DNA from: Pontibacter anaerobius
Lineage (GTDB): Bacteria; Bacteroidota; Bacteroidia; Cytophagales; Hymenobacteraceae
Reading direction: 5' to 3'
Length of the DNA: 64,000 nt
Assembly: GCF_026241195.1 (NCBI RefSeq)
Contig: NZ_JAPFQO010000011.1
Coordinates: 124,001-188,000, forward strand
Of this stretch, positions 1 through 64,000 are shown piece after piece (within the stretch, counting starts at the first letter, position 1; every line of letters begins with the position of its first letter). The notes below the pieces were generated by a model. The model saw only the letters and a program-made list of their open reading frames with translations. It was not told the DNA's origin and made no database searches. The position numbers were made by a program, and so were the translations under genes.

Positions 1-359
1 TGCAGTTGCACACCGCTATGCCCATAGGCCAGCGACTGGATCTTGAGCAGCAACATGAGTTTCACCACCTCTTGCGGCACCTCGTCGCCGGTTCCGCAGG
101 CATGCGACATCATCAGGTTGCGTTGTAGTTGCTCCAGGTCCTCAGGGGAGATTTTCTTGTCGTAGAGTGAGCCGAAGCCGGTATTTATCCCGTAAATGCT
201 GCGGTGTGTTCCTGTAATTTTCTGCTGCAGATACTCGTGGCAACGCACAATGCGCTCCTCCGCCTGTTCCGACAGTGCCAAAGTATAATTCTCATTTAGG
301 ATCGTGCCGATAAGCTCCAGCGTCAGGTGCTGGCTGGAGATGTGGTGTACCTGGGCCAT
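1..359 (-). CDS. hutH: Histidine/aromatic amino acid ammonia-lyase, N-terminal part (cut by window edge)
   Basis: The reverse strand from the ATG at 357-359 encodes 119 residues before the window ends. Visible family signatures are YGINTGFGS at about residues 56-64 and NLMMSHACGTGDEV at about 81-94, both typical of the MIO-dependent ammonia-lyase superfamily. Such enzymes deaminate histidine to urocanate, or tyrosine/phenylalanine to cinnamates. The Ala-Ser-Gly triad that forms the MIO group lies outside the window. It starts 5 nt after the hisS stop and is probably co-transcribed with it. Bacteroidota use both true HutH and a tyrosine-lyase relative for aryl-polyene pigments, and the N-terminus alone cannot separate them. 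Family call is firm, substrate is not. Confidence 0.85.
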   Translation of the reverse strand, partial: MAQVHHISSQHLTLELIGTILNENYTLALSEQAEERIVRCHEYLQQKITGTHRSIYGINTGFGSLYDKKISPEDLEQLQRNLMMSHACGTGDEVPQEVVKLMLLLKIQSLAYGHSGVQL

Positions 360-364
360 TTACG

Positions 365-1759
365 TTATTTCAGTTGCGTGATGATTTCCTCTATTGTCAG
401 GTCATGCTGCTCTCCGCGTTTCATGTCACGCAGTTTCAGCTTCCCGGATGCCATTTCCTCAGAGCCGATCAGGATCACATATGGGATGTTCTTTTGATCG
501 GCATAGCCCATCTGCTTCTTCAGCTTGGCTGCCTCCGGGTACAATTCAGCACTAATACCGGCATCGCGCAGTTGCTGCAGCACTGGTAAGGCATACATCT
601 CGGAGTCCTTATCGAACTGCACAATAAGGGCAGTAGTACTCTGCTGGCTGCTCTCCGGGAACAGTTGCAGCTCTTCCAGTACATCGTAAATCCGATCGAC
701 CCCGAATGAGAAGCCTACACCCGAAACGCCCGGCAACCCGAACATGCCTGTCAGGTTATCATACCGGCCTCCGCCACTGATGCTGCCCATACTTACATTA
801 TTCACCTTCACCTCGAAAATGCAGCCGGTGTAGTAGGAGAGGCCACGGGCCAGGGTCACGTCCAGCATCAGGCGCGGCTCCCCGGATGGGTTCTCGGCCG
901 TTAGCGCCTTGCTTTGCAGCCCTTGCAGGTATGCCCATACTTCACGAAGGTCGTTCAGGCCGCGCTCGCCCTCTGCTGTGTTGCCAAGTATACTTTGGAG
1001 TTGCGCCAGTTTCTCTTCGTTGCTGCCGTTCAGGTCATAGAGCGGCTCTAACTTGTTAACAGCATCTACTGTTATCCCACGCTCCAGCAGCTCCTTGCGT
1101 ACGCCCTCTTGGCCTATTTTGTCCAGCTTGTCGATGGCTACGCAGATGTCGCCTTCGCGCCCTTTTTCGTCAATGGCCTCAGCAATCCCTGCCAGCACGC
1201 CACGGTGGTTTATTTTGATGGTGAAGTCAGTTAACCCTAGATCAGTCAGAGCCCCGTTGATCATCTGCACGATCTCAGCCTCGCACAGCAGCGAGTTGGT
1301 GCCCACCACGTCGGCATCGCACTGGTAAAACTCGCGGTAGCGGCCTTTCTGCGGACGGTCGGCCCGCCAAACAGGCTGAATCTGGTACCGCTTGAACGGG
1401 AAGGTAATCTCGTTGCGGTTCATCACCACAAACCGGGCAAAGGGCACAGTCAGGTCGTAGCGCAGTGCTTTCTCTGAGATCTTTCGGGTCAGATGCTTGT
1501 AGCCCTGCTCCACATCCTCTGGCTTAGTCTTAGCCAGGAAATCCCCTGAGTTAAGGATCTTGAAGATCAGCTGGTCGCCCTCATCGCCATACTTGCCAGT
1601 CAGCACCGACAGTTGCTCCATGGCAGGAGTTTCGAGGGGCAGGTAGCCAAACTTCTCGAAGGTGCGGCGGATGATGCCAAAAATATAGTTCCGTTTGGCC
1701 ACGACAGCCGGGCCAAAATCTCTTGTTCCTTTCGGTATAGATGGTTTCTCTTTGCTCAT
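365..1759 (-). CDS. hisS: Histidyl-tRNA synthetase
   Basis: A 464-residue class II aminoacyl-tRNA synthetase that charges tRNA-His in the cytoplasm. Residues 8-15 (IPKGTRDF) are the usual HisRS opening. Motif 2 is around 133-150 (RADRPQKGRYREFYQCDAD). The histidine-binding signature GLSYYTGCIFEV lies near 310-320, followed by GGGRYDNL and a motif 3 region GVGFSFGVDRI. The C-terminal anticodon-binding domain begins near 380. The protein is longer than the usual 420-430 residues partly because of an insert near residues 69-98, which I believe is common in Bacteroidota enzymes. It lies between the polysaccharide cluster and the ammonia-lyase gene on the same strand. Confidence 0.97.
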   Translation of the reverse strand: MSKEKPSIPKGTRDFGPAVVAKRNYIFGIIRRTFEKFGYLPLETPAMEQLSVLTGKYGDEGDQLIFKILNSGDFLAKTKPEDVEQGYKHLTRKISEKALRYDLTVPFARFVVMNRNEITFPFKRYQIQPVWRADRPQKGRYREFYQCDADVVGTNSLLCEAEIVQMINGALTDLGLTDFTIKINHRGVLAGIAEAIDEKGREGDICVAIDKLDKIGQEGVRKELLERGITVDAVNKLEPLYDLNGSNEEKLAQLQSILGNTAEGERGLNDLREVWAYLQGLQSKALTAENPSGEPRLMLDVTLARGLSYYTGCIFEVKVNNVSMGSISGGGRYDNLTGMFGLPGVSGVGFSFGVDRIYDVLEELQLFPESSQQSTTALIVQFDKDSEMYALPVLQQLRDAGISAELYPEAAKLKKQMGYADQKNIPYVILIGSEEMASGKLKLRDMKRGEQHDLTIEEIITQLK

Positions 1760-1851
1760 GCTTTTGCAGGTTTGCCGGCGAAGTTACTAAAAGTGGAGCA
1801 AAGGTGGGAGGGGAGATACAGTTTGAGGTGAAAGAGATGGCTCAGAAGTAA

Positions 1852-3225
1852 TTAAAAAGCGTGCTTGTCGCCCCTTATCACGTTGTAAACAGTGTAGAAG
1901 ATTATCTTCAGGTCCAGGAAGAAAGACCAGTTCTCAAGGTAAAAGATATCAAGCTTTACACGCCCACGGATCTGATAGTTCTCAGTTGTGTCTCCTCGGT
2001 AGCCCCGCACCTGCGACAAGCCTGTGATACCTGGCTTTACAAAGTGCCTCACTTTATACTTCTCTGCTACCATAGCATACTCCTCATCAGCCTTAAGCAT
2101 GTGAGGGCGTGGACCCACGATAGACATTTGCCCAAACAAAACATTAAAGAACTGAGGAAGCTCATCGAGGCTGGTTTTACGGAGGAAAGCACCAATGGGG
2201 GTGATCCTGGAGTCGCCCCTGCGGGCAAGTTGAGAGTTGGCTTCTGTATTGACATACATTGTTCTTAGCTTTAGGCACCTGAATGTCTTGTTGTCCATCC
2301 CAGAACGCACCTGCCTGAAAAATATTGGTCCTTTAGAATTGATCCTAATGAGGAGAGCCAGTATCGGTAGCAGCCATGACAGAAGTAGAACCACTACTGT
2401 AAGCGAGAAAAAAATATCGAACGCTCTTTTGAAGAACTTATTTATGACATCATCAAGAGGAATGGATCGAACAATCAGGACCGGAACAACATCGTAGAAA
2501 TCAATTTTTAGCTGCTGATGGGTGTAACTCCCTGGTTCTGGCAAAAATTTTACGCGCAGTAGGTTATCATCGGCAAAGCTTAGCAGTTGTGTGATTTCAT
2601 CCTTTTCTAGCTCAAACGGGCAACAGTAAACCTCGTGTACTTCGTTGTTTAATACGAACTGCTCAATATCAGCCACCTTTCCTTTGTAGCTGCCGTGTGT
2701 TTTCTCTTTATTATGGAAAAAGCCAAGGAACTTATAACCAAATTCAGGGTGCCGCTTAAAGAAATGCTCCAGTTCCAGAGCCATTTCATTGTGCCCTGCA
2801 ATAATGACTTTGCGTAAGTTGTAGCCTTTCCTTCTGTAGACCCTAAGCGCTGTAGTAACTACAACCCTCCATAAAACCACAAGGACAGCCAAAACAATAT
2901 AATGATTTAGAAGTACCTGCCTTGAGATAATATCTGTACCCGTGATATTCAAGCCTGCTTCCATGAGCACCAGGTATAGCAGTATGGCCTTGAGGGCTGT
3001 AACCACAACCCGAATTCGGGTAGTAACACGGTAAATCTTATAGGTACCTAGCAGCGTAGTGCATATAAACCAGCCTGTTAAGGAAAACAGTAGCGAGAAC
3101 AAAAACAACGACTGTGTGATCCTGGTAGAGGAAAGAGTAAAGGCAACACCTATGGATAAGGCAATTGCTCCTACATCACCCAGAATGTGAATCAGCTTTA
3201 TATATTTCGAATAGCGGCCTATCAT
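1852..3225 (-). CDS. Priming sugar-phosphate transferase (polyprenyl glycosylphosphotransferase)
   Basis: 457 residues. The N-terminal third has about four to five hydrophobic helices. A Rossmann-like segment (KVIIAGHNEMALELE, about 140-155) follows, then another membrane helix near 280 and the cytosolic catalytic domain. The catalytic part carries CLKLRTMYV, TPIGAFLRKTSLDELPQ, FGQMSIVGPRPHM and PGITGLSQVRG, all signatures of the WcaJ/WbaP bacterial sugar transferase family. These enzymes move a sugar-1-phosphate from a nucleotide sugar to undecaprenyl phosphate at the inner membrane and so start repeat-unit assembly. It is the last gene of the polysaccharide cluster, 92 bp upstream of hisS. 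The transferred sugar cannot be read from the sequence. Confidence 0.93.
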   Translation of the reverse strand: MIGRYSKYIKLIHILGDVGAIALSIGVAFTLSSTRITQSLFLFSLLFSLTGWFICTTLLGTYKIYRVTTRIRVVVTALKAILLYLVLMEAGLNITGTDIISRQVLLNHYIVLAVLVVLWRVVVTTALRVYRRKGYNLRKVIIAGHNEMALELEHFFKRHPEFGYKFLGFFHNKEKTHGSYKGKVADIEQFVLNNEVHEVYCCPFELEKDEITQLLSFADDNLLRVKFLPEPGSYTHQQLKIDFYDVVPVLIVRSIPLDDVINKFFKRAFDIFFSLTVVVLLLSWLLPILALLIRINSKGPIFFRQVRSGMDNKTFRCLKLRTMYVNTEANSQLARRGDSRITPIGAFLRKTSLDELPQFFNVLFGQMSIVGPRPHMLKADEEYAMVAEKYKVRHFVKPGITGLSQVRGYRGDTTENYQIRGRVKLDIFYLENWSFFLDLKIIFYTVYNVIRGDKHAF

Positions 3226-3354
3226 CAGGTTTGTCAGTTGAGACAGTGGGTAAATATACTAAGTTCCTGCCGAGGACTCTAAACTTCAGAAGCTAATCTT
3301 ATAAACTAATAAAGGTTTCAGCGCGCTCCGCATCAAAACTGGGGTATGTAAGTA

Positions 3355-4464
3355 CTAGTTTGTTTTGTGGTATGATTCTTTAACGAATTCTGACATCTTG
3401 GTCTTAAAAGCTTCTGAACTGAACCTTTCTGCGTTTTTCCTGATAACCGATGGGGCGAAATCTGTGATGCGGGACTCAAATTCGTATATTGCATTTACAA
3501 GAGAACGCACGTGCTGCTCCTTATATAGAATTCCTGTAACACCCTCTATTACAGTCTCACATGCTCCCCCTTTGCCAAAGGCAATCACTGGTGTTCCGCA
3601 TGCCTGCGCCTCCACAGGTATAATCCCAAAATCTTCCTCTGCAGCGAAAATAAAGGCCCGTGCCTTTTGCATGTGTGTTTTAAGTACCTCAAATGGCTGG
3701 TAGCCCATAAACACGATATTGCTCCTAACTTTAGCCTTTATTTTATTAAAGTCGGGTCCATCGCCTATCACAACGAGTTTCTTGTCGGGCAGCTGTGCAA
3801 AAGTCTCTACAATCATATCAACCTTTTTGTAAGGCACCAGCCGCGATGCTGTCAAATAGAAATCCTCTTTTGCCATAGAAATGCTGAAACTATCAACATC
3901 TACAGGAGGGTAAATAATGGAAGCTTCTCTATTATATACCTTTTTGATGCGGCGCGCTATGTAGGACGAGTTTGCGATAAAATGATCGGGCCTGTTAGCA
4001 GTTGTATAGTCCCACATCCGCATGTAGTGTAGGATCGATTTGGCAAGTAAACCTTTTAGCCCCTTATTAAGACCAGATTCGCGGAGGTACTGGTGGTACA
4101 GGTCCCAGGCATAACGAATAGGAGAGTGGCAATAGCAAATATGCACCTGACCGGCATGGGTGATTACCCCTTTAGCCACAGCATGGCTACTCGATATAAC
4201 CACATCGTATGCCGACACATCTAGTTGTTCGATGGCTAAAGGCATCAGCGCCAGGTAATTTCTGTAGTGCTTACGTGCGAATGGCAGTTTCTGAATAAAA
4301 GTAGTGTTGGCTCTTTTGTTCAGTATGTGTTTTCTGAGGTGATCAGGCATGAAGTCGATCACTGAGAACAGGTCAGCCTCAGGGTATACCTGCAGCAGTT
4401 GCTCTACCACACGCTCCGATCCTGCGTAATCTACAAACCACTCGTGTACTATGGCTACTTTCAC
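3355..4464 (-). CDS. GT4 family glycosyltransferase
   Basis: 369 residues with two Rossmann domains (GT-B fold). It opens with MKVAIVHEWFVDYAGSERV, a glycine-rich acceptor loop typical of family GT4. The C-terminal donor site shows EEDFGIIPVEAQACGTPVIAF near 275-295, the E-x7-E retaining motif. It should add one sugar from a nucleotide donor to the lipid-linked repeat unit on the cytoplasmic face. It lies between the O-antigen ligase-like gene and the priming transferase, with 129 bp before the latter. Donor and acceptor are unknown. The WbaZ/mannosyltransferase-like opening suggests a hexose donor, but that is a guess. Confidence 0.9.
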   Translation of the reverse strand: MKVAIVHEWFVDYAGSERVVEQLLQVYPEADLFSVIDFMPDHLRKHILNKRANTTFIQKLPFARKHYRNYLALMPLAIEQLDVSAYDVVISSSHAVAKGVITHAGQVHICYCHSPIRYAWDLYHQYLRESGLNKGLKGLLAKSILHYMRMWDYTTANRPDHFIANSSYIARRIKKVYNREASIIYPPVDVDSFSISMAKEDFYLTASRLVPYKKVDMIVETFAQLPDKKLVVIGDGPDFNKIKAKVRSNIVFMGYQPFEVLKTHMQKARAFIFAAEEDFGIIPVEAQACGTPVIAFGKGGACETVIEGVTGILYKEQHVRSLVNAIYEFESRITDFAPSVIRKNAERFSSEAFKTKMSEFVKESYHKTN

Positions 4465-4490
4465 TATTAGATATTTTGGTAAAATAAGAA

Positions 4491-4516
4491 GAAGCCCTGG
4501 TTTTTCGGCAGGGCAC
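4491..4516 (-). terminator. Weak terminator-like hairpin inside the polysaccharide cluster
   Basis: GCCCTG at 4494-4499 pairs with CAGGGC at 4509-4514 around a 9-nt loop. On the minus strand the stem is followed by a T-rich run (4493 downward, TTCTTCTTATTTT). It lies between the ligase-like gene ending at 4570 and the glycosyltransferase starting at 4464, so it may reduce transcription of the last two cluster genes. The stem is only 6 bp. Confidence 0.4.
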
Positions 4517-4569
4517 TTTACTTTAATGATAAATACTAAAAATCAAAAGGATTGGTACCAAACTACTTA

Positions 4570-5820
4570 CTATACCTTAGCTTCGGAGATTACCTCTTTT
4601 GTAGTAATTATGGGTTGTTTCTGGTCCATAAGATAAACTGTAAATATAGTATAGAAGAAAGCAAATGATGCTACACCCCAATACCTTGACAGCACCACCT
4701 CTGTGAGAAACACTATCAGAAAAAGTAAATAGAAAGCAACGTGCATAGGTTTACTGGCGCGCACTGCTATAAAGACAGGATGCAGCATCAGGTACAGTAA
4801 CAGTAACAAACCAACTATGCCTACAGCCATTGTCACATGAAGGTACTGGTTGTGCGGGTTAAACAGGAGGAAATGTTCAGGGAGTCCCCAACTCAAGTAC
4901 ACTCTATCCAACTCTGCCTGAATATCCCCAATACCAACTCCTGTGAGCGGATGTTCCTGAATGATCGATAAGCTGGCCCGGTAGATGGTTATCCTTTCGG
5001 ATACGCCATAGCCCGAAGAAACAATAGCGGTGAACCTATCCTGAAAGTGCGCATAATACTTAAAAGAAAGGCCAATAGCAGCAACCAGGATCACCAGAAA
5101 GGTGATATATAATCCGATCTTCTTCTGTTTAGCTAACTTAAAATAGAGATAGGCAACCAACAATATAAAATTACTAAACAAAGCTGTTCTGGAAGATAGG
5201 ATTAGTAAAAAAACACTAAAGTACAGGCACAGCAGTAAATCCGTCTTGTAAAAGTGTTTTCTGTCATTGTTGATAAGAAGTATAGAAAGGTTTCCAAGTA
5301 CAAGCAGTAAGGAAAGATATGGTGTATGGATCCTATCAGAAAGCTGATGCGGCAAATGCTCAATAGAGAAATGCTCAGTAGGTAAGTTGTAGAACTGATA
5401 GGCCTCAAAGAAGCTGACAATCGTAAACAGCAGGCAAGCAATAGTATAAACTCTTAGTATACCTTTTAGCTCACCGGTACTCAAATGGATACTTCCTATA
5501 ACTATAGGTAGTACGAGAAGCAGAAGCTCTTTTTCCAAGTAAGGCAGGCCATTGTGTTTAGAGTACAACAGACTTACGGTAAATAGTAAAAAGAGCGCAG
5601 GAAGCAACAGAACAGCTTTATGTGCTAACAGAATATTTACTTTCTCCTTTAAGGGAGAGGAAAAGAGCCATAAGATGATGAAAATAGCTAAAATACCTAC
5701 ACTTAAGGAGCGGTTAAATAATACAGATCCTACAAACGCACCTAACAGTATCACCTTTAGGTTGTACTGTTGAAGTATGGCATATTTGCTGCCCACACTA
5801 TAGTTTAGTAATTGCATCAT
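4570..5820 (-). CDS. O-antigen ligase/polymerase family membrane protein
   Basis: 416 residues with about ten to twelve transmembrane helices. A large periplasmic loop near 240-310 contains ERITIYRASLSIIQEHPLTGVGIG and later LFNPHNQYLHV. The loop with H-x-x-Q/N-x-x-L after a GxGxG turn is the hallmark of the WaaL/Wzy_C superfamily. Such proteins either join the finished O-chain to lipid A-core or polymerise repeat units in the periplasm. A second polymerase-like gene is at 6855-8057, so this copy may be the ligase. The start overlaps the end of the upstream glycosyltransferase by 23 bp, indicating translational coupling. An adjacent second Met leaves the start uncertain by one codon. Confidence 0.87.
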   Translation of the reverse strand: MMQLLNYSVGSKYAILQQYNLKVILLGAFVGSVLFNRSLSVGILAIFIILWLFSSPLKEKVNILLAHKAVLLLPALFLLFTVSLLYSKHNGLPYLEKELLLLVLPIVIGSIHLSTGELKGILRVYTIACLLFTIVSFFEAYQFYNLPTEHFSIEHLPHQLSDRIHTPYLSLLLVLGNLSILLINNDRKHFYKTDLLLCLYFSVFLLILSSRTALFSNFILLVAYLYFKLAKQKKIGLYITFLVILVAAIGLSFKYYAHFQDRFTAIVSSGYGVSERITIYRASLSIIQEHPLTGVGIGDIQAELDRVYLSWGLPEHFLLFNPHNQYLHVTMAVGIVGLLLLLYLMLHPVFIAVRASKPMHVAFYLLFLIVFLTEVVLSRYWGVASFAFFYTIFTVYLMDQKQPIITTKEVISEAKV

Positions 5821-6862
5821 ATAGTTTCGTTGCAGAGTTTGTCCAACTGTATTCCCGGCATTTGCTTAAGCCTTTGTTAGAGTATTCTTCCAACAAAGCA
5901 GGTGCTTTCAAAAGGTTGGAAATAGTCGTAGCTATATCATTTATATTATTTGGATTGGTATAAAAAGCGGCTCCGCCACAGACCTCTTTTGCTGCCGCAA
6001 TATCTGACGTTAAAACTGGTGTCCCCATAGCCATTGCCTCAATATTGGGCAACCCAAATCCTTCATAAAATGATAGGTATGCAAAAAGCTTGGCATTAGA
6101 GTACAAGCCCGGCAAGTCTTCATCAGATACTCTTCCTAATAACTTTATCCGATTATCATTCTGAATAATTCTTTCAAGGTCAGTACTGGCATAAGCGGCG
6201 CTTTTACCCCCAATTATATAGAGGTCATGGTCCGTGACTTCTGCCTGTGTAAACCCCAGTATTAGGTTTCTCAGGTTCTTTCTGGGATCTAATGAACTCA
6301 CTGTTAAAACATATTTGGCTTTTGTCGCAGGCCTCTGAAAGTCTGAACGCTTGAAACTGCCCGAAACAGCATTATAGATTACCTGTACCTTTCTCTTCGG
6401 AAGATCGAACTTTGATAGAATCTCTCCTTTGACTGCCTTACTAACTGTAAATACGAGCCTGGAGCTTTCTATGATCCTTGGTGTTAAGAAACGATAGTAG
6501 GTGCGATAAGGAAGCGAAAACCACTTTGGATTATGGAAGACAGCTAAATCATGAATGGTAACTACGTTATTACCGTACAGTATGGGAGCAGAGTTAGCCA
6601 AATTTATAAGAACGGGATTTCCCTGCGAACGTAAAAACTGCATTAGATCCAACTGCTCCCACAAATGGCCTGTATGTTTCCCGACTACAATTGCCTCAAG
6701 CTCAGAGGAAAGGCCTTTATGCAGGATATTGGGAGGTGATACAAAGCAAATTTGTCCAGCCGGGGCAATCTGTTTCAGCTGTTTAGAAATTTCAATTGCA
6801 AAACGCTGAACACCTGTAACCTCTTGTGTTAGGAACCTCGCGTTTATAAATATCTTATTCAA
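5798..6862 (-). CDS. GT4 family glycosyltransferase
   Basis: 354 residues of GT-B fold. The N-terminus MNKIFINARFLTQEVTGVQRF matches GT4 enzymes with a GVQRF/GIGRY acceptor loop (mannosyl- and rhamnosyltransferase-like). The donor domain shows YEGFGLPNIEAMAMGTPVL near 270-290 with the two spaced glutamates. The central segment TVSSLDPRKNLRNLI is another GT4 signature. It probably adds a sugar to the lipid-linked intermediate in the cytoplasm. It overlaps both neighbours (8 bp with the upstream polymerase-like gene, 23 bp with the downstream ligase-like gene), so these three genes form a tightly coupled unit. Confidence 0.9.
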   Translation of the reverse strand: MNKIFINARFLTQEVTGVQRFAIEISKQLKQIAPAGQICFVSPPNILHKGLSSELEAIVVGKHTGHLWEQLDLMQFLRSQGNPVLINLANSAPILYGNNVVTIHDLAVFHNPKWFSLPYRTYYRFLTPRIIESSRLVFTVSKAVKGEILSKFDLPKRKVQVIYNAVSGSFKRSDFQRPATKAKYVLTVSSLDPRKNLRNLILGFTQAEVTDHDLYIIGGKSAAYASTDLERIIQNDNRIKLLGRVSDEDLPGLYSNAKLFAYLSFYEGFGLPNIEAMAMGTPVLTSDIAAAKEVCGGAAFYTNPNNINDIATTISNLLKAPALLEEYSNKGLSKCREYSWTNSATKLYDAITKL

Positions 6863-8057
6863 TGGTATCTAGTTGTAGTTCGTGCCCCCCTTTAGGAAAG
6901 CGCAAAACTAAGTATTTATAGAGAGTATAGATAATAATAAAAATGACCAGAGGGACAAAAAAGCGGGTGTTGTAAAAATTTACAAATCTAGGTAACTCAA
7001 GTATTACAGTTACTAAGTTAGGATATATACATAGCGCGACTAAACTACCTTTCTTTATCGACCTGAAGGATTTGAAAAACGCTATAAACAACGCAACAAA
7101 TACGAAAATACTCAGGAAGCCGAAATCTGTATAAAACATGTTTAGCCCTCCTGGATTTGTAAAATCTACCCATCTAAACTCCCCATAATCTACTTCTGGC
7201 TGCCCAATTTCAATTGGGAAAATTCTGCTAACTATTCTTTCAAAAGGATAGAAGTAGTGGTTTGTTGTAAAAGCTAAATCATGGGTAATAGAGTAATAGA
7301 ACTTATTCGTAGTGTCAGCATAATAAGCGAAAAAGCGTTCCAAGGTCCATGATATGGCAAACCAAGGATCTACTCCTCCACCCTTTAAAATATATTGGTT
7401 ATAGAACTGTCTACTTAGCTCCAGTATCATGAAAAACAGCAGCAGTAAACCGAAATACTTGACAATCTTAGTAACATACAATTTCTTCTCAGAGGCTAAA
7501 AAGTAGGTGACAAAAACTGGAACCAGAAACTCGAGAAATGCGACTCTTTCTGCCATTAAAACAGATCTTACTAACAGAATCAATCCTAAAATAACCAATA
7601 CCAGTTTGTACTTTTTACCATGATGGTAGGAGTAGTATATGTAAGGGGGCAGAAAGAACATATAGGTTTGAGACAGGATATTGATTCCTCCGAACGTTTC
7701 TATTGACTCTTTTGCACTCAAAATATTCCCACTGTAGGCCAGAAATGCATTGAGCACGATCAGTACATTCATTACCAGCGCTATAAGCAAACCGGCCTTG
7801 CTAATCCAGATAAACTGGCTGGGGATTTGAAGCTTAGAGATATACCGGTTAGGTGCAAAGCTGAACTTCGACAGGTAAAAGGAGATAATAACCAAGAGGG
7901 CTACAAAAGAACTGATCAGCAAATGGACAGATGGTGAGAATACCTTGGTGTATGTGAAGTGCAGGGAAGGGTATAAGTAGGGGATGGTAAATAGGAATAC
8001 AAACCCTAGCGCATAAAGAACAGGATGAGAAAAATTTATTTTTATAGGTACTCTCAT
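6855..8057 (-). CDS. Multi-pass membrane protein, probable Wzy repeat-unit polymerase
   Basis: 400 residues made almost entirely of hydrophobic segments, about ten predicted helices. A long polar loop around residues 225-295 (FAISWTLERFFAYYADTTN to VDFTNPGGLNMFYTDFG) is rich in aromatic residues. Wzy polymerases show this architecture and share very little sequence identity, so the call rests on topology and on location among glycosyltransferases and a flippase. It would join flipped repeat units at the periplasmic face. The upstream glycosyltransferase ends 9 bp before it, and the downstream one overlaps it by 8 bp. Confidence 0.7.
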   Translation of the reverse strand: MRVPIKINFSHPVLYALGFVFLFTIPYLYPSLHFTYTKVFSPSVHLLISSFVALLVIISFYLSKFSFAPNRYISKLQIPSQFIWISKAGLLIALVMNVLIVLNAFLAYSGNILSAKESIETFGGINILSQTYMFFLPPYIYYSYHHGKKYKLVLVILGLILLVRSVLMAERVAFLEFLVPVFVTYFLASEKKLYVTKIVKYFGLLLLFFMILELSRQFYNQYILKGGGVDPWFAISWTLERFFAYYADTTNKFYYSITHDLAFTTNHYFYPFERIVSRIFPIEIGQPEVDYGEFRWVDFTNPGGLNMFYTDFGFLSIFVFVALFIAFFKSFRSIKKGSLVALCIYPNLVTVILELPRFVNFYNTRFFVPLVIFIIIYTLYKYLVLRFPKGGHELQLDTIE

Positions 8058-8066
8058 TGCCGAAAG

Positions 8067-9158
8067 TTATTCTATGATTAGTTTTTGTGCCAGCTCTTTC
8101 CAATCAAGTACATTCCTGTTATCAACCTCACAATGCGGATATCTAAGAGCCTTTTCTAAAGATGCTTGAATGGAAGCTGCGTTACCAGGGGTATAATAAA
8201 AAGCATGCTTTCTGCTCGTTTTTAAGAAGCTGGGCGCAACAATGGGTAACTGGCAATAGGTGTACTGGTGTACCTTCAGCGTATCTGTAAATGCCTCTGC
8301 TCCATTTGTTTGTTGTAAGGTATGAAGACCTGCATCTGCGTATTTTATATAACCTATTGTTTCCTGAAAAGGCATCTCTCCATAGGCTTTAATGTTAGGT
8401 TTAATGGGTAAATTTTGAATAGGTCCTATAATATGAAAATTAAATTCAGGGAACAATGAGGACGCGACTTCGAGAAAGTTCACATCAAAATATGCATTAC
8501 CTATAAACACTAAATTTTTTGAGCCTAATGGATAAGGATTTAGATGTGCTTGGTCATAAGTTTGCTTATCAATTCCATGGAAATGTAACTTAACATTCTT
8601 CTGAGAAAAAAGGGTGAAGAAATGAGAACTTACAATGCTAACAAGGTCAAAGAATGGCAGGATTTTTTCTTCGTACTTGATCAGCGCCGGATGAACCTGT
8701 AAGAAACGAAGGTCATCAGATACTCGGTATATAAACTTAGCTTTTGGGTTCAGCTTCTTAATTTTATCAAAAAGCAGGAGTCCAGGTGTACTCTCAAATA
8801 CTATATAGCTGCTGTTCTTTATAAAGGCAATGGCTTCTTTGTTTATATCGAAGGTAGCATAATATGGTACCAAAGGTGAAGTGAGGGCATTGGTTAAACT
8901 GAAGCGGGTGTTAGCTACATGCCAGGGAGTGAAATGAACATAGCTATGTACTGCCTCTTTGGTTATCATTTGATTTGCCTCCTCTTTGATCGCATACTGC
9001 ATAATGTGATCGCCTTTCAGTTGGTGCAGTTTGCTAACAGGGGCCGTAAAGAAGAGAACCTCATGGCCAAGCTCCTGAAACGCTTTCGCCAAATGGTGAA
9101 AACCCGCTCTCCTTTTTGACCCGAAGTAATGCCCTGTTATCAAAGTAATTTTAGCCAT
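8067..9158 (-). CDS. GumK-like glycosyltransferase
   Basis: 363 residues. The opening KITLITGHYFGSKRRAGFHHLA and the following segments resemble the GumK (GT70) group, whose founding member transfers glucuronic acid during xanthan synthesis. Visible features are a GT-B arrangement with IYRVSDDLRFL near 185-195, FHGIDKQTYD near 205-215 and a donor-side segment AFTDTLKVHQYTYCQLPIVAP near 290-310. A uronic-acid donor would fit the diaminouronate genes in this cluster, but that is inference. It is separated from wbpG by 131 bp containing a 15-bp inverted repeat. Confidence 0.75.
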   Translation of the reverse strand: MAKITLITGHYFGSKRRAGFHHLAKAFQELGHEVLFFTAPVSKLHQLKGDHIMQYAIKEEANQMITKEAVHSYVHFTPWHVANTRFSLTNALTSPLVPYYATFDINKEAIAFIKNSSYIVFESTPGLLLFDKIKKLNPKAKFIYRVSDDLRFLQVHPALIKYEEKILPFFDLVSIVSSHFFTLFSQKNVKLHFHGIDKQTYDQAHLNPYPLGSKNLVFIGNAYFDVNFLEVASSLFPEFNFHIIGPIQNLPIKPNIKAYGEMPFQETIGYIKYADAGLHTLQQTNGAEAFTDTLKVHQYTYCQLPIVAPSFLKTSRKHAFYYTPGNAASIQASLEKALRYPHCEVDNRNVLDWKELAQKLIIE

Positions 9159-9198
9159 ATAATCTTGATGAGGCCCTGGATTTATAGATAATTAAGTA

Positions 9199-9246
9199 TA
9201 AAGGTCTTCAATGCCAGCTATACCATTATGACATTGAAGACCTTTA
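9199..9246. repeat. 15-bp perfect inverted repeat between wbpG-like and GumK-like genes
   Basis: TAAAGGTCTTCAATG at 9199-9213 is perfectly complementary to CATTGAAGACCTTTA at 9232-9246, with an 18-nt loop. On the minus strand the stem is followed by TATACTTAATTA rather than a clean T run. It may be an inefficient terminator or a processing site inside the operon. Confidence 0.75.
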
Positions 9247-9289
9247 CTTACTGTTATTAAGGTTAATCTCCTGCTAAAGAAAAGTAGCT

Positions 9290-10396
9290 TTAGAGACTAA
9301 GCCTCTCCTTCAACGTAGAAAGTTTTTTACGCAGATGTATGCTGGTTTGGTACTCATCGTGTCTTTTAGGAGCAGCCTGCATAATCTCATCAAACTCATC
9401 TGAAGTAAACTCTAGCTTTTTCAGAATAAACTCTTTCTCTTGCGTGAGTTCTTCATTTGTATAAAGTGGTTTATCCAATTCAGCCTTAGCCTGCTCTAAA
9501 GTGATCTCCTGATTACGGATCAGGGCAGAGAAATGTGACTTTCTCTTATCTATGTTAAATTTCTGGGGCAGAATAAATGCTTGGTAAAACTTAGTAAACC
9601 AAGACTCATAATGCTTACCTCCGTAATACCTCCACCCATATTCCTTCTCCAGAATTTCCATTGCCTCCAGTTTTTTGTAGTTGATCATGTTCAGAGGTTC
9701 CAGGAAGTCTAATTTATGCAATATCTTGTACAAGAATGACTTGTAAATACCAATTGTAGGGAACGTTTTAAGCTGGTGTCTTCCGTACAGCTTATGAATA
9801 TGTTTGATATTTTTAAGGTCAACTTTCTGCCATACCCAGGCCGAAGGCAAACCATGTTCAGTGGCGTAGTTTGTTCCTGAAAGGATGCACTTAATATTAT
9901 TTTCTTTTGCTAACCTGTACATAGACGCAACAATAGCGTGATCAGTTAGCATTTCAATATCAACTACAGAAGCTTTTATAAAAGACCTCTGTAAATCCTT
10001 AAATTCTTCCCAGTCAATAACATAGGTCTGTAAGTCAAATCCGGTTTTGTCCAGTATCTTATTGATATTAGATACGGCCAACTCTGAATTCCACCCATTA
10101 TCAAAATGCACAACCAGAGGGTTTAATTTCCACTTGTACGCCAGATGCGTAACGTATGAACTATCTACTCCTCCACTAATACCAATTAAGCAATCATACT
10201 TGCCTTTCTTGTTTAGTTTGATGTGTTGAAGTAACCCTTTAATGTTTGACTCTACCTGTTCTTCAGTAAACCTGTAATTAGGGAGGACTTCTTCTGCCTC
10301 AAGGCAGTAGTTGCAAACACCTTCAGAATCGAAATGTATTTCTGGATCCGTAGTATCCATTAAACATTTTACACAGGTTGTTACTTCTCTCTCCAT
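9290..10396 (-). CDS. wbpG: N-acetyl sugar amidotransferase (WbpG/PseA family)
   Basis: 368 residues. Four cysteines at 8, 11, 28 and 31 form a CxxC...CxxC zinc-ribbon-like opening. An ATP-pyrophosphatase PP-loop SGGVDSS lies at about 74-80. The rest matches the family that, with HisH2 and HisF2, converts an N-acetyl group on a nucleotide sugar into an acetamidino group. In Pseudomonas aeruginosa WbpG acts with ammonia produced by HisH2 and channelled through HisF2. Here it lies 1 bp downstream of hisF2 and in the same order, which supports the assignment. It probably works on the product of the WbpB-D-E steps encoded upstream. Confidence 0.9.
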   Translation of the reverse strand: MEREVTTCVKCLMDTTDPEIHFDSEGVCNYCLEAEEVLPNYRFTEEQVESNIKGLLQHIKLNKKGKYDCLIGISGGVDSSYVTHLAYKWKLNPLVVHFDNGWNSELAVSNINKILDKTGFDLQTYVIDWEEFKDLQRSFIKASVVDIEMLTDHAIVASMYRLAKENNIKCILSGTNYATEHGLPSAWVWQKVDLKNIKHIHKLYGRHQLKTFPTIGIYKSFLYKILHKLDFLEPLNMINYKKLEAMEILEKEYGWRYYGGKHYESWFTKFYQAFILPQKFNIDKRKSHFSALIRNQEITLEQAKAELDKPLYTNEELTQEKEFILKKLEFTSDEFDEIMQAAPKRHDEYQTSIHLRKKLSTLKERLSL

Positions 10397-10397
10397 T

Positions 10398-11162
10398 TTA
10401 ATTCAGAATTTCCTCCAGTTGTTGATAGTTAGGGTAATTAATCAGTACACCTTTGTTGCCGCCTTGGTAAACGAAAATACTTCCGGCTGCAGCTGCAGAA
10501 GCACCAGCATATTTCACTACACGCTGTATGTCATCTAATTTTGAGGCACCCCCACATGCAATCACAGGTATACTTACTGCGTCAGTAATCTTTTTTATCA
10601 ATTCATAGTCGTATCCGGTTAGCATGCCATCACGATCTACAGAATTAACTAAAATTTCTCCTGCACCTTGGCTTTCCAGAAATTTAGCATATTCTACTGG
10701 GTCAAGCTTTGTTGCATCCCTTGTTTTAGAGTTGAAAACCCGCAGCTTACGAAACAGGTTCATCTTTACGTCTATAGAGCCAACCACGGTTGAACATCCG
10801 AATAGCTTTGCAGCCTCTGAAATTAAGTTAGGATTTGTAAAGTTTACAGAGTTTAGAGAGATTTTCTCTATACCAATGCGCAGTAACTTTCTTATTTCAT
10901 CTGTGGTTGTAACGCCGCCGCCATAGCACAGGGGGATAAAGCACTCTGTGGCTATATCCTTTAAAAAGGTAAAATTAGGGCCCCTCTGCTCTTTACTCGC
11001 TGTAATATCAAGGAACATGAGCTCATCAACCTCTTTCTCATTATAAATCTTAACGGCGTTGATGGGATCTCCTATGTATGTCGGCGAGCCAAACTTTTTT
11101 GTTTTAACTAACCCCCCTCCACCTTTAAGGAGCAAGCAGGGGATAACTCTAGCTTTTAACAC
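10398..11162 (-). CDS. hisF2: HisF2-type cyclase subunit of the acetamidino-sugar amidotransferase
   Basis: 254-residue TIM-barrel protein of the HisF family. True HisF has a catalytic Asp at position 11 (CLDVK). Here the sequence reads IPCLLLKGGG, with Leu11. The second catalytic Asp is retained at 131 (GSIDVK). The same Leu substitution is found in HisF2/AglZ proteins that serve polysaccharide acetamidino groups rather than histidine synthesis. It should form a complex with HisH2, passing ammonia to WbpG. It overlaps hisH2 by 14 bp and ends 1 bp before wbpG. No other histidine biosynthesis gene is nearby. Confidence 0.92.
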   Translation of the reverse strand: MLKARVIPCLLLKGGGGLVKTKKFGSPTYIGDPINAVKIYNEKEVDELMFLDITASKEQRGPNFTFLKDIATECFIPLCYGGGVTTTDEIRKLLRIGIEKISLNSVNFTNPNLISEAAKLFGCSTVVGSIDVKMNLFRKLRVFNSKTRDATKLDPVEYAKFLESQGAGEILVNSVDRDGMLTGYDYELIKKITDAVSIPVIACGGASKLDDIQRVVKYAGASAAAAGSIFVYQGGNKGVLINYPNYQQLEEILN

Positions 11163-11796
11163 AAGTTAACTGATTTACGATATTCTTAAAAAGCAACATC
11201 CCAAATTTATGACTTTTCTCAGGATGAAACTGAAGACCTAAAATATTTTCTTTCCTTATACCCGAACTAAAATCAAAGCCATAGGAAGTGGAACACAGCT
11301 CATGTGATTGATCTTGCAACTCTGCATAGTAGCTGTGTACAAAGTAATAACGAAGTTCAGGAATATCTAAATGAAGTATAGATTCATCAGATTGTGTAGC
11401 ATGAATAAGGTTCCACCCCATATGTGGGACACGCAAACGCTCCTGTTTATCCTTAAAATCGAACTTCTTACATTGTCCTGGTATCCAACCGAGCCCCGGT
11501 TTTGTGCCTTCTTCACTACTGTTAAGAAGCAACTGCATGCCTAGACATATACCAACTATAGGAGTTTTCTCCACAAGCACCTTCCTCTCAAGTACAGGAA
11601 TAAGGTTTAGGTTTTCAAGGTTGCTCATGCCGTCATCGAATGAGCCTACGCCAGGCAGGAAGAGCAGATCAGCTGCATTTAAATCCGCTGTATTATTAGT
11701 AATTGTGCTTTTATAGCCAATGCGTTTAAGCATGTTCTGAATAGAACCAGAGTTGCCTAAGCCATAGTCTATAATGCAAATATTAGGTGACTCCAT
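11149..11796 (-). CDS. hisH2: HisH2-type glutamine amidotransferase
   Basis: 215-residue class I glutaminase. The nucleophile is Cys84 in GICLGMQLL, and the catalytic pair is His191 and Glu193 in LQFHPEKSH. These residues are intact, so glutamine hydrolysis is expected. In this setting the ammonia feeds the acetamidino-forming WbpG step through HisF2 rather than imidazole glycerol phosphate synthesis. It overlaps the following hisF2 by 14 bp, consistent with a stoichiometric complex. An assignment to histidine biosynthesis is disfavoured by the altered HisF partner and the polysaccharide neighbours. Confidence 0.92.
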   Translation of the reverse strand: MESPNICIIDYGLGNSGSIQNMLKRIGYKSTITNNTADLNAADLLFLPGVGSFDDGMSNLENLNLIPVLERKVLVEKTPIVGICLGMQLLLNSSEEGTKPGLGWIPGQCKKFDFKDKQERLRVPHMGWNLIHATQSDESILHLDIPELRYYFVHSYYAELQDQSHELCSTSYGFDFSSGIRKENILGLQFHPEKSHKFGMLLFKNIVNQLTCVKS

Positions 11797-11825
11797 TTGT
11801 TTCCTGTAAATGTTTGGTAACTATA

Positions 11826-12965
11826 TTAAATACTTGAATAGGGAGTAATCAATTTAGACTCTTCGGTTATCCATGACAACTTATTGTTGCTTTGCCTAAT
11901 GAACAGCTTTACTTTATCAATCTCCTCCTTAGAAATATTGTTGATTAAGTTCTTAAACTCGTTGGCATCAACGTTAACTGTCCAACCGCATTGCGCTGCC
12001 TGCACGAACTCTGACATATCAGGAAAATTACTTACAATGGAAGGTATACCTGCCAAATAGTACTCATACAGTTTGTTTGGCATGCAGTAATAATAACTAA
12101 GGCAAATGTTTTCTATCAACGCAATTCCTACATCGGCACTGCAGGAGTAGGAGAGGACCTCGCTCGGAGGAACCGCAGGCACGTAGTGTATATTAGAAAA
12201 CTTTTTAGAGTAATCCTCTACGATGCGTTCTAGTTCACCATATCCCATGATAATCAGGTGTTTGTCTTGATCAACCTTGCTAAATGCCTCCAAAAGTATG
12301 GGAAGTCCTCTACCAGTAAAAAGCCCCCCCTGATATAGAAACTTTATATCAGTATTATTTAAGCCCAATAACTTCTCGAATTTGTTGTTAGCTTGTGGTG
12401 CTTTAAAGGATTTAGGTATATTTTTTACAACCGAAATTCTTTTCTCATCCAAAGCATACCGTTGAATGTACCATGTTTTGATATTATCAGATACCACAAA
12501 TATGTGGTGAGCTTTATGAATGAAGATTCGTTCCACCACCCTATAGACCTTCTGGGAAGAACGCTTTAAACCTTTTTTTTCAGTTTCCAGCTCGTGCGGA
12601 TCATATATCAATTTTGCCCCTGTTACTAAGCTAAGCAAGTAAGACAATGGCAAGTCATTAACACTATGAGAATTAACTATTTTTACCGGATGGCGAAGAG
12701 CAAAGAAGGTTGCCTTTAGTATGTATTGAGCTAGGAACAGTAGTTTTAGTAAAATTCCTTTTTGGAGACCAAAACTTATAAAAGCAGGTCTCCAGACTTT
12801 CCTTTTTTCGTCAATAGTCTCCCATTCAGGCAAAGATTCTCCAGGTAGAGCGAGAATCACAACTTCATCAACAATATTATTTGTAATGAGTGACTCCGTA
12901 ATCTTTAAGATTCTACTCTCGAACTTAAACTGTGAGGGGTATATATGTATGTTTAACCGCTTCAT
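11826..12965 (-). CDS. GT4-like glycosyltransferase
   Basis: 379 residues with a GT-B layout. Recognisable pieces are KLIYDPHELETEKKG near 140-153, FLYQGGLFTGRGLPILLEA near 210-230 (start of the donor domain) and PNKLYEYYLAGIPSIVSNFP near 320-340. The last is the variant donor motif found in GT4 enzymes of surface-polysaccharide clusters. It should add a sugar to the lipid-linked unit. It sits 2 bp downstream of asnB and 29 bp upstream of hisH2, in the same operon. Sugar specificity is unknown. Confidence 0.88.
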   Translation of the reverse strand: MKRLNIHIYPSQFKFESRILKITESLITNNIVDEVVILALPGESLPEWETIDEKRKVWRPAFISFGLQKGILLKLLFLAQYILKATFFALRHPVKIVNSHSVNDLPLSYLLSLVTGAKLIYDPHELETEKKGLKRSSQKVYRVVERIFIHKAHHIFVVSDNIKTWYIQRYALDEKRISVVKNIPKSFKAPQANNKFEKLLGLNNTDIKFLYQGGLFTGRGLPILLEAFSKVDQDKHLIIMGYGELERIVEDYSKKFSNIHYVPAVPPSEVLSYSCSADVGIALIENICLSYYYCMPNKLYEYYLAGIPSIVSNFPDMSEFVQAAQCGWTVNVDANEFKNLINNISKEEIDKVKLFIRQSNNKLSWITEESKLITPYSSI

Positions 12966-12967
12966 GC

Positions 12968-14878
12968 TTAAAGGGTAGCTTTATTAATTTCTGCCCACTT
13001 AAAGAAGTTCAGATATCTCCAATGCTCTTCGGTGTAGCCTGCTTTATTACTGAAGACCTCTTTAAACTCACTTTTCAGCGCATTCATGTTAATGCCGTAG
13101 TTCTTCGTATTACCTGAATTTAAAATTTCCAAAGCCCATGTAGAAGAGCTTTTTATCCATTTTTGTTCAGGAGTTTCAAAACCTATTTTATCCTTTCTTT
13201 CCAAAACTTCTTTTGGTAAATAAGACTTCAAGCCCTCACGCATGAGTTTCTTAGTATAACCATCATTGGTTAAGATATAACTCTCTGGTAAGGAGAAAAC
13301 AAATTCCACTAAGTCCTTCGTCAGAAAGGGTACGCGACCCTCTATTGAAAACGCCATTGAGTTTCTGTCTTGGTACCGAAGTAGCCAAGGAAGGCCTACA
13401 TGTTTCAGGCGATTATAAAGGGAGGCTTTTAGATAGTTGTCTCCAAAATCTGGCCCGGTAATGTTCTTATACTTTGTATTCAATACCTCACCCTTAAAGA
13501 AACGTTCAGTATGGGAGAGGTAGCGTTTGTTTAAGTGCTTTTGCATATCCCAAGGTAGGAATTTGGCGACTCCTTTTAGAACAAGCTTTAGTTTAGGAAC
13601 ATTAAGTAGCGGGTCTATTTTCCTGATGAACGCTATGTAAGCATAAAGCCCATCTTTTTGTAATATAGACATCGCTCTGTCAGAAAAGTAATGGATGTAT
13701 CCTGCAAAAATTTCATCTGCTCCTTGCCCATCAAGCACTACTTTAATGTTATTTTCTTTAACCAATTCAAATACCTTGTATTGGGCATAAATACTTGTTC
13801 CTCCAAATGGCTCATCCTGAAGCGCAATTATCTTTTCGATTTCAGAAATGAACGTTGCTTCTGAAGGTTGAGTGAAGTAAGGTGTACTTCCAACCTTAGC
13901 ATTTACAATGTCAATCCACTTCTTTTCACTTTTTTCCTCATAGTTGGGAATATAGCTAAAGGCATGTTTCTGATGTTTAGGGAGTATCTTATCAGCAATG
14001 CAAATGACAGATGAAGAATCTAACCCACCTGAAAGGGTATATCCAACCTCAACATCGCTTCTTAAGTGTATTTTTATGTTGTTATAAAATATTTCTTCTA
14101 CACGGCTTGCTGCTTCCTTGAAAGAAATAGTGCTGGTCTCGATATTATCGAGCGTCCAATAAGGTTTTGGTTGTAAGCGGTCGCTTTTACTTGCTGAGAC
14201 AATAGCGTAGTGAGCTGCTGGGAATTCGTGAACATCTTCGTATATAGTTTCAGACGAATGATTAGTCCATCCATAAGCCAGGTATTCCTGTAGCCTAGCT
14301 CCATTTATCTTTTTGCTTACTTTAGGTTCTACAACAATTCCTTTTATTTCAGAGCAAAAGAGGAGGAAATTACTGTTTATGGAATAGTAAAGTGGCTTTA
14401 TACCAAAGGGGTCTCTAGCTAAAAACACTTCATTTTTAACAGCATCATGTATCGCAAACGCAAACATGCCATTAAACCGCTCTAAGCATTTTTCTCCCCA
14501 TGCTTGGTAGGCATAGAGGATAACCTCCGTATCGGTTTCTGTCTGGAACTGATACCCTTCTGATATTAAAAGCTCTCTCAATTCAATGTAATTGTAAACT
14601 TCACCATTATATGTGATAGTGTACCTTTTATCAGAAGTTTGCATTGGTTGCCATCCCCTTTCAGAAAGGTCAAGGATTGACAACCTACGGTGAAGTAAGG
14701 CGACATTAAAATCAAAACCATCTTTGATATCTCTGGTCAGCACCTTCTCTCCTCCATCAGCAAAGTAAAAACCATGGTCATCGGGTCCCCTGTGCTCAAT
14801 GCTGTTTCCTATACTTTTTATGGTCTCTAGTGAGATTTCGGACCTTTTGAAATTTATTGCTCCGCCTATTCCGCACAT
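12968..14878 (-). CDS. asnB: Asparagine synthase-like glutamine amidotransferase
   Basis: 636 residues. The Ntn-type glutaminase domain starts MCGIGG with the catalytic Cys2, and EHRGPDDHG and YNGEVYNYIELRE follow as in AsnB. The synthetase domain has the PP-loop SGGLDSSS at about 284-291 and later LDGQGADEIFAGY. In polysaccharide clusters such proteins often amidate carboxyl groups of uronic acids or attached amino acids instead of making free asparagine. With WbpB-D-E nearby, amidation of a uronic acid is a reasonable hypothesis. A housekeeping asparagine synthetase cannot be excluded from sequence alone. Confidence 0.88.
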   Translation of the reverse strand: MCGIGGAINFKRSEISLETIKSIGNSIEHRGPDDHGFYFADGGEKVLTRDIKDGFDFNVALLHRRLSILDLSERGWQPMQTSDKRYTITYNGEVYNYIELRELLISEGYQFQTETDTEVILYAYQAWGEKCLERFNGMFAFAIHDAVKNEVFLARDPFGIKPLYYSINSNFLLFCSEIKGIVVEPKVSKKINGARLQEYLAYGWTNHSSETIYEDVHEFPAAHYAIVSASKSDRLQPKPYWTLDNIETSTISFKEAASRVEEIFYNNIKIHLRSDVEVGYTLSGGLDSSSVICIADKILPKHQKHAFSYIPNYEEKSEKKWIDIVNAKVGSTPYFTQPSEATFISEIEKIIALQDEPFGGTSIYAQYKVFELVKENNIKVVLDGQGADEIFAGYIHYFSDRAMSILQKDGLYAYIAFIRKIDPLLNVPKLKLVLKGVAKFLPWDMQKHLNKRYLSHTERFFKGEVLNTKYKNITGPDFGDNYLKASLYNRLKHVGLPWLLRYQDRNSMAFSIEGRVPFLTKDLVEFVFSLPESYILTNDGYTKKLMREGLKSYLPKEVLERKDKIGFETPEQKWIKSSSTWALEILNSGNTKNYGINMNALKSEFKEVFSNKAGYTEEHWRYLNFFKWAEINKATL

Positions 14879-14931
14879 AGTATTTTAAGTCTGTAATGTA
14901 TTCTTTAAAGGAGTAAAAGGTTTAGAAGGCT

Positions 14932-16137
14932 CTACTCTAGTGATTTATAAACCTCTATTATTTGTGGCACTACTGCTCTCTTAGAAAACTTGGCTTCGAA
15001 TCCTGCTCTAATTCTTTCAGAACTATACTTTGAATAGTTTTCTATTAAAAAGAGCATATTTTGGGCTAAGTCTTCAGGTTTACGAATTTCAGAAAGCAAA
15101 CCATTTCCCTCATTAATAATACATTCCGGCCCCCCACATTTAGTGGCAACTACTGGTTTGCCACTCGCGATAGCTTCAGCATATACCACACCAAAAGTTT
15201 CTCCATGGCTTGGCAAAACAAACGCATGGCATTTTTTATATTGCTCCTTCGCCTCATCTCTGGTTATTTCCCCATGCCACACTATGTGCTGTTCTAACTT
15301 CATTGCCTTCGTCATTGATTTATAATGATCTAACAATTGCCCACCTCCTCCAATGTTGAATATAAAATCCTTTCTAAAACAGGTAAGTACTTTAATAGCT
15401 TGAAGTAAGTCGTCTATTCCCTTCTCTGGAGAAAGCATTGCAAGTGTAAAGAATTTAAAAGGTAAACTAAACGGAGTATCTGTTTGCGTAAAAAAATCCT
15501 CGTTAATAACATTAGGGATAAAGGTAGGCTTCCTAAAGCCAAATTTAGAAATATCTTGAGCAAGTTTCGGGCTGACAGCTATAACCTTATTTGCATTTTC
15601 CAAGGGTTGAGATAGTTTCGGGTGAATAGCCCCTTCTTTTAAAAGAAACTTCTTGAACGGGAATGGACCCATATGCTCTGTTATTACATAAGGTACACCA
15701 AAACGTTTGGCTAAGACCATAGCTATATATCCAGCTGGATAACCAACATGAGCATGTATAATGTCAATTTGACCATAGTGGGCCTGGAAATACTCAAAGT
15801 TAGCAAGATTAGAACTTATCATTCCTGACATATTATCACCAAAAGCATTAAATGGCCACTCATAAGTTAGGGTAGGAGTGAATAGCTCAGTTAGGTTTTG
15901 GCGTAAAAGTGTTGCTTGTGTTTTATTACCGTTATTCCAAAAGTTAAAAAGCGCTTTTGAGGTAGAAAGGGGATTTTTGTTAATGGCATAACCAGCATTG
16001 TTTTGCCCCCACAGACTTACACCTATATTAAAATTATCGTTTAGCTCAGCAATACTTAAAGCCTGTTCTTTGAAGAAAATTCCAGCAATGGGGCTATTAG
16101 CTGAAGGATACCAGGAAGGTACGATAAAAATATTCAT
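14932..16137 (-). CDS. GT4 family glycosyltransferase
   Basis: 401 residues. The start MNIFIVPSWYPSANSPIAG and the segment HAHVGYPAGYIAMVLAKRFG are typical for GT4 enzymes. The donor site is LPSHGETFGVVYAEAIASG near 310-330, containing the E-x7-E pair. TLAMLSPEKGIDDLLQAI marks the start of the donor domain. It lies between the flippase gene (63 bp upstream) and asnB (53 bp downstream). It is one of five glycosyltransferases in the cluster, suggesting a repeat unit of roughly four to six sugars when the priming enzyme is counted. Confidence 0.9.
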   Translation of the reverse strand: MNIFIVPSWYPSANSPIAGIFFKEQALSIAELNDNFNIGVSLWGQNNAGYAINKNPLSTSKALFNFWNNGNKTQATLLRQNLTELFTPTLTYEWPFNAFGDNMSGMISSNLANFEYFQAHYGQIDIIHAHVGYPAGYIAMVLAKRFGVPYVITEHMGPFPFKKFLLKEGAIHPKLSQPLENANKVIAVSPKLAQDISKFGFRKPTFIPNVINEDFFTQTDTPFSLPFKFFTLAMLSPEKGIDDLLQAIKVLTCFRKDFIFNIGGGGQLLDHYKSMTKAMKLEQHIVWHGEITRDEAKEQYKKCHAFVLPSHGETFGVVYAEAIASGKPVVATKCGGPECIINEGNGLLSEIRKPEDLAQNMLFLIENYSKYSSERIRAGFEAKFSKRAVVPQIIEVYKSLE

Positions 16138-16199
16138 GCCAGTTCTTAATAAAAGTTTGTCTAAGGATTTAGAGGGTGTCTCGAGCTTAAAAGCCAGCC

Positions 16200-17516
16200 T
16201 TAGACATGCTTATTATACCCCGAAGCTTTCTTTAACAAGATTATGTTAAAAAGAATGATTAAGATTACGTCTGTAACTCCCCACAAAATGAGGCTTAGAA
16301 AGACGTCATTGTACAAATACCCTATATAAAAGGCAAGTGGCCTTAGTAGTATAAACATGATGCCAAACATCAGGGAAAACTTCTGGATACCATATACAAT
16401 AAATGCAGTGCTAGTTGGGGAACTGCAAAAAACGAAGAGTAAAGGTATAGAAAGTATAGAAGCAATCTTGCCAGCCTCCTCCCATTCTGCTCCAAAAAAT
16501 AAAGTAAAAAGCTCGTTACCGAAAAATAAAAGGATCGTAAATGGAACAATACCAATCATAAATAACAGCCCCCACATTTTAAGGATAAGTTTTAATGAGC
16601 CTTGTCTGCTATGATGCACCTCGGTTAGTTTTTGATAGAATACTTGTCCTATACTTACACCGATTAAGCTGATTGGTAAGTTCAATATTCTAAAAGCGAA
16701 TGAAAAGTGGCCTGCCAAGGCCTCTGTAAACAGAAAAGAAATTAAGTAAACTGGTAGCTGTGTTGTAAAAGTGTCTAAGAATGAGGTAGGTAAAGAATAT
16801 TTAGGGAAATCTGCATGTTCAATAGCACACTGTTTTAAGTTCTTTTTAGTAGTAAACCTTTTCAGCTCCTTAAGTATGGATCCGCTTTTATAGGCTACAA
16901 CTGTCAAAGCCATAAGCGCTCCCACGAGTTGACCCCATACCAATCCGACTCCCAAGCTTAAAAAAAGACCCGCGTATATAGCTACGGATATATTAGAAAC
17001 GTTTTGTACAATCTTCGATGAAGCTAAATAGCCATAGTTCTTTTCTCTGTTTGACCAATAAGATAGGATTTGGTAAGATCCCATAAACAGGAATGATACA
17101 GGTATTAGATATAAAACCTGACTCAATTCAGGGTGTTCTATAAGGCCAGCAATCCAATTATGAAGTGCAACTAATAAAAGGGAAATCAGAAATGTAAGTA
17201 CCCCAAGAATTATGAACGACAGTGAAACTAAATTTATCGATCCTGTACGCGACTTGGCAGACACTATAGCGACATCATATCTGCCAGTACAAAAGATTAA
17301 AAGTATAGATAACGTACTATTGTATAGAGCAAAGGTGCCAAAATCTGCCGGTGTGTAAAGTCTTGATAGAACTGGGGATGCTGCAACAGATATTACCTGG
17401 GCAAGGGCTGTTCCTGTAAACAGTTTTGTCGCGTTCTTCAGATACTCTGACTGAATAGCTCCTCTGAAAAGGCTTTTAATTTCTTTGTTCTTGAAGGCTT
17501 TCAAGTAGAATTCCAT
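16200..17516 (-). CDS. wzx: Wzx-type lipid-linked oligosaccharide flippase
   Basis: 438 residues with about twelve to fourteen hydrophobic helices. The N-terminal segment FTGTALAQVISVAASPVLSR followed by LYTPADFGTFALY is characteristic of the polysaccharide-biosynthesis branch of the MOP/MATE superfamily. It should move undecaprenyl-linked repeat units from the cytoplasmic to the periplasmic face, where the Wzy-like protein acts. It follows a 216-bp gap after wbpB that contains a 20-bp perfect inverted repeat. Its presence, with no ABC transporter seen, points to the Wzx/Wzy pathway. Confidence 0.9.
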   Translation of the reverse strand: MEFYLKAFKNKEIKSLFRGAIQSEYLKNATKLFTGTALAQVISVAASPVLSRLYTPADFGTFALYNSTLSILLIFCTGRYDVAIVSAKSRTGSINLVSLSFIILGVLTFLISLLLVALHNWIAGLIEHPELSQVLYLIPVSFLFMGSYQILSYWSNREKNYGYLASSKIVQNVSNISVAIYAGLFLSLGVGLVWGQLVGALMALTVVAYKSGSILKELKRFTTKKNLKQCAIEHADFPKYSLPTSFLDTFTTQLPVYLISFLFTEALAGHFSFAFRILNLPISLIGVSIGQVFYQKLTEVHHSRQGSLKLILKMWGLLFMIGIVPFTILLFFGNELFTLFFGAEWEEAGKIASILSIPLLFVFCSSPTSTAFIVYGIQKFSLMFGIMFILLRPLAFYIGYLYNDVFLSLILWGVTDVILIILFNIILLKKASGYNKHV

Positions 17517-17615
17517 GATTTTAGTTAATATTCTAATACTAAAGCCTTATGGTTCGAAGGGTACAGTTGCCTATACTTAACCAGACGCAGTTACTATCTT
17601 TGGTTAGATCAAACT

Positions 17616-17686
17616 AAGCTGATATTTTTCGTTTACAGACCCTCTTGATCTTATTTGGAGGGTCTGTAAACGAAAAACACCAGCTT
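17616..17686. repeat. Long perfect inverted repeat (20-bp arms) upstream of wzx
   Basis: The arm at 17625-17644 (TTTTTCGTTTACAGACCCTC) is fully complementary to 17658-17677, around a 13-nt loop. Outside a 4-nt mismatch on each side the helix continues for 5 bp (AAGCT at 17616-17620 with AGCTT at 17682-17686). T and A tracts are at the outer ends in the order opposite to an intrinsic terminator on both strands. It lies in the only large gap of the cluster, between wbpB and wzx. Confidence 0.85.
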
Positions 17687-17732
17687 ACATCCTAGCTGTT
17701 TTAATTATATCAGACTTTTCTAGAATAAAAGC

Positions 17733-19272
<1,540 letters not shown>

Positions 19273-19273
<1 letters not shown>

Positions 19274-20430
19274 TAGGCAAGGTTATTAGTTGTAAGGAAT
19301 TCTTTAATTGTATCAGTTATCACCCTGAGTTCCTCCTCGTGCTGCTCCGTGTGAATGGGCAGAGAAAGTACTTCTGTTGAAAGCTCCTCGGAGACAGGGA
19401 AATCTCCTTCTTTATAGCCATAGCTTTGATACGCTTTCTGCAAATGCAGCGGTACAGGGTAGTATACCATAGATGGAATGCCTCTTTCAGCTAGGAACTG
19501 CTTTAGTTCATCTCTGTTAAATGAGTTACATTTGATGGTATACTGATGAAACACGTGAGAAGAGTTGCCCACACGCTGTGGACAGCTTAAGGCAGCAAAG
19601 TTGCCAAGGTGCTTGTCATAGAAGTTTGCAGTACTGTTTCTCTTACTGCAATAGTTGTCCAGTTCTTTTAATTTTACCCTCAGAATGGCTGCCTGCAAGG
19701 TATCGAGTCTGGAGTTAACACCAACCAGATCGTGGTAGTACTTCACCTGTTGTCCATGGTTTGCAATCATTTGGATTTTACGCGCTAGCGTCTCATCCTG
19801 AATGAAGAGTGCACCGCCATCGCCGTAGCATCCTAAATTTTTAGAGGGGAAGAAAGAGGTTGTACCAATTGTTCCAATTGTTCCAGCCTTCTTTTTAGTG
19901 CCGTCGCTAAAGGTATAATCTGCTCCGATAGCCTGAGCCGTATCTTCTATGACGTACAGATGATGTGCCTTGGCAATAGCCATGATGGCTTCCATGTCAG
20001 CACACTGACCATACAGGTGTACCGGAACAATAGCCTTTGTTCGGGCTGTTATACCTTCTTTTACAGACTGCGGATCGATAAGAAAAGTATCAGGGTTTAC
20101 GTCAACGAAAACGGGTGTTAGCCCTAAGAGAGCTATAACTTCTGCTGTTGCCACATAGGTAAAGCTAGGGACTATCACTTCGTCACCTGGCTTTAGCTCC
20201 AGACCCATCATAGCGAGTTGTAAGGCATCAGTGCCATTAGCACATGGCACAACATGCTTTATGCCATTGTAGTCTGCTAATTCTGAGGCAAATTTATTAA
20301 CAGCTGGTCCGTTAATATAGGATGAAGTCTCAATTACTTCTGCAATTGCAGCATCTATATCTTCCTTCAGGTATAAGTACTGACTATACAGATCAACCAT
20401 CTGTATTTTGCTGGGATTTTTGATGTTCAT
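19273..20430 (-). CDS. wbpE: UDP-2-acetamido-3-keto-glucuronate 3-aminotransferase (WbpE, DegT/DnrJ/EryC1 family)
   Basis: 385 residues from the ATG at 20428-20430 (MNIKNPSKIQMVDLYSQY). A longer reading to 20475 exists. I prefer the shorter one because family members begin near the LYSQY segment and a promoter-like TACTTTTA lies just upstream on the minus strand. PLP-dependent aspartate-aminotransferase fold: CANGTDALQLAM, SFTYVATAEVIALLG, VPVHLYGQCADM, IEDTAQAIGA and TSFFPSKNLGCYGDGGA, where the Lys of SFFPSKNLG should bind PLP. It transaminates the WbpB product with glutamate. It is the first gene of the minus-strand cluster. Confidence 0.92.
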
Positions 20431-20511
20431 TAAGTTTGTTATTAATGGCATAAAAGTAATAAAATATTCATCCAATTTCGAAATTCAGCATGCATTCTTT
20501 TAAGAAGCTAC

Positions 20512-20519
20512 TATATTTG
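20512..20519 (+). promoter_or_regulatory. Candidate -7 element of the wzz-like gene
   Basis: TATATTTG fits the Bacteroidota -7 consensus TAnnTTTG and ends 46 bp before the ATG at 20566. No TTTG is visible at the expected -33 position, so support is partial. The cluster promoter in the other direction must share this 135-bp intergenic region. Confidence 0.4.
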
Positions 20520-20565
20520 TCTTCCATTCCAGAGCCTTTCATTTTAACCTCAAGGAAATAAATTC

Positions 20566-21444
20566 ATGCAACAGATTGAGAAAGACGAGATTGATGTAGC
20601 CGAGGTATTTCGGTACATAAGTCAATTCTTTAGTAGTATTAAGAAAAGAATCCAATACCTGTTTGAAACTGTCTTTTCGTACAAGCTATTGGTGTTAGGC
20701 ATAACTGTCATTGGTTTAGGATTGGGGTATCTCGCTTACTCATTAGTCAAGCCATACTATACCTCCTCTATGACGTTGATGCTTGCCAACATTCGTAATG
20801 AGTTTATCGAGGACCAGCTTAATAAGCTGTCAGTTATGATTGGTGAGGGTAACTACGTTGCCGTAGCAGAAAGATTAGAAATAACGGAGACTTCAGCACA
20901 GCAGATAAAGGAAATGAAGTTCTCCAACCTGGATCAGGATAGGATAGAAGAAGATAGTGTGCTAACAGGTTCACCTTTCAGAATTGAGCTAACCTTATAC
21001 AATAGGGAACTGTTTGAAAGTATGGAGCCTGCGCTTACTAATTATCTGGAAAATAACAGGTATTTCGCAAAGCAGAAAAGAATTAAGCAGCGACAGGTTG
21101 AAAGTATGATCTCTAAGCTTAAGGGCGAGATTTCATCAATTGACAGCATGAAAACAAACGTAGGTGATCCAAGAGGCCCTGTGAATGGATTTGTATATGG
21201 GCAACCAATAGACCCAACAAATATGTATAGGGAAAGCATTATACTCTATAAGGAGCAGGTTGAATTAGAGGCAGATCTTGAAAATCTGGATAATGTTGAA
21301 ATAGTAACAGGTTTTATTCCCAAGCTTTTACCTACTGGACCTAGTTTAAAGCGTTATCTTGCTATAAGCGCATTTAGTGCATTCATTATTGGCGTTATTG
21401 TAGCATTAAGCTTAGATAGCAAGAAAAGAAGAAAGCTAGCCTAA
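20566..21444 (+). CDS. wzz: Wzz-type polysaccharide chain-length regulator
   Basis: 292 residues. A transmembrane helix is at about 44-66 (LLVLGITVIGLGLGYLAYSLV) and a second near 265-284 (YLAISAFSAFIIGVIVALSL). The periplasmic domain between them contains coiled-coil stretches, and a proline-containing segment (IPKLLPTGPSLKRY) precedes the second helix. This is the polysaccharide co-polymerase layout of Wzz. No C-terminal tyrosine-kinase domain follows. It diverges from the biosynthetic cluster, starting 135 bp from wbpE, and should control chain length set by the Wzy-like polymerase. A bidirectional terminator follows. Confidence 0.85.
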   Translation: MQQIEKDEIDVAEVFRYISQFFSSIKKRIQYLFETVFSYKLLVLGITVIGLGLGYLAYSLVKPYYTSSMTLMLANIRNEFIEDQLNKLSVMIGEGNYVAVAERLEITETSAQQIKEMKFSNLDQDRIEEDSVLTGSPFRIELTLYNRELFESMEPALTNYLENNRYFAKQKRIKQRQVESMISKLKGEISSIDSMKTNVGDPRGPVNGFVYGQPIDPTNMYRESIILYKEQVELEADLENLDNVEIVTGFIPKLLPTGPSLKRYLAISAFSAFIIGVIVALSLDSKKRRKLA

Positions 21445-21464
21445 TAAGTATAGCTATTTTTATT

Positions 21465-21503
21465 AAAAAGCCGCTGCTAGAAGAATAGCAGCGGCTTTTT
21501 TTA
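21465..21503. terminator. Bidirectional intrinsic terminator after wzz
   Basis: AAAAAGCCGCTGCTA at 21465-21479 pairs with TAGCAGCGGCTTTTT at 21486-21500 around a 6-nt loop, followed by more T. The A tract on the left makes it usable for the convergent minus-strand gene ending at 21508. Confidence 0.9.
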
Positions 21504-21507
21504 TAAT

Positions 21508-23058
21508 TTACTCATCTTTCCTGGTAACCCAGCTCAGGTTGTAAAGGTCCTTACGACGGTCTTTTAGGTTTCTAACACTACCGGCGGTATTCAAGTCCTT
21601 CAGCAGGTCCAGGTCCAAGTCCGCGATCAGGGTCATCTCGGTGTTGGGTGTGGCCTCGGCAATCACAGCGTCGTGCGGGAAGGCGAAGTCAGAAGGGGAG
21701 AAGACAGCGGACTGGGAGTACTGGATGTCCATATTCTCTACCCTTGGCAGGTTGCCCACGCTACCTGTAATAGCCACATAGCACTCATTCTCGATAGCTC
21801 GTGCCTGGGAGCAAAGGCGGACACGTAAGTAAGCATTCTTTGTGTCGGTCCAGAAAGGCACGAAAAGTATCTTCATGTCCATGTCGGAGAGCATACGCGC
21901 CAGTTCCGGAAACTCCACGTCATAGCAGATCAGAATGCCGATCTTACCTATATCGGTATCAAATATCTTGAGTTTGTGGCCTCCGCGCATACCCCAGTAA
22001 TGCGACTCATCCGGCGTTACGTGTAGCTTGTACTGCGCATCGTAGGTACCGTCGCGGCGGCAGAGGTAGCTTACGTTGTAGAGCTTGTTGTCATAATACT
22101 CCGGCATACTACCTGCAATAATGTTAATGTTGTAGGACAGTGCCAGTTGCACCATACGCTCCCGAATCTCCTCGGTGTATTCAGCCATACTTCTAATCGC
22201 CTCGGAAGGAGACTCCTCATTTGTGAGGGCCATCAGCGGTGCGTTGAAGAACTCCGGGAACATCACGATATCCGATTTATAGGAGCTAACGGTGTCCACA
22301 AAGAACTCTACCTGCTGCATAAAATCGTCTATGTCTTTGATAGCGCGCATCTGCCACTGCACAATGCCTATACGCACTACCGTTTTCTTGCCGCCGATCA
22401 GTTTTTCTTTCTCCTCAAAGTATACATTGATCCACTCAAGCAGGGTAGCGTAAGCCTTGGAGTCCGTATCGTCCGGCAGGTAACCTTTCAGGATGCGGCG
22501 CACGTGGAAGCCATTACTCAGCTGAAAGGAAAGCACCGGGTCTGAGAGCTCTTTGTTGCGCACCATTTCAATATACTTGGCAGGCGTGAGCTTGTTAGCA
22601 TAGTCTTTGTAACCCGGAATACGTCCGCCGGCAATAATGCCGCGCAGGTTTAACTTCTCGCAAATCTCCTTACGGGCATCATACAAGCGCCTGCCAAGGC
22701 GCAAATTGCGGTACTCAGGATGCACAAAAACGTCAATTCCATAAAGGGTGTCACCTTCTGGGTCGTGTGTTTTAAAAGAGCCCTTGTCAATAATCTGGTC
22801 GTACGTATGCTTGTCGCCATACTCGTCATAGTCTATGACTAGACTCAGTGCAGCAGCTACCACTTTACCATTGTCTTCAATACAGATCTGGCCTTCCGGA
22901 AACTTCTTGAGCAGGTTAGAGAACTCCTTGCGGGTCCAGGCGCCATCGATGCTGGAGTACACGATCTCCATGATCTCCTTTACCTCCTTGTAATCCTTCA
23001 GTTCCAGCTGGCGCAGCAGCAGTCTATGTTCAAAACTGGTTTCTTCTCGTTCACTCAT
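21508..23058 (-). CDS. GNAT acetyltransferase fused to carbon-nitrogen hydrolase
   Basis: 516 residues in two domains. Residues about 12-210 form a GNAT fold, with YGIDVFVHPEYRNLRLGRRL as the acetyl-CoA binding region. Residues about 225-500 form a nitrilase-superfamily hydrolase with all three catalytic residues: Glu in MFPEFFNAPL, Lys in YKLHVTPDE and Cys in GILICYDVEFPEL. Such fusions are widespread in Bacteroidota and annotated as bifunctional, with no firmly known substrate that I can name. It stands alone: the terminator of the CoA-transferase operon is upstream, and a bidirectional terminator separates it from wzz downstream. Confidence 0.9.
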   Translation of the reverse strand: MSEREETSFEHRLLLRQLELKDYKEVKEIMEIVYSSIDGAWTRKEFSNLLKKFPEGQICIEDNGKVVAAALSLVIDYDEYGDKHTYDQIIDKGSFKTHDPEGDTLYGIDVFVHPEYRNLRLGRRLYDARKEICEKLNLRGIIAGGRIPGYKDYANKLTPAKYIEMVRNKELSDPVLSFQLSNGFHVRRILKGYLPDDTDSKAYATLLEWINVYFEEKEKLIGGKKTVVRIGIVQWQMRAIKDIDDFMQQVEFFVDTVSSYKSDIVMFPEFFNAPLMALTNEESPSEAIRSMAEYTEEIRERMVQLALSYNINIIAGSMPEYYDNKLYNVSYLCRRDGTYDAQYKLHVTPDESHYWGMRGGHKLKIFDTDIGKIGILICYDVEFPELARMLSDMDMKILFVPFWTDTKNAYLRVRLCSQARAIENECYVAITGSVGNLPRVENMDIQYSQSAVFSPSDFAFPHDAVIAEATPNTEMTLIADLDLDLLKDLNTAGSVRNLKDRRKDLYNLSWVTRKDE

Positions 23059-23164
23059 TATGTGTTGGTAATATTTATACTTGTAGCTCTATATACGTAG
23101 GCACGCTATACTTTTGATATAATATACATGCAGCACCGGATAGTGCAACGCTCCTATGCAAAAT

Positions 23165-23198
23165 TAAAGAAAAGAAGCGCAGTTTGCAGCTGCGCTTC
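23165..23198 (-). terminator. Terminator of the scoAB operon
   Basis: GAAGCGCAG at 23174-23182 pairs with CTGCGCTTC at 23190-23198 around a 7-nt loop. On the minus strand the stem is followed by TTTTCTTTAATTT. It lies 28 bp past the scoB stop. Confidence 0.8.
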
Positions 23199-23225
23199 CC
23201 GGTACAGTTTCTCTTAAAGTATACT

Positions 23226-23882
23226 TTATACTTGTATCTCCGGCACGTAGCCCTCCACGATCAGCTTACCGGCGGTGGCTTCCTTTATTTCTTCTACCGA
23301 AACACCCGGTGCGCGTTCTAAAAGCTTAAAACCGCCTTCTACAACCTCTAGCACAGCCAAGTCGGTTACAATCTTTTTAACGCATTGAAGTCCCGTTATG
23401 GGCAGCGTACACTTTTCCAGGAGTTTGGAGGAGCCGTCGCGTGCGGTGTGCTGCATGGCTACAATAATGTTTTTAGCGGAGGCTACCAGGTCCATGGCGC
23501 CGCCCATGCCTTTCACCATTTTGCCCGGAATTTTCCAGTTGGCAATGTCGCCTTTCTCGGATACCTCCATAGCCCCAAGTATAGTCAGGTCTACGTGCTC
23601 TCCCCGAATCATGCCAAAGCTCTCGGCAGAACTGAAGATGGAGGAGCCCGGAAGCGTGGTGATGGTTTGCTTACCGGCGTTAATTAGGTCAGCGTCTACC
23701 CAATCTTCGGTAGGGAAGGGGCCCATGCCCAGGAGGCCGTTCTCTGATTGCAGCACGACCTCAACACCCTTGGGAATATAATTTGCCACCAGTGTAGGTA
23801 TGCCAATACCCAGGTTCACATACATGCCGTTTTTTACTTCCTTAGAAATGCGTTTTGCTATTTGATTCTTATCTAAAGCCAT
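23226..23882 (-). CDS. scoB: 3-oxoacid CoA-transferase subunit B
   Basis: 218 residues from the ATG at 23880-23882 ([12 protein letters not shown]). An in-frame ATG 18 bp upstream overlaps the end of scoA and is less likely. [14 protein letters not shown] and [12 protein letters not shown] are family signatures, and Glu47 of the SENG motif is the residue that forms the CoA thioester intermediate. With subunit A it transfers CoA from succinyl-CoA to acetoacetate or a related 3-oxoacid. The preferred start lies 10 bp after the scoA stop. Confidence 0.93.
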
Positions 23883-23892
23883 GATGTCTGAA

Positions 23893-24591
23893 TTAAGCAT
23901 TGGTTACTGTACGCTGTTCGATGCGCTTTTCATACTTCTCGCCCTGGAAAATGCGCTGCACGTAGATGCCAGGCGTGTGGATCATGTTCGGGTCAAGCTC
24001 GCCGGCTGGTACCAGTTCCTCCACCTCGGCAACGGTTATCTTACCGGCGGCAGCCATCATCGGGTTAAAGTTTCTGGCCGTACCTTTGTATATCAGGTTG
24101 CCGGCGGTATCACCTTTCCAAGCTTTCACGAAAGAGAAATCAGCTTTCAGCCATTCCTCCATCAGGTACATTTTTCCGTTGAACTCACGGCTCTCCTTGC
24201 CTTCGCCTACCTCGGTTCCGTAGCCGGCAGGGGTAAAGAAGGCCGGGATGCCTGCGCCGCCGGCACGAATCCGCTCCGCCAAGGTACCCTGCGGAATCAG
24301 CTCTACTTCCAGCTCACCGCTAAGCAGCTGGCGCTCAAACTCCGCGTTTTCACCCACATAGCTTGAGATCATTTTTCTGACCTGGTGCTTTTGCAGCAGC
24401 AGGCCAATGCCAAAATCATCAACACCGGCGTTGTTGGAGATGCAGGTCAGGTCTTTTACACCCAGGTGCAGCAACTCCTGTATAGCGTTTTCAGGTATGC
24501 CGCAAAGTCCGAAGCCTCCCAGCATCAGGGTCATGCCATCCTGAACACCCTGCAGGGCTTCCTGAGCGTTTTTTACAGTTTTATTTATCAT
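23893..24591 (-). CDS. scoA: 3-oxoacid CoA-transferase subunit A
   Basis: 232 residues. Signatures include [19 protein letters not shown] near the N-terminus (glycine-rich CoA-binding region), [16 protein letters not shown], and [16 protein letters not shown] near 120-135. This is the alpha subunit of the two-subunit acetoacetate:succinyl-CoA transferase used in ketone-body, fatty-acid or branched-chain catabolism. It is the first gene of a two-gene operon with scoB. The 237-bp gap upstream contains the ribF terminator. Confidence 0.93.
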
Positions 24592-24780
24592 AGTGGTGTA
24601 TTTGGTAGTGTTTATTTGCTGATACTGTTTTACCTCACCAGCGGGTTTGTGATGGTAGGTAATTTAGATATAATAATAAGCATATAAAAGTATGGCTATC
24701 CCTTTTTCGGGTGAAATAGGGGAAAGGTTAGGCGAATTCAAACCAGCTATACTTTGGCGAAGGATCAAACCGCTGTAACT

Positions 24781-24816
24781 TAAAACGCCAGCCTTTGTAG
24801 TAGGCTGGCGTTTTAA
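24781..24816 (-). terminator. Terminator downstream of ribF
   Basis: AAAACGCCAGCCT at 24782-24794 pairs with AGGCTGGCGTTTT at 24802-24814 around a 7-nt loop. The A and T tracts at the base make it usable on either strand. The gene ending nearest is ribF at 24829 on the minus strand. Confidence 0.88.
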
Positions 24817-24828
24817 GTATGGGAATGC

Positions 24829-25779
24829 TTAAATTGAAGTGGCTGTATCGTGTGACAGCAGTACTTCCTGCGCTTGCTCTTTATCTTTTCCCAGCTGCGT
24901 TTTCAGTGCCTCCAGGTTCTCAAACTTACGCTCTTTACGCAGCTGCTCCACAAAATGCACGGTAAGTTCTTTGCTGTAGAGGTCACCGCTGAAATCGATG
25001 AGATGTACCTCCAGCGTTAGCAGTTTCCCGTCTACAGTTGGGCGTACCCCAATATTCATCATAGCGGGATAGCGCTTGTTACCCACCATACCCCAAACAG
25101 CATACACCCCATTGCCTGGTATTAGCTTGTGGGCAGGGGGGAGCGCCATATTTGCTGTAGGGAAGCCGATCGTGCGGCCGAGTTTATTACCTTCCTCAAC
25201 CAGAGAGGTCATACTATAAGGCCGGCCCAGGTAGTTGTTGGCAGTTTCAATGTCACCGCTCTCCAGGGCGCGCCTGATCTTAGTGGAGCTGACGCCTACG
25301 TCATCCACATCCTGGCGGGGAATCTCTTCCACCTCAAAACCATACTGCGCTGAGCGGGCTTTAAGGTGCTCAAAACTACCTTCTCGGTTCTTCCCAAACC
25401 GGTGGTCGTAGCCAATCACAAGTACTTTTGTGTTGATGGCCCTAACCAGTATGTCGGTAATAAAATTACGGGACGAAGTACGTGAAAACTCTTTTGTGAA
25501 AGGGATGATCAGCAGGTAATCGATACCGAAGGTTTGCAGCTGCTCAATACGTTCTTCAATGGTAGAAAGAAGCTTCAGTTCGTTATCCTCGGGGAATAGC
25601 ACGAGGCGTGGGTGTGGCCAGTAAGTAATAACAACGCTCTGGCCATTGCTCTGGCGGGCACGCTCTATTACGCGGCGCAGAATTTTCTGGTGGCCGATGT
25701 GTACGCCATCAAAAGTACCACTGGTAACCACGGCATGACTCAGTTGCGGAAAGTCTTCTATATCACGAATTACTTTCAT
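24829..25779 (-). CDS. ribF: Bifunctional riboflavin kinase/FAD synthetase
   Basis: 316 residues from the ATG at 25777-25779 (MKVIRDIEDF). An upstream in-frame start at 25836 would add 19 residues lying mostly inside truB and is unlikely. The N-terminal FMN adenylyltransferase domain has TSGTFDGVHIGHQKIL with the nucleotidyltransferase HxGH motif, and VSSTKIRRAL near 160. The C-terminal riboflavin kinase domain has GRTIGFPTANMAL and MNIGVRPTVDG. It makes FMN and FAD from riboflavin. It overlaps truB by 17 bp and is the last gene of the ftsX-DUF3098-uppP-truB-ribF operon. Confidence 0.95.
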   Translation of the reverse strand: MKVIRDIEDFPQLSHAVVTSGTFDGVHIGHQKILRRVIERARQSNGQSVVITYWPHPRLVLFPEDNELKLLSTIEERIEQLQTFGIDYLLIIPFTKEFSRTSSRNFITDILVRAINTKVLVIGYDHRFGKNREGSFEHLKARSAQYGFEVEEIPRQDVDDVGVSSTKIRRALESGDIETANNYLGRPYSMTSLVEEGNKLGRTIGFPTANMALPPAHKLIPGNGVYAVWGMVGNKRYPAMMNIGVRPTVDGKLLTLEVHLIDFSGDLYSKELTVHFVEQLRKERKFENLEALKTQLGKDKEQAQEVLLSHDTATSI

Positions 25780-26461
25780 CCGCTTCCTCCAGCTGCTTTT
25801 TTCTGATTGCAATGATATCTTCAATCGTGAGGGCATCCTCCAGTTTGTACGCGCCTATGCGGGTGCGCTCCAGTTTGGATAAGTGTGCCCCCACGCCCAG
25901 TTTCTGTCCCAGGTCGTGTGCCAGGCTTCGGATATAGGTACCCTTGCTGCACACCACCCTGAATGCTACCTCTGCGCCATTTATACTTGTAATGTCAAAG
26001 GCATCAATGGTAACGGTGCGTGACTTTAGCTCTACTTCCTTCCCTTTGCGGGCAAGATCGTAGGCGCGCTTGCCATCTACCTGCACGGCAGAGTAAATGG
26101 GGGGGATCTGCTCTATGGTCCCCACAAAACTTTGTGCGGCGGATTTAATGGCTTCCGCTGTCAGGTGGCTGATGTCGCGGGTCTCAGTTACCTCAGTCTC
26201 ACGATCGTAGGAGGGAGTGGTTTCGCCCAGGCGAATGATGCCGGTGTATTCCTTTTCCTGACCCTGAATCTCATCGATGCGTTTGGTAAACTTGCCCGTG
26301 CAAAGTATAAGCAGCCCGGTTGCAAGTGGGTCTAAGGTGCCGGCATGACCAACTTTCTTTACACGTATCGTATTGCGTACTTTCTTTACCACATCGAAAG
26401 AGGTCCAGTCGAGGGGTTTGTTTATCAGGAGTATTTCGCCTGCGGCAAAATCGTATTGCAT
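25763..26461 (-). CDS. truB: tRNA pseudouridine(55) synthase
   Basis: 232 residues. Catalytic motif VGHAGTLDPLATGLL places the nucleophile at Asp44. Upstream are INKPLDWTSFDVV and downstream IPPIYSAVQVDGKRAYDLAR and SKGTYIRSLAHDLG. It isomerises U55 in the T-loop of tRNAs. The length is shorter than E. coli TruB (about 314) because the C-terminal PUA domain is missing, as in many Bacteroidota. It starts 2 bp after uppP and overlaps ribF, so it is part of a coupled operon. Confidence 0.95.
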   Translation of the reverse strand: MQYDFAAGEILLINKPLDWTSFDVVKKVRNTIRVKKVGHAGTLDPLATGLLILCTGKFTKRIDEIQGQEKEYTGIIRLGETTPSYDRETEVTETRDISHLTAEAIKSAAQSFVGTIEQIPPIYSAVQVDGKRAYDLARKGKEVELKSRTVTIDAFDITSINGAEVAFRVVCSKGTYIRSLAHDLGQKLGVGAHLSKLERTRIGAYKLEDALTIEDIIAIRKKQLEEADESNS

Positions 26462-26463
26462 AG

Positions 26464-27297
26464 TTATACTTTTAAATCAACGCCCATGGCCAAAAGTGCC
26501 AGCAGCACCACGCCCAGCGCAATTCGGTAATAGCCAAACAGCTTAAAGCCATACTTTGTGAGGAAACTGATGAAGAAGCTGATAGCCGCCATGGCCACGA
26601 AAAAGGCCACTACATTGCCTATAAGCAGCAACTGCAGGTCATCAGGGTGAATTACCTCGAAGCTGTTCTGAATTTTTACGAGATCAAACCTGATAAGGTC
26701 TGACAGCTCCAGCTGCAGCAGGTCTGTGATAAGCTTGTAGGAAGCGGCGGCCAGCATGGTAGGTACTGCCAGGAAGAAGGAGAACTCGGCAGCAGTTTTG
26801 CGGCTAACCCCCTGCGACATACCGCCAATAATGGAGGCAGCAGAGCGCGACACACCCGGAATCATGGCGATACACTGGAAAAAGCCGATCACCAGCGCAT
26901 TCTTATAGTTTACTTCCTCCTTATCCGCATGGCGGAACCAGTTGTCTACGTACAGCAGTACCACACCGCCAACTACCAGCATAATGGCCGTGATGAACAC
27001 GCTCTCCAGCATGGCATCTATGATATCGTTCAGGGCAAAACCTATAACGGCAGCGGGTAAAAAGGCCAGGATGAGCTTTTTATAAAAGTCGAAGCTCTGC
27101 AAGAAGCGGCGCCAGTATAGCACCACCACCGATAGGATAGCTCCAAATTGTATGTTTACCTCAAAAATTTTAGTGATCGGGAGTTCGTTTATGCCCATCA
27201 GGCTAGAGGCGATGATCATGTGCCCGGTAGAGGAAACAGGCAAGAACTCGGTTAATCCTTCAACAATGGCTAAAATAATAGCCTGCCAAATACTCAT
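26464..27297 (-). CDS. uppP: Undecaprenyl-diphosphatase (BacA/UppP)
   Basis: 277 residues, about eight membrane helices. Both family signatures are visible: [16 protein letters not shown] near residues 14-28 and [16 protein letters not shown] near 146-160. It dephosphorylates undecaprenyl diphosphate to recycle the lipid carrier used by peptidoglycan and by the polysaccharide cluster in this window. It gives a bacitracin-tolerant background when abundant. It abuts DUF3098 with no gap and is followed by truB after 2 bp. Confidence 0.95.
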
Positions 27298-27516
27298 TTA
27301 TTTTTGTGTTTTATCCTTTGCCATGATGGCGAAAAATTCTATTGCGAAGCCAGCCAGCACCACCAGCGGGCCTAGCGTTATGCCCAGAAACCCGAGGCCG
27401 TAAGGTTCTGTGTCCAGCGTCATGATAAAGAAGCCAAGCGCCAGTACCGCAATTCCGGCGAGCATCAGCACGTAATTCTTTTTGCCAAAGGCAAGGTTGT
27501 CTTTTTTTTCCTCCAT
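27298..27516 (-). CDS. DUF3098 small membrane protein
   Basis: 72 residues with two hydrophobic helices (about 12-33, VLMLAGIAVLALGFFIM, and 40-62, GLGFLGITLGPLVVLAGFAI). It matches the DUF3098 family, found in Bacteroidota almost always between ftsX and uppP, as here. Function is unknown. Its fixed position suggests a role connected to the cell envelope or division, but nothing in the sequence shows a catalytic site. It starts 4 bp after ftsX and abuts uppP. Confidence 0.88.
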   Translation of the reverse strand: MEEKKDNLAFGKKNYVLMLAGIAVLALGFFIMTLDTEPYGLGFLGITLGPLVVLAGFAIEFFAIMAKDKTQK

Positions 27517-27520
27517 GGTG

Positions 27521-28417
27521 TTAGTATAGTTCGTCTAGAGACATGCTCAGGTATTTGCGCACGGCGCGGTAAGAGCTCATAAAACCGATTATAAGCCCAA
27601 GCACCACCAAAGCGCCCATTAATATGTAGGTCTGCTCGTCGTTGCGCAGCAGCTGCAGCTCCGAAATCTCGTTATAGGCATACTGCATCAGGCCGAAGAG
27701 CAGGGCAGAGGCCAACACACCACTCGCAATACCCTGCCAGGCGGCTCGGTTCAGGAACGGGCGCTGTATAAAGAATGACGTGGCGCCTACCAGTTGCATG
27801 CTCCTGATCAGGAAGCGCTGTGAGTAAAGTGCCAGTTTAATCGTATTGTTTATCAGGATGATCACAACCAGTACAAGTATGGCGGCAAAGCCAATAAGTA
27901 TGATACTAATCTTCTGAATATTCTGGTTGATAGATTCGATAAGGTTAGCCACATACTGTACCTCATACACGCCGTCTGTGTCCTCCAGGTCTACTTTTAT
28001 ACTTTTCAGCATGGCTGCACTGGAGTTGTCGGCATCGATTCGCAGTACATAGGCATCGCGCAAGGGGTTGTCCCCCAGAAACGCCATGAAATCCTCCCCC
28101 GTTTCATCCAAGAAAGCCTTGGCGCCTTCCTCTTTAGAAACAAATCGTACCTGGGCAGTGTCATTCTGGTAAGCGATGTATTCTTTTGCGGCAAAGGTTT
28201 TCTGCAGTCGCACGAGCTGTACCTCGGTCAGGTTTCGGTCCAGGTAAACCTGCATTTCTATACTTTCCTTTACCTTGTCCGAGAGCTTTTCGGCGTGGAT
28301 AAGCAGCAGCCCGAATACTCCGATAACGAACAGCGCCAGCGTGATGCTGAACACCACCATCAGGTGCGGGTAATTGCCTAGTTTTTTCTTCTTAATGTGT
28401 TTTACTTTCGTTGCCAT
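27521..28417 (-). CDS. ftsX: Cell-division protein FtsX
   Basis: 298 residues from the ATG at 28415-28417 (MATKVKHIKKKKLGNYPHL). An in-frame start at 28456 is possible but adds a nonconserved leader. It has one N-terminal membrane helix, a periplasmic domain of about 110 residues, and three C-terminal helices (ISIILIGFAAILVLVVIILINN, then two near 235 and 270). This is the MacB/FtsX permease layout. FtsX pairs with the ATPase FtsE to activate septal peptidoglycan hydrolysis. No ftsE is nearby, as is usual in Bacteroidota. It is the first gene of the operon running to ribF. Confidence 0.93.
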   Translation of the reverse strand: MATKVKHIKKKKLGNYPHLMVVFSITLALFVIGVFGLLLIHAEKLSDKVKESIEMQVYLDRNLTEVQLVRLQKTFAAKEYIAYQNDTAQVRFVSKEEGAKAFLDETGEDFMAFLGDNPLRDAYVLRIDADNSSAAMLKSIKVDLEDTDGVYEVQYVANLIESINQNIQKISIILIGFAAILVLVVIILINNTIKLALYSQRFLIRSMQLVGATSFFIQRPFLNRAAWQGIASGVLASALLFGLMQYAYNEISELQLLRNDEQTYILMGALVVLGLIIGFMSSYRAVRKYLSMSLDELY

Positions 28418-28506
28418 AGCTGTTGCCTTCCTCACAAAATTAGAAATATATTTCACAAAAGCGCAGGCGCCACACCCAAAGCAGTTAAAAAAGGCCTGTC
28501 TATACT

Positions 28507-31500
28507 TTATAACTCCAGTCGGGGGTCAGAGTCAAGTATAATGCGATCTCGCTCCATCTCCAGGCGCTGCTGGCGGCGGGCGCGTTTCTCGCTGCTGAAA
28601 AGCTCCCGCAGGTTATCAAAACGCTTGGTGTGCAGCAAACTTATACTTTGGCTCTGGGTAATGCGGCGTGTGTATATGTTTGGGATGGAGTTATACTCGA
28701 GTCGCGCGCGCAACTCCCCCGTTTGCGAGATATAGTAGTCCAGCAGCCAGTTGCCCACGTAGCCATCTGTGCCCACATCATCACGAGTGCCGCCAAATCC
28801 CGTCTCGCTGGTTACGCGCAGGCGGCCCTGGAAGAAAGTGTAACTCAGGCGAACCTGCAGCGCGGATAGTGCATCCTGACCAATGTTACCCAAGCCGATG
28901 TCTACCTCTAGGTTGCTGTCTATGCTGTTGAAGAAGTTGTTGAGTTGGCTGGAGAGCAAACTGCCCAAACTGCCGCCCACCGCACTGGCCCCTATGCCGC
29001 TGTCGAAGGCCAGCGTGCCCTGCGGCGAGAGGCGCTGCAGCACCAGAAGGCTGAACACCTGGCGGTTCAACTCGCTTTCATCGCTCTTAATGGAGTTGAT
29101 GACGGAGTAGAAGCGTGTCTGCACCTCCTGCGGCAGTTGATCAAAGTTTAATCCGAGCTGTATTTGAGGAGTAAGGAGTGGTCCATTTAGTTCGATAACC
29201 GCTACAACGGGGTATCGCCCTCCAATATCATCGCCTGGTGCAAGGTCATTGAAAGAAGCCATCTGGGTATAGTTGGCGGTAATGTTCATTACGCCGGCAG
29301 TAGGGTCTCCGTTCCAGGTGATGGTGCCGCCGGGCACAACCTTAAACTCACGGGTTACGAGGCCTTCCAGCAGGTTCAGGTTATAGGCGCCCTCTAAAAT
29401 CTCGAAGGTGCCATACATTTTAAAGTCGCCGCGCGTATCAATTGTCATCTGGATATCACCGTTACCGGAGCCCCGGATCACGTCGCCGGTGGTGCGGTCG
29501 ATGATGATCTCGAAGTAGGCATCATCTGTTACATCCAGGTTAAAGTCCAGGTTAATGCCGGATAGGTCAACACTGCGGCTCTCAGCCTCTACCTCTATAC
29601 CTGTGGCTACCTCTGGGTTGTTATTCACAAACCGGATAAAGTCTTTGCGCGATACCTCCGTTTGGTAATCGAGCGGCAATACGATGCGTGTATTTTCTTC
29701 GCTGCGGGCATCCACTTTTACCTGTAGGTTCTCGGTTGGGCCCAGTACACTGGCGGTTCCGGTGGCGAATGCCGTTCCATAGAAGAGCTCGTTTTGCGCC
29801 TCCGTAGTGTTTAGTACCATGAAATTCCGGTAACGCGCCTCCATATCGATGACCATGTTCTGGAAACCATCGTGGGCGATACCACCCGATACCGTGGCTC
29901 TGTTACCGAACAAGTCCTGCAACTGCGCGTTTCGGAAATTGATACTGTTCGGGCCGAAGTAGATACGGTCCGAGAAGCGGTAGGTGGTGTTCAGGTAATC
30001 GAAGGTGAACTGGCCACCGGTTACCATCACGGAGCCTTTCAGAACGGGATAATCAAGGTTGCCCAGTACGCGTATGCGGCCCTCCATGTCGCCTTCCAGG
30101 TTAGAGAAGAGGCCACGAAGCACGGGCTCCACCAGTTTCATATTAGCCTGATCCAACACGGCCAGCAAATCCAGTTGGTCTTCCTCTGCCATCGGGTTAT
30201 AGAAGCCGGTGAGCGCAAGAACCTTCTTCTCGTTCCTTTGGATGCCAAGGTCCACCGTGGCCCGTTGGTTTGCCTTGGTCCAGTCGGTGCTGCCCACCAC
30301 GTTTCCGATAAAAACATCATCCAGGTAAAAAGAGTCTACCTGCATGGCCGCGTTTATCTTCGCCTGATCGTAGAGGTCTTGTGCCGTTAGTTCTGCGGTT
30401 ACCTCGCCAGCAATTTTCATTGACAGGAGCGGGTTCAGGTTGTTTAGCTTGAAGTTCTCCACGTTCAGCACCAGGCGGCTGTCCGGGTCTCCCGATACGG
30501 TGCCTTCGGCTCGAATCACCTGGTTTTGGTTCGTCAGGGCAAAGTTTTCGAACACCAGGCGCTTGCCAGCCTCGCTAATATAGAGCGTATTTCCCGGTAC
30601 AAAGGCCCAGACGTTCTGTTGCAGCGTTATGTCAGACTCGTCGAAGACGATTTGAATCTGATTCTGCAGGAAGTTAAGATCACCCGTAATAAGGGCGCGG
30701 TTATTTTGCTGCGGTTGCTTGAGGCTGGTGGCAAACTGTATGGTACGCTCGCTCCAAATGCCTTCCAGAAAGAAATCCTGAGTTAGGCCGGCACCGGGCA
30801 ATACCTGCTCACGGGAGGTGAACAGGGCTGCTGCCAACACGTCCGGGTTGTTGAGCATTTTCGACGTGTTCAGCTCTATATTGTTACCATACAAAGTATA
30901 CCCATCATATAATATAGTGTCAATGGTGGCATATAGCTCCAATATAGCGGTGGCATCGTGGCGGAATGAGCCTTCTACTTGGGAACTGTCGGAAATGACG
31001 AGCTCTGGCACGAACAGTTCCAGGATAGGGTTAGGCTGCTTCAGGTTAAGGTTGTAGTTGACGGCATACTCATTGGCCAAACCTTTAGGCTTTCGGTTAT
31101 AATATGCCGCTGTGGCCACCGGGTTGCTTTCAAAGTTAAGTTTATACTCCTGCACCAGCGCCTTCAGGTCAGCAATCAGGGTAGTATAATTAAAGTTGCC
31201 CTCCACGTGCAGGTCCAGCAGGCTTGAGAGCAGGTCCAGGGTGCGTTGCCCGGCAGCAATTTCGGAGGATACCAACACTGAATCGAGAGATAGGCTATTG
31301 CCCCGATAGCTCACGAAAGCACTGTCGAAGCGGGCCGTTCCTTCAAAATCATCCAGGCGCAGGCCTTTAAAGTTAAGGTTGGCATTTGCGCTCAGTAGCA
31401 GGGGCTCCTTCGTCAGGTTCAGCGCCTGGAAGTCGATGCGCTGCAGGTCGGCCACCATGTTAAAGGCTTTTCGCTGCTCGGCCAGGTTTACCTCCCCGCT

Positions 31501-33048
31501 GGCCGTAAAGATCAAATTAGGGTCATTAATGGAAACGTCACCGGTGAATACCTGCTTCCGTAGAACACCATCCGCCTTTATATTCTGATAGTTATAGCCA
31601 AGTAGCTGCACCTGCCTAATATCCACGTTCGCTTTAACATTAGCGGTTGGCAGCGTAAATCCAGAGCCTTGCAGGCGGCCGCTCAGCGATATGGTGCGAA
31701 TCTGCTCCTCCGCATCGAGCAGGCGACCAAGATTAAAGCCATTGGTGGTTACAAAGCCGCTGTAGGAGGAGGTGCGGGTGTCATCGTCTATCTTCAGGTT
31801 AATATCGGAGCGCAGGTTGCCCAAAGCCGTGCCGAATTCCCCGTTGGCCACAAAGTCGTTGTAGAATCCCAGGAATCGCCCCTCCAGCCGTACCGTTCCC
31901 AGCCGGACGGCCATCTGGTAAGCCTCCTGCGGCAGAAACTGCTTCAGATCGTTGGCATTGATCGTGGAGGGCTTCAGGCGCAGGTTAGCAAAGGTTTCTT
32001 TAAAGTTTGGCAGGCCGTCGGCATTTATACTTCCTACAATGTGCGTGTTACGGCCATACTCCAGGTCTACCTCCGTAGCGGAGAAATTTTTCACCAGCCC
32101 CTTCAGGTTCAGTGAGTTTACCTGCAGGTTCTCGTAATAGTCCCGTAGCTGTGGGGCAAATACGGCAATGTCCTGAGAGTATACTTTGCTGTCCTGCAGG
32201 CTGGCCGTCATGGTAACACTATCCATGAACTCTGCAAAGTTGCCAAAGGTACTGTAGTCGAAGCGAACGTGGTTCTGCAGGTTGCTTTTGTTTAGCTGCA
32301 GGTCCAGTTCCTCCCAGTCCCAGAAGGTGGCGGCATAGGTCATGCGCGTGTCCAGGTTGTGGAGGCGGGTATCGGAGTTTGTCTCAATCGCCTGCAGGTC
32401 GGTCACGGTTACTTTCAGGGTATCTTCCAGCTGCAGCTCATCAAATTTTCCGCTAAGGTTGCTGATGGCCAGGTGGCGGTAGTCCATGCCGTACTCGGTG
32501 CGCGGGTAGTTAAAATCGTCGTAGGTGAATTTACCATTCTCGATAATGAGCTCGCCCAACTCAAAATTGAAGGGTTTGGATACTTTCGTGGTGTCTTTCA
32601 CGAATAGCTCCTGCATGGCGCTGATGAAGGAAGTCAGGTTCAGGCTGTCGCTGCCCTCATACTTGACGAGGTTTGCCCGCGGCTCCTGCAGCTCGAGGGT
32701 GCTAATACTTAGGTTGTTCGGGGAAAAGATGGAGAAAGCGTCAATGCCAGCCTTGGCACGGCCCACGTAGAAGAGCTCCTGCTGGCGGTTATCCTTTACC
32801 TGCAGCTGCTCCAGAACCACCCCAGTGAAAAACTCAATGTCCACCTGGCCCACGCTTACTTCGTGTTTGGTGGCATCAGAAAGGTACGCAGCCACTTCCT
32901 GTGCCACTCTTGTTTGCACCCCCGGAAACCGAATGGCGACAAAAACAGCCGCAAAAAGCAGTAAAAGGAACAGGAACAGCCCCAAAACTATTTTTAGAAT
33001 AGCTTTTCCTATAACTTTGAAGTAATTTGTTGACTGTTCTTTTTCCAA
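28507..33048 (-). CDS. tamB: TamB-like translocation and assembly module protein
   Basis: 1513 residues, large for the window. A signal-anchor helix is at about 16-38 (ILKIVLGLFLFLLLLFAAVFVAI), followed by a long repetitive beta-rich region (AsmA/YhdP-like). The C-terminal DUF490/TamB domain runs from about 1100 onward, with GDIQMTIDTRGDFKMYG, LNLLEGLVTREFKV and ending near LQVRLSYTF. Members form a hydrophobic groove spanning the periplasm and serve lipid transport and outer-membrane assembly. The start must be TTG at 33046-33048. An in-frame stop is at 33061-33063, no ATG lies between, and the next Met is past residue 100, beyond the anchor. Only 2 bp separate this TTG from the divergent tsaD ATG. 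Confidence 0.93.
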   Translation of the reverse strand: MEKEQSTNYFKVIGKAILKIVLGLFLFLLLLFAAVFVAIRFPGVQTRVAQEVAAYLSDATKHEVSVGQVDIEFFTGVVLEQLQVKDNRQQELFYVGRAKAGIDAFSIFSPNNLSISTLELQEPRANLVKYEGSDSLNLTSFISAMQELFVKDTTKVSKPFNFELGELIIENGKFTYDDFNYPRTEYGMDYRHLAISNLSGKFDELQLEDTLKVTVTDLQAIETNSDTRLHNLDTRMTYAATFWDWEELDLQLNKSNLQNHVRFDYSTFGNFAEFMDSVTMTASLQDSKVYSQDIAVFAPQLRDYYENLQVNSLNLKGLVKNFSATEVDLEYGRNTHIVGSINADGLPNFKETFANLRLKPSTINANDLKQFLPQEAYQMAVRLGTVRLEGRFLGFYNDFVANGEFGTALGNLRSDINLKIDDDTRTSSYSGFVTTNGFNLGRLLDAEEQIRTISLSGRLQGSGFTLPTANVKANVDIRQVQLLGYNYQNIKADGVLRKQVFTGDVSINDPNLIFTASGEVNLAEQRKAFNMVADLQRIDFQALNLTKEPLLLSANANLNFKGLRLDDFEGTARFDSAFVSYRGNSLSLDSVLVSSEIAAGQRTLDLLSSLLDLHVEGNFNYTTLIADLKALVQEYKLNFESNPVATAAYYNRKPKGLANEYAVNYNLNLKQPNPILELFVPELVISDSSQVEGSFRHDATAILELYATIDTILYDGYTLYGNNIELNTSKMLNNPDVLAAALFTSREQVLPGAGLTQDFFLEGIWSERTIQFATSLKQPQQNNRALITGDLNFLQNQIQIVFDESDITLQQNVWAFVPGNTLYISEAGKRLVFENFALTNQNQVIRAEGTVSGDPDSRLVLNVENFKLNNLNPLLSMKIAGEVTAELTAQDLYDQAKINAAMQVDSFYLDDVFIGNVVGSTDWTKANQRATVDLGIQRNEKKVLALTGFYNPMAEEDQLDLLAVLDQANMKLVEPVLRGLFSNLEGDMEGRIRVLGNLDYPVLKGSVMVTGGQFTFDYLNTTYRFSDRIYFGPNSINFRNAQLQDLFGNRATVSGGIAHDGFQNMVIDMEARYRNFMVLNTTEAQNELFYGTAFATGTASVLGPTENLQVKVDARSEENTRIVLPLDYQTEVSRKDFIRFVNNNPEVATGIEVEAESRSVDLSGINLDFNLDVTDDAYFEIIIDRTTGDVIRGSGNGDIQMTIDTRGDFKMYGTFEILEGAYNLNLLEGLVTREFKVVPGGTITWNGDPTAGVMNITANYTQMASFNDLAPGDDIGGRYPVVAVIELNGPLLTPQIQLGLNFDQLPQEVQTRFYSVINSIKSDESELNRQVFSLLVLQRLSPQGTLAFDSGIGASAVGGSLGSLLSSQLNNFFNSIDSNLEVDIGLGNIGQDALSALQVRLSYTFFQGRLRVTSETGFGGTRDDVGTDGYVGNWLLDYYISQTGELRARLEYNSIPNIYTRRITQSQSISLLHTKRFDNLRELFSSEKRARRQQRLEMERDRIILDSDPRLEL
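33012..33019 (+). promoter_or_regulatory. Candidate -7 element of tsaD inside tamB
   Basis: TAACTTTG fits TAnnTTTG and lies 31 bp before the tsaD ATG, inside the first codons of the divergent tamB gene. No clear -33 TTTG is present. The two start codons are 2 bp apart, so any tsaD promoter has to lie in tamB coding DNA. Confidence 0.4.
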
Positions 33049-33050
33049 AG

Positions 33051-34058
33051 ATGACCGAACCTACAATCTTAGCGATAGAATCTTCTTGCGACGAGACCTC
33101 CGCCGCGGTAATCCGTGGGGGCAAGGTATTGTCTAACATCGTAAACACACAAGCCGTGCACGAGCAGTATGGCGGTGTGGTACCTGAGCTGGCTTCCAGA
33201 GCCCATCAGCAGAATATAATACCGGTGGTAGCTCAGGCCTTGCTTACGGCAAATGTAGCAAAAAGTGAGTTAAATGCAGTTGCCTTCACACGCGGCCCCG
33301 GTCTTTTAGGGGCACTGCTTGTGGGCTGCTCTTTTGCCAAGTCTTTTGCGCTTGGTCTAGGTATACCTTTAATTGAGGTAAACCATATGCAGGCGCACAT
33401 TCTGGCCCACTTTATTGAGGATCCCAAACCGAAATTCCCGTTCCTCTGTTTAACCGTGAGCGGTGGCCATACCCAGATCGTACTCGTAAAAGATTACCTG
33501 GATATGGAGATCATCGGGCAAACGACCGACGATGCCGTGGGCGAGGCCTTCGACAAGACAGCTAAAATGCTGGGCCTGCCATACCCGGGCGGACCGATGC
33601 TGGACAAGATGGCCGCGCAGGGCAACCCCGATGCGTTTGAGTTTCCGGTGGGCAATATGCCGGAGTACAACTACTCGTTCAGCGGAATCAAAACCTCGGT
33701 TTTATACTTCCTCAGAGATAAAACGAAAGAGAACCCTGATTTTGTGCAGGAGAACCTGGCAGATATTTCGGCCAGCGTGCAGAAAACTCTGATCAAGACC
33801 TTGCTGAAGAAGCTGAAACAGGCCTCCAAAGATCTGGGTATTTCTGAAATTGCCATAGCGGGCGGAGTGTCGGCAAACTCCGGGCTGCGTAAAACACTGC
33901 AGGAGTACGCGCAGAAGCATAACTGGAATGTGTATATCCCTGCCTTTCAGTATTGCACCGATAATGCAGCCATGATTGCCTCTGCGGCTCATTACCAATA
34001 CCTTAAAGGGGATTTTACCACGCAGTACGTAAGCCCGGAGCCAAGGCTGAAGTTTTAG
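33051..34058 (+). CDS. tsaD: tRNA N6-adenosine threonylcarbamoyltransferase
   Basis: 335 residues from the ATG at 33051 (MTEPTILAIESSCDETSAA). An in-frame TTG 24 bp upstream is less likely. The opening AIESSCDETS, the metal-binding HMQAHILAH near 106-114, LTVSGGHTQIVL near 134-145 and the C-terminal AIAGGVSANSGLR and CTDNAAMIA are all diagnostic of the TsaD/Kae1 ASKHA family. It transfers threonylcarbamoyl to A37 of ANN-decoding tRNAs with TsaB and TsaE, not in this window. It is divergent from tamB with no intergenic space. Confidence 0.97.
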   Translation: MTEPTILAIESSCDETSAAVIRGGKVLSNIVNTQAVHEQYGGVVPELASRAHQQNIIPVVAQALLTANVAKSELNAVAFTRGPGLLGALLVGCSFAKSFALGLGIPLIEVNHMQAHILAHFIEDPKPKFPFLCLTVSGGHTQIVLVKDYLDMEIIGQTTDDAVGEAFDKTAKMLGLPYPGGPMLDKMAAQGNPDAFEFPVGNMPEYNYSFSGIKTSVLYFLRDKTKENPDFVQENLADISASVQKTLIKTLLKKLKQASKDLGISEIAIAGGVSANSGLRKTLQEYAQKHNWNVYIPAFQYCTDNAAMIASAAHYQYLKGDFTTQYVSPEPRLKF

Positions 34059-34183
34059 TTCTTCGTTATTTGATGAACGGCTAAAACGAAAGTAAGTGAT
34101 GTGAGATGTAGTGGCATTGAAAATGACCATCCTGCTAATCCTTTAATCCTGATTTTAGCTACGAATAAGCAGTAACGAATAAG

Positions 34184-34570
34184 ATGATAAAACCCGGCGA
34201 CACCCGTACCTATGTAAAGCACGTAACGGCAGCAGACTTTGCCCGTTTCGATGATGGCCTGGTGCATGCCGTGTGCTCTACCTTTTCGCTGGCGCAGGCG
34301 GCGGAGTGGGCTGGGCGTTTGTTTGTGCTGGAACTCAAAGCAGAAGATGAGGAGGGGATAGGTACCTTTTTAACAATCAATCATAAATCACCTGTTTTTG
34401 AGGGGGAAGATGTTACGATTGAAGCCACACTCAAAAAGTATGAAGGTAATGAGGTAATTTGCAGCTATACGGCAAAGGTGGGCGACAGATTGGTGGCAGA
34501 TGGAGAAACCGGGCAGAAAATTTTGAAAAAAGAAAAACTGGCGAAAATTTTGGCGCCGAAGAAAGTATAA
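34184..34570 (+). CDS. Hotdog-fold thioesterase family protein
   Basis: 128 residues. The opening KPGDTRTYVKHVTAADFARF and the segments FSLAQAAEWAGRLFVLEL, GIGTFLTINHKSPVFEGE and EATLKKYEGNEVICSYTAKVGD fit the FlK/thioesterase-like hotdog fold. Such proteins hydrolyse small acyl-CoA thioesters, and the substrate here is unknown. The gene ends GTATAA and the smpB ATG follows immediately with zero spacing, so the two are co-translated. A 125-bp gap with low-complexity words precedes it. Confidence 0.8.
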   Translation: MIKPGDTRTYVKHVTAADFARFDDGLVHAVCSTFSLAQAAEWAGRLFVLELKAEDEEGIGTFLTINHKSPVFEGEDVTIEATLKKYEGNEVICSYTAKVGDRLVADGETGQKILKKEKLAKILAPKKV

Positions 34571-35038
34571 ATGGCGAAAGATAAAGATAGAATTAAGAAG
34601 CACGTTAACATCGTTAACCGCAAAGCATCCTTCGAGTACCAGTTTCTGGATAAATATACCTCCGGCGTAATGCTGATGGGTACAGAGATTAAGTCGATAC
34701 GGGAGGGCAAGGTGAATATGCAGGATGGTTACTGCGTGTTTACTCGCGGCGAACTGTGGCTGCATAACGTGCACATCTCTACCTACACCGAGGGTACCCA
34801 CTATAACCACGAGCCCATGCGCGCCCGCAAGTTGCTGCTGAACAAGAGCGAACTGCGCAAACTGGAAAAAGGAGCGGAGGAGCAGGGAGTTACCATTATC
34901 CCGACACGCATTTTCGTGAATGACCGTGGCTTTGCTAAAGTAGAGATTGCGCTGGCAAGAGGTAAGAAGCTGTACGACAAGCGCCAAGACATAAAAGAAA
35001 AAGACGTGAAGCGTGAAATGCAGCGTAGCGGATATTAG
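34571..35038 (+). CDS. smpB: SsrA-binding protein SmpB
   Basis: 155 residues. Signatures are NRKASFEYQFLDKYTSGVML near 17-36, GTEIKSIREGKVNMQDGYC and PTRIFVNDRGFAKVEIALARGKKLYDKR, followed by the basic C-terminal tail that folds into a helix in the ribosomal mRNA channel. It binds tmRNA and delivers it to stalled ribosomes. It directly abuts the upstream thioesterase gene. The tmRNA gene ssrA is not visible in the adjacent sequence. Confidence 0.97.
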   Translation: MAKDKDRIKKHVNIVNRKASFEYQFLDKYTSGVMLMGTEIKSIREGKVNMQDGYCVFTRGELWLHNVHISTYTEGTHYNHEPMRARKLLLNKSELRKLEKGAEEQGVTIIPTRIFVNDRGFAKVEIALARGKKLYDKRQDIKEKDVKREMQRSGY

Positions 35039-35134
35039 TAGATTGAATAATTAGTAATGATGAATGATTAGCAGCTTTTAAATACATCTATCCTTAATTA
35101 TTCATTACTCTTTAAGCTTTAATAATTAAAAAAA
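35039..35134. repeat. Low-complexity imperfect inverted repeat in intergenic DNA
   Basis: The gap after smpB is made of words such as GAATAATTA and AGTAATGA. GAATAATTA at 35045-35053 pairs with TAATTATTC at 35096-35104, and AGTAATGA at 35053-35060 pairs with TCATTACT at 35102-35109. No gene is seen in it. Confidence 0.55.
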
Positions 35135-35911
35135 TTGGAATACGGAATAGGTATGCTGAGTGTGGTGCCGATGCGCGCCGATACTTCTGACAAGGCTGAA
35201 ATTGTGACGCAGCTGCTTTTTGGCGAGTGCTACGAGGTGGTTGCGCAGGACGGTAACTGGCGACAGCTTCAGTTGGCGGCAGATGGCTACCGTGGCTGGA
35301 TCGATTTTAAGCAACACACCCCCGTTTCTGCGGAGTACTACAAAGAATGGTGCAAAGCGCAGCACCCACGCGCCATGGACCTGGTGCAGGTGGTGTATAG
35401 TGCGGATGTTCGAATTCCCGTTGGCATTGGCTGCTACCTACCTTTTTTCGATGGCATGAGTATCCGGGTGAACGAGGAGCGCTACCAATACACGGGACGG
35501 GGTTCTAACCCTGCAGCTATAGCCACGCCTGTTCAGTTGCTAAAAGTGGCTAATAGCTTTATGAAGGCGCCTTACCTGTGGGGAGGCAAATCCATTTTCG
35601 GGATAGACTGCTCCGGTTTTACCCAGCTTGTTTTTGGCATCTGCGGCTACCAGTTGCCACGTGATGCCTACCAGCAGGTGGACCACGGCGAGGAAGTGCA
35701 TTTTGTAACACAGGCCCAGCCCGGCGATCTTGCATACTTTTCTAACCCGGAGGGCCGGATAACGCATGTGGGGCTTGTGCTGGAAGGGCAGCAGATCATG
35801 CACGCTCATGGCGAGGTGCGGATCGATACCTTAGACCATAACGGAATCTACAATACAGAGCGCAAGCGGTATTCCCATAACCTGCGTATTATCAAGCGTA
35901 TCCATTTCTAA
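35135..35911 (+). CDS. NlpC/P60 peptidoglycan hydrolase with SH3-like domains
   Basis: 258 residues. N-terminal SH3-like cell-wall binding segments (about 1-60 and 75-125) are followed by an NlpC/P60 domain with Cys159 in GIDCSGFTQLV, His211 in RITHVGLVL and His225 in MHAHGEVRID as the catalytic set. Such enzymes cleave D-Glu-mDAP peptide bonds. The best start is TTG at 35135, because relatives begin with a YGI segment close to the N-terminus and an ATG at 35153 would remove it. No signal peptide is seen, so it may act on internalised muropeptides, as in wall recycling. Confidence 0.88.
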   Translation: MEYGIGMLSVVPMRADTSDKAEIVTQLLFGECYEVVAQDGNWRQLQLAADGYRGWIDFKQHTPVSAEYYKEWCKAQHPRAMDLVQVVYSADVRIPVGIGCYLPFFDGMSIRVNEERYQYTGRGSNPAAIATPVQLLKVANSFMKAPYLWGGKSIFGIDCSGFTQLVFGICGYQLPRDAYQQVDHGEEVHFVTQAQPGDLAYFSNPEGRITHVGLVLEGQQIMHAHGEVRIDTLDHNGIYNTERKRYSHNLRIIKRIHF

Positions 35912-35992
35912 AAGCTGCTGATTTCTGTTGTTTGGCGCTACAGCTTTTCGGTGAATTCCGTAAAAGAGTAGGCGAAAGACCTGAAATTGGCC

Positions 35993-36496
35993 ATGAAAGA
36001 TAAAGTACTCATCCTAAACCAAGACTTCAGCGCCATTGCCGTCTGCTCCATTCAACGGGCTTTCCGGCTAGTATACCTTGCTAAGGCAGAAATGGTCACT
36101 AAGTCTGATGATGCGGTGCTGCACACCGTCAGCACCGCATATCCCGTGCCCTCCATCATACGTTTGCAGCGCTACGTGCGGGTGCCATACTATGGAATTG
36201 CCCTGAGCCGCCACAATGTAATGCGCCGCGATAACTATAGCTGCCAGTACTGCGGCTCCGTAAAACACCTCACCCTGGATCACCTCTTGCCCCGCTGCCG
36301 AGGAGGGGAGACTAAGTGGCAAAACCTTGTTACCGCTTGCTCCCGCTGCAACTCCCGCAAAGGAGACCGCACACCCGAGGAGGCCGGCCTGAAGCTGCTC
36401 AGGAAGCCCACGCGCCCATCGCTTCAGACCTTCCTGCAACTACACTTGAATACCCGTAACAACGACTGGAAAATATACCTGGGAGTAGAGAATTAA
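35993..36496 (+). CDS. HNH endonuclease family protein
   Basis: 167 residues from the ATG at 35993 (MKDKVLILNQDFSAIAV). The HNH/zinc module spans about 80-130: NYSCQYCGSVKHLTLDHLLP with the metal-binding DH pair, RCRGGETKWQNLV, then CSRCNSRKGDRTPEEAGL. Two CxxC pairs would bind zinc. This small family is common and conserved in Bacteroidota, usually as a single housekeeping copy. The biological role is not established. No restriction or phage genes are nearby. It is followed by a 510-bp gap leading to rpsA. Confidence 0.88.
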   Translation: MKDKVLILNQDFSAIAVCSIQRAFRLVYLAKAEMVTKSDDAVLHTVSTAYPVPSIIRLQRYVRVPYYGIALSRHNVMRRDNYSCQYCGSVKHLTLDHLLPRCRGGETKWQNLVTACSRCNSRKGDRTPEEAGLKLLRKPTRPSLQTFLQLHLNTRNNDWKIYLGVEN

Positions 36497-36870
36497 CTGG
36501 ACTATATAGGTGCTAATATATTTAGCTTTGGTAATGTATCTGGTTGGTGATCAGTATTTTTAAGTGCGAAAGGTGTATTGTTTGTTTAAAGTGTGAAATT
36601 GAAAAGTATACTTTCCAAGTGTTTTACGATTCATTCCCAGAAGTATCGACCGGTTATACTTTGCAGGGGCAGACCCTGATGTAAAGTTTGACTTGTAGCC
36701 TGATTGAGCAAGGGAAGAATATTGCGGCCAACTGATTGCCAATTAATATAAACCTGTCTCCTGAAGTATAAACGAAGCCATTCTGCAAGCTCACTAACTT
36801 CCTATCTGGCTAAACTCATAATCCTAATACCCTCACCAAAAGCTGTTTATAATATCTGTCCAAAGTAGTA
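36497..36870. other. Intergenic region between HNH gene and rpsA promoter
   Basis: About 370 bp, AT-rich, with no convincing ORF (a 60-codon minus-strand reading has no homology clues). It contains the palindrome AAAGTATACTTT at 36603-36614, a further TATACTT near 36656 and an AAGTATA near 36764, members of the repeated word described in the findings. No hairpin terminator for the HNH gene is evident. Confidence 0.6.
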
Positions 36871-36896
36871 TTTGATGAATTATTTCCTTACTTTTG
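36871..36896 (+). promoter_or_regulatory. rpsA promoter candidate
   Basis: A -7 element TACTTTTG lies at 36889-36896, identical to those of the genes at 56382 and 63241. A TTTG at 36871-36874 is present but only 14 bp away, shorter than the usual 19, so the -33 assignment is uncertain. A transcript would start near 36903, just before the leader structure. Confidence 0.6.
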
Positions 36897-36908
36897 CGGT
36901 TCATTCGA

Positions 36909-36990
36909 TTGAGTGAGCCCGGGCGTAAGAGCCGGGGTATGTATAACTAAACCAAACCGGCTACATTGCTCTAAGCCGGTGGCTACTCAA
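36909..36990 (+). ncRNA. Structured mRNA leader of rpsA (three-way junction)
   Basis: TTGAGT at 36909-36914 and AGCC at 36916-36919 (one bulged G between) pair with ACTCAA at 36985-36990 and GGCT at 36981-36984, a 10-bp closing helix. It encloses a small GGC/GCC hairpin at about 36922-36933 and a 7-bp hairpin ACCGGCT/AGCCGGT at 36956-36962 and 36974-36980 that stacks directly on the closing helix. The element ends 16 nt before the ATG. Autoregulation by S1 binding is the obvious hypothesis. Confidence 0.65.
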
Positions 36991-37006
36991 GAGCAGGAAA
37001 AACAAT

Positions 37007-38893
37007 ATGAGTAATTCTCCAGAAAATTTCGACTGGGACAAGTTTGAGTCTCAGGGTTTCGGTGCTGGCTACAGCAAAGCTGAGAAAGCCGAAATGGAAA
37101 AAATGTATGACGACACCCTGACTACCGTACAGGAGCAGGAGGTTGTTACCGGAACTGTTGTAGGTGTTACTGATCGTGACGTAATCCTGAACATCGGTTT
37201 CAAATCTGATGGCCTTGTGTCTATCTCTGAATTCAGAGATATGCCCGACCTTAAGCCAGGCGATCAGGTAGAAGTATTTATTGAAGACCAGGAAGACCCG
37301 AACGGTCAGCTTATCTTGTCCCGCAAGAAGGCGAAAATCGTTAGTGCCTGGGCTAAGATTTACGACGCACTTGAGAACGACAACGTTCTGGAGGGTGTTG
37401 TTAAGAGAAGAACCAAGGGTGGTCTTATCATGGATATCCATGGTGTGGAGGCCTTCTTGCCAGGATCTCAGATCGACGTGAAGCCGATCCGCGACTTCGA
37501 CGTGTTCGTAGGCAAGAAAATGGAAGTGAAAGTTGTGAAAATCAACGCCGCTTTCGACAACGTGGTTGTATCTCACAAAGTACTTATCGAGAAAGACCTG
37601 GAGCAGCAGCGTGCCGCTATCCTGAACAACTTGGAAAAAGGTCAGGTTCTGGAAGGCGTTATCAAGAACATGACAAACTTCGGTGTGTTCATCGACCTTG
37701 GTGGCGTAGACGGTCTGCTTCACATCACAGATATTTCTTGGGGCCGCATCAACCACCCAGAGGAAGTATTGCAGCTTGACCAGAAGGTGAACGTGGTAGT
37801 TCTTGACTTTGATGAAGACAAGAAGCGTATCTCCTTGGGCATGAAGCAGCTTACACCGCACCCTTGGGATGCGCTTCCTGCTGAGATCGAGGTTGGCTCT
37901 AAAGTTAAAGGCAAAATCGTTAACGTGGCTGACTACGGTGCATTCCTGGAACTGATGCCAGGCGTAGAAGGTCTGATCCACGTTTCTGAAATGTCTTGGT
38001 CACAGCACCTGCGTAACCCACAGGACTTCATCAAGCAAGGCGACGAGGTAGAGGCAGTAGTGCTGACACTGGACCGCGAAGAGCGTAAAATGTCTTTGGG
38101 CATTAAGCAGCTTACTGAAGATCCATGGACGAAGGAGGATGTGTTGACGAAGTACGCTATCGGCACGAAGCACACTGGTATCGTTCGTAACCTGACAAAC
38201 TTCGGTCTGTTCCTGGAGCTGGAAGAAGGTGTTGACGGTCTGGTACACGTATCTGACCTGTCTTGGACTAAGAAGATCAAGCACCCATCTGAGTTCGTGA
38301 AAGTTGGCGAGAACCTGGACGTAGTTGTTCTGGAGCTGGACGTTCCTAACAGAAGACTGGCGCTTGGCCACAAGCAGCTGGAGGAGAACCCTTGGGATAC
38401 GTTCGAGTCTGTGTTCAACATTGGTTCTGTGCACAAAGCTACAGTTCTTGAGAAATCAGACAGAGGCGCGACACTGGAGCTGCCTTACGGCATCGAAGGT
38501 TTCACTTTCCCTAAAGGTCTGGTGAAAGAAGACGGCTCTCAGGTTGAGGCAGGTGAGACACTTGACTTCAAAGTAACTGAGTTCTCTAAAGACGATCGTA
38601 AGATCATCCTTTCGCACACTGCTACTCACTCTGAAGTAGAGTCTTCTAGAGCTGCAAGAGCTACTAAGAAAGCTACTCCTGCTACAGGTGAGAAGAAAGA
38701 GAAAGCTCCTAAGGTTCAGAAAGAAGTAGAGAACAAGTCTACTCTTGGTGACCTGGATGCACTTTCTGCCCTGAAAGAGCAGATGCTGGAGAATGAGAAA
38801 GAGGCTGGTGTTAAGAAGTTAGAGGCTGCTGCCGCAAAAAAGGCAAAAGACACTAACGAAGACGAAGCTTCTGAAGAAGAGAACAACGCTTAA
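37007..38893 (+). CDS. rpsA: 30S ribosomal protein S1
   Basis: 628 residues containing six S1/OB-fold domains from about residue 45 to 545. The last four are near-identical repeats with GVFIDLGGVDGLLHITDISW, FLELMPGVEGLIHVSEMSW and FLELEEGVDGLVHVSDLSW. The N-terminal extension (about 40 residues) and an acidic/lysine-rich C-terminal tail (from about 545) are typical of Bacteroidota S1. It unwinds and docks mRNAs on the 30S subunit, which matters in a phylum with little use of Shine-Dalgarno pairing. Codon choice looks optimised, and the word AAGTATA is absent from this gene. A strong terminator follows. Confidence 0.97.
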   Translation: MSNSPENFDWDKFESQGFGAGYSKAEKAEMEKMYDDTLTTVQEQEVVTGTVVGVTDRDVILNIGFKSDGLVSISEFRDMPDLKPGDQVEVFIEDQEDPNGQLILSRKKAKIVSAWAKIYDALENDNVLEGVVKRRTKGGLIMDIHGVEAFLPGSQIDVKPIRDFDVFVGKKMEVKVVKINAAFDNVVVSHKVLIEKDLEQQRAAILNNLEKGQVLEGVIKNMTNFGVFIDLGGVDGLLHITDISWGRINHPEEVLQLDQKVNVVVLDFDEDKKRISLGMKQLTPHPWDALPAEIEVGSKVKGKIVNVADYGAFLELMPGVEGLIHVSEMSWSQHLRNPQDFIKQGDEVEAVVLTLDREERKMSLGIKQLTEDPWTKEDVLTKYAIGTKHTGIVRNLTNFGLFLELEEGVDGLVHVSDLSWTKKIKHPSEFVKVGENLDVVVLELDVPNRRLALGHKQLEENPWDTFESVFNIGSVHKATVLEKSDRGATLELPYGIEGFTFPKGLVKEDGSQVEAGETLDFKVTEFSKDDRKIILSHTATHSEVESSRAARATKKATPATGEKKEKAPKVQKEVENKSTLGDLDALSALKEQMLENEKEAGVKKLEAAAAKKAKDTNEDEASEEENNA

Positions 38894-38920
38894 TTAATCT
38901 TTAAGCTTGTTATACAACAG

Positions 38921-38949
38921 AAAGCCCCGGAGCAATCCGGGGCTTTTTT
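38921..38949 (+). terminator. rpsA terminator
   Basis: AAAGCCCCGG at 38921-38930 pairs with CCGGGGCTTT ending at 38946, with a 6-nt loop (AGCAAT) and a following T run. It lies 27 bp past the rpsA stop. Confidence 0.93.
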
Positions 38950-39053
38950 GTTTTTATACTTTTGGTTGTTAAATTATGATAGAATAGCCTAAATAAAAGG
39001 TCGAAGGAATGTTGGTTTCCTTCGCCATAATGCAGATAAACGTCATAGTGACT

Positions 39054-39075
39054 TTTACACAGTAGTTGGCAGTAA
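39054..39075 (+). repeat. Cassette-like boundary, right-end copy (site A)
   Basis: TTTACACAGTAGTTGGCAGTAA precedes the ATG at 39090. It matches the sequence before the next gene (39608-39630, TTTATACAAGCCGTTGGAAATAA) at most positions. Both lie 10-15 bp upstream of a start codon. No left half is recognisable here. Confidence 0.5.
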
Positions 39076-39089
39076 CCAGAAAGTATAAA

Positions 39090-39578
39090 ATGGAAAAGAA
39101 CAGCAAAAATATTGGTGGAGGCTCTGCTATTTTAGGGCAAGCTATGCTGCTACTTTTCTTTGTTCCTTTTTGCCTGTTCCTGCTTTACATTATCACCAGA
39201 AACTTCTCTATCGAAGGTGTAGCATTTGTATCGGTTATTCTTGTTCTTAGTATACTCGTTGTCGTTCACGCTTATACCTACGCAGACATTTACTTAGAAG
39301 GAGACAACATCATAGTCAAGAAGTTGTTCTATGTAAAATCTAAACCGATAGCAGCATATAGAACGGTAGAGCAGGCAATTATGCCATTGAAATACTGTAT
39401 CATATTTCAAGATGGAAGTAAAGCATGTTTTGTACTTTCAATCTCAAGCATATTTCGGCATGTGATAAGTTCAGACCCTAATAGGGTACTAAAAGAACTA
39501 AGGTTTGAGTTTCAAAGGCTAAAGCAGGAACGCTCTATCATAGAACAAAAGAATGGCAGCTGCCAACAAGGCATATAA
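39090..39578 (+). CDS. Two-helix membrane protein with PH-like domain, unknown function
   Basis: 162 residues from the ATG at 39090 (MEKNSKNIGGGSA). Two membrane helices (about 14-35, MLLLFFVPFCLFLLYII, and 43-64, FVSVILVLSILVVVHAY) are followed by a cytosolic beta-rich domain. That domain opens DIYLEGDNIIVKKLF and continues with YCIIFQDGSKACFVLSI, resembling bacterial PH domains. The base composition is AT-rich relative to the core genes. The last codons (SCQQGI) and the stop lie inside the boundary element at 39560. The next gene has the same architecture. I do not recognise a family. Confidence 0.7.
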   Translation: MEKNSKNIGGGSAILGQAMLLLFFVPFCLFLLYIITRNFSIEGVAFVSVILVLSILVVVHAYTYADIYLEGDNIIVKKLFYVKSKPIAAYRTVEQAIMPLKYCIIFQDGSKACFVLSISSIFRHVISSDPNRVLKELRFEFQRLKQERSIIEQKNGSCQQGI

Positions 39579-39627
39579 GCCACACTTCGGCTTTGCCTCG
39601 TTCGCCTTTTATACAAGCCGTTGGAAA
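39560..39627 (+). repeat. Cassette-like boundary element, complete copy (site B)
   Basis: It begins TGCCAACAAGGCATATAA and ends TTATACAAGCCGTTGGA. CCAAC at 39563-39567 can pair with GTTGG at 39620-39624, and TATAA with TTATA further in, separated by unpaired spacers. An inner hairpin AAGCC...GGCTT is at about 39577-39593. The overall shape resembles a recombination hairpin site, but the core does not match the integron attC consensus. Confidence 0.5.
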
Positions 39628-39639
39628 TAATTCTAAAAT

Positions 39640-40095
39640 ATGAAAACAATAGGTTATTCAGTTGGAATTAAGGTATTTCTGATAGTAGCTCTTACAGCGG
39701 GGATATTACTCTCTTTTTGGGCTGGTTTGTACTATATAGAAGAAGGCGAGCTTTATCTACTAATAGCTGTAGTACTGCCCCTATTCCTATTTTGTACCAT
39801 AGGTCTATGGTATACTTTTAAATTCAGACTACTTATAACAGAGGAGTTTATTGAGCAACAAGGGCTTCTTAATCCTACCAAGCTCTACTTTGAACAGGTT
39901 AGACATCTATACTTGTATGAAAATGAAATGATTCTAAAAGGCGGAGGTGCCAAGATTAGAATAACCTCCGATTTACAAAACCAAAGAGAGGTTATAAACC
40001 ATTTGCTACAAGTTCTAAATGGCAATCCAAATATTGAATTGAATGGGGATAAAAAGGCTATCGAGGCTGCTAATGTTAAAAAGCAGATTTTATAG
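39640..40095 (+). CDS. Two-helix membrane protein with PH-like domain, unknown function
   Basis: 151 residues. Membrane helices are at about 9-31 (VFLIVALTAGILLSFWAGLYY) and 37-58 (LYLLIAVVLPLFLFCTIGLWY). A beta-rich domain (FRLLITEEFIEQQGLLNPTK, then VRHLYLYENEMILKGGGAKI) and an amphipathic helix (QREVINHLLQVL) follow, the order of a bacterial PH domain. It mirrors the preceding gene in architecture though not closely in sequence. It is bounded by related repeats on both sides. Function unknown. Confidence 0.7.
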   Translation: MKTIGYSVGIKVFLIVALTAGILLSFWAGLYYIEEGELYLLIAVVLPLFLFCTIGLWYTFKFRLLITEEFIEQQGLLNPTKLYFEQVRHLYLYENEMILKGGGAKIRITSDLQNQREVINHLLQVLNGNPNIELNGDKKAIEAANVKKQIL

Positions 40096-40134
40096 AATCA
40101 TACTTGTAGAGCAGGAAAAGAAATGAATCACAAT

Positions 40135-40196
40135 TGCCAACAACGTGTATACTCCATGCTTGGCTACGCCTTGCGCATCGTCTACACCATTACGCT
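40135..40196 (+). repeat. Cassette-like boundary, left-end copy (site C)
   Basis: TGCCAACAACGTGTATACTC at 40135 aligns with the start of site B (TGCCAACAAGGCATATAAGC), and GGCTACGCCTTGCGCATCG continues the similarity with its GGCTTTGCCTCGTTCGCC. The expected right end with GTTGG is not present, so this copy is incomplete. It follows the second membrane-protein gene by 40 bp. Confidence 0.45.
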
Positions 40197-40314
40197 ACCT
40201 CAAAAACTCGAAACACCCTTTGCAGGCTGTTTGTAAACTTACTCCACCAACAATTTGAGCATCAAAGTAAAATAGGAGCGGCGCCGCTGCTTCGTAAAAA
40301 ATAAGGCTTTAAAG

Positions 40315-40345
40315 TTTGACAAGTATACTTCTCTATGTATATTTG
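40315..40345 (+). promoter_or_regulatory. tRNA-Cys promoter
   Basis: TTTG at 40315-40318 and TATATTTG at 40338-40345, separated by 19 bp, match the Bacteroidota housekeeping consensus exactly. The palindrome AAGTATACTT at 40321-40330 sits in the spacer. The tRNA begins 15 bp after the -7 element. Confidence 0.85.
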
Positions 40346-40360
40346 CACTCCCAATCACAC

Positions 40361-40431
40361 GGTAACGTGGCCGAGTGGCTAGGCTCAGCTCTGCAAAAGC
40401 TGCTACAGCGGTTCGAATCCGCTCGTTACCT
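40361..40431 (+). tRNA. tRNA-Cys (GCA anticodon)
   Basis: All helices can be drawn. The acceptor is GGTAACG/CGTTACC. The D stem is GCC/GGC. The anticodon stem CAGCT/AGCTG has loop CTGCAAA, giving anticodon GCA, and the T stem AGCGG/CCGCT has loop TTCGAAT. The discriminator base is T, as expected for cysteine tRNAs. CCA is not encoded. Confidence 0.96.
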
Positions 40432-40433
40432 CT

Positions 40434-40466
40434 AAAGCCCGCTAAGTATACTTAGCGGGCTTTTTG
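40434..40466 (+). terminator. tRNA-Cys terminator built on a 30-bp palindrome
   Basis: Positions 40434-40463 are a perfect palindrome centred between 40448 and 40449, whose core is CTAAGTATACTTAG, followed by a T run to 40465. The core is an inverted pair of the repeated word AAGTATA. Confidence 0.9.
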
Positions 40467-40787
40467 TTTGTCCACTCTCTTCGTCCACTAGGGCGTAAGT
40501 ATACCTCCATACCTTCACAACTTTCTTGCTGTAGTTTAATCTTTTGGCATCTAAATCCGTAATGTCGATAACCAAGTTGATTTATGGCAGCCACTGTGCA
40601 CGCCTTATTAACGCTTTAAACCAAAACAAAATCGCACAAATTGTTCATGTTCTGATATTTATAAATTGTACTGTATAGCAGGAGTAGCATATCCTGCAGA
40701 AGTGGGCATAGGGCATGAAACACGAAGTATGAAAAGGGGCATAGCCCCGATTAGCGTAAACGCATAGCTTAGACAGCGATAAAAAGA
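40467..40787. other. Leader/intergenic region upstream of cphA
   Basis: About 320 bp without a gene. Two short hairpins lie near cphA: GCAGGA/TCCTGC at 40678-40697 and GGGGC/GCCCC at 40736-40748. I see no clear TTTG/TAnnTTTG pair and no remnant of a cyanophycinase gene. Confidence 0.55.
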
Positions 40788-43415
40788 ATGAAAATTATAG
40801 ATTTGCGCATCATGCGCGGGCCAAACTACTGGTCAGTTAAGCACCCTAAACTTATCGTTTTAAAACTGGCGCTTGATGAGCTTAGCCAGAAATCCACTAA
40901 CGAGGTTCCCCATTTTTTGTCACGCTTAAAGAAAATGTTCCCGGGCATGATGCGCCACCGTGCGGGGGAGGGCGTAGAAGGCGGTTTTTTTAAAGTAGTG
41001 CAGGAAGGCACTACCTTCGGCCACGTAGTACAACATGTGGCGCTGGAGTTGCAAACCATGGCGGGTATGGAGAGCGGTTACGGCCGTTGCTACCCTGCCC
41101 CCGAAGAAGGCCACCAAACGGTAGTCTACTCATACCAGGAGGAAAGGGCCGGGGAGTATGCAGCCTATGCGGCCGTGCGTATTACAAAGGCTTTGGTAGC
41201 GGGCGAGAACTATAAAGTAAGTGAAGACATCACACGCCTACACGATATTAGGGAGGACGAGTACTTTGGGCCTAGCACCTATTCTATTGTGTCGGAAGCG
41301 GTGAGCCGGGGTATACCTTACATCCGCCTTAATCGCCACTCGCTGATACAATTGGGCTACGGGGTGCACCAAAAGCGCATACAGGCTACCATGACATCAA
41401 GCACCGCTTGCTTTGCTGTAGAGATTGCAGGCGATAAGAAAGCCACCAAAGACATTTTAGCAGAAGCAGGTATTCCTGTGCCGAAAGGAAGAACAATCTA
41501 TGAGCCGGAAGAGCTGAAGAAGGCTCTTAGCTGGTTAGGATTCCCGGTCGTGATAAAGCCGCTGGACGGCAACCACGGCAAAGGTGCTACAATCAACATT
41601 ACTAATTTAAAGGATGCACAGAAGGGCTTTGCGGAGGCCAAGAAGTACTCACCCGGCGTAATGGTGGAGCAATATATCCAAGGCTATGATTTCAGGCTGC
41701 TGGTTATTAATGGCAAGTTTGTGGCCGCTGCCAAACGAACACCCGCTATGGTAACCGGCGATGGTATTTCTACCATTAAACAGCTCATCGATAAAGAGAA
41801 CACTGACCCGAGAAGGGGCATTGGGCACGAGAAAGCGCTAACCAAGATAAAGCTGGACAAGCATACGGACAACATTCTCAAAAGCCTGAACCTGACCACT
41901 AAGTCGGTGCTGGCGGCAGGAGAGGTACTGTACCTTAAAAGTACAGCAAACATTAGCACCGGTGGTACGGCTACGGATGTAAGCGACCTGGTGGACCCTT
42001 ATAACATTCTGATGGCAGAACGCATCGCCGGCCTGATCGGGTTAGATATCTGCGGCATAGATGTGATGACCACTGACATTGCCATACCTCTAGTTGAGTC
42101 GCGCGGTGCAGTGTTGGAAGTAAATGCAGCGCCAGGGTTCAGGATGCACATTTCGCCGACTTACGGTTTGCCTCGCAATGTAGCCGAGCCAGTAGTGGAC
42201 ATGCTTTTCCCGAGAAACAAACCTGCCCGCATCCCGATCATCGCGGTAACAGGTACAAATGGCAAAACCACCACCACCCGCCTCATCTCCCACATGGTGA
42301 AGCACAAAGGATATCAGGTTGGCTATACTACCACTGAAGGTATTTACATTCAGGATAAGCTACTGGAGAAAGGCGATACAACAGGCTCTTACAGCGCCCA
42401 GTTCGTGCTAAAAGACCCGACCGTTAATTTTGCCGTGCTGGAGTGTGCCAGGGGAGGGTTACTGCGCTCCGGCCTCGGTTTTGAGCAATGCGATATTGGC
42501 ATTGTAACCAACGTGAGTTCTGACCACCTGGGGCTGGGAGACATTCATACGCTGGAAGAACTGGCGCGCCTTAAGGCTGTGGTTCCTAAGAGCGTGAGCA
42601 AAGATGGCTACGCTGTGCTTAATGCCGATGATGACCTGGTTTATGGTATGGCAGAAGGTCTTGACTGTAAAGTGGCGTTCTTTAGTATGGATGAAAATAA
42701 CCCGCGCATACTAAAGCACATTGCCAAAGGCGGACTGGCTGCAGTATTTGAGAACGGCTACATCTCTATTTTCAAGAATAGCTATAAGATCAGGATAGAC
42801 CGCGTGGCTGACGTGCCGCTGACGTTTGGTGGAAAGGCCAGGTTTAACATTGAGAACATACTTGCCGCTGCTTTGGCCGGATATATTTCGCATTTCGAGA
42901 TCGAGGATATTAAGACTTCGCTTCGCACGTTCATACCTTCTCCGAGCAAAACTCCGGGCCGTATGAACCTGTTTAAGTTTCCTACGTTTGAGGTCTTGGT
43001 AGACTACGCGCACAATGTTGGCGGACTGAAAGCCATCGGTGATTACATGAGTGCGCTGGAGGTAAGTAAAAAGGTAGGCATTGTGGCGGCAGTGGGCGAT
43101 CGGCGTCAAGAGGATTTCTATGAAATTGGCCGTGTGTCGGGGGAGATTTTTGATGAGATCATTGTGCGTCTGGATGCTGACCTGCGCGGCAAAACGGCAG
43201 AAGAGATTATGGGCCCGGTACTGAAGGGAATTGAGGATACCGCCCCGGAGAAGCAAGTGCACCAGATCCCACAGGAAATGCGCGCCATTGCCTTTGCGTT
43301 GGAAAATGCCGAGCCGGGATCCCTAGTTGCTATCTTTACCGAGGATGTGCACGAATCCGTGAAAATGGTAGAGAGTTTCAAGGTAATTCAGGATCGGAAG
43401 GTTTTTGTAGAATAA
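40788..43415 (+). CDS. cphA: Cyanophycin synthetase
   Basis: 875 residues, the usual size of CphA1. The N-terminal domain includes GHVVQHVALELQTMAGMESG near 75-95. The ATP-grasp domain (about 220-480) has VVIKPLDGNHGKGATINI and adds Asp to the backbone. The Mur ligase-like domain starts with the P-loop AVTGTNGKTTTTRLISHM near 487-504 and adds Arg to the side chain, with VLECARGGLLRSGLGF and FPTFEVLVDYAHNVGG as further signatures. It polymerises multi-L-arginyl-poly-L-aspartate as a nitrogen store. A cyanophycinase gene, commonly its partner, is not adjacent. Confidence 0.96.
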   Translation: MKIIDLRIMRGPNYWSVKHPKLIVLKLALDELSQKSTNEVPHFLSRLKKMFPGMMRHRAGEGVEGGFFKVVQEGTTFGHVVQHVALELQTMAGMESGYGRCYPAPEEGHQTVVYSYQEERAGEYAAYAAVRITKALVAGENYKVSEDITRLHDIREDEYFGPSTYSIVSEAVSRGIPYIRLNRHSLIQLGYGVHQKRIQATMTSSTACFAVEIAGDKKATKDILAEAGIPVPKGRTIYEPEELKKALSWLGFPVVIKPLDGNHGKGATINITNLKDAQKGFAEAKKYSPGVMVEQYIQGYDFRLLVINGKFVAAAKRTPAMVTGDGISTIKQLIDKENTDPRRGIGHEKALTKIKLDKHTDNILKSLNLTTKSVLAAGEVLYLKSTANISTGGTATDVSDLVDPYNILMAERIAGLIGLDICGIDVMTTDIAIPLVESRGAVLEVNAAPGFRMHISPTYGLPRNVAEPVVDMLFPRNKPARIPIIAVTGTNGKTTTTRLISHMVKHKGYQVGYTTTEGIYIQDKLLEKGDTTGSYSAQFVLKDPTVNFAVLECARGGLLRSGLGFEQCDIGIVTNVSSDHLGLGDIHTLEELARLKAVVPKSVSKDGYAVLNADDDLVYGMAEGLDCKVAFFSMDENNPRILKHIAKGGLAAVFENGYISIFKNSYKIRIDRVADVPLTFGGKARFNIENILAAALAGYISHFEIEDIKTSLRTFIPSPSKTPGRMNLFKFPTFEVLVDYAHNVGGLKAIGDYMSALEVSKKVGIVAAVGDRRQEDFYEIGRVSGEIFDEIIVRLDADLRGKTAEEIMGPVLKGIEDTAPEKQVHQIPQEMRAIAFALENAEPGSLVAIFTEDVHESVKMVESFKVIQDRKVFVE

Positions 43416-43476
43416 AGCCCCGAATGACCGCGTTAGACAATTAATAAAAGAAAGATATAAATGTGAACGATGGACT

Positions 43477-43508
43477 AAAGCCCTTGCCCTTAGGTTAGGG
43501 CTTTTTTT
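43477..43508 (+). terminator. cphA terminator
   Basis: AAAGCCCT at 43477-43484 pairs with AGGGCTTT at 43497-43504 around a 12-nt loop, followed by a T run. It lies 62 bp past the cphA stop. Confidence 0.85.
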
Positions 43509-43560
43509 ATGCCCGGAGATAAGCTGGTCAGAAATTCACGTTTATGCTTATGGTCCGTCA

Positions 43561-43600
43561 AGCGAAAAAAGAAAAGCCCCTGCTGTAAAGCAGGGGCTTC
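43561..43600 (-). terminator. Terminator of the coiled-coil membrane protein gene
   Basis: AAGCCCCTGCT at 43574-43584 pairs with AGCAGGGGCTT at 43589-43599 around a 4-nt GTAA loop. On the minus strand it is followed by TTCTTTTTTCG. It serves the gene ending at 43626. Confidence 0.88.
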
Positions 43601-43625
43601 ATACTTTGGCTAAAAGTATAAGTTT

Positions 43626-44567
43626 TTATTTCAGAACGAAAGTCGTCTTTCCAATCAGGAAGCCGTCTGCGTAGAGCTCTACCGTGTGCTCACCTTTTTT
43701 GTACTCAGCGTTCTTGTCGTAAGTAAAGCTAAGTGCCTGCTGGGTGTTGTCAAACACGAAATCGCGCTTAGCTGTGTAGTACATGTCTTCGCCATCAATC
43801 TGGAACGTGCCAGAACCTGTAGACAGGTTGTAAAGTGCAGCTCCGTCCGGCTCAATCATACGCATGTAAACCGTTTTAGGCTCTTTTTTAGCTACTTCGT
43901 TGCTGGCAAGCTTAAAGTCGATACGCAGTTTGTCCACACGTTTGGCTCTAAACTCGTTATCATCGTCTTCTTTCTCCTTGCCACGTTGGTTAATGATGTT
44001 CACGTTCAGTCCCTGCGCTTCAAGTCTGGAGGCAACGCGTACCTTCTGGTTAAGCTCTGCGTTGGTGGAGCGCATGGTAGTAAGGCTGTCCGTCATGCGG
44101 GTTTGCGTGGTTTTCAGGTCGGTATTCTCTGTAAACAGTACCTCGTTATCCTGCTTCAGCTGGGCAATTTCCTGATCTTTCTCCTGCAGTTGCTTCTCAA
44201 AAGCGCTGGCTCTGTCACGGAAACGGCGCTGGTCAGCCAGGCTATAGCTTCTTTTTCTGAAGCCGCGCAACTCATCCAGGTCAGCTGAGATAGAGGCAAT
44301 CTGCGACTCAAGCGAATCATTTTCCAGGCCCATGGCAGACAGTTCCTGGCTCTGACGCTCAAAATCAGCCTTCAGTGCCTCGTATACCTTAATCTGGTTC
44401 TCCAGTTCACTGTTCTTTACCTTAATAATCTCGGCCTGCTCTTCTGTTTTTTCCTTTTTCTGATAATTCATGTAGATCAGAATGCCATTGATGCTGATAA
44501 GCACAACCAGGAGGCCTCCAATTAAAAGCTTGCGGTTACTACGATTCTCAGGAGTGTTTGTAGACAT
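43626..44567 (-). CDS. Membrane-anchored coiled-coil protein, unknown function
   Basis: 313 residues. One N-terminal membrane helix (about 13-32, KLLIGGLLVVLISINGILIY) is followed by a long coiled coil (about 40-190) rich in Glu, Gln, Lys and Leu. A C-terminal globular beta domain (about 205-313) contains KTVYMRMIEPDGAAL and EHTVELYADGFLIGKTTFVL. The C-terminal part looks like an extracytoplasmic beta-sandwich. Relatives exist in many Cytophagales and are sometimes misnamed as chromosome-partition proteins because of the coiled coil. It is transcribed alone between two terminators. Confidence 0.75.
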   Translation of the reverse strand: MSTNTPENRSNRKLLIGGLLVVLISINGILIYMNYQKKEKTEEQAEIIKVKNSELENQIKVYEALKADFERQSQELSAMGLENDSLESQIASISADLDELRGFRKRSYSLADQRRFRDRASAFEKQLQEKDQEIAQLKQDNEVLFTENTDLKTTQTRMTDSLTTMRSTNAELNQKVRVASRLEAQGLNVNIINQRGKEKEDDDNEFRAKRVDKLRIDFKLASNEVAKKEPKTVYMRMIEPDGAALYNLSTGSGTFQIDGEDMYYTAKRDFVFDNTQQALSFTYDKNAEYKKGEHTVELYADGFLIGKTTFVLK

Positions 44568-44677
44568 ATATTAAATGTTTGATTACCCAATGTTATAGGT
44601 TAGTTTTATGACATACACTAAAATCAGACTTAGTGCAAAAGTCAAATATATAAATTTGGTTTTATAATTGAAGCAAG

Positions 44678-45277
44678 ATGAACCAAGATTTTAATGCAGC
44701 TTATTGGCAGCAGCGCTACCGGCAGAACCAGACTGGCTGGGACGTTGGAGGTATAACGCCGCCGCTGAAAGAATATTTTGACCACCTGAAAAACAAAGAT
44801 CTGCGGATTTTGATTCCGGGGTGCGGCAATGCCTATGAGGCTGAATACCTGCATAAAAATGGTTTTAAGGCTGTTTATGTGGCAGACGTGGCTGAGGCGC
44901 CGCTACAGAATTTCCTGGGCCGCGTTCCGGATTTTCCGCAGGACCATTTGTTGCGGCAGGATTTTTTCTCGTTGCAAGGGCCTTTCGACCTGATGGTGGA
45001 GCAGACTTTTTTCTGTGCCCTCAACCCGCAGCTGCGTGCTGCTTATGCCCTTAAATGCCACGAACTGCTGCAGCCAGAAGGCAAACTGATGGGCTTGTTG
45101 TTTGATACTACTTTTGAAAAAGCGGGCCCTCCGTTTGGCGGTGACCGCGAAGAGTACAAGATATACTTTGCGCCATACTTTGATTTTATACACTTCGAAA
45201 CGGCTTATAACTCCATTCCTCCCCGGCAGGGTAAGGAGCTTTTTATGTTGCTGCAGGCGAAGCAAATCCAAGTATAA
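44678..45277 (+). CDS. SAM-dependent methyltransferase (thiopurine methyltransferase family)
   Basis: 199 residues. NAAYWQQRYRQNQTGWDVGG and the SAM-binding loop ILIPGCGNAYEAEYL (about 44-58) are typical of the TPMT-like group. LVEQTFFCALNPQLR and GLLFDTTFEKAGPPFGGD are further family segments. Bacterial members methylate thiols, halides or metalloids such as tellurite and selenite, and the natural substrate here is unknown. It is a single-gene unit ending in CAAGTATAA, so its last codons include the repeated AAGTATA word. Confidence 0.87.
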   Translation: MNQDFNAAYWQQRYRQNQTGWDVGGITPPLKEYFDHLKNKDLRILIPGCGNAYEAEYLHKNGFKAVYVADVAEAPLQNFLGRVPDFPQDHLLRQDFFSLQGPFDLMVEQTFFCALNPQLRAAYALKCHELLQPEGKLMGLLFDTTFEKAGPPFGGDREEYKIYFAPYFDFIHFETAYNSIPPRQGKELFMLLQAKQIQV

Positions 45278-45436
45278 ATAATACTTTAAAGTATGGTTGA
45301 TTCAGGTCATGCCGCAATTTGCCGAATCATAACCTGTGGCAGGAAATAGTTTAGGAGCTTACTTAACAAACAACTATCCTGTAACCCGAATTAACGCTCT
45401 GAGTCTTAAACTCTCCAACTCTTTAACTTTTCTAAC

Positions 45437-45444
45437 TACCTTTG
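45437..45444 (+). promoter_or_regulatory. Candidate -7 element of kdsA
   Basis: TACCTTTG fits TAnnTTTG and ends 36 bp before the kdsA ATG. No TTTG is present at the expected -33 position. Confidence 0.4.
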
Positions 45445-45480
45445 TAGTGCCGGAAAGGCGAGTATAAAAGTATAAAACCT

Positions 45481-46290
45481 ATGTTAGAGATACCTAAATT
45501 AAAACATACAGATAGTGGCAACTTCTTTCTGATGGCCGGTCCGTGCGCCATAGAAGGCGAGGAGATGGCAATGGAGATTGCAGAACGCATTAAAACGATC
45601 ACAGATAAGCTGCAGATTCCGTGGATCTTTAAGGGCTCTTACCGCAAGGCCAACCGCTCACGCCTGGATTCTTTTTGCGGCATCGGCGACGAGAAGGCGC
45701 TACGCATATTGGAGAAGGTGGGGAAGGAGTTTGATGTGCCAACCGTTACAGACATACATGAAAGTGGAGAGGCTGCCATGGCCGCCGAGTACGTGGATGT
45801 ACTGCAAATCCCGGCTTTCCTGTGCCGCCAAACTGACCTGCTGGTGGCAGCCGCTAACACAGGCAAAGTCGTAAATATCAAGAAGGGGCAGTTTCTGTCG
45901 GGTGAGGCGATGCGCTTTGCCGTGGATAAGGTGCGGGAGTCTGGCAATGATAAAGTTATACTTACGGACCGTGGCAACAGTTTCGGCTACTCTGACCTGG
46001 TGGTGGATTTCCGTAACATACCGGCCATGCAGGCCACAGGTGCCCCGGTGGTGATGGATATTACTCACTCGCTGCAGCAGCCAAACCAAAGCTCTGGGGT
46101 AACGGGCGGCAAGCCAGCCCTGATTGAGACGATTGCCAAAGCGGCCATTGCCGTAGGGGTAGATGGGTTGTTTATCGAGACGCACCCGCAGCCAAGTATT
46201 GCAAAGTCTGACGGGGCCAATATGCTGCCATTAGATCAGCTGGAGGTGTTGCTGCAAAAGCTTGTCCGTATTCGCCAGGCGGTTCAATAG
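45481..46290 (+). CDS. kdsA: 3-deoxy-8-phosphooctulonate synthase
   Basis: 269 residues. FFLMAGPCAIEGEEMAMEIA, IFKGSYRKANRSRLDSF, LQIPAFLCRQTDLLVAAA, LTDRGNSFGYSDLVVDFR and VVMDITHSLQQPN are all KDO-8-phosphate synthase signatures. It condenses phosphoenolpyruvate with arabinose-5-phosphate, the first committed step to Kdo in the lipopolysaccharide inner core. Its presence shows a Gram-negative outer membrane with Kdo. The start ATG at 45481 follows a 203-bp gap. An 18-bp inverted repeat lies downstream. Confidence 0.97.
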   Translation: MLEIPKLKHTDSGNFFLMAGPCAIEGEEMAMEIAERIKTITDKLQIPWIFKGSYRKANRSRLDSFCGIGDEKALRILEKVGKEFDVPTVTDIHESGEAAMAAEYVDVLQIPAFLCRQTDLLVAAANTGKVVNIKKGQFLSGEAMRFAVDKVRESGNDKVILTDRGNSFGYSDLVVDFRNIPAMQATGAPVVMDITHSLQQPNQSSGVTGGKPALIETIAKAAIAVGVDGLFIETHPQPSIAKSDGANMLPLDQLEVLLQKLVRIRQAVQ

Positions 46291-46299
46291 GGTAAATCA

Positions 46300-46373
46300 C
46301 GTAACACGTATCAAGTATCAAGACTTCATATAAACTATATTCTTTGAAATCGTGCTACTTGATACGTGTTACG
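46300..46373. repeat. 18-bp perfect inverted repeat between kdsA and a methyltransferase gene
   Basis: CGTAACACGTATCAAGTA at 46300-46317 is the exact reverse complement of 46356-46373, with a 38-nt spacer. The flanks repeat the same words (TATCAAGTATCAAGACTTC, TTACGAGATACG). It lies between convergent genes, so it could terminate both transcripts, but no T run follows. Confidence 0.8.
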
Positions 46374-46380
46374 AGATACG

Positions 46381-47169
46381 CTAAAAGTATAGCGTAAAAT
46401 GTTCCTTCGGCTGCTGCGGCCGGAAGAATACCAGCCCTACAAAGTATAAATCAACCGTCTGGCGTACCTGTGGGTGGCGTTTTACTTCCTGCCAGGCCCG
46501 CTTCATCTCTGCAGACCAGTAAATATCATCCAGCACGAGCACGGTGTTTTCGTGGCTTTTGGCAAGGCAGCTTTCAAAGTAGCGCAGGGTGGGCTCGTAG
46601 CGGTGGTTGCCATCCAGGAAGGCAAAATCCAGCTTCTCCAGTTGCTGCAGGTGACGGTGCAATGTTTCATCCAGATTGCCTTCAATTAATTCGATGTTGC
46701 TGTACCTTTGCTTCCTAAAGTTTTCTCGGGCAACCCCGGCAATATTAGGGCATCCCTCAAAAGTATAAATCTTGCCTTTCTTGCGAGCCTCTGCCAGGTA
46801 AGAGGTAGTCAAACCGAGGGAGGTGCCCAGCTCTACAATGGTTTCTGGCTGAAAGTGGTTGACCAGCCTGAAGAGCAGTTGCCCATACTTGGCAGGCTTG
46901 GCCGATGTGCGGGCAATGTCTTTTACCGTTCTTGTTCTCTGGTTTATACTTCTGGAGCCGGCCCCGAAATCGGTTACCTGCAGCTGTTGCTCGTCGTGGA
47001 GTAGTTCCTCGCGCAGCGCCTCCACACTGTCGTAAGCCGGGAAGTGGCCCGTGTGGTGCAGCACGTTGTGGTACAGGTCGAAAATAAAAGGGGAGTGGAC
47101 ACCATGCAGCTTATAGGCGCGCATTCGGTACAGCAGGTAATCAGCAGCTAAACGGAGGTATGACAACAC
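46381..47169 (-). CDS. Class I SAM-dependent methyltransferase
   Basis: 262 residues. The SAM-binding motif I is TIVELGTSLGLTTSYLAEA near 110-130. KIYTFEGCPNIAGVARENF, IELIEGNLDETL and LDFAFLDGNHRYEPTLRYF follow in the order of an O-methyltransferase-like Rossmann fold. The N-terminal part (LLYRMRAYKLHGVHSPFIF) is conserved in Bacteroidota relatives and absent from catechol O-methyltransferases. Substrate unknown. It is on the minus strand, 65 bp downstream of apaG and possibly co-transcribed with it. Confidence 0.85.
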   Translation of the reverse strand: MLSYLRLAADYLLYRMRAYKLHGVHSPFIFDLYHNVLHHTGHFPAYDSVEALREELLHDEQQLQVTDFGAGSRSINQRTRTVKDIARTSAKPAKYGQLLFRLVNHFQPETIVELGTSLGLTTSYLAEARKKGKIYTFEGCPNIAGVARENFRKQRYSNIELIEGNLDETLHRHLQQLEKLDFAFLDGNHRYEPTLRYFESCLAKSHENTVLVLDDIYWSAEMKRAWQEVKRHPQVRQTVDLYFVGLVFFRPQQPKEHFTLYF

Positions 47170-47234
47170 AAGGGCTAAAGTTGGAGGCTGGGCACAAAGT
47201 ATAAATGAGTAGTTTTAACTCGTGCCGGTGGCTG

Positions 47235-47621
47235 TTAATTGAGTTTATAGGGTACAACAAGCGTGAACTCCGGAATGGTTACGTCAAACTGGCGGCCGTC
47301 TACCATGCGCTCCATCAGGTAAGTGCCGCGCATTTTGCCGATGCCGGTCTTCAGGTTGCAGCCTGAAACATACTCGTGCATCTCGCCCGGCTCCAGGGTA
47401 GGCTGCTGGCCCACCACACCCTCACCCTCCACCTCGCGCATCTGGCCGGTGGCATCGTGTATGTACCAATGGCGGCGGAGCAGTTTTACCGTAAACTCGC
47501 TGTTGTTTTCTATTTTTATCCTGTAGGCAAAAACAAAGTGCTGCTGTACCGGGCTGGAGTAGTCCGGTAAGTAGTTGGTAGTAACACTAACTTTTACACC
47601 TTCCGTTGTTTTTGTATCCAT
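47235..47621 (-). CDS. apaG: ApaG-domain protein
   Basis: 128 residues of a single fibronectin-type-III-like ApaG domain: QQHFVFAYRIKIENNSEFTV near 28-47, LLRRHWYIHDATGQMREVEG, GVVGQQPTLEPGEMHEYVSG and MRGTYLMERMVDGRQFDV. ApaG is annotated as a Co2+/Mg2+ efflux-associated protein in enterobacteria, and its biochemical role is unclear. It is slightly longer than the conserved core at the C-terminus. It diverges from ung with 91 bp between them. Confidence 0.94.
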   Translation of the reverse strand: MDTKTTEGVKVSVTTNYLPDYSSPVQQHFVFAYRIKIENNSEFTVKLLRRHWYIHDATGQMREVEGEGVVGQQPTLEPGEMHEYVSGCNLKTGIGKMRGTYLMERMVDGRQFDVTIPEFTLVVPYKLN

Positions 47622-47712
47622 GTTCCAGAGTTTTTTGTATACTTAGAAACCATTGCGGCTGCTGCGCATGCTGTAGCTTCTGTTAATCTAACCCATCAAG
47701 CCAAACTAACTC

Positions 47713-48375
47713 ATGCATGTAAAGATAGAAGAAAGCTGGCAAAATATCTTACAAGATGAATTTGAAAAACCATACTTTAATGAGTTGGTTTCATTTGTAA
47801 AAGACGAATACACGAGCCAAAAAGTTTATCCACCAGGGAACCAGATTTTTAGCGCCTTCGAGATGTGCCCTTTTGATAAGGTGGAGGTTGTAATTCTTGG
47901 CCAGGACCCATACCACGGACCAAACCAGGCTAATGGCCTCGCTTTCTCAGTAAGTGACAAGGTGCGCACGCCGCCCTCACTGCTTAATATTTTTAAAGAG
48001 ATCAAAAGTGACCTGGGCAAGGATTTACCACCTACCGGTAACCTGGAGCGCTGGGCCAAGCAGGGGGTGCTGCTGCTGAATGCTACCCTGACGGTACGTG
48101 CCGGCGATGCAGGGTCTCACCAGAAAAAAGGGTGGGAGGAGTTTACTGATGCCGTGGTACAGAAGGTGAACGACCTCAAGGAGAACGTGGTGTTTATGCT
48201 GTGGGGTGCCTATGCCCAGAAAAAAGGAGCTTTTATTGATGAGCGTAAGCATTTGGTGCTAAAAGCTGCTCATCCATCCCCCTTCGCCGCTGACCGTGGC
48301 TTCTTCGGCAGCCGCCACTTCAGTAAAGCCAATGCCTACCTGCAGGAACATGGCAAAAAGCCAATTGATTGGTAA
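47713..48375 (+). CDS. ung: Uracil-DNA glycosylase (family 1)
   Basis: 220 residues. The active-site motif GQDPYHGPNQANGLAFSV places the catalytic Asp at residue 65. TPPSLLNIFKEIKSDLG, GVLLLNATLTVRAGDAGSH and the DNA-intercalation loop HPSPFAADRGFFGSRHFS are intact. It removes uracil from DNA to start base-excision repair. Single-gene unit on the plus strand, followed by a strong hairpin between convergent genes. Confidence 0.97.
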   Translation: MHVKIEESWQNILQDEFEKPYFNELVSFVKDEYTSQKVYPPGNQIFSAFEMCPFDKVEVVILGQDPYHGPNQANGLAFSVSDKVRTPPSLLNIFKEIKSDLGKDLPPTGNLERWAKQGVLLLNATLTVRAGDAGSHQKKGWEEFTDAVVQKVNDLKENVVFMLWGAYAQKKGAFIDERKHLVLKAAHPSPFAADRGFFGSRHFSKANAYLQEHGKKPIDW

Positions 48376-48400
48376 AAGCCTTAAAAGTACAAATCATTCA

Positions 48401-48437
48401 CATCTCCCCACCTGGTTTAAGGTGGGGAGATGTTGTT
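48401..48437. terminator. Hairpin between convergent ung and alpha-solenoid gene
   Basis: CATCTCCCCACCT at 48401-48413 pairs with AGGTGGGGAGATG at 48420-48432 around a 6-nt loop, followed by TTGTTTGG. The T tract is interrupted on the plus strand and weak on the minus strand. Confidence 0.7.
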
Positions 48438-48445
48438 TGGAAGCG

Positions 48446-49990
48446 TTACTTTAGCTGTTTAAACTTCTGCTGCATCACCTGCTGCACTGATTGGTGGTTG
48501 ATTTTGCTGTCCAGCCAGGAGATGATGTCCAGGTACTGGAACGGGCGCCTGTAAAGCGGGTTATCTGATATCTGGAGTAGCTTTTCTTTAAGGGCTACAA
48601 AGGCCGATTTCAGCTCCAGAGGTTTAATGTCGGGGAGGTTGCGCAGGAACTCGCAGATAGCCACCTGCATTGGCTGCCGGTCATTCATCTTACCCAGAAA
48701 ATGATATACTGACTTAATCTGGTACTCCAGCAGCTCGTCTTTTCCAGCCTCGTAATGCGCTATCAGGTTCAGGATTCGCGCGAAGCATTGTATATCCTCC
48801 CGTAAACTTACATCCTTGTACTGTATGATCTTCTGCAAGTATAAAATGGTGCTGTTGTAATCGCCGCTGCCAAAGTATAAAGAGGCTATCTTATAATAGA
48901 AAATAAGCTGGCGATGGGGGTCTAGCTGCTGCTGGAATACGTTTAGGTTGCGCCTGATCTCCGGTACTATCTTCAGCCCCTCGGTAAAGCGGCCTTCCAT
49001 GTAATAGGCATTGATGCGATTGGTGTAGATGTAGAGAAACAGCAGCATCTCAATGTTAGGGTTGCTGCGTCTGTTGTTGTCTCCGGCAAAGTCCTCCAGC
49101 TTTTTCAGGGCCTCCTTAAACTTGCTGTAGTACAACATGCTGTGGAGCGCCAGTAGCAGGTTATGCAGCCCCTTGATGTAGTTGGTTGTTTGCTGCTGCT
49201 TCATCTGTGGCTCATCTTCAAACAGGTCTACCCACTTTTGCGCATAGCGGTAGCAGGCTTTAAAATCCTGCAGGATGTAATGGTACCAAACATGCGACTG
49301 GTAGAAGGACAGCTTTTCATTAAAATTGGCCTCTTTGGGGCTCAGCGTTGGCACGTTTGCTTTGAAAAAGGCTTTCAGCTGATCGCGGTCGTCCTGTGTA
49401 CGGGCGTGCCCCATTTTTATGTATAGGCCGTATAGCCGCAGCGCCAGGTCGGAGTTGTGGTGAATTCTGCCCAGGTGGCCCAGTAGATTGTTTGTTTCTT
49501 CGGTCAGGGCTTCAGCTCGGCCCTCCAGGCTACGGGTAATGTACTGCTGCTCAATCTGCTTCTCGAAAGTATGAGCAGTTAAGGCAACGTGCAGGTGGGC
49601 GTTCTGCTGTGCCGCCACCTTTACCTTCTCCAGCATTTTAAGGCTCTGCTGGTACAAGCCCTTGTTGTAAAGCACCCGGGCGTAATCCAGTTGCTCGTGC
49701 AACTGAATGTCGGCGTTCTGGTTGGCGTGGTAGAGGCGCAGGCTGGCCAGCAGCTGCTTGTACAGGTTGGCCTTCTGGTTCGCCAACTGTACCTTCTTTA
49801 TGCTGGGCACCATTTGCAGTACCCGCTCCTCGTCATAGGCCGACATAGCATCCAGCGCATCGAAAAGCTGCAGGAATTTAATGTCGCCACTAGATCCCTG
49901 CCGGGTTGCAAACAGCCGGAAATGCCGCTTCTCCGAACGAGCTAGCGATTTTATCAACTGAAATACAGTATCCTGAGAAGGGTTAGGCAT
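48446..49990 (-). CDS. Conserved alpha-solenoid (TPR-like) protein of unknown function
   Basis: 514 residues, almost entirely helical. Helical hairpins such as LDYARVLYNKGLYQQSLKML near 105-125, SLYFGSGDYNSTILYLQKII near 395-415 and IYTNRINAYYMEGRFTEGLK near 330-350 are spaced like TPR units. There is no signal peptide or catalytic motif. The opening FQLIKSLARSEKRHFRLFA recurs in a family seen widely in Cytophagales. Function unknown; a scaffold role is plausible from the fold only. Upstream is a 405-bp gap and downstream the shared hairpin with ung. Confidence 0.75.
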   Translation of the reverse strand: MPNPSQDTVFQLIKSLARSEKRHFRLFATRQGSSGDIKFLQLFDALDAMSAYDEERVLQMVPSIKKVQLANQKANLYKQLLASLRLYHANQNADIQLHEQLDYARVLYNKGLYQQSLKMLEKVKVAAQQNAHLHVALTAHTFEKQIEQQYITRSLEGRAEALTEETNNLLGHLGRIHHNSDLALRLYGLYIKMGHARTQDDRDQLKAFFKANVPTLSPKEANFNEKLSFYQSHVWYHYILQDFKACYRYAQKWVDLFEDEPQMKQQQTTNYIKGLHNLLLALHSMLYYSKFKEALKKLEDFAGDNNRRSNPNIEMLLFLYIYTNRINAYYMEGRFTEGLKIVPEIRRNLNVFQQQLDPHRQLIFYYKIASLYFGSGDYNSTILYLQKIIQYKDVSLREDIQCFARILNLIAHYEAGKDELLEYQIKSVYHFLGKMNDRQPMQVAICEFLRNLPDIKPLELKSAFVALKEKLLQISDNPLYRRPFQYLDIISWLDSKINHQSVQQVMQQKFKQLK

Positions 49991-50359
49991 TGTAACGGGT
50001 GTTGGTTTATGTTGTTGATAGTCAGTGAAGTATATTGTTGTTGGCGCTGTTTAGAAATAGTAGCATCTCCAACATTTAATTTTCAGTGTCCTGAAAAAAG
50101 CTGCTATTTAGCAACAGGTTCAGGAGTAAAGATAGGCTGAAATATTTAAAAGGTATCTTCAGCATTGGTTCTGAAACACCTGGGGAGCGGCGTAAGGAAC
50201 AGAAAGCCTTAAGCTGCAGATTATTACCTCAGCCTGAACCTTCCGGTTTTGCATCTGAAAAGATAAAGATAATAGTTTTGATTAGTTTTTAATTCCAGAT
50301 TAATTAAGCTGCATGCTGCTGGGATGTAGTTTTCTGACTTTGTGTAACCTTGTTACACT
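49991..50359. other. Intergenic region with no gene seen
   Basis: About 370 bp. A short hairpin GTGTAAC/GTTACAC (50342-50348 with 50352-50358) lies next to the following terminator. No convincing promoter or small ORF is seen. Confidence 0.5.
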
Positions 50360-50394
50360 AAAAAGCCGCTGATATGGGTTTCAGCGGCTTCTTT
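50360..50394 (-). terminator. Terminator of the LolA-like gene
   Basis: AAGCCGCTGA at 50363-50372 pairs with TCAGCGGCTT at 50381-50390 around an 8-nt loop, with a short T run on the minus strand. It lies directly after the stop of the gene ending at 50396. Confidence 0.88.
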
Positions 50395-50395
50395 T

Positions 50396-51166
50396 TTATT
50401 GCCAGCGTGTGTTGCTGAAGTTCTCCGGGTCAAACCATTTGCTGTCGGTGCTCTTCGGAAAGCTGATGTTGAAGTACTCCTCTCGAAGTGTGGTTGCTCC
50501 GTCTGTTTTAAAAACGATCTCGGTGGCTACCCAATTCTTCTCTATGAACTGATAGTTGTTCATCTCCACATCGCGTACACTGCCTTTGCTATTGGTGACC
50601 ACACGCAGTACGTACAAGCGCTCCTTATCCACCCAAAACTGAGGGCTGTTTACATCCTCTGGGTTACTGGCGCCAACCACTACGGCTTTGCGGCCCTGCC
50701 AGTCGGTTTCGTATACTTTGTTCAGATCGAAATTCAGGGTATTGAGCTTGGCAATGGTTTCCTCCGGTTTCAGGAAGTAGATATCAAAAGAAAGCAGCAC
50801 TAGCGGGTGCACCTGCGGCATTTTGCCAGCCAATTTTCCCTCCTGAAAACGATATACCGTGTCCTGGGCAAACACAGCTCCGTTGCCACTCTCAAAGCCG
50901 TCGAAACGGATATGCAGCAAACCCGGTTGGCTGTACAGTTCCTGCCATACTTCCTCCTTGCTTACCTGCCCGTTCTCGTAAAAGATTGCGCGTTGCTCAA
51001 ACTGAAAGTTAGGATACCACTTGCCTTCCCAACGCTTGTACATGGCTTTTACAATTTCAGAGCCGTTTTTATACTTTGCCTTGGGTGCCATCGCATAACC
51101 TAAACAGGGGAGAAGTGTGAGGCAAAGCAGCAGCAGACCGCCGCGGTTAATGAATTGATTTTTCAT
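50396..51166 (-). CDS. Exported LolA-like protein, unknown function
   Basis: 256 residues. A signal peptide is at about 1-26 (GGLLLLCLTLLPCLGYAMA, cleavage near APK). The mature part begins with YKNGSEIVKAMYKRWEGKWY, then alternating beta strands (FQFEQRAIFYENGQVSKEEV, LLHIRFDGFESGNGAVFAQD, QFWVDKERLYVLRVVTNSKG) as in outer-membrane lipoprotein-sorting (LolA/LolB-like) half-barrels. It probably binds a hydrophobic ligand in the periplasm. Not a canonical LolA by sequence. It is a single-gene unit and the function is inferred from fold impression only. Confidence 0.6.
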   Translation of the reverse strand: MKNQFINRGGLLLLCLTLLPCLGYAMAPKAKYKNGSEIVKAMYKRWEGKWYPNFQFEQRAIFYENGQVSKEEVWQELYSQPGLLHIRFDGFESGNGAVFAQDTVYRFQEGKLAGKMPQVHPLVLLSFDIYFLKPEETIAKLNTLNFDLNKVYETDWQGRKAVVVGASNPEDVNSPQFWVDKERLYVLRVVTNSKGSVRDVEMNNYQFIEKNWVATEIVFKTDGATTLREEYFNISFPKSTDSKWFDPENFSNTRWQ

Positions 51167-51285
51167 AGTTTTTAGATGTGATTTTGTGGCGCTAAATTAC
51201 GAAAATACTTACATGCCGCGCCATACTTTTAGTGCCAGTTATACTTGAGTTTTTTGTACCTTCATACTTGTAAACTATAGATGAT

Positions 51286-51627
51286 ATGCTGACGATATAC
51301 CACAACAACCGTTGCAGTAAAAGCCGCCAGACACTGGATTTGATAAATCAGGCAGGGCAGGAGGTAGAGGTAGTGGAGTACCTGAAAACACCGCCTACTG
51401 CCGAAGAGCTGCGCGACATCCTGCAGAAGCTGCACATGAAACCTGAGCAATTGCTCCGCAAAGGGGAAACAATCTACAAAGAGAAGTATAAAGGCAAAGC
51501 GCTATCCGACGATGAGTGGATAAAAGCCATGGTGGAGAACCCAGTTCTGATCGAGCGCCCGATTGTGGTGAAGGATAACAAAGCCGTGCTGGGCCGCCCG
51601 CCGGAGAAGGTGCAGGAGTTGCTGTAG
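51286..51627 (+). CDS. arsC: ArsC/Spx-family reductase-like protein
   Basis: 113 residues of thioredoxin-like ArsC fold. The nucleophile is Cys10 in YHNNRCSKSRQTLDLI (C-x-x-S). DDEWIKAMVENPVLIERPIV and GRPPEKVQELL supply the arginines that bind the oxyanion in ArsC. The family comprises glutaredoxin-dependent arsenate reductases and the YffB-like group of unknown role. No ars operon genes are nearby, so a YffB-like housekeeping role is equally possible. Confidence 0.85.
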   Translation: MLTIYHNNRCSKSRQTLDLINQAGQEVEVVEYLKTPPTAEELRDILQKLHMKPEQLLRKGETIYKEKYKGKALSDDEWIKAMVENPVLIERPIVVKDNKAVLGRPPEKVQELL

Positions 51628-51723
51628 GGGCGCTGTATTAGAGCAAGCTATACTTCAGGGGGTGGGACAAGTACAGTGATGCCGTAGATTTTCTAATTCT
51701 ACTCAGCTCATATTAAATTAGTC

Positions 51724-51787
51724 TCAAAAGTATATAAACAGGAAGAGCAGCCCATTTGAGCTGCTCTTCCTGTTTATATACTTTTGA
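51724..51787. terminator. Bidirectional terminator with a 28-bp perfect stem
   Basis: Positions 51724-51751 pair without a mismatch with 51760-51787 around an 8-nt loop (CCATTTGA). The base of the stem carries AAAAGTATATAAACAGG and its complement, an inverted pair of AAGTATA. It lies between the convergent ArsC-like gene (ending 51627) and murA (ending 51797). Confidence 0.9.
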
Positions 51788-51796
51788 AGGTATACT

Positions 51797-53101
51797 TTAA
51801 ATCCTTCTGATCTGCGCGCCAAGGGCGTTCAGGCGACCATCGATGTTCTGGTAGCCGCGGTCGATTTGCTCTACGTTATCGATGATGCTCTTACCTTCGG
51901 CTGAGAGGGCCGCGATAAGCAGGGCCACACCGGCACGGATGTCAGGCGAGGTCATGCGAATGCCTCGCAGTGGGATTTGCTTGTTTTGCCCGATAACAGT
52001 AGCGCGGTGCGGGTCGCAAAGTATGATCTGGGCACCCATGTCTATCAGCTTGTCCACGAAGAACAGGCGGCTCTCGAACATTTTCTGGTGAATCAGCACC
52101 GTTCCTTTGGCCTGTGTGGCTGTTACAAGCGCTACGCTCAGCAGGTCGGGTGTCAGGCCCGGCCAGGTATGGTCTGAGATGTTCAGGATGCTTCCGTCAA
52201 TGTAAGTATCCACTTCGTAACGGTCCTGGGCCGGAATAAAGATATCATCGCCCCTGAACTCCATTTTAATACCCAAACGCTGAAATGTGTCTGGTATCAG
52301 GCCCAACTCCGGAATCTGGCAGTCTTTAATCGTGATCTCAGATCCCGTCATGGCAGCCATACCTATAAACGAGCCGATCTCGATCATATCGGGCAACATG
52401 CGGTGCTCTGTGCCACCCAATTTCTCAACACCCTCAATTACCAGCAGGTTAGAGCCAATGCCACTTACTTTCGCACCCATGCGGTTAAGCATACGGCTCA
52501 GCTGCTGCACATAAGGCTCGCAGGCGGCGTTGTAAATGGTGGTGGTACCCTCGGCTAGCACAGCCGCCATAAGAATATTGGCGGTACCGGTTACGGAAGC
52601 CTCATCCAGCAGCATGTACGCTCCGTGCAGGCGATCTGCGGTGGCGCTGTAGAATACGTCCGGGGTATCATAGTTAAACTTGGCGCCAAGCTTCTCCAGA
52701 CCTATAAAGTGCGTGTCCAGGCGGCGGCGGCCAATTTTGTCTCCACCTGGCTTCGGCATTTTTGCCTCACCGAATCTGGCTAACAATGGACCTACGATCA
52801 TCACAGAGCCACGGATGGCACGGCCCTGCTCCACAAACTGGTCAGAGTTAAGGTAGTCCAGGTTAATGTCATCGGCCTGGAAAGTATAAGTATCAGGCGC
52901 TTTGCGTGTTACTTTCACCCCCAAGTCCCGCAGGAGTTCTATGAGTTTATTTACATCCCGGATGTCCGGCACGTTTGAGATCGTTACTGGTTCTGCGGTC
53001 AGCAACACGGCGCACAGTATCTGTAGTGCCTCGTTTTTGGCACCCTGCGGGTAAATATCGCCTTTCAGTTTGTTGCCGCCAATTACTTCAAAAGAAGCCA
53101 T
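51797..53101 (-). CDS. murA: UDP-N-acetylglucosamine 1-carboxyvinyltransferase with Asp in place of the fosfomycin-target Cys
   Basis: 434 residues. GNKLKGDIYPQGAKNEALQI, the catalytic loop KPGGDKIGRRRLDTHFIGLE, GTANILMAAVLAEGTT and VTATQAKGTVLIHQKMFESR are MurA signatures. It transfers enolpyruvate from PEP to UDP-GlcNAc, the first committed peptidoglycan step. The loop residue equivalent to E. coli Cys115 is Asp121, a substitution known in other bacteria to prevent covalent fosfomycin attack. It starts 3 bp after the DUF4290 gene, an arrangement I regard as conserved in Bacteroidota. Confidence 0.97.
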   Translation of the reverse strand: MASFEVIGGNKLKGDIYPQGAKNEALQILCAVLLTAEPVTISNVPDIRDVNKLIELLRDLGVKVTRKAPDTYTFQADDINLDYLNSDQFVEQGRAIRGSVMIVGPLLARFGEAKMPKPGGDKIGRRRLDTHFIGLEKLGAKFNYDTPDVFYSATADRLHGAYMLLDEASVTGTANILMAAVLAEGTTTIYNAACEPYVQQLSRMLNRMGAKVSGIGSNLLVIEGVEKLGGTEHRMLPDMIEIGSFIGMAAMTGSEITIKDCQIPELGLIPDTFQRLGIKMEFRGDDIFIPAQDRYEVDTYIDGSILNISDHTWPGLTPDLLSVALVTATQAKGTVLIHQKMFESRLFFVDKLIDMGAQIILCDPHRATVIGQNKQIPLRGIRMTSPDIRAGVALLIAALSAEGKSIIDNVEQIDRGYQNIDGRLNALGAQIRRI

Positions 53102-53104
53102 GTA

Positions 53105-53764
53105 TTACTTATTTCTTTGATTAGAGGAACGGTTACTTTTCTTGTTGCGTGGGTTCTGGCTTTGTGAACGCTGCTGGTAGCTGCTATCCTGCTGTCTGCC
53201 GCCGCTTGGGTTAGACTCAAACAGGTTGTTGCTCTCAATATACTGCAGGTTCATGTCCAGTTTCCCGTTAGAGATGTCACGGATATCGCCCAGGATTACA
53301 TCATCTGTAATATTCTCCTTGTTGTAAGACTTGTAAAGCGTCTTCATCAGCTTGCCGATGGAAATAATGGCAGCCTCACGCTCTTTTGGTTCCGTAAGCT
53401 CGGTAGCGCGCTGTACCAGCAGCTCCACATTCTGTCCGTAGTGCTTATACTTTGGCGTGCTCAGCGGGTACTCCATCGGCTGCGGCTTGTCGTTCAGGTA
53501 CTCCATGGCGCTAAGCTTGTAAGGGGCATCCACATCCAGCGTAGAGCCAGACATCACGAACAGGTGGTTCCACAGTTTTTGCTGGTAATCCTGGGTGTCG
53601 CGCAGCTGTGGGTTTAGCTTGGCCATCAGGTTTATGAGCAGCTGCGACAGGCGCGTACGCTCGTTTCGGTCTTCAACCTTGGTAATGTAATTTACCAGGT
53701 CCTGCACATTGCGGCCGTACTCACGCAGCAAAAGGTCTTGTTTAAAGGAGGTACTCGCTTCCAT
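53105..53764 (-). CDS. DUF4290 protein
   Basis: 219 residues. The conserved part (about 1-175) is helical, with LLLREYGRNVQDLVNYITKV and EREAAIISIGKLMKTLYKSY. The C-terminal 40 residues are low-complexity, rich in Ser, Gln, Asn, Arg and Lys, likely disordered and basic. It matches DUF4290, found next to murA in Bacteroidota. Function unknown; the linkage hints at the cell envelope and the basic tail at nucleic-acid or lipid contact, both speculative. It is the first gene of a two-gene unit with murA. Confidence 0.9.
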   Translation of the reverse strand: MEASTSFKQDLLLREYGRNVQDLVNYITKVEDRNERTRLSQLLINLMAKLNPQLRDTQDYQQKLWNHLFVMSGSTLDVDAPYKLSAMEYLNDKPQPMEYPLSTPKYKHYGQNVELLVQRATELTEPKEREAAIISIGKLMKTLYKSYNKENITDDVILGDIRDISNGKLDMNLQYIESNNLFESNPSGGRQQDSSYQQRSQSQNPRNKKSNRSSNQRNK

Positions 53765-53845
53765 TATATCTTTTTATGAAATTCAAAAATAGGGATTATG
53801 AATTATATATTACGCCGGACGATGAATTTTGACTGAGCGAAACCA

Positions 53846-56095
53846 TTATTCATGTATCCGCAGCTTGGCAAAGCTCAGGAGCAGGGTTTTTTCGCCCACC
53901 TCATCAAAGTTAATGATTGCTTTGGTGCTGTTCCCCTGTGTGTCCATCTTGCTTACTACGCCAAAACCGAACTTAGGGTGCTCTACTTTCATACCTGCTG
54001 CCAAGTTTGAAGTATCGCTTGGTTTAAAGTCGGCAGGGGCGGTGTAATTGCTGGCGGCTTGCTTGCGTGCCGGTGGCTGTACCAGGCTGCTGATGCTGCT
54101 TTTGCGCTGCAGCACCCTGTCAAAAACATTTCCTCCGCTGGCGTGGCTTTCGCCATACTTAAAGTTAATGTATTTCGGATCGATCTCGTCGAGGAAGCGG
54201 CTCTTCTCGCAGGCCCGCAGGTTGCCCCACTGGTAACGGCTGGTGGCGTAGGTTAAGTATAGTTTTTTCTCGGCGCGGGTGATGGCCACGTAAAACAGGC
54301 GACGCTCCTCCTCCAGGTCAGCGCGGGAGTTCAGCATCATCTGGCTCGGGAAGAGGTTTTCCTCCATGCCCACAATAAACACATTCTTAAACTCCAGGCC
54401 CTTGGCTGAGTGTATCGTCATCAGGGTTACAAACTCCCCGTCATCGTCTGCCTTGGTGTCCGCATCCGTAATCAGGGCGATGTCCTGCAGGAAGGCTGAC
54501 AGGCTTTTATCCTCCTTCTCCGGGTCGTCCACGTATTCCTTTATACCGTTGAGCAGTTCCTGTATGTTCTCATAACGTGCCAGCCCCTCTACTGTTTTGT
54601 CCTGGTACAGTTCATCCACAATCTTAGACTGCTTGGCAATATGCTTGGCTACCTCAAAGGCATCATGCTGCTCTGCCATGCGGGCAAAATCGCGGATCAT
54701 GATGGAGAAGTTCTCAATCGTCAGGCCTACACGGTTCCCAAGAAACTCGCTCGCATTCTGCACCACCTCCCACACACTATGGTTGGTATCATTGGCCACT
54801 ACAAACAATTTCTGTTCGGTTGTCTCGCCAATACCCCTTTTCGGGTAGTTGATGACGCGGCGCAGTGCCTGTTCATCGTTCGGGTTCACCGTCAGGCGCA
54901 GGTACGCGATCAGGTCCTTTATCTCCTTGCGCTGGTAAAAAGACAGGCCCCCGATGATCTTATACTTGATGTTCATGCGGCGCAGAGCTTCCTCCATGGC
55001 CCTGGACTGCGCGTTGGTGCGGTAAAGTATGGCGAAGTCGTCGTAGGAGAGGTGGTTGTTCATCTTCTCCTCGAATATGGTAGTTGCTACCAGCTTACCT
55101 TCTTCGTTATCCGAGTTGGCCTTGATCACCTCGATAAGCGGCCCCTGCTCGTTGTCTGTGAACACATCTTTGCGAAGCTGAGCCGTGTTATTCTTGATAA
55201 CCGAGTTGGCAGCGTGCACGATGTTCTTGGTGGAGCGGTAGTTCTGCTCCAGCTTAAATACCTGCAGTTCCGGGTAGTCGCGCTCAAAATTCAGGATGTT
55301 CTGGATATCAGCCCCACGGAAGGCATAAATAGATTGCGCATCATCGCCTACTACCACAATATTGCGGTTCTGAGCGGCCAGCTTGCGCGTGATCAGGTAC
55401 TGCGAGTAGTTCGTGTCCTGGTATTCGTCCACCATCACGAACTTGAAGATGTTCTGGTACTTGTTTAGTGCGTCCGGGTGGTCTTTAAAGAGCACGTTGG
55501 TGTTGAACAGCAAGTCGTCGAAGTCCATGGCGCCCGCGCGGAAGCAGCGGTTCTGGTACAACTCGTAAATCTTGCCGATTTTAGGACGCATGGCCGCTTC
55601 GTCGTCGGCCTGTATGGTAGCATCGTTGAGGTACTGCTTTACTGAGATCAACTTGTTTTTGGCAGAGGAGATGCGGCCCAGTACTACGTTTGGTTTATAC
55701 AGCTTATCGTCCAGGTTCATCTCCTTCACAATGTTGCGAATAAGTGTCTTGGAGTCGTCTGTATCGTAAATAGTGAAGCTTTTAGGGTAACCTATCTTCT
55801 CCGCCTCGGCCCTAAGGATGCGTGAGAATACCGAGTGGAATGTGCCCATCCAGATATTCTTTGCCTCGTTGCCGATAACTTTCTCAATACGGTGGCGCAT
55901 TTCTTTGGCCGCCTTATTGGTAAATGTTAGGGCAAGTATATTAAAGGGATCCACCCCCTGACTGATGAGGTTGGCGATACGATACGTTAATACTCTTGTT
56001 TTGCCTGAGCCTGCGCCTGCAATAATCATGGCTGGTCCGTCGGTGTGCAGCACCGCCGCGCGCTGCGACTCGTTCAGTAAACTTATATAATCCAT
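53846..56095 (-). CDS. pcrA: UvrD/PcrA-type ATP-dependent DNA helicase
   Basis: 749 residues from the ATG at 56093-56095 (MDYISLLNESQRAAVL). The upstream reading to 56224 adds 43 residues without helicase character. Superfamily 1A motifs are in order: Walker A AGAGSGKTRVLTYR (about 26-40), LALTFTNKAAKEMRHRI, VDEYQDTNYSQYLI (Walker B), VVGDDAQSIYAFRGADI, LEQNYRST, VTLMTIHSAKGLEFKNVFI and LFYVAITRAEKKLYLTYA. It unwinds DNA 3'-5' in repair and replication-fork maintenance. The C-terminal 100 residues carry the KVEHPKFGFGVV Tudor-like segment found in PcrA. Confidence 0.96.
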   Translation of the reverse strand: MDYISLLNESQRAAVLHTDGPAMIIAGAGSGKTRVLTYRIANLISQGVDPFNILALTFTNKAAKEMRHRIEKVIGNEAKNIWMGTFHSVFSRILRAEAEKIGYPKSFTIYDTDDSKTLIRNIVKEMNLDDKLYKPNVVLGRISSAKNKLISVKQYLNDATIQADDEAAMRPKIGKIYELYQNRCFRAGAMDFDDLLFNTNVLFKDHPDALNKYQNIFKFVMVDEYQDTNYSQYLITRKLAAQNRNIVVVGDDAQSIYAFRGADIQNILNFERDYPELQVFKLEQNYRSTKNIVHAANSVIKNNTAQLRKDVFTDNEQGPLIEVIKANSDNEEGKLVATTIFEEKMNNHLSYDDFAILYRTNAQSRAMEEALRRMNIKYKIIGGLSFYQRKEIKDLIAYLRLTVNPNDEQALRRVINYPKRGIGETTEQKLFVVANDTNHSVWEVVQNASEFLGNRVGLTIENFSIMIRDFARMAEQHDAFEVAKHIAKQSKIVDELYQDKTVEGLARYENIQELLNGIKEYVDDPEKEDKSLSAFLQDIALITDADTKADDDGEFVTLMTIHSAKGLEFKNVFIVGMEENLFPSQMMLNSRADLEEERRLFYVAITRAEKKLYLTYATSRYQWGNLRACEKSRFLDEIDPKYINFKYGESHASGGNVFDRVLQRKSSISSLVQPPARKQAASNYTAPADFKPSDTSNLAAGMKVEHPKFGFGVVSKMDTQGNSTKAIINFDEVGEKTLLLSFAKLRIHE

Positions 56096-56321
56096 TTCTT
56101 CTCTTCCGCGTGCTTTAAATCCTTGCAATTTACGAAATACAATTCCTTTTTCAGAACTGCATCTGCTCTTTAGGCTCATTAATCGGGTTAACTTATACTT
56201 AGGGTAGTATAAAGTATAAACCACCTGTTATATGAACACCTTCTGTGCCTAAAGCGTTTAGCTAAAGGGCAGGTATAACATTTGCTGTAGCCTTGGAATT
56301 TTATGCTGATTTGGCCGTGTT

Positions 56322-56352
56322 TTTGTTTAAAGGCCTATAGCGCTTACTTTTG
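56322..56352 (+). promoter_or_regulatory. Promoter of the Sel1-ankyrin gene
   Basis: TTTG at 56322-56325 and TACTTTTG at 56345-56352 are 19 bp apart, a full match to the Bacteroidota consensus. Transcription would start near 56359, 23 bp before the TTG start codon, which supports that start. Confidence 0.85.
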
Positions 56353-56381
56353 CAAAAGACCAGAACATAATACAGGATACC

Positions 56382-58031
56382 TTGAGACATCATCAAATTA
56401 TAAAGTATCGCTTAGCAACCCTGATAAAACTTTTTCTCTTTTGCCTGCTCGGGGGGCTTAGCCATGTTGGGGTAGCACAGAAAAGCCCTGTGGGCACCGA
56501 TGCGGTTAAAACCTCTGCTTTAGTAAAAGACTCTTCTACCGCGAAAAAGGTAACAGGAGCTGCGCCGGCCCCGGTTATAAGGCGTGTCTGGCGCACGCCT
56601 GCCATGGATGAGGCCATGTACTATTATACCTCGCTCCATTATCAGAAGGCGCAGGAGAAATTCAGGGTCGCGGCGGCAGCAGGGGAGTATGACGCCTATT
56701 ATTTTCTGGGGCGTATGCACCAGTACCGCGAACTGAAGTATGATTCTGTGGAGATAGACACGGTGAAGCAGATACAGAGTGCCGAGAAGTATTTTTCGGC
56801 CAACCGCGACTCCGCGCAATATTATTATCAGGCAGCACTGGACAGCGGTAGCGTGTTGGCGAACCTTGGCATGGCTGAGCTGATGACCTTGCGCAACGAG
56901 GATGACATGCAACGCTTTCTGCAGCGCATGCGCAATGCGGCCATCACCATAAGAGAGAAGGCTGTGGATGGCGATGCCTTTTGTAACCGTATTTTGGGCA
57001 GTATGTACTACACCGGTTACGGCGAAATGAAGAACCACTCGCTGGCCTTTAACTACCTGCGCCGCGCCGCCGATGCCAATGACGTAGTGGCTTACGCCTC
57101 ACTGGCAAACCTTTACCTGAACGGCGAAGGGGTGGAAAAAGACAAAGAAAAAGCTGCTTATTGGCTGCAAAAGGGCATAGAGGCCGGTGAGCGCGAGTCG
57201 ATGTATACAATGGCGCTTTTATATGAAGAAGGTACGCTTGGCGAGGTTAAGGTGGATGATGCCCGCAAACTGTACCGGAAAGCGGTGGCGAAAGGAAGTA
57301 TGAGTGCCTATGAACAACTGCTGTACATTAACCAGACACCAAACCAGAAAGTAGTGATCGGTGCCCTACACCGCGACCCTGAGATGATCAAGCGTGCCCT
57401 TGCTGCAGGCGGAGACGCCAATGCGCAGGACCAGCCAGATGATTACGAGGCTAATTTGCAGAAGCGTACGCCACTGATGCATGCCTTGTACATCCCGATG
57501 CTGCTGGAGGATTATGGTGTTGAGTATGAACCGGAGGCACGGCTGAAAGCGGCTAGTCTGCTAATCAAAAAAGGAGCAGACGTAAATGCGCAGGATATAA
57601 ATGGTAAAACAGCTTTGCATTATGTGGTGAGCAGTTCGCGCATCAGAACAGAGTTTTATGAGAATGAGCAGGTGCAACTGCTGGATACTTTGCTGGTGCA
57701 TGGGGCAGACCCTAACATCAAAGATAAGGAGGGGAACACGGTGCTCTCTCAGGCCCTGCACGCTACCATTGGGCAGCATATCGGTATTCTGGAGCTTGAG
57801 AAACTGCTGCAGGCCGGTGCCAACCCCAACGTGGTAAACAACGAGGGCAAGACGCCGCTTATGCTCGCCTGCGAGATAGATGCGAACTACGAAATCATAC
57901 TTGCGCTGCTTCAAGCCAATGCTGACGTTAGCGTAACCGATAATTCCGGTAAAGCTGCTATAGACTACACCAAGCACGAGAACGTGCAAAACATGTTGCT
58001 AGCTGCCGGCTCCCCAGAGAAGCAAGAGTGA
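56382..58031 (+). CDS. Exported Sel1-repeat plus ankyrin-repeat protein
   Basis: 549 residues with TTG as start at 56382. No in-frame ATG is near, the signal sequence needs this start, and a consensus promoter lies 30 bp upstream. The signal peptide is about 1-33 (LIKLFLFCLLGGLSHVGVAQ). TPR/Sel1-like repeats span about 70-320 (AFNYLRRAADANDVVAYASL, ANLYLNGEGVEKDKEKAAYW). Ankyrin repeats span about 335-540 (KGADVNAQDINGKTALHYVV, HGADPNIKDKEGNTVLSQAL, AGANPNVVNNEGKTPLMLAC). Both modules mediate protein contacts. A periplasmic or surface location is inferred. The binding partner is unknown. Confidence 0.85.
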   Translation: MRHHQIIKYRLATLIKLFLFCLLGGLSHVGVAQKSPVGTDAVKTSALVKDSSTAKKVTGAAPAPVIRRVWRTPAMDEAMYYYTSLHYQKAQEKFRVAAAAGEYDAYYFLGRMHQYRELKYDSVEIDTVKQIQSAEKYFSANRDSAQYYYQAALDSGSVLANLGMAELMTLRNEDDMQRFLQRMRNAAITIREKAVDGDAFCNRILGSMYYTGYGEMKNHSLAFNYLRRAADANDVVAYASLANLYLNGEGVEKDKEKAAYWLQKGIEAGERESMYTMALLYEEGTLGEVKVDDARKLYRKAVAKGSMSAYEQLLYINQTPNQKVVIGALHRDPEMIKRALAAGGDANAQDQPDDYEANLQKRTPLMHALYIPMLLEDYGVEYEPEARLKAASLLIKKGADVNAQDINGKTALHYVVSSSRIRTEFYENEQVQLLDTLLVHGADPNIKDKEGNTVLSQALHATIGQHIGILELEKLLQAGANPNVVNNEGKTPLMLACEIDANYEIILALLQANADVSVTDNSGKAAIDYTKHENVQNMLLAAGSPEKQE

Positions 58032-58052
58032 TTTCTGAATAATATATAATGG

Positions 58053-58086
58053 AAGCAGAGGTGCATAACTCGCACCTCTGCTTTTT
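58053..58086 (+). terminator. Terminator of the Sel1-ankyrin gene
   Basis: AAGCAGAGGTGC at 58053-58064 pairs with GCACCTCTGCTT at 58072-58083 around a 7-nt loop, followed by TTT. It lies 21 bp past the stop. Confidence 0.92.
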
Positions 58087-58156
58087 GTTGCTAAGCTACG
58101 GACGCCTGGCAAGTATACCTTCTCCGCAAACAGCATCTTTTAAACTATTTTCTGCC

Positions 58157-58164
58157 TACCTTTG
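58157..58164 (+). promoter_or_regulatory. Candidate -7 element of the DUF3109 gene
   Basis: TACCTTTG fits TAnnTTTG and lies 72 bp before the ATG at 58237. The -33 region has only a T run (58138-58141). Confidence 0.4.
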
Positions 58165-58236
58165 TCTTTCCATTAGCCTGGGAGAAGTATGGCATATAGC
58201 TTATACTTCAGCCCTTTTTTATTTCGTGATTCAACT

Positions 58237-58818
58237 ATGATAGTCCTTCAGAATACCGTAATCAGTGACGATGTGCGCGACCAGTTTTTTGTGTGTAACC
58301 TTGAGAAGTGTAAAGGAGCCTGCTGCGTGGAAGGCGACCTGGGTGCGCCGCTGGATGAGTACGAACTGGATATACTGAAGGATAGCTACGAGCACGTGAA
58401 GCCTTATATGTCTGCTGCCGGTTTAAAGGCGGTGGAGGAGCAGGGGCTGTACATAAAAGATTGGGAGGGCGACTACTCTACCCCAACCATTGGCAACCGG
58501 GAGTGTGCCTACGCTATTTACGACACCGACAACACCCTGAAGTGCGCCATTGAGCAAGCCTACTATGATGGCAAGATAGAATGGAAGAAGCCGATTTCCT
58601 GCCACCTTTACCCAATCCGGATAACGAAATATGATGGTTTTGAAGCCCTGAACTACGACCGCTGGGGCATTTGCAGCTCCGCCTGCAGTTTTGGCCAGGA
58701 TCTCGGGGTACGCGTGTACCAGTTCTTGAAAGAGCCCCTTATCCGCAAGTATGGCGAAGGTTGGTACAGTGAGTTGGAGCAGCTGATGGAGAACGAAGAA
58801 ACAACTACTGGAAACTAA
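58237..58818 (+). CDS. DUF3109 cysteine-rich protein
   Basis: 193 residues from the ATG at 58237 (MIVLQNTVISDDV). Cysteines at 20, 25, 29 and 30 (FVCNLEKCKGACC), with NRECAYAIY, CAIEQAYYDG, ISCHLYPIR and GICSSACSFG further on, form the cluster typical of DUF3109/YkgJ-like proteins. A metal or iron-sulfur site is likely. The enzymatic role is not known. The preceding in-frame start at 58189 overlaps the promoter region and is not favoured. An unrelated small gene follows at 58896. Confidence 0.88.
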   Translation: MIVLQNTVISDDVRDQFFVCNLEKCKGACCVEGDLGAPLDEYELDILKDSYEHVKPYMSAAGLKAVEEQGLYIKDWEGDYSTPTIGNRECAYAIYDTDNTLKCAIEQAYYDGKIEWKKPISCHLYPIRITKYDGFEALNYDRWGICSSACSFGQDLGVRVYQFLKEPLIRKYGEGWYSELEQLMENEETTTGN

Positions 58819-58895
58819 AACCATCTGCTTTTTTTCAGAAAGCATGGCCGTGAATTTTAAACTACATATTATTGTACAACTTACATCCCTGTGCT

Positions 58896-59303
58896 ATGTC
58901 TCTTGAAAAAAAGTATGATTCGGGCTTTTATAAGATAGAAGTTGATACTGATAGGAACCTGTTGAAGTCCGTTTGGCTTAGACCTGTAAGTACTGAAGAG
59001 CTTATTGCAGGAGGAACCAAGCTTTATGAGGTGCTGCGCGAGTGTAAGGTGGAGAAAGCAATTGCCGATGCACGTATTCTAACCTCACTCTCAACCGAGT
59101 CTAAAGACTGGATGTCAAGCAAATTCTACGAGCTTTTGTCGCAAACCCAGCTTAAAAGACTTGCCAGGGTGCTGCCTAGTGAGGTGTACCATAGAATCGC
59201 CCTTGAATCTGTGGTAACAAGGGCGGAGGCGCTTGGGGTAACTAAGTTTGATGTGAAGAATTTTACCAGTCCGGCGGAAGCACTCACTTGGTTAATGAAT
59301 TAA
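58896..59303 (+). CDS. Small soluble protein, possible STAS/SpoIIAA-like fold
   Basis: 135 residues from the ATG at 58896 (MSLEKKYDSGFYKIEVDTD). No signal or membrane segment. The order of strands and helices (YKIEVDTDRNLLKSVWLRPV, ELIAGGTKLYEVLRE, KAIADARILTSL, WMSSKFYELLSQTQLKRLARVL, SPAEALTWLMN) resembles the SpoIIAA-like STAS-related domain common in Cytophagales. No catalytic motif. An in-frame TTG at 58872 is less likely. A shared terminator lies downstream. Function unknown. Confidence 0.7.
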   Translation: MSLEKKYDSGFYKIEVDTDRNLLKSVWLRPVSTEELIAGGTKLYEVLRECKVEKAIADARILTSLSTESKDWMSSKFYELLSQTQLKRLARVLPSEVYHRIALESVVTRAEALGVTKFDVKNFTSPAEALTWLMN

Positions 59304-59320
59304 TATCCAAAGTATGATGA

Positions 59321-59364
59321 AGCAAAAAAAAAGCAGCCATTGTTCGATGGCTGCTTTTTTTGCT
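59321..59364. terminator. Bidirectional terminator before accC
   Basis: GCAGCCAT at 59333-59340 pairs with ATGGCTGC at 59347-59354 around a 6-nt loop, and the flanking A and T runs extend the stem by 7 bp. It serves the small plus-strand gene and the efp-accB-accC operon ending at 59376. Confidence 0.9.
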
Positions 59365-59375
59365 TTAAGTACCTG

Positions 59376-60722
59376 TTACTCAATCGAACCGAAGTCGAAA
59401 TCTTCCAGATACTTCGTTGTGAAGTTACCTTCCTTAAACCCTTTGTCGTCCATCAGCTTCAGGTGGAAAGGGATCGTGGTTTTGATGCCTTCAATCACGA
59501 ACTCGCTCAGGGCGCGTTTCATTTTCACCAGGGCCTCCTCACGCGTCTGCGCACTTACGATCAGTTTTGCGATCATAGAGTCGTAGTTAGGCGGGATGGT
59601 ATAGCCAGAATACACATGCGAGTCTACGCGTACACCGTGTCCACCCGGCATATGCAGGGTAGTAATTTTGCCCGGGCTCGGACGGAATCCGTTTTTCGGA
59701 TCTTCGGCGTTAATGCGGCACTCGATGGCATGCATCTTCGGGTAGTAGTTTTTGCCTGTTATCTTCAGACCGGCGGCCACTTTAATCTGCTCCTTGATCA
59801 GGTCGTAATCAATTACTTCCTCTGTGATCGGGTGCTCCACCTGAATACGCGTGTTCATCTCCATAAAGTAGAAGTCACGGTTCTTGTCTACCAGAAACTC
59901 GATGGTACCTACACCTTCATAGTTGATGGCCTTGGCACCGGCTACAGCCGCTTCGCCCATTTTCTCACGAAGCTCATCCGTGATGAACGGGGAAGGTGTT
60001 TCCTCTACCAGTTTCTGGTGGCGTCGCTGAATAGAGCAGTCGCGCTCAGATAGGTGCGCAACCTGACCGTGCTGGTCGCCGATCAGCTGTATCTCGATGT
60101 GGCGCGGCTCCACCACGAATTTCTCCAGGTAAATGCCGTCGTTTCCGAAAGCTGCCTTAGCTTCCGTACGGGCATCGTTCCATGCTTTTTCAAATTCGGA
60201 GTCGTTGTTTACGATGCGCATGCCACGGCCACCGCCACCTGCAGTTGCCTTCAGGATAATTGGGTATTTTATTTTCTGGGCAATTTTAAGGCCTTCCTCC
60301 ACATTCTTCAGCAACCCGTCAGACCCTGGAATGGTAGGCACGCCGGCTTTTTTCATGGTGTCCTTCGCAGAAGCCTTGTCGCCCATCTGGTTAATCATAT
60401 CAGGGGAGGCACCGATGAATTTAATTCCGTTTTCGGCACAGATGCGGGAGAACTCAGCGTTCTCAGACAGGAAGCCGTAGCCTGGGTGTATGGCATCAGC
60501 GTTGGTGATCTCCGCTGCTGCGATAATATTCGGGATGTTAAGGTAAGACTGTGAGCTCGGAGCGGGGCCTATGCATACAGCCTCGTCAGCAAAGCGCACG
60601 TGCAGGCTCTCCTTATCTGCTGTAGAGTACACAGCTACCGTTTTGATACCCATTTCCTTGCAGGTGCGGATAATACGGAGCGCAATCTCGCCTCGGTTGG
60701 CGATTAGTATCTTTTTAAACAT
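59376..60722 (-). CDS. accC: Acetyl-CoA carboxylase, biotin carboxylase subunit
   Basis: 448 residues from the ATG at 60720-60722 ([16 protein letters not shown]), the canonical AccC start. The longer reading to 60788 is rejected. ATP-grasp signatures are [61 protein letters not shown] and ECRINAEDP. It carboxylates biotin on AccB with ATP and bicarbonate for fatty-acid synthesis. It is the third gene of the efp-accB-accC operon, 113 bp after accB. Confidence 0.97.
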
Positions 60723-60776
60723 AAGTTCTGATTTGTAGATTTGGAAATGTAGAGATCTACTGTGAAAAAGACATGA

Positions 60777-60806
60777 AAATGGAGACAATCAATATCATCT
60801 CCATTT
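60777..60806. repeat. 9-bp inverted repeat between accB and accC
   Basis: AAATGGAGA at 60777-60785 pairs with TCTCCATTT at 60798-60806 around a 12-nt loop. It may fold in the intercistronic mRNA. No T run makes it a terminator. Confidence 0.5.
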
Positions 60807-60835
60807 CCTAATCTTCACATTTTCAAACCAATGAA

Positions 60836-61330
60836 TTAGCTAGGATCTACCAGGAACAGCGGCTGATCGTACTCTACCGGTGAGGCATTGTCTACCAACA
60901 CCTTCACGATCTTGCCCGATACTTCTGATTCGATCTCATTAAACAGCTTCATCGCCTCGATGATGCAGATAACCTGGCCCTTCTTCACCTCATCGCCCAC
61001 GTTCACGAAAGACGGGTTCTCCGGGCTGGCAGCGCGGTAGAACGTTCCGATCATAGGGGCCTTGATAGCAATATACTTGCTCTCGTCTGATGCAGGTGCG
61101 GCGGCCGGGGCTGGTGCCGGAGCAGCTGGTGCAGCGGCCGGGGCCGGAGCAGCCTGAGGGGCAGTAGGGGCGTGGGCTGCGTGCGCAGCGCCTGTGTCCT
61201 TCACATACGTTACATTCTGGTCCGGATCACGCTTAACTGAGATCTTAAACTCTTCTGTTTCAATGTTAACCTTATTCAAGCCAGATTTGGCGATAAAGTC
61301 GATGAGGTCCTGGATTTCTTTCGCTTTCAT
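60836..61330 (-). CDS. accB: Biotin carboxyl carrier protein of acetyl-CoA carboxylase
   Basis: 164 residues. The N-terminal helical segment is [20 protein letters not shown]. An Ala/Pro-rich flexible linker spans about 49-80. The C-terminal biotinyl domain has [20 protein letters not shown] and the biotinylation motif [10 protein letters not shown] with Lys128. It carries carboxybiotin between AccC and the carboxyltransferase. It starts 3 bp after efp. The spacer to accC contains a 9-bp inverted repeat. Confidence 0.96.
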
Positions 61331-61333
61331 GTT

Positions 61334-61897
61334 TTATTTAACTCTTTCTGCGTATGAGTACGTACGAGTATCTACTTTGATTTTTTCGTCCTGTCCGATA
61401 AACAGCGGCACCTGGATGGTAGCACCTGTTTCCACGATGGCCGGTTTGGAGGCGTTGGTGGCGGTATCGCCTTTCAGGCCTGGCTCCGTATACGTAATGG
61501 TCAGCTCCACGAACGGAGGGATCTCGCAAGTCAGCGGGGTCTCGTTTTCGGCGTGGTAAAGGATCGTTACTTCCTGCCCCTCTTTCATCAGGTCCGCAAA
61601 CGGCACCATAGCCTCGTCTAATGCAACCTGCTCAAATGTATTCAGGTCCATGAAATGGTAGCCCAGGTCATCCTTAAAGATAAACTGGTGCGGGCGTTGC
61701 TCTACACGGGCAGTCGTTATCTTGTGCCCTGCCGAGAAAGTGTTGTCCAGCACCTTGCCGGTTCTAACGTTTCTCAGTTTGGTTCTAACAAATGCCGGAC
61801 CTTTGCCCGGCTTTACGTGCTGAAAATCAATTACCACGTAAAGGTCGTTGTTATACTCAATTACAACGCCGTTTTTAATATCAGCTGTGGTTGCCAT
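61334..61897 (-). CDS. efp: Elongation factor P
   Basis: 187 residues in three beta domains. The domain I loop is HVKPGKGPAFVRTKLRN, with Lys32 at the tip where other bacteria attach beta-lysine, rhamnose or similar groups. NTFSAGHKITTARVEQR and the C-terminal PLFIGQDEKIKVDTRTYSYAERVK complete the signature. It relieves ribosome stalling at polyproline. First gene of the efp-accB-accC operon. The loop keeps a lysine, and no dedicated modification gene is nearby. Confidence 0.97.
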   Translation of the reverse strand: MATTADIKNGVVIEYNNDLYVVIDFQHVKPGKGPAFVRTKLRNVRTGKVLDNTFSAGHKITTARVEQRPHQFIFKDDLGYHFMDLNTFEQVALDEAMVPFADLMKEGQEVTILYHAENETPLTCEIPPFVELTITYTEPGLKGDTATNASKPAIVETGATIQVPLFIGQDEKIKVDTRTYSYAERVK

Positions 61898-62099
61898 ATA
61901 AGTTAACTAATTTGTATCCTTAATAAAGAGGTAAAACTATGTTTGTTTTTGCTGTCTTGCAAAACAAAATTAGTTAATCTCCTGAAAAAGTCGTTATAAA
62001 CAGCGGATAAACCTGCGATATAGTTACAGAAAGATGCCGGATGCCGTAATTTTCAGGTTCCGGTCCGCCGGTTTCCTGATATAAGTATAAACCCCTAGC

Positions 62100-62879
62100 A
62101 TGATACAGCCTGAAATCACCTCCGTAAAAGAATTACTTGATGATAGAGTCGAAAAGTATAACCAGCCTGACTTTATCCTAAACGACCCGGTTTCCATCCC
62201 GCACCGGTTCAGCAAAAAGCAGGACATCGAGATCAGCGGTTTTTTTGCGGCCATACTTGCTTGGGGGCAGCGCAAGACCATCATCAACAACTGTGTTAAA
62301 CTGATGAACCTGATGGACAATGCCCCGCTTGAGTTTATACTTCAGCACGAGGAGCAGGACTTGCAGCGCTTCCTTGGCTTTAAGCACCGCACCTTTAATG
62401 ATACGGACCTCTTATACTTGTTGCACTTCTTCAGGTGGTATTATAGCCAGCACGAGAGCCTGGAAACAGCTTTTACCGGAGAGAACAACGAGTTGGAAAC
62501 AATGAGGGACCGACTAGTGTACTTTCATAATCTGGTTTTTAGCCTGGAGGATGCCCCGCAGCGCACGCGCAAGCACATTGCCACGCCGGCCCGTAAATCG
62601 GCCTGCAAGCGCCTGAACATGTACCTGCGCTGGATGGTGCGCAAAGATGCTGCTGGCGTTGACTTTGGCATCTGGAACGCGATACCTATGAGTGACTTGA
62701 TTTGCCCCTGTGATGTGCACGTGGAACGGGTAGCTCGAAAGCTTGGCCTCATCACGCGCAAAGGAATGGATTGGGACACGGCCGAAGAGTTGACCACACA
62801 CCTGTGCACCTTTGACCCGGCAGACCCGGTGAAGTATGATTTTGCTCTCTTTGGGTTGGGGATTGAGGAAAAATTCTGA
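62100..62879 (+). CDS. TIGR02757 (DUF2400) family protein
   Basis: 259 residues. ISGFFAAILAWGQRKTIINNC, LLHFFRWYYSQHESLETAF, ACKRLNMYLRWMVRKDAAGVDFGIW and CDVHVERVARKLGLI fit this conserved family, and the latter segments resemble helix-hairpin-helix DNA glycosylases. Function is not established. The start ATG at 62100 has an AAGTATAAAC word 19 bp upstream. It is a single-gene unit before the proC promoter region. Confidence 0.88.
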   Translation: MIQPEITSVKELLDDRVEKYNQPDFILNDPVSIPHRFSKKQDIEISGFFAAILAWGQRKTIINNCVKLMNLMDNAPLEFILQHEEQDLQRFLGFKHRTFNDTDLLYLLHFFRWYYSQHESLETAFTGENNELETMRDRLVYFHNLVFSLEDAPQRTRKHIATPARKSACKRLNMYLRWMVRKDAAGVDFGIWNAIPMSDLICPCDVHVERVARKLGLITRKGMDWDTAEELTTHLCTFDPADPVKYDFALFGLGIEEKF

Positions 62880-63136
62880 TTTTTTGACCTCTACAGATTC
62901 TGCAGAAATCCCAAGTTGTTTTAGAAAGCGGAGCAGACAGGTTTTACTGTAGCTACATCGGTACTAGCCTCCGCTAATATAGCTCCTCAGTGCCCCTGAG
63001 GTATCAAATTAACCTGGTTTATACTTATAGTTTGATGTGGCTGCGTGATGGGTTATTTATAATTTTTCCGATGGTTAAAATGTGCGGATAATACTATTGT
63101 GCTTGCTTCTGGTGTGTTTGGTGGCCTTTGTGTGGC
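62880..63136. other. Intergenic region upstream of the proC promoter
   Basis: About 260 bp, no ORF or hairpin of note. It includes one TATACTT word near 63021 and runs of GTGTTTGGTGGCC-like sequence that merge into the proC promoter. Confidence 0.5.
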
Positions 63137-63167
63137 TTTGGGTTTTGGATTGGTTTTTGTACTTTTG
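63137..63167 (+). promoter_or_regulatory. proC promoter
   Basis: TTTG at 63137-63140 and TACTTTTG at 63160-63167, 19 bp apart, match the Bacteroidota consensus. A transcript would start near 63174, giving a 67-nt leader before the ATG at 63241. Confidence 0.85.
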
Positions 63168-63240
63168 TGGCTGGAATAATTATTTAAAGTACAGCGCAAA
63201 ACTCATAACGCGCTGTCAGAAACAAAATAAAACACACAGA

Positions 63241-64000
63241 ATGCATACAGATAACGTAGCTATCCTGGGAGCAGGTAACCTTGGTAAATCAATTGCAGAA
63301 GGACTATTAAGCAACGGACAGTACCAACCGGAAAACATCTATGTAACCAGGAGAAACACGAAATCATTACAATACTTAAAAGACCAGGGCCTTCAGGTAA
63401 CCAGCGACAACAAATTTGCTGTAAAGAACAGCCGCTTCGTGATGCTGTGCGTGCAACCGGCACACTTAGAGAATGTCCTGAATGAGATTTTGCCTTACCT
63501 AGATCCCGAGAAGCACGTGCTCTTAAGCGTTATTGCGGGTATCACCATAGAGAATATAAGTGAAATAGTGGGAGATTTTGCCATTGTGCGTAGCATGCCC
63601 AACACTGCTATTGCCGTGCACCAGTCCATGACGTGCCTGGCCTTTAATGAGAAGGCGGCCACGGTGGAGGACCAGGTAAAAGAGATCTTCAACTGCCTAG
63701 GGGAAGCCCTGGTGATAGAGGAAGAACTGATGGCCGGTGCTACGGTGCTTTGCTCCAGTGGCATTGCCTTTAACATGCGCTTTATCCGTGCCGTAACACA
63801 GGGCGGTATTCAACTTGGCCTGGATGCCGAGGATGCCCAGAAAATTGCCGTGCAGGTAAGTAAAGGTGCCTCTACCTTGCTCACAGTTAATAAATCGCAC
63901 CCGGAGCAGGAGATTGACAAAGTGACCACTCCGGAGGGCTGCACTATTACCGGCCTGAACGAGATGGAGCACCAGGGCCTGAGCTCTGCCGTAATCAAAG
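63241..64000 (+). CDS. proC: Pyrroline-5-carboxylate reductase (3' end outside window)
   Basis: 253 complete codons from the ATG at 63241 with no stop before the window edge. NVAILGAGNLGKSIAEGLL is the NAD(P)-binding loop, VMLCVQPAHLENVL and SVIAGITIENI follow, and IVRSMPNTAIAVHQSMT is the ProC signature. The C-terminal dimerisation helices include AVQVSKGASTLL and TTPEGCTITGLNEMEHQGL with the conserved T-x-P-G-G/C-T motif. It reduces pyrroline-5-carboxylate to proline. It has a consensus promoter 74 bp upstream. Confidence 0.95.
   Translation, partial: MHTDNVAILGAGNLGKSIAEGLLSNGQYQPENIYVTRRNTKSLQYLKDQGLQVTSDNKFAVKNSRFVMLCVQPAHLENVLNEILPYLDPEKHVLLSVIAGITIENISEIVGDFAIVRSMPNTAIAVHQSMTCLAFNEKAATVEDQVKEIFNCLGEALVIEEELMAGATVLCSSGIAFNMRFIRAVTQGGIQLGLDAEDAQKIAVQVSKGASTLLTVNKSHPEQEIDKVTTPEGCTITGLNEMEHQGLSSAVIK

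Follow-up and report, generated by a model that had tools for sequence, protein, structure and literature searches.

The rpsA mRNA of Pontibacter anaerobius carries a leader with a predicted H-type pseudoknot shortly before the start codon, and this fold of the rpsA leader is well supported by sequence comparison for most of the examined members of the order Cytophagales. We propose that the 5′ part of the mRNA is probably a cis-acting operator through which ribosomal protein bS1 would control its own synthesis. Comparison among relatives shows the pseudoknot itself, where it lies, that it is conserved and that it is linked to rpsA. The locus was studied in a window of 64,000 nucleotides, which is the whole stretch of DNA analysed, and all coordinates below refer to this window.

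The rpsA transcription unit

The rpsA gene (37007–38893, + strand) starts with an ATG at 37007 and encodes a 30S ribosomal protein S1 of 628 amino acids, which matches NF004953 with 893 bits (cut-off 720) and contains six S1 domain stretches (PF00575). A sequence-only reading of the locus had placed a –7 promoter element in front of the gene and had let a structured leader begin there. The promoter box, TACTTTTG (36889–36896, +), was read in the sequence and recurs in relatives. We take TAnnTTTG to be the Bacteroidota-type –7 promoter consensus and assign TACTTTTG to it. TAnnTTTG is present 60–190 nt before the rpsA ATG in all 36 genus members and in 98 of 113 other Cytophagales genomes, compared with a chance rate of 8.5% in shuffled upstream regions; its median distance upstream is 116 nt in the genus and 111.5 nt in the other genomes of the order. 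Both the element and the structured rpsA leader beginning at its own promoter are real and conserved, the transcript start itself being predicted. Downstream of rpsA, a terminator-like hairpin followed by a T run (38921–38949, +) was read from the sequence. Because of its own promoter and this hairpin, rpsA appears to form a one-gene transcription unit, and S1 would thus be the natural ligand of the leader.

Architecture and covariation of the leader

For the genus and its near relatives, we used an alignment of 48 leaders, 42 of them distinct (alignment A2; L192 and L193 were omitted as copies of G027 and G003). At, or adjoining, the predicted transcript start lies a 5′ hairpin, P1 (36901–36906 with 36911–36916, +), with 100% of cells paired and two-sided changes at three of its six pairs. 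It is followed by a variable hairpin, P2 (36917–36938, +), which is part of the predicted fold of 36900–37040, pairs 36917–36920 with 36935–36938 and 36922–36924 with 36931–36933, and differs in sequence and length among genus members. A single-stranded segment (36939–36955, +) then leads to the pseudoknot; it is conserved in the genus (A2), and an AAC..AAA pattern occurs in this segment in 48 of 113 order genomes.

The pseudoknot itself consists of stem A (36956–36962 with 36974–36980, +; 89.8% of cells paired, two-sided changes at five of seven pairs) and of stem B, in which bases 36966–36972 of the hairpin loop pair with 36990–36996 (+; 96.6% of cells paired, two-sided changes at two of seven pairs). 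In the genus alignment, loop 3 (36981–36989, +) runs from stem A to the 3′ strand of stem B; GUA is found within the first 8 nt 3′ of stem A in 70 of 113 order genomes. An A-rich spacer of 10 nt (36997–37006, +) separates the pseudoknot from the ATG. At the 105 loci where the pseudoknot is clear, stem B ends a median of 10 nt before the ATG (interquartile range 8–12, range 4–20), and the median lengths are 7 bp for stem A, 7 bp for stem B and 8 nt for loop 3. The element has the arrangement of an H-type pseudoknot, a hairpin loop pairing with bases 3′ of the hairpin, and both stems are supported by covariation and by the swap test described below.

Taken together, the 5′ hairpin and stems A and B are paired in 95.2% of cells in A2. 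Ten of the 20 pairs are changed on both sides (shuffled mean 4.0), with two-sided changes in 33 cells (shuffled mean 9.7), and none of 500 shuffles matched these three helices on any of five measures. Slid versions of the helices pair in at most 51.7% of cells. Since related sequences can beat shuffles without any structure, the wider tests presented below weigh more than this alignment.

Alternative folding as a three-way junction

The sequence-only reading had drawn a different fold, a three-way junction closed by a 10-bp helix with one bulge that ends 16 nt before the ATG. This helix does exist in the window sequence (36909–36990, +), where 36909–36914 and 36916–36919 can pair with 36981–36990. 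It is a fair reading of a single sequence, because the best nested fold of the leader alone (36901–37006, –33.4 kcal/mol) includes it, with pair probabilities of 0.54–0.96; the nested alternative of 5′ hairpin, P2 and stem A, with stem B omitted, reaches –30.9 kcal/mol. The nested prediction of the closing helix varies with the chosen sequence ends. In the MFE fold of 36900–37040 (z –1.99; equalled by six of 200 shuffles) its place is taken by the 5′ hairpin together with the hairpin of stem A, and the MFE fold of 36880–37010, a segment that includes the promoter, pairs promoter bases (z –3.14). Stem B, the stacks of which amount to –12.6 before any pseudoknot penalty, is invisible to nested folding programs.

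Covariation in relatives, which the same reading had named as a check, did not bear out the closing helix. In A2, 58.8% of its cells are paired versus a shuffled mean of 59.3% (445 of 500 shuffles as high), its covariation score is equalled by 473 of 500 shuffles, and two-sided changes are not in excess. In the covarying fold, the 5′ strand of this helix serves the 5′ hairpin; loop 3 and one pseudoknot base make up its 3′ strand. The helix competes with two elements for which covariation is seen, the 5′ hairpin and the pseudoknot. We rejected it as a conserved element and regard it as extremely improbable that the three-way junction is the functional leader, although the window sequence and the nested MFE fold of 36901–37006 both contain its closing helix. 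Of the earlier description, the structure before rpsA has stood; the fold drawn for it was wrong, and the pseudoknot had been overlooked.

Distribution of the pseudoknot in Cytophagales

Of the 125 other order genomes with an S1 match, 120 contributed the region upstream of rpsA (all but G062, G069, G120, G143 and G169). A finder for H-type pseudoknots was run on the last 75 nt ahead of the ATG and on 60 dinucleotide-shuffled versions per genome, and 116 of the 120 genomes were scored. Two cuts were used: strict, with none of the 60 shuffles as good, and loose, with at most three. Within the genus, the pseudoknot passes the strict cut in 34 of 36 members and the loose cut in all 36. Outside the genus, the corresponding numbers are 70 and 91 of 116, and among the named relatives 52 and 73 of the 79 scored, with L197, L198, L215, L227, L235 and L251 missing the loose cut. 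The loose cut is failed by 25 of the 116 genomes; these include four of nine from family f19, three of the nine genomes in the window's own family that lie outside the genus and four of seven from family f21, and the single f13 genome fails it as well. Family f21 has small genomes (0.7–1.6 Mb), and three of its seven scored members show the pseudoknot at the loose cut. In family f8, with genomes of the same small size (0.7–1.6 Mb), most members are without a full S1 match at E 1e-150.

Stem B was examined separately by a swap test, in which stem A was fixed first and stem B ignored (113 genomes, seven loci excluded). Pairing between each genome's own loop and tail has a mean of –9.40, compared with –5.78 (sd 0.20) for permuted tails, and none of 20,000 permutations was as good. 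With only one genome per family (21 families), none of 5000 was as good. Swapping loops and tails between the 113 genomes abolishes stem B. In 51 of the 113 genomes the own pairing is among the best 5% of all cross pairings, a number limited in part by the recurrence of loop motifs between families.

Within the window, the upstream regions of 51 genes were scored for pseudoknots, and that of rpsA ranks first (–29.2, the next being –26.2). The next-best upstream scores, –26.2 and –23.5, were observed at 56604 (+) and 62100 (+). Among 8524 tiles of 75 nt from both strands, 35 score at least as well as the rpsA pseudoknot, two of them being rpsA itself. Such a score is therefore not conclusive by itself; the claim of a pseudoknot rests on the comparative tests.

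All 36 genus members have the hairpin at or near the predicted transcript start. Across the order it is seen as an average, P1 having a mean of –9.4 compared with –5.8 in shuffled sequences, and it is individually significant in 38 of 98 genomes. Such a hairpin would be in agreement with a leader that does no more than shield an abundant mRNA from decay at its 5′ end. This explanation accounts for the 5′ hairpin but not for a pseudoknot that covaries and stands close to the AUG at a fixed distance, and we consider it very improbable.

Association of the leader with rpsA

An order-wide MAFFT alignment (A3), in which stem A was misplaced in several rows, was replaced by the cleaner alignment A4. 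From this seed of 16 rows we built model R1, which comprises stem A and its flanks without stem B. R1 yields one match each in 34 of 138 order genomes, 16 of which are its own seeds. By coordinates, 31 of the 34 matches lie directly at rpsA, and one more, in G165, lies at a split rpsA, giving a total of 32. The match in G147 is an rpsA leader truncated by the contig end, and that in G078 is a chance match with no notable open frame downstream. Of the 18 non-seed matches, 16 are at rpsA. R1 misses the window's own leader and those of Pontibacter, and its counts understate the distribution of the leader. Applied to 295 class-level genomes, R1 gave four matches, one of them from the order; the other three, with E values of 0.21–0.49, lie away from rpsA. 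With 32 of 34 matches in the 138 order genomes, the leader structure is tied to rpsA and not scattered.

This association bears on a rival explanation, according to which the pseudoknot would serve constitutively for the docking of 30S subunits that carry S1, without any feedback, as in the tisB standby model. S1 does bind pseudoknots, and a 5′ pseudoknot is reported to anchor the 30S subunit on the tisB mRNA (PMC7708055); in Flavobacterium johnsoniae, added bS1 is reported to have aided initiation on an mRNA without a Shine-Dalgarno sequence (PMC9976891). A general enhancer should recur, yet nearly all R1 matches (32/34) are at rpsA and none is at another recognised gene, an argument that is incomplete in that R1 detects part of the leader family. 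Moreover, stem B at about 10 nt from the AUG would block the 30S subunit rather than park it. We regard constitutive docking as unlikely and favour an operator.

The sequence-only reading had also suggested a search with Rfam covariance models, in which no family reached its gathering score at the leader. Over the window, the models of Rfam 15 identified only a tRNA at 40361–40431 and no leader family. Between 36800 and 37100, with E values up to 5, the only hit was a sub-threshold CRISPR repeat model on the opposite strand, and over the loci of 15 relatives two tRNAs and nothing else were found. The tRNA gene of the window (40361–40431) is located just upstream of a gene for cyanophycin synthetase (40788–43415, +; TIGR02068, 1196 bits).

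H-type pseudoknots near start sites can be riboswitches (preQ1) or S15 operators (rpsO), according to two reports (PMC7708055, PMC3858243), and the rpsA pseudoknot might accordingly sense another ribosomal protein or a small molecule. Against this stand the free variation of both stems, the absence of a loop motif of the known families and of an Rfam match, and the position of the pseudoknot before rpsA alone, in a one-gene unit. A ligand other than S1 is in our view quite improbable, if somewhat less so than a mere role in mRNA protection, and S1 remains the preferred candidate.

The position of the pseudoknot also touches the annotation of S1 proteins with a longer N terminus. In L121, L135 and L138, which were inspected without shuffles, the pseudoknot precedes the farthest in-frame ATG, and in L042 the R1 match extends as far as an ATG 204 nt upstream. 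It seems that the true start of such N-terminally extended proteins is marked by the pseudoknot, and the leader could be used to correct their start-codon calls.

rpsA leaders in other orders of the class

Among 65 class-level loci, 55 were scored with the pseudoknot finder, and four passed the strict (0/60) and 11 the loose cut (≤3/60), with a mean score of –11.3 versus –7.5 for shuffled sequences. In an earlier subset of 19 loci, none had passed the strict and one the loose cut. By eye, the class-level calls were read as no pseudoknot, several being plain hairpins with an accidental second stem.

In many class-level rpsA leaders, a plain hairpin is flanked by single strands, of AAC type on its 5′ side and of AUACAA type between it and the ATG. 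Before rpsA, an AACC-type strand, a covarying plain hairpin and an AUACAA-type strand were observed in L278, L283, L287, L290, L292, L293, L294, L286, L303, L307 and L313. In an alignment of 13 plain-hairpin leaders (A7), 85.7% of cells are paired versus 56.7% after shuffling, and none of 500 shuffles is as good; two further measures are weaker, with 21 and six of 500 shuffles as good. The rows of A7 were chosen by eye beforehand, so that these counts lean in favour of the plain hairpin. A model of this hairpin, R2, gave 16 matches at E <0.1 in 139 genomes, 11 of them seeds, all of which are located upstream of rpsA on the same contig. Thirteen lie within 240 nt of the S1 match, and those in G195, G305 and G196 are 294–416 nt upstream of it, distances that fit long N termini. 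Among the compared R2 matches above E 0.1, only that of G233, a seed, is at rpsA.

Elsewhere in the class, leaders thus show a plain hairpin or no visible structure, and the pseudoknot is therefore not generally needed for S1 control in this phylum. Plain-hairpin and pseudoknot leaders have similar flanks, and a shared origin would be a guess. Tentatively, and with somewhat less than even confidence, we consider that the rpsA leader of the order may be a self-titrating S1 sensor and at the same time part of a wider class leader in which the pseudoknot was gained or lost. We hold it equally tentative that, in such a joint reading, the wider leader would be a covarying hairpin with an AAC-type strand before it and a UAYAA-type strand after it.

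A putative S1 operator

Binding of S1 to the leader, translational repression and feedback are inferred here by analogy. S1 is reported to bind H-type pseudoknots, one of them SELEX-derived and bound with nanomolar affinity (PMC7708055), and the rpsO pseudoknot to be melted far better by S1 on the 30S subunit than by S1 alone (PMC3858243). In E. coli, S1 is reported to repress the mRNA that encodes it, with free S1 competing against S1 on the 30S subunit (PMC10931766). The remark of the sequence-only reading that Shine-Dalgarno sites are few in this phylum agrees with a report that ribosomes of Bacteroidia make no use of Shine-Dalgarno pairing (PMC9976891). Taken together, these four reports suggest a switch that free S1 would close and 30S-bound S1 would open.

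In such an operator, the transcript would start at or near the small 5′ hairpin and continue through the variable hairpin and the single strand into the H-type pseudoknot. The 30S subunit covers roughly –20 to +15 of an mRNA. The 3′ strand of stem B, at –17 to –11, would fall inside this footprint. The folded pseudoknot would fill the stretch needed by the 30S subunit, its second stem closing about 10 nt before the AUG. S1 bound to the 30S subunit would melt the pseudoknot, and translation would start; surplus free S1 would attach to the pseudoknot and to the single strands beside it, would leave the fold unmelted and would thereby keep the 30S subunit out. Rising levels of free S1 would thus lead to a falling S1 output.

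Relation to known systems and significance

The E. coli rpsA leader consists of hairpins separated by AU-rich single strands. Compared with this fold, as it is described, the leader of the window differs in being composed of a 5′ hairpin and an H-type pseudoknot, and no sequence common to the two was noticed. As in E. coli and other gamma-proteobacteria, a structured leader precedes rpsA, and control of one gene is expected. A further likeness to the E. coli operator is that it does not rely on a canonical Shine-Dalgarno sequence; there, free and 30S-bound S1 are reported to compete (PMC10931766). The rpsO operator of E. coli resembles the leader in having a pseudoknot in the ribosome-loading region that is melted by 30S-bound S1 (PMC3858243). 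It differs in that it belongs to the S15 gene, uses bases of the coding sequence and docks by Shine-Dalgarno pairing, whereas the pseudoknot of the window ends before the AUG and uses no Shine-Dalgarno sequence. The S1-binding SELEX ligand and the tisB standby site are also H-type pseudoknots in a similar size range (PMC7708055). Neither is an rpsA operator, and the tisB standby site is separated from the start site by about 100 nt.

The candidates of Eckert and Weinberg (2020) are leaders of ribosomal proteins found by comparative genomics as well, several of them in Bacteroidota (PMC7247131). In the text, "bS1" and "S1 leader" do not occur, and "ribosomal protein S1" matches only two S15 titles (PMC7247131). 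Our searches of the open-access literature yielded no description of an rpsA leader in Bacteroidota; subscription papers and preprints lay outside their scope. Like autogenous leaders in general, the element is a conserved 5′ UTR structure with two-sided changes in front of a ribosomal protein gene; in kind, it is probably one of these autogenous leaders, and our searches of the open-access literature did not find its fold for S1.

In cells with silenced Shine-Dalgarno pairing, S1 is regarded as central to initiation, and our searches of the open-access literature yielded no description of how cells of this type set their S1 level. A compact, covarying operator of a single gene would allow a direct test of free versus ribosome-bound S1 as the quantity that is measured. 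If our proposal is true, one protein would close the leader when free and open it on the 30S subunit, in a phylum that does not use Shine-Dalgarno pairing.
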